5,379 bases of DNA from Nitrospira sp. GTDB lineage: Bacteria > Nitrospirota > Nitrospiria > Nitrospirales > Nitrospiraceae. The notes beneath the pieces are model-generated. The model saw nothing but the letters and a program-made list of their open reading frames with translations. It was not told where the DNA came from and did not search any database. The position numbers and the translations under genes are program-made. The stretch spans positions 1-5,379 of the forward strand of contig JABMDE010000211.1 of assembly GCA_015904055.1 (NCBI GenBank). The letters run 5' to 3'. Positions 1 to 5,379 of the stretch are shown here, one piece after another (the first letter of the stretch is position 1; every line of letters starts with the position of its first letter).

Positions 1-288
1 TTCGGTGATCACATCGCGCAACTGTTCGATCAGTGTCAGCTGTCCGTCTTCCGGATAGTAGTCGCAGAAGAGGTACAGATTCGCGAGCTCTACTTCCTGT
101 TCCAGCGGCGGGACAAGCCGTCCTGCGCCACCGTTCAGATATGGCTTGAGCACGCGTGCAAAGGCCACCTCACGTTGCACTCGAAATTCTGGCTTAAGGG
201 AGAGGTGTTCCAGGCGTGCGAGAATCGCATCCAGAAACGGAGGCCTCTGAGTCCAGAATCCTGTTGCTTGTTCACTCGCGAGCTTCAT
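1..288 (-). CDS. Hypothetical protein, N-terminal 96 residues (3' end outside window)
   Basis: An open frame runs from an ATG at 288-286 to the window edge without a stop, so only the first 96 residues are visible. The start is supported by a GGGAG Shine-Dalgarno (299-295) six bases upstream, and by a 17-nt overlap with the end of the preceding DUF2934 gene, typical of translational coupling. The visible part is soluble-looking, with no signal peptide or membrane segment. It is rich in Leu, Glu and Arg, probably helical, with an aromatic/acidic stretch near residues 76-82 (YLFCDYY) followed by PEDGQLTLIEQLRD. I do not recognise the family and assign no function. Its place at the end of a Usp/cupredoxin operon suggests co-expression with stress genes, but says nothing about its activity. 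Confidence 0.75.
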   Translation of the reverse strand, partial: MKLASEQATGFWTQRPPFLDAILARLEHLSLKPEFRVQREVAFARVLKPYLNGGAGRLVPPLEQEVELANLYLFCDYYPEDGQLTLIEQLRDVITE

Positions 289-496
289 GGATTTCTCCCA
301 TCACGATTTCTTCTGCGTCGAGCCAGTTTTGGAGGGCATTCCCGTCTTGACGACCCCGTTCTTCCCAGAGCTCGTACGCTTTCTGCGAGATCCGCTCCCA
401 CATGCCATCCGGGAATTCCATAGGTCTTTCCGCCAAGCTGGTTGCAGAGGAAGATCGGCCTTTTCCTTTACTGCTTGTTGTTGGATTCCTTCGCAT
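272..496 (-). CDS. DUF2934 domain-containing small protein
   Basis: This 74-residue protein carries the DUF2934 signature. After a basic, low-complexity N-terminus (about residues 1-28, Ser/Lys/Arg-rich) comes a helical block, residues about 33-70, with the family pattern I-S-x-K-A-Y-E-L-W-E-E-R-G-R, then a short linker and N-W-L-D-A-E-E. DUF2934 proteins are small, often occur in several copies per genome in Nitrospirota and Proteobacteria, and have no established biochemical role. The ATG at 496-494 has a GAGGAG Shine-Dalgarno (508-503) six bases upstream. The gene begins 14 nt after the stop of the tandem Usp gene, and its last 17 nt overlap the next gene, so it sits inside the minus-strand operon. 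No signal peptide, membrane segment or metal-binding motif is visible. Confidence 0.85.
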   Translation of the reverse strand: MRRNPTTSSKGKGRSSSATSLAERPMEFPDGMWERISQKAYELWEERGRQDGNALQNWLDAEEIVMGEIHEARE

Positions 497-510
497 GACT
501 CACTCCTCGG

Positions 511-714
511 TTACACGGTGGTTACGATGGATTGTTCAGAGGACACACGGCGATGACCTGGTTGAAACTTCGGATTGCGGACGGTCAACACAGGGCGCAA
601 GGATCTTCGAAGGACAGACTCTGTGATGCTGCCAAATAGCGTATGGGACAAGCCGCGGCGGCCATGGGTTCCCATCACGATCATATCAATCGACTGCGAT
701 CTGGCCGTCTCGAG
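511..714 (-). pseudogene. C-terminal remainder of the frameshifted tandem universal stress protein
   Basis: These 67 codons (CTC at 714-712 to TAA at 513-511) complete the second Usp domain of the gene that starts at 1457, but lie in a different frame. They hold the nucleotide-binding signature G-T-H-G, nine residues, G-S, preceded by the strand D-M-I-V-M and followed by the usual P-V-L-T-V-R final strand and a short polar tail. The fragment has no start or ribosome binding site of its own at the junction. Removing two C residues (or adding one base) in the run at 714-717 would join the halves into a 314-residue two-domain protein. This is either a true mutation or a base-calling/assembly error; the good conservation downstream of the shift favours an error or a very recent lesion. 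Confidence 0.8.
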
Positions 715-1457
715 GGGATCGAATCGGCCGGCAGTCCACCCGAAATGGTGAAGTCGGACGAGACTCCAGCCGATGTATATGCCGAAGCAAGGTTGGACAG
801 TTGTCCCGTCAGTTTCCCAAGAATCTGCTCTCGCTTGACGACATGCGGAAACGTGAAATCCAGTCCATAGGCGACCGGCTCCAACACATGCAGAAGCGTG
901 AGAGACGCCTGTGCCCGCTGGGCGACCAACGCCGCGTACTCCAGCGCGTCGAGAGCACAATCTGAAAAGTCGATCGGAACAAGGATTCGGTGGAGTGCCG
1001 GGGGAGACAGTTGGTGTCCGCCCACCTCTTGCACGTGCACCGGCACAGCCAGAACCGGACAGGGTGCCATCCGAATCACTCGCTCTGCCGTGCTGCCTAA
1101 CAAGATATGCTTGAGACCGGTATTTCCTCTTGTTCCGACCACGATCACTGCGGTTTCTTCAGCTCGAGCTTGAACCAGCACCTCCTCGTACGGAATCCCC
1201 GTCGCAATACGCGAGTCCACCGAAAGCCCATACTGATTCGCCCTCAGTTTCACATCGACCAATTTCTGTGTGGCCTCCGCCATCCTCTTTGTGAGATAGA
1301 GTCGGTTCACTGCATAGTCCGGATCCATCCCTGGAGGAAACTCAAGAACCGTGATCACCCTTACTGGCAGGCCCCATGAAGCAGCCAAAGCATAGGCATA
1401 CTGCTCGACTGCTTGAGCCCCTCTCGAGAGATCTGTCGCAAGCAGGATGGCAGACAT
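681..1457 (-). CDS. Tandem universal stress protein (UspA family), intact first domain and truncated second domain
   Basis: The open frame encodes 258 residues. The first Usp domain (about 1-140) begins with the strand S-A-I-L-L-A-T-D-L, whose Asp is the usual adenine-contact position, and ends with the ATP-binding signature G108-T-R-G, nine residues, G121-S122, then the P-C-P-V-L-A-V strand. A second domain starts near residue 157 (R-I-L-V-P-I-D-F-S) and is correct up to Ile247. The frame then shifts at the C-run (714-717 on the plus strand), and 11 unrelated residues precede a stop. The start at 1457 is preferred over one 10 codons upstream, because GGAGGA (1469-1464) lies six bases before it and the upstream codons overlap the cupredoxin stop region. 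Usp proteins are cytoplasmic and bind ATP/AMP; roles include stress survival. Third gene of the minus-strand operon, 13 nt after the cupredoxin gene. Confidence 0.85.
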   Translation of the reverse strand: MSAILLATDLSRGAQAVEQYAYALAASWGLPVRVITVLEFPPGMDPDYAVNRLYLTKRMAEATQKLVDVKLRANQYGLSVDSRIATGIPYEEVLVQARAEETAVIVVGTRGNTGLKHILLGSTAERVIRMAPCPVLAVPVHVQEVGGHQLSPPALHRILVPIDFSDCALDALEYAALVAQRAQASLTLLHVLEPVAYGLDFTFPHVVKREQILGKLTGQLSNLASAYTSAGVSSDFTISGGLPADSIPSRRPDRSRLI

Positions 1458-1470
1458 CAATATTCCTCCG

Positions 1471-1902
1471 TCACACGGCCTCCGCACTCAGAATTAAGAG
1501 TTCACCCTTCATGTTGGGATGAATCGAACATCGAAACTCATGCCGACCAGGTCGAGACAACTCAAACCGCACGACCACTTCCCGCTTGGGATCGAGCATG
1601 ACCCCACTGAGACCCTGTCCGTACACAATGACCCCGTCTTTCTCAATCTTTGTGGACAGCCCGCTAAACATGGTCGAGCTAAAATCGTGTCGCTCCACGT
1701 CTTCATTCCGCACCTTGATAACGGTCGGCAATCCCAGACGGAGTGGACTTTGCTTCGTCATGAAACGCGAATCTTTGATCGTTACCTCCACCACCTGCTC
1801 GGACTGCGCCAGAAGAGCTGAGCCATACACGCAGGCCATGAACGTCATGGTCAGCGCCATGCCCCATCTCCGCCCCTGCAACAAATTGCTCTCACTCGCC
1901 AT
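1471..1902 (-). CDS. Secreted cupredoxin-domain (plastocyanin-like) protein
   Basis: A 143-residue exported protein. Residues 1-33 look like a signal peptide: an Arg-Arg pair at 11-12, a hydrophobic stretch about 14-32, and possible cleavage after Leu-Leu-Ala (residue 32). The mature part is a small beta-rich domain with the full type 1 copper ligand set in order: His72 (in E-R-H-D-F), Cys125, His128 and Met131 (C-S-I-H-P-N-M), followed by the closing strand K-G-E-L-L-I-L. This arrangement fits cupredoxin_1-like domains, which carry electrons or bind copper in the periplasm. Which partner it serves cannot be told from the sequence. The ATG at 1902 has GGAGG (1912-1908) five bases upstream. 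It sits between two Usp genes, with 18 nt and 13 nt gaps. Lipoprotein processing was considered, but the Cys at 24 lacks a proper lipobox. Confidence 0.88.
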   Translation of the reverse strand: MASESNLLQGRRWGMALTMTFMACVYGSALLAQSEQVVEVTIKDSRFMTKQSPLRLGLPTVIKVRNEDVERHDFSSTMFSGLSTKIEKDGVIVYGQGLSGVMLDPKREVVVRFELSRPGRHEFRCSIHPNMKGELLILSAEAV

Positions 1903-1920
1903 GACATCCTCCCTTGATTG

Positions 1921-2424
1921 TCAATGCGTTGACTTCTGCTGTGATGTGGAGACCGGACAGGGCACGGTCAATACCGGACAGCCAGCAGTACGAACGACCT
2001 TTTCTGCTGTGCTGCCAAAGAAAAGCTTGTCCACACTGCCGGACCGGCCGCCATAGCTGCCCATCACGACCAAATCGAGCTTCCCCGTGCGTGCAACTTT
2101 GGCGATCTCCACGAACGGTGTGCCTTCCACGATCAGGCGGGTGATCTTCACCTCCTCAGCCACTGACGATTCCAACAACTGCCGTACTTTTAGGCGAGCG
2201 TGATGACGTAATCGGCGACGCTGTGGAGCCGCATCGGAAGGAACAGCCAACAGGCCCAATCGATGGAATGCCGCGAGCGTGCTCGTATCGATCACATGCA
2301 AGACCTGCACACTCGCCCCACACAGCCGCGCCATTTGACAGGCGACCCGGAATGCCTTGTCAGAACAGGGGGAGAAATCGACCGGAACCAGGATAGTCTC
2401 AAAGAGATCCGTCTTCTTCTCCAT
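1921..2424 (-). CDS. Universal stress protein, single domain (UspA family)
   Basis: A 167-residue single Usp domain. The N-terminal strand I-L-V-P-V-D-F-S (11-18) carries the conserved Asp16. A helix and the H-V-I-D strand follow, then the G-T-P-F-V-E-I segment near 101-107, the L-D-L-V-V-M-G strand, the nucleotide loop G122-S-Y-G125 ... G137-S138 and the P-V-L-T-V-P end strand. The loop has 11 residues between the second and third Gly instead of the usual nine, a small insertion whose effect on ATP binding is unknown. The start at 2424 is chosen over an in-frame ATG 16 codons upstream, because AGGAGGA (2437-2431) sits six bases before it. In addition, the sigma-54-type promoter at 2465-2450 would place the transcript start near 2439, downstream of the longer start. 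First gene of the minus-strand operon. Confidence 0.92.
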   Translation of the reverse strand: MEKKTDLFETILVPVDFSPCSDKAFRVACQMARLCGASVQVLHVIDTSTLAAFHRLGLLAVPSDAAPQRRRLRHHARLKVRQLLESSVAEEVKITRLIVEGTPFVEIAKVARTGKLDLVVMGSYGGRSGSVDKLFFGSTAEKVVRTAGCPVLTVPCPVSTSQQKSTH

Positions 2425-2449
2425 GAACGATCCTCCTGGCGGACAACTG

Positions 2450-2465
2450 AGCAAGCGCGGTGCCA
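2450..2465 (-). promoter_or_regulatory. Sigma-54 (RpoN) -24/-12 promoter for the usp-cupredoxin operon
   Basis: On the minus strand the sequence is TGGCACCGCGCTTGCT, an exact match to the RpoN consensus TGGCAC-N5-TTGCW with correct spacing between the invariant GG (2464-2463) and GC (2452-2451). By the usual rule the transcript would start about 12 bases past the GC, near 2439. That gives a 15-nt leader that just contains the Shine-Dalgarno of the Usp gene at 2424. The fit of consensus, orientation and distance makes a chance match unlikely. Transcription would require an AAA+ enhancer-binding protein, which is not encoded in the window. Confidence 0.8.
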
Positions 2466-2558
2466 CCGCCAAGAGTGGATGGTTGATGCCTGAAGACTTG
2501 GAGAAACCATGGGTTTGGCATTCTCGCTCTTGCTATCAGGGATCCGCCCTACATTCCG

Positions 2559-2569
2559 CCTTCAGAAGG
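2559..2569. promoter_or_regulatory. Inverted repeat, candidate activator site
   Basis: CCTTC-A-GAAGG is a perfect 5-bp inverted repeat with a one-base centre. Its centre is about 125 bp upstream of the predicted minus-strand transcript start and about 180 bp upstream of the plus-strand one, in the range typical for RpoN enhancer sites. Function is inferred from position only. Confidence 0.3.
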
Positions 2570-2578
2570 AGGGGAGCT

Positions 2579-2590
2579 CTGCTACAGCAG
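2579..2590. promoter_or_regulatory. Second inverted repeat, candidate activator site
   Basis: CTGCT-AC-AGCAG is a perfect 5-bp inverted repeat with a two-base centre. It lies almost exactly midway between the two predicted sigma-54 transcript starts (about 145 and 161 bp away). It could be a shared enhancer half of a larger site, but arms this short also arise by chance. Confidence 0.25.
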
Positions 2591-2627
2591 CCGTTTGCCT
2601 CCTGTGGCAGAAGGCGACAAAAGTTTA

Positions 2628-2684
2628 GGGTGCGGAGTGAGGGGACTATGCAGAAGAATGTCTGTGCCTCTTCACTCCTTACCC
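2628..2684. repeat. Imperfect intergenic inverted repeat (hairpin-forming)
   Basis: The arms GGGT-gc-GGAGTGA (2628-2640) and TCACTCC-tt-ACCC (2672-2684) pair over 7 bp plus 4 bp, with a two-base mismatch/wobble between. An inner CAGA/TCTG pair (2651-2654 with 2661-2664) closes a six-base loop. The right arm runs into a C-rich tract of degenerate ACTC/ACCC/TACCC units up to about 2706. It lies between divergent promoters, so it is not a terminator for either neighbouring operon. It resembles a dispersed intergenic repeat or a degraded element; copy number cannot be judged here. Confidence 0.4.
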
Positions 2685-2706
2685 ACTCACCCTGTACCCC
2701 GTACCA

Positions 2707-2720
2707 GTTCTTTCAAGAAC
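2707..2720. promoter_or_regulatory. 14-bp palindrome abutting the plus-strand -24 element
   Basis: GTTCTT-TC-AAGAAC has perfect 6-bp arms around a two-base centre. Its right edge touches the first base of the plus-strand sigma-54 promoter match (2720-2735). A protein bound here would contact or block the -24 region, so an operator is possible. No known regulator motif is recognised. Confidence 0.4.
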
Positions 2721-2735
2721 GGCATTGGACTTGCT
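2720..2735 (+). promoter_or_regulatory. Sigma-54 (RpoN) -24/-12 promoter for the mgtE-usp-cytochrome operon
   Basis: CGGCATTGGACTTGCT fits the RpoN pattern TGGCAC-N5-TTGCW at 14 of 16 positions (the N5 spacer counted as free), with the invariant GG (2721-2722) and GC (2733-2734) at correct spacing and a perfect TTGCT. The first T and the sixth C differ. The predicted transcript start is near 2746, 19 nt before the small membrane ORF at 2765 and ahead of its Shine-Dalgarno-like GGGGA. It is weaker than the opposing promoter, but position and orientation agree well. Confidence 0.65.
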
Positions 2736-2764
2736 GAAGACCATGTTCAGGAATGGGGATAACG

Positions 2765-2860
2765 ATGACACGTGCACAGTGGGTACTTCTTGGGGCCATA
2801 GGGGTGGGCATGGCAATCGTGGTCTATTTTATCTTCTTCTGTCCGGTGGATTGTCAGTGA
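2765..2860 (+). CDS. 31-residue single-span membrane peptide with C-terminal CPVDC motif
   Basis: ATG at 2765 to TGA at 2858-2860 encodes 31 residues: a short N-terminus with one Arg, a hydrophobic segment from Trp6 to Phe25, then C-P-V-D-C-Q. By the positive-inside rule the N-terminus would be cytoplasmic and the two cysteines (26 and 30) periplasmic, where they could form a disulfide or bind a metal. A GGGGA motif (2755-2759) lies five bases before the ATG. The ORF starts 19 nt after a predicted sigma-54 transcript start and ends 22 nt before the transporter gene, so it is well placed to be translated as the first gene of the operon. I recognise no named family. Alternatively it is a leader peptide or a chance ORF, but its hydrophobicity and position favour a real membrane miniprotein. 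Confidence 0.6.
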   Translation: MTRAQWVLLGAIGVGMAIVVYFIFFCPVDCQ

Positions 2861-2882
2861 CGGTCAAACCAGAGGGAGAAGG

Positions 2883-3839
2883 ATGGCAACTGCTGCAGAC
2901 CTGATGACGGTGGACATTCCACGGAGTGACCGACACAGCACCGTCGGAGACATGATCGGGGCGCTTCGAGGTCATACGTGGGATGAGGTGGGCCACATCT
3001 ATCTTGTGGATGATCAGGCAGCACTGGTCGGCCAGGTTCCGATCGAGCGGCTGCTCCAGGCGAAGGAACAGACCTACCTGACCGAGCTCGAAGGTTCCCC
3101 TCCAATCGAGGTCTTTCCCGGGGACGAAGCTGAAACAGTCGCATTACGTGCCGTTGAACGCCACGATGCCGACGTGGCCGTCATCGACAACCGTCGTCGA
3201 TTGTTGGGCGCCATTCCGATCGGGCGGCTCTTGGCCCTGCTGCATGAGGAACATGTGGACAATTTCTTGCGGATGGGCGGTGTGAGCCGCATGGATCATC
3301 TCCATCTGTCGCTCACCGTGCAGCAGATACTCACCGCCGTGCGCGCGCGTCTGCCATGGTTGATGGTCGGCCTGGGTGGAGGATTCCTGGCCGGTGGTGT
3401 GGCCTCGGCGTTCGAAGCGTCGCTGAAACGCGAGGTGGCCCTCGCGTTCTTTCTTCCTCTGGTCGTGTATATGGCCGACGCTGTCGGGACTCAAACTGAA
3501 ACCGTTTTGGTTCGTCGGTTGGCCTATGGAGAGGTCTCGTTGTGGGAGCAATTGGCGAGAGAGTCGGTGATCGGCGCATCCATCGGAGTCATCATTGCTG
3601 TAGTCGCAAGCGGTGGACTGTGGCTCTGGAGTGGACACCCGGCCTTGGCGATCGTGGTGGGAACTTCGCTGGGGATGACCGCCATCATCGCCACCATTAT
3701 GGCCAGCCTCCTACCGATGGGATTGGCGCGTCTCGGTGCAGATCCGGCCTTGGCGAGTGGACCGGTAGCGACCGTTGTCCAAGACATTTTGAGCGTGGGG
3801 ATTTATCTGATGATCGCGACGGCCGTACTGCCCATGTGA
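2883..3839 (+). CDS. MgtE-type magnesium/divalent cation transporter with CBS domains, lacking the MgtE N domain
   Basis: A 318-residue protein with two CBS domains (about 1-60 and 66-124) followed by an MgtE membrane domain (about 156-318). The latter has about five transmembrane helices, near 157-176, 185-201, 228-249, 253-278 and 296-316. MgtE hallmarks are visible: R-L-P-W-L before the first helix, P-L-V-V-Y-M-A-D-A-V-G-T-Q-T (192-205) in the second, and D-P-A-L-A-S-G-P plus Asp301 in the last, which aligns with the pore Asp432 of Thermus thermophilus MgtE. Canonical MgtE is about 450 residues with an N-terminal superhelical domain that is absent here; the CBS pair begins at once. In MgtE the CBS domains sense Mg2+ and can bind ATP. 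The ATG at 2883 follows GAGGGAG (2872-2878). Substrate is inferred from the family; Mg2+ is most likely, but related short forms may carry other divalent cations. Confidence 0.88.
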   Translation: MATAADLMTVDIPRSDRHSTVGDMIGALRGHTWDEVGHIYLVDDQAALVGQVPIERLLQAKEQTYLTELEGSPPIEVFPGDEAETVALRAVERHDADVAVIDNRRRLLGAIPIGRLLALLHEEHVDNFLRMGGVSRMDHLHLSLTVQQILTAVRARLPWLMVGLGGGFLAGGVASAFEASLKREVALAFFLPLVVYMADAVGTQTETVLVRRLAYGEVSLWEQLARESVIGASIGVIIAVVASGGLWLWSGHPALAIVVGTSLGMTAIIATIMASLLPMGLARLGADPALASGPVATVVQDILSVGIYLMIATAVLPM

Positions 3840-3885
3840 TTGATGGTGGGGGTGGATCAGCAGGCCACAGCAGAAAGGTGATTCT

Positions 3886-4749
3886 ATGAAACTCTTGCTC
3901 GCAGTCGACGGTTCCGACAACTCGTATGAAGCGGTGCGATCCCTCAAGTACCTGACCCGTGTCGAGGAATTACACCTCCTGCACGTGCTTGATGTTCCGA
4001 GTCCAGCCTATCCGATGATGATGCCGGAAGTGTCACAAGAGCTGTACGAGGCTGTTGAGCGAAACATGCGCGATGACGGGACTCGGTTGTTGGATCGCAT
4101 CGTGTCGTTGCTGCCATTGGATGCCGGACCGGTCACGAGGCATTTGGTCGTTGGATCTCCGGTGGATCAGATCGTGGCGTTGGCTGAACAGCTCAAGGTG
4201 GGCCTCATTCTGTTGGGTGCTCGAGGCCTTGGACCGATCAAGGAACGGCTCGTTGGAAGTGTCTCCCACCGAGTACTGACATTCGGGCCGGGCTCGAAGC
4301 TGATTCTTCCCGGTCCCCTGAAAGCGCTTCGCCACATCTTGCTGCCCCTGCAAGGGAGTTATGATGCTGACCATGCGCTCTCCTTCCTTCAACAGAAACC
4401 CTTCCGCGAACCACCCACAATCACCTTGTTCACCGTCTTGCCCCACACCCGACCGCCCTGGCCGGTGGATGCTGTCTTGTCCGGGCATATGGAATCCCAT
4501 TCCCTCGGCAAAGCGAAGGATTTCCTCGACGAGATCGCCGCCAAGCTGAAGCCGTATGGCTATCAAACCCGCGTAGCGACTCTGTCGGGCACTCCGGTCG
4601 ATGGAATCCTTCAGGAAGCCAAGGCCTTGAATCCAGACCTCATCCTGATGGGATCTCGTGGACGCCGCGGCGTCACCCGCATAGTGCTCGGTAGTGTCTC
4701 GCATGCGTTGTTACACCAGCGAGCCTATCCACTCATGATCTTTGGTTAA
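3886..4749 (+). CDS. Tandem-domain universal stress protein (UspA family)
   Basis: A 287-residue cytoplasmic protein made of two Usp domains. Domain 1 (about 1-143) starts L-L-L-A-V-D-G-S with Asp8 and has the nucleotide signature G111-A-R-G, nine residues, G124-S125. Domain 2 (about 147-287) has G256-S-R-G, nine residues, G269-S270, but its first strand reads L-L-P-L-Q-G-S, so the usual adenine-contact Asp is replaced by Gln156. Both glycine loops look able to bind ATP, although domain 2 may bind more weakly. An AAAGG Shine-Dalgarno (3874-3878) lies seven bases before the ATG, and the gene starts 46 nt after the transporter stop. Its neighbours suggest a role tied to ion homeostasis or redox stress. 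It is not a simple copy of the minus-strand tandem Usp: the inter-domain region and many loop residues differ. Confidence 0.92.
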   Translation: MKLLLAVDGSDNSYEAVRSLKYLTRVEELHLLHVLDVPSPAYPMMMPEVSQELYEAVERNMRDDGTRLLDRIVSLLPLDAGPVTRHLVVGSPVDQIVALAEQLKVGLILLGARGLGPIKERLVGSVSHRVLTFGPGSKLILPGPLKALRHILLPLQGSYDADHALSFLQQKPFREPPTITLFTVLPHTRPPWPVDAVLSGHMESHSLGKAKDFLDEIAAKLKPYGYQTRVATLSGTPVDGILQEAKALNPDLILMGSRGRRGVTRIVLGSVSHALLHQRAYPLMIFG

Positions 4750-4766
4750 CAAGAGAGGAACCCATC

Positions 4767-4931
4767 ATGCCCATGTATGACTACAAGTGTTTGGATTGTG
4801 GAAAAGAATCGTTGATCGTGGTGACGCTCAAAGAGCATGAGCGGGGCGAAGTCACATGTCCGGCTTGCAGCAGCAAGAAGCTGCAACAGCTCTTCAGTTC
4901 GTTCATTGCTCACACCACAAAGAAGAGTTGA
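4767..4931 (+). CDS. FmdB-family zinc ribbon protein
   Basis: A 54-residue protein beginning M-P-M-Y-D-Y-K-C-L-D-C-G, the classic FmdB-type opening, with a second knuckle C-P-A-C at residues 31-34. The four cysteines (8, 11, 31, 34) make a single zinc ribbon. FmdB-like proteins are often described as putative regulatory proteins, but their role is mostly unproven. The tail after the second knuckle is short (K-L-Q-Q-L-F-S-S-F, then basic residues), whereas many relatives have a longer Ser/Gly/Lys-rich tail. GAGGA (4755-4759) lies seven bases before the ATG. The gene starts 17 nt after the Usp stop, and the cytochrome gene begins 4 nt after its own stop, so it is co-transcribed with both. Confidence 0.88.
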   Translation: MPMYDYKCLDCGKESLIVVTLKEHERGEVTCPACSSKKLQQLFSSFIAHTTKKS

Positions 4932-4935
4932 TCAT

Positions 4936-5319
4936 ATGCAGAACCAATTCTCCTCACACCATACACAACACTGGTTTCTCATCGGACTGTCGGCGCTTAT
5001 CACGGTGGGTGCCGCTTCCATGACGACTGTCTCCGCTCAAGATTATCCACCAGACCGCGCACGCGGGAAAGCGATCTATCAGCGCCATTGTCAGGATTGC
5101 CATGGCCTTACCGGTCAAGGCGATGGGCCTGCCGCTGCGTCCTTGACAGTTCCCCCGGCCAATTTGCAGCGATCTCGGTCATTCCTGAAGTCCGACGAAG
5201 AGTTACTGCGCACGATCGAGCATGGGGTGGTCTTTAGTCCGATGCATTCCTGGCGCGGACAACTTACCGATGGAGAAATGCAGGACGTCGTGGCGTACAT
5301 CCGCGTTCTGTCGCAATAG
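4936..5319 (+). CDS. Periplasmic mono-heme cytochrome c
   Basis: A 127-residue exported class I cytochrome c. Residues 1-34 form a signal peptide (hydrophobic core about 13-27, likely cleavage after V-S-A at 34). The mature part has one heme-binding motif C52-Q-D-C55-H56, followed by G-x-T-G-Q-G-D-G-P-A-A. The likely distal ligand is Met103 in S-P-M-H-S-W, and a C-terminal helix ends in D-V-V-A-Y-I-R. This is the usual layout of cytochrome c subunits that shuttle or accept electrons in the periplasm. The ATG at 4936 is chosen, although the frame stays open another 33 codons upstream, because those codons overlap the FmdB gene and only this start gives a signal peptide. The Shine-Dalgarno is weak (GAAGAG, 4922-4927), suggesting coupling to the preceding gene, whose stop is 4 nt away. 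Confidence 0.9.
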   Translation: MQNQFSSHHTQHWFLIGLSALITVGAASMTTVSAQDYPPDRARGKAIYQRHCQDCHGLTGQGDGPAAASLTVPPANLQRSRSFLKSDEELLRTIEHGVVFSPMHSWRGQLTDGEMQDVVAYIRVLSQ

Positions 5320-5379
5320 ATGTGACGACGGATTGGTTGATCGAGTCGAGTTGAACATCGGCAGACGAGAATCATCCGA
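5320..5379. other. Short downstream region, nothing recognisable
   Basis: The 60 bases after the cytochrome stop contain no start with a usable frame, no clear hairpin followed by a T-run, and no promoter match I can support. A terminator or a next gene may lie beyond the window. Confidence 0.5.

What the first reader, a model, noticed from the sequence alone, without database searches (positions are those of the whole stretch)
2425..2764. Divergent pair of sigma-54 promoters between two stress/redox operons
Two -24/-12 matches face outward in a 340-bp intergenic region: an exact one on the minus strand (2465-2450) and a 14/16 one on the plus strand (2720-2735). Each puts its transcript start 15-19 nt before a start codon, just enough to include the Shine-Dalgarno. 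This suggests RpoN and a shared enhancer-binding protein co-control both Usp operons. RpoN control of a whole Usp/MgtE/cupredoxin/cytochrome locus is not something I know to be described.
Basis: partly seen in the sequence, partly recalled or inferred. Interest (0 to 1): 0.72.

Follow-up and report, generated by a model that had tools for sequence, protein, structure and literature searches.

The report
Nitrospira sigma-54 stress-gene switch
Between two groups of stress and redox genes in a nitrite-oxidising Nitrospira bacterium lie two back-to-back switches of the rare sigma-54 type, sharing one conserved activator site, which look like part of a larger control network in these bacteria.

Summary
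The -24/-12 sites (minus 2465-2450, plus 2720-2735) are real. The plus site alone is chance-level in one sequence. In 58 non-redundant related loci, however, 56 keep the minus site, 54 the plus site and 54 both. rpoN is present in 8 of 8 genomes tested, one of them an unreliable assembly.

I read it as two back-to-back activator sites about 33 bp apart, each about 110 bp from its own promoter: one shared enhancer.

Similar operators precede sigma-54-like sites at dodecin, cytochrome c, outer-membrane efflux and haem peroxidase genes in other Nitrospira. One also precedes an operon for a receiver protein and a sigma-54 activator whose N-terminal part has four invariant cysteines. That activator is my candidate regulator (about 55%).

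A low-oxygen or redox signal is inferred, weakly, from gene content and an N. marina proteome paper. Nothing was tested at the bench. My searches found no description of this regulon. Kind: new member of a known kind (enhancer-dependent sigma-54 regulon).

The parts
2450..2465 (-). sigma-54 -24/-12 promoter for the leftward operon (TGGCACCGCGCTTGCT); predicted start about 2439
   Evidence: conserved in 56 of 58 non-redundant loci
2720..2735 (+). sigma-54 -24/-12 promoter for the rightward operon (CGGCATTGGACTTGCT); predicted start about 2746
   Evidence: conserved in 54 of 58 loci
2580..2609 (.). core of shared enhancer: inverted repeat TGCTACAG-N14-CTGTGGCA
   Evidence: coordinates; repeat found in 55 of 58 loci; spacer 14 in 55 of 56 copies lined up, 6 of 62 loci having been dropped for want of a pattern match
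2602..2620 (.). right operator dyad CTGTGGCA-GAA-GGCGACAA, 110 bp from the plus-strand -24 GG
   Evidence: same dyad form as upstream of the activator operon
2569..2587 (.). left operator: strong half TGCTACAG with conserved GGGG outer half, 114 bp from the minus-strand -24 GG
   Evidence: outer half is degenerate, so its reading as a dimer site is inferred
1921..2424 (-). universal stress protein (first gene of leftward operon)
   Evidence: PF00582 2.4e-29
1471..1902 (-). cupredoxin-like protein
   Evidence: PF13473 1.1e-09
526..1457 (-). tandem universal stress protein, reading frame shifts at about 714-717 in this window
   Evidence: PF00582 in both pieces; intact orthologue of L001 aligns in two frames
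272..496 (-). DUF2934 protein
   Evidence: PF11154 9.6e-13
2765..2860 (+). 31-aa ORF ending FFCPVDCQ, first gene of rightward operon
   Evidence: no Pfam hit; found in 29 of 30 relatives, 48-81% identical
2883..3839 (+). MgtE-like divalent cation transporter with a weak CBS match
   Evidence: PF01769 5.1e-24; CBS below its cut-off
3886..4749 (+). tandem universal stress protein
   Evidence: PF00582 1.5e-41
4767..4931 (+). small FmdB-type zinc ribbon protein
   Evidence: PF09723 1.3e-11; name FmdB recalled
4936..5319 (+). small c-type cytochrome (CxxCH in the translation)
   Evidence: within ORF 4837-5319; relatives found; not scanned against Pfam

Best explanation
The gap between the two operons is a divergent, enhancer-dependent sigma-54 control region. 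RNA polymerase with RpoN sits closed at each -24/-12 promoter. An NtrC-family activator binds two operator dyads placed back to back, centres about 33 bp (three helical turns) apart, each about 110 bp from its own -24 element, and fires both operons together: Usp/cupredoxin/Usp leftward and 31-aa protein/MgtE/Usp/zinc ribbon/cytochrome c rightward. The region belongs to a regulon in Nitrospira. The most likely activator is the four-cysteine AAA+/Fis protein encoded with a receiver protein behind its own copy of operator plus sigma-54 promoter. SHOWN by sequence: conserved promoters, conserved inverted repeat, rpoN present in relatives, operator repeated at other operons including the activator's. 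INFERRED: binding, activator identity, and that the signal is low oxygen or redox.
For: Promoter pair conserved in 54 of 58 loci and the inverted repeat in 55 of 58, while other gap positions diverge. rpoN in 8 of 8 genomes and 17-29 matches to the sigma-54 activator domain in each of G001-G007 (these counts include weak AAA+ matches). Operator model matches at E<=1e-5 in 69 of 77 genomes (my count). Of 36 operator hits re-scored in selected regions, 19 have an outward sigma-54 site of 9 or more within 350 bp (14 of 24 and 5 of 12), against about 8 expected from the background density; three of the 19 are Usp loci (L261, L265, L266). Receiver-activator operon: sigma-54 site of 8 or more at -55 to -70 in 31 of 33 genomes and dyad TGTNGC-N5-GCNACA at -175 to -221 in 23 of 33; the other 10 keep a degenerate copy. 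Palindrome-to-promoter distance there 111-114 bp, against 110 and 114 bp in the window. No such dyad lies within 420 bp upstream of the neighbouring NtrC-type gene in 8 of 8 clusters. The activator keeps the GAFTGA loop in 119 of 120 homologues, and C77, C88, C91 and C116 (P0002 numbering) are invariant in 120 of 120; these 120 are the best listed of 7997 hits, hence close relatives.
Against: No experiment. Activator identity: five genomes with a strong operator (G014, G033, G030, G079, G053) gave no hit for the activator's N-terminal domain nor an orthologue of the neighbouring NtrC-type activator; four are 2.6-2.7 Mb and may be incomplete, but G014 is 4.1 Mb. G034 and G048 have the activator but only weak operator hits. 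The neighbouring NtrC-type protein (GAFTDA loop in the G003 copy) is not excluded as the binder; an activator need not regulate its own gene. In G006 and G007 no sigma-54 site was found before the receiver gene. The outer left half of the window enhancer is degenerate. The strict dyad alone is only mildly enriched: 20 matches in 7 of 10 genomes against 12 for the reversed control. Of the 36 re-scored operator hits, 17 have no outward sigma-54 site of 9 or more. The window's own genome is not held, so rpoN there is inferred from relatives.
Confidence: 0.85

Rival explanations
1. The promoters and shared enhancer are as described, but the activator is another of the many activators, most plausibly the 459-aa NtrC-type response regulator encoded just upstream with its PAS histidine kinase.
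For: It lies in the same cluster in the eight cluster copies compared and is more conserved than the candidate: 84-98% identical to the G003 copy against 66-93%. Each of G001-G007 has many activators. It is absent together with the candidate from 7 of the 8 exception genomes; G075 alone has it without the candidate.
Against: The operator with a sigma-54 promoter lies in front of the receiver-activator pair, a usual place for autoregulation, whereas 0 of 8 clusters have the dyad within 420 bp upstream of the NtrC-type gene, although a sigma-54-like site (TGGTCC-N5-TTGCA type) is there in 8 of 8. Its loop reads GAFTDA rather than GAFTGA in the G003 copy.
Confidence: 0.25
2. The central repeat is the site of a non-sigma-54 regulator (for example of the CRP/FNR family) acting on ordinary promoters, and the -24/-12 matches are incidental.
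For: CRP/FNR proteins (an NnrR-like one among them) have been proposed for NO and oxygen responses in a Nitrospira genome bin (PMC8510549, passages).
Against: The -24/-12 elements themselves are conserved in 54-56 of 58 loci; no sigma-70 site in the gap; strict dyads elsewhere lie 111-133 bp from outward sigma-54 sites in 11 of 16 cases. The fixed 14-bp spacer and the long distance do not look like a CRP/FNR site (recalled).
Confidence: 0.05
3. Chance promoter-like matches carried along by shared ancestry.
For: Plus site is chance-level in one sequence; the loci compared are relatives, mostly one genus.
Against: Gap sequences diverge strongly elsewhere and vary in length, while both promoters and the repeat are kept; the same pairing recurs at unrelated operons.
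Confidence: 0.02
4. The central inverted repeat is an RNA element (hairpin or terminator) rather than an operator.
For: It is an inverted repeat.
Against: It lies upstream of both predicted starts, so neither predicted transcript contains it; no Rfam family in the window; no terminator-like site there.
Confidence: 0.02

Closest known systems
NtrC (glnG) enhancer of enteric glnA (recalled, no call)
   Same: Two activator sites about three helical turns apart, roughly 100-140 bp upstream, acting on a sigma-54 promoter; dyad of the form half-N3-half
   Different: Operator sequence differs (CTGTNGCA-N3-TGCNACAG form), the two sites serve two divergent promoters, and the genes are stress and redox genes, not nitrogen genes
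CbrB sites of Pseudomonas, TGTTAC-N14-GTAACA (recalled, no call)
   Same: Similar half-site letters and 14-bp spacing between inverted halves
   Different: No CbrAB orthology tested; here the spacer separates two larger dyads
Predicted sigma-54 control of UspA genes in Planctomycetia (PMC12316311, passages)
   Same: Computational prediction of sigma-54 promoters before universal stress genes
   Different: Different phylum; the word Nitrospir- does not occur in the main text; the passages I saw describe no shared enhancer, activator or divergent pair for them
Sigma-54-dependent regulators at Nitrospira nxr loci (PMC6606698, PMC7522533, passages)
   Same: Sigma-54-dependent regulator genes already noted in Nitrospira
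   Different: Proposed for nitrite oxidoreductase, not for Usp/redox operons; no operator given in the passages I saw
Low-oxygen Usp response of Nitrospira marina (PMC8115632, sections 16-18 and passages)
   Same: Four UspA proteins and neighbouring electron-transport, carbon-metabolism and energy-metabolism clusters rise at low oxygen
   Different: The authors suggest a regulatory role for UspA itself and, in what I read, name no transcription factor or promoter (sigma and RpoN: 0 occurrences); I could not open Data Set 3 and did not check that this locus is among them

Membership tests
sigma-54-dependent promoter | GG and GC dinucleotides with N10 between, close to TGGCACG-N4-TTGCW | tested here: met
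   minus 11/12, plus 9/12; kept in 56 and 54 of 58 loci
sigma-54-dependent promoter | rpoN in the organism | tested here: met
   met in relatives only: PF04552 in 8 of 8 related genomes, G008 being an unreliable assembly; the window's own genome is not held
sigma-54-dependent promoter | transcript starts about 12 nt after the -12 element and depends on RpoN | not testable with these tools
   needs primary-transcript mapping and an RpoN test
sigma-54 enhancer (upstream activating sequence) | conserved dyad 80-200 bp upstream of the start (range recalled) | tested here: met
   dyad centres 110 and 114 bp from the -24 elements, i.e. about 135 and 139 bp from the predicted starts; repeat found in 55 of 58 loci
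sigma-54 enhancer (upstream activating sequence) | bound by an NtrC-family activator | not testable with these tools
   candidate named by operator-promoter at its own operon
NtrC-family activator (candidate regulator) | sigma-54 AAA+ domain with GAFTGA loop and Fis-type HTH | tested here: met
   PF00158 4.9e-68, PF02954 2e-11 in the G003 copy; GAFTGA in 119 of 120 homologues
NtrC-family activator (candidate regulator) | present wherever the operator is present | tested here: inconclusive
   N-terminal domain found in 69 of 77 genomes; missing in five genomes with a strong operator
redox or Fe-S sensing N-terminal domain | cysteine ligands | tested here: inconclusive
   four invariant Cys in 120 of 120 homologues, all close relatives; no sequence match to a solved structure; no Pfam hit in that part

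The most novel reading that the evidence does not exclude
Nitrospira carry an undescribed, largely genus-wide sigma-54 regulon, run by an autoregulated activator with a four-cysteine sensor domain, that switches universal stress proteins together with cytochromes, cupredoxins, dodecin, efflux, protease, peroxidase and storage-carbon genes when oxygen or redox conditions change: a nitrifier counterpart of dormancy-type regulons built on RpoN instead of a DosR-like or FNR-like factor.
Probability: 0.4. Interest if true: 0.75.

Novelty: new member of a known kind. Interest (0 to 1): 0.6.

Why it matters
[quoted passage not shown] How they adjust to low oxygen or redox stress is poorly understood; the one low-oxygen proteome paper whose sections I read names no transcription factor for it. 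A shared operator, a promoter class and a candidate activator give a directly testable handle: one DNA-binding assay and one start-site map would confirm or kill it. It also extends sigma-54 control to a stress-protein and electron-transport network with a divergent, single-enhancer layout.

Tried and rejected
Chance explanation: rejected by conservation, although the plus site alone would not have survived. Sigma-70 promoters: none in the gap. RNA element: no Rfam family. A pairing of two activators about 4 kb apart first suggested the regulator cluster; the operator in front of the receiver gene then supported it. The closeness of the activator gene to the Usp operator (75 to 292 kb in the five genomes with a contig of 3.6 Mb or more that I compared, from coordinates) fits, but shared synteny makes it weak evidence and I give it no weight. 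Co-occurrence of operator and activator across the genus is not discriminating because both are nearly universal. PDB search with the sensor domain found nothing. The strict dyad pattern by itself is poorly specific. The loose repeat pattern hit 57 of 79 genomes, but its reversed control also hit 35 of 79 by my count, so I rely on the model and on gene context.

G008/L027 is labelled Candidatus Parvibacillus calidus and carries a Nitrospira-like locus near a contig start. I treat it as a probable mis-assembly; it is nevertheless one of the 58 loci, one of the 8 genomes and, through its repeat, one of the 31 training copies.

Full report
WHAT IS IN THE WINDOW. The window carries two divergent gene groups. 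Leftward from 2424 lie a universal stress protein (Usp), a cupredoxin, a tandem Usp, a DUF2934 protein and a further ORF. Rightward from 2765 lie a 31-codon ORF, an MgtE-like transporter, a tandem Usp, a small zinc-ribbon protein and a small c-type cytochrome. The closest public relatives are Nitrospira: of the loci L001-L030, at 60-93% protein identity, 25 are titled Nitrospira sp., three Nitrospirae or Nitrospirota, one Nitrosospira (L013) and one Candidatus Parvibacillus (L027). No genome is held for the window itself.

THE OBSERVATION. The minus site matches 11 of 12 specified positions and the plus site 9 of 12; they are the only sites of 9 or more in the window. In 300 shuffles of the window the mean is 2.47 sites of 9 or more and 0.067 of 11 or more; an outward pair in the gap arises in 4 of 2000 shuffles of the gap. 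Taken alone, then, the plus site is unremarkable.

CONSERVATION. I aligned the gaps of 29 of the 30 relatives with the window (L025 left out because its minus site lay beyond that scan), and later took every locus in hand with a Usp orthologue next to enough upstream DNA. Keeping one of each group of similar gaps (12-mer overlap above 0.5 removed) leaves 58. Of these, 56 have a minus site of 9 or more, 54 a plus site, 54 both, and 55 the central repeat. L021 and L022 miss at this Usp copy; their promoter pair lies elsewhere upstream of the MgtE gene. L195 has only the minus site, the plus site of L029 scores 8, and L016 has both promoters but no repeat match. GG and GC are required by the scan, but the neighbouring CA, TT and final T, which are not required, are also 100% among the passing sites shown (56 minus, 52 plus), while positions outside the elements are mostly at 35-70%. 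rpoN is found in 8 of 8 genomes. TGGCAY-N5-TTGCT occurs 7-22 times per genome against 2-7 for the reversed control; 12 of the 22 in G003 are one repeated 16-mer.

THE MISSED ELEMENT. Midway between the promoters the alignment shows a second conserved block, TGCYACAG-N14-CTGTRGCA followed by GAAGGCGNCA and preceded by GGGG. In the window it is 2580-2609. The spacer is 14 in 55 of 56 copies; 6 of the 62 loci given to that script had no match to its pattern or placing rule and were dropped. The right half reads as a dyad, CTGTGGCA-GAA-GGCGACAA (2602-2620); the left half is its mirror with a degenerate outer arm. The dyad centres are about 33 bp apart and lie 110 bp (plus) and 114 bp (minus) from the -24 GG of their promoters. 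This is the geometry of an enhancer with two activator sites, as recalled for NtrC at glnA.

THE SAME OPERATOR ELSEWHERE. A 53-position sequence model built from 31 copies was run over 77 genomes: 76 have a match at E<=1 and, by my count of the table, 69 at E<=1e-5. Many genomes contributed training copies, so the Usp hits are partly by construction; four of the 31 training copies came from the dodecin/cytochrome and peroxidase loci. Further sites were fetched for a selection of places. In the regions operator hits at E<=0.01 remain after merging, and 19 of them (14 of 24, 5 of 12) have an outward sigma-54 site of 9 or more within 350 bp, against about 8 expected from the density. Examples: dodecin facing a cytochrome c and cupredoxins (L185, L198; L186 and L189 look alike, L193 shows dodecin); an animal-type haem peroxidase (L149/L199); TolC-type outer-membrane proteins with GGCTC-N5-TTGCA-type sites (L256, L259, L263, L271, L274, L285; only L263 was Pfam-tested, and L285 is a weak operator hit); an FtsH-like protein (L255, L267) and a probable trehalose-synthase-type glycosyltransferase (L257) (names from sequence appearance, no Pfam run); and a cytochrome c'-like protein with a pyridine-nucleotide oxidoreductase (L277, sigma-54 score 8). 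Operator hits without a good sigma-54 site include both in L253, that beside a probable ATPase beta subunit in L254, and that in L264.

INDEPENDENT CHECK OF THE DYAD. The strict dyad CTGTNGC-N5-GCNACAG occurs 20 times in 7 of 10 genomes, against 12 for the reversed control, so it is not specific alone. Of the 16 occurrences with flanks in hand, 11 have a sigma-54 site of 9 or more pointing outward 60-180 bp away, against about 1.2 expected from the background density. Some of the 11 are orthologues of one another, so they represent about six gene families. Pointing inward there were 4 of 16, three of which lie over the activator promoter itself, read on the other strand.

THE CANDIDATE ACTIVATOR. 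In G001-G005 and G009 a conserved cluster encodes an NtrC-type activator (459 aa in G003), a PAS histidine kinase, a stand-alone receiver and a 476-aa activator; in G006 and G007 the other three genes are there but no kinase match of 45% or more was found. Upstream of the receiver gene, 31 of 33 genomes have a sigma-54 site of 8 or more at -55 to -70, and 23 of 33 have the dyad (outer base free) at -175 to -221. The 10 others keep a degenerate version such as CTGTAGCATCYTGCACCGG. These 33 are the eight cluster loci and the best-scoring loci, not the whole set of 69 genomes; one further locus (L329) was dropped because its upstream DNA was cut, and four loci duplicated genomes already counted. 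The palindrome-to-promoter distance there is 111-114 bp. Upstream of the NtrC-type gene 0 of 8 clusters have the dyad within 420 bp, though 8 of 8 have a sigma-54-like site. The activator has PF00158 and a Fis-type HTH. Its N-terminal part has no Pfam match and no solved relative by sequence, but C77, C88, C91 and C116 are invariant in the 120 best of 7997 homologues, and 119 of these 120 have GAFTGA. Source names for it are general: sigma-54-dependent regulator, AtoC, HydG, hypothetical protein and the like. Its N-terminal domain was found in 69 of 77 genomes.

RESULTS AGAINST. G014, G033, G030, G079 and G053 have a strong operator but gave no hit for the activator's N-terminal domain nor an orthologue of the NtrC-type neighbour. 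G034 and G048 have the activator but only weak operator hits. The NtrC-type neighbour remains a rival binder.

SIGNAL. PMC8115632 (sections 16-18 and passages) reports that four UspA proteins, all beside upregulated operons including electron-transport and carbon-metabolism genes, rise in N. marina at low oxygen. The authors suggest a regulatory role for UspA itself; no transcription factor is named in what I read. I could not see its data tables and did not confirm that this locus is present there, so the low-oxygen link is a lead.

WHAT IS IN PRINT. Searches: (held open-access library only). Sigma-54-dependent regulators are discussed for Nitrospira nxr loci, Nitrospira rpoN has been co-expressed in E. 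coli for quorum-sensing work, CRP/FNR regulators are proposed for a Nitrospira bin, and sigma-54 promoters before UspA genes are predicted for Planctomycetia; of all these I saw passages only. I found no description of this divergent pair, operator or regulon.

VERDICT. A real divergent sigma-54 promoter pair with a shared enhancer (about 0.9), part of a wider Nitrospira regulon (about 0.8), probably run by the Cys-rich activator (about 0.55), with a redox or low-oxygen signal plausible (about 0.4).

Noticed in passing
window 714-717 (minus strand gene 526-1475): The tandem Usp gene changes reading frame here; the orthologue in L001 aligns in two frames that meet at this point. Sequencing error or a recent mutation; not resolved.
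   Followed up: partly
window 2765-2860: A 31-codon ORF (hydrophobic, ending FFCPVDCQ) directly after the plus promoter is found in 29 of 30 relatives at 48-81% identity, also where no MgtE gene follows, as in L183. Function unknown.
   Followed up: partly
L007 3926-6001: A tandem duplication of the cupredoxin-Usp-enhancer-small ORF unit with a short MgtE fragment between copies; both copies keep both promoters and the repeat.
   Followed up: no
L027 (G008 contig start): A genome labelled Candidatus Parvibacillus calidus carries the Nitrospira-type locus within 10-24 kb of its contig start; probably a mis-assembly, since its two strong sigma-54 activators lie in surroundings unlike those of the other genomes.
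   Followed up: partly
G003, 12 places listed: The identical promoter-like 16-mer TGGCATCCACATTGCT occurs 12 times in this one genome, suggesting a dispersed repeat element carrying a sigma-54-like site.
   Followed up: no
G009 78-314 kb and G068 2.20-2.49 Mb: 5 of 5 (G009) and 5 of 6 (G068) distinct model hits at E<=1, and the activator gene, lie within about 240-290 kb, suggesting a conserved stress/redox region. A strict dyad at G009 2965177 lies outside.
   Followed up: partly
L288 4000-4600 (G069): A second stand-alone receiver gene, 56% identical to the cluster's receiver, has its own weak operator-like site and a strong sigma-54 site (TGGCACTCCTCTTGCT).
   Followed up: no
upstream of the NtrC-type gene in L293-L299 and L302: A sigma-54-like site of the form TGGTCC-N5-TTGCA is found in 8 of 8 clusters, at varying distance, hinting that this activator gene may be under sigma-54 control too.
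   Followed up: no
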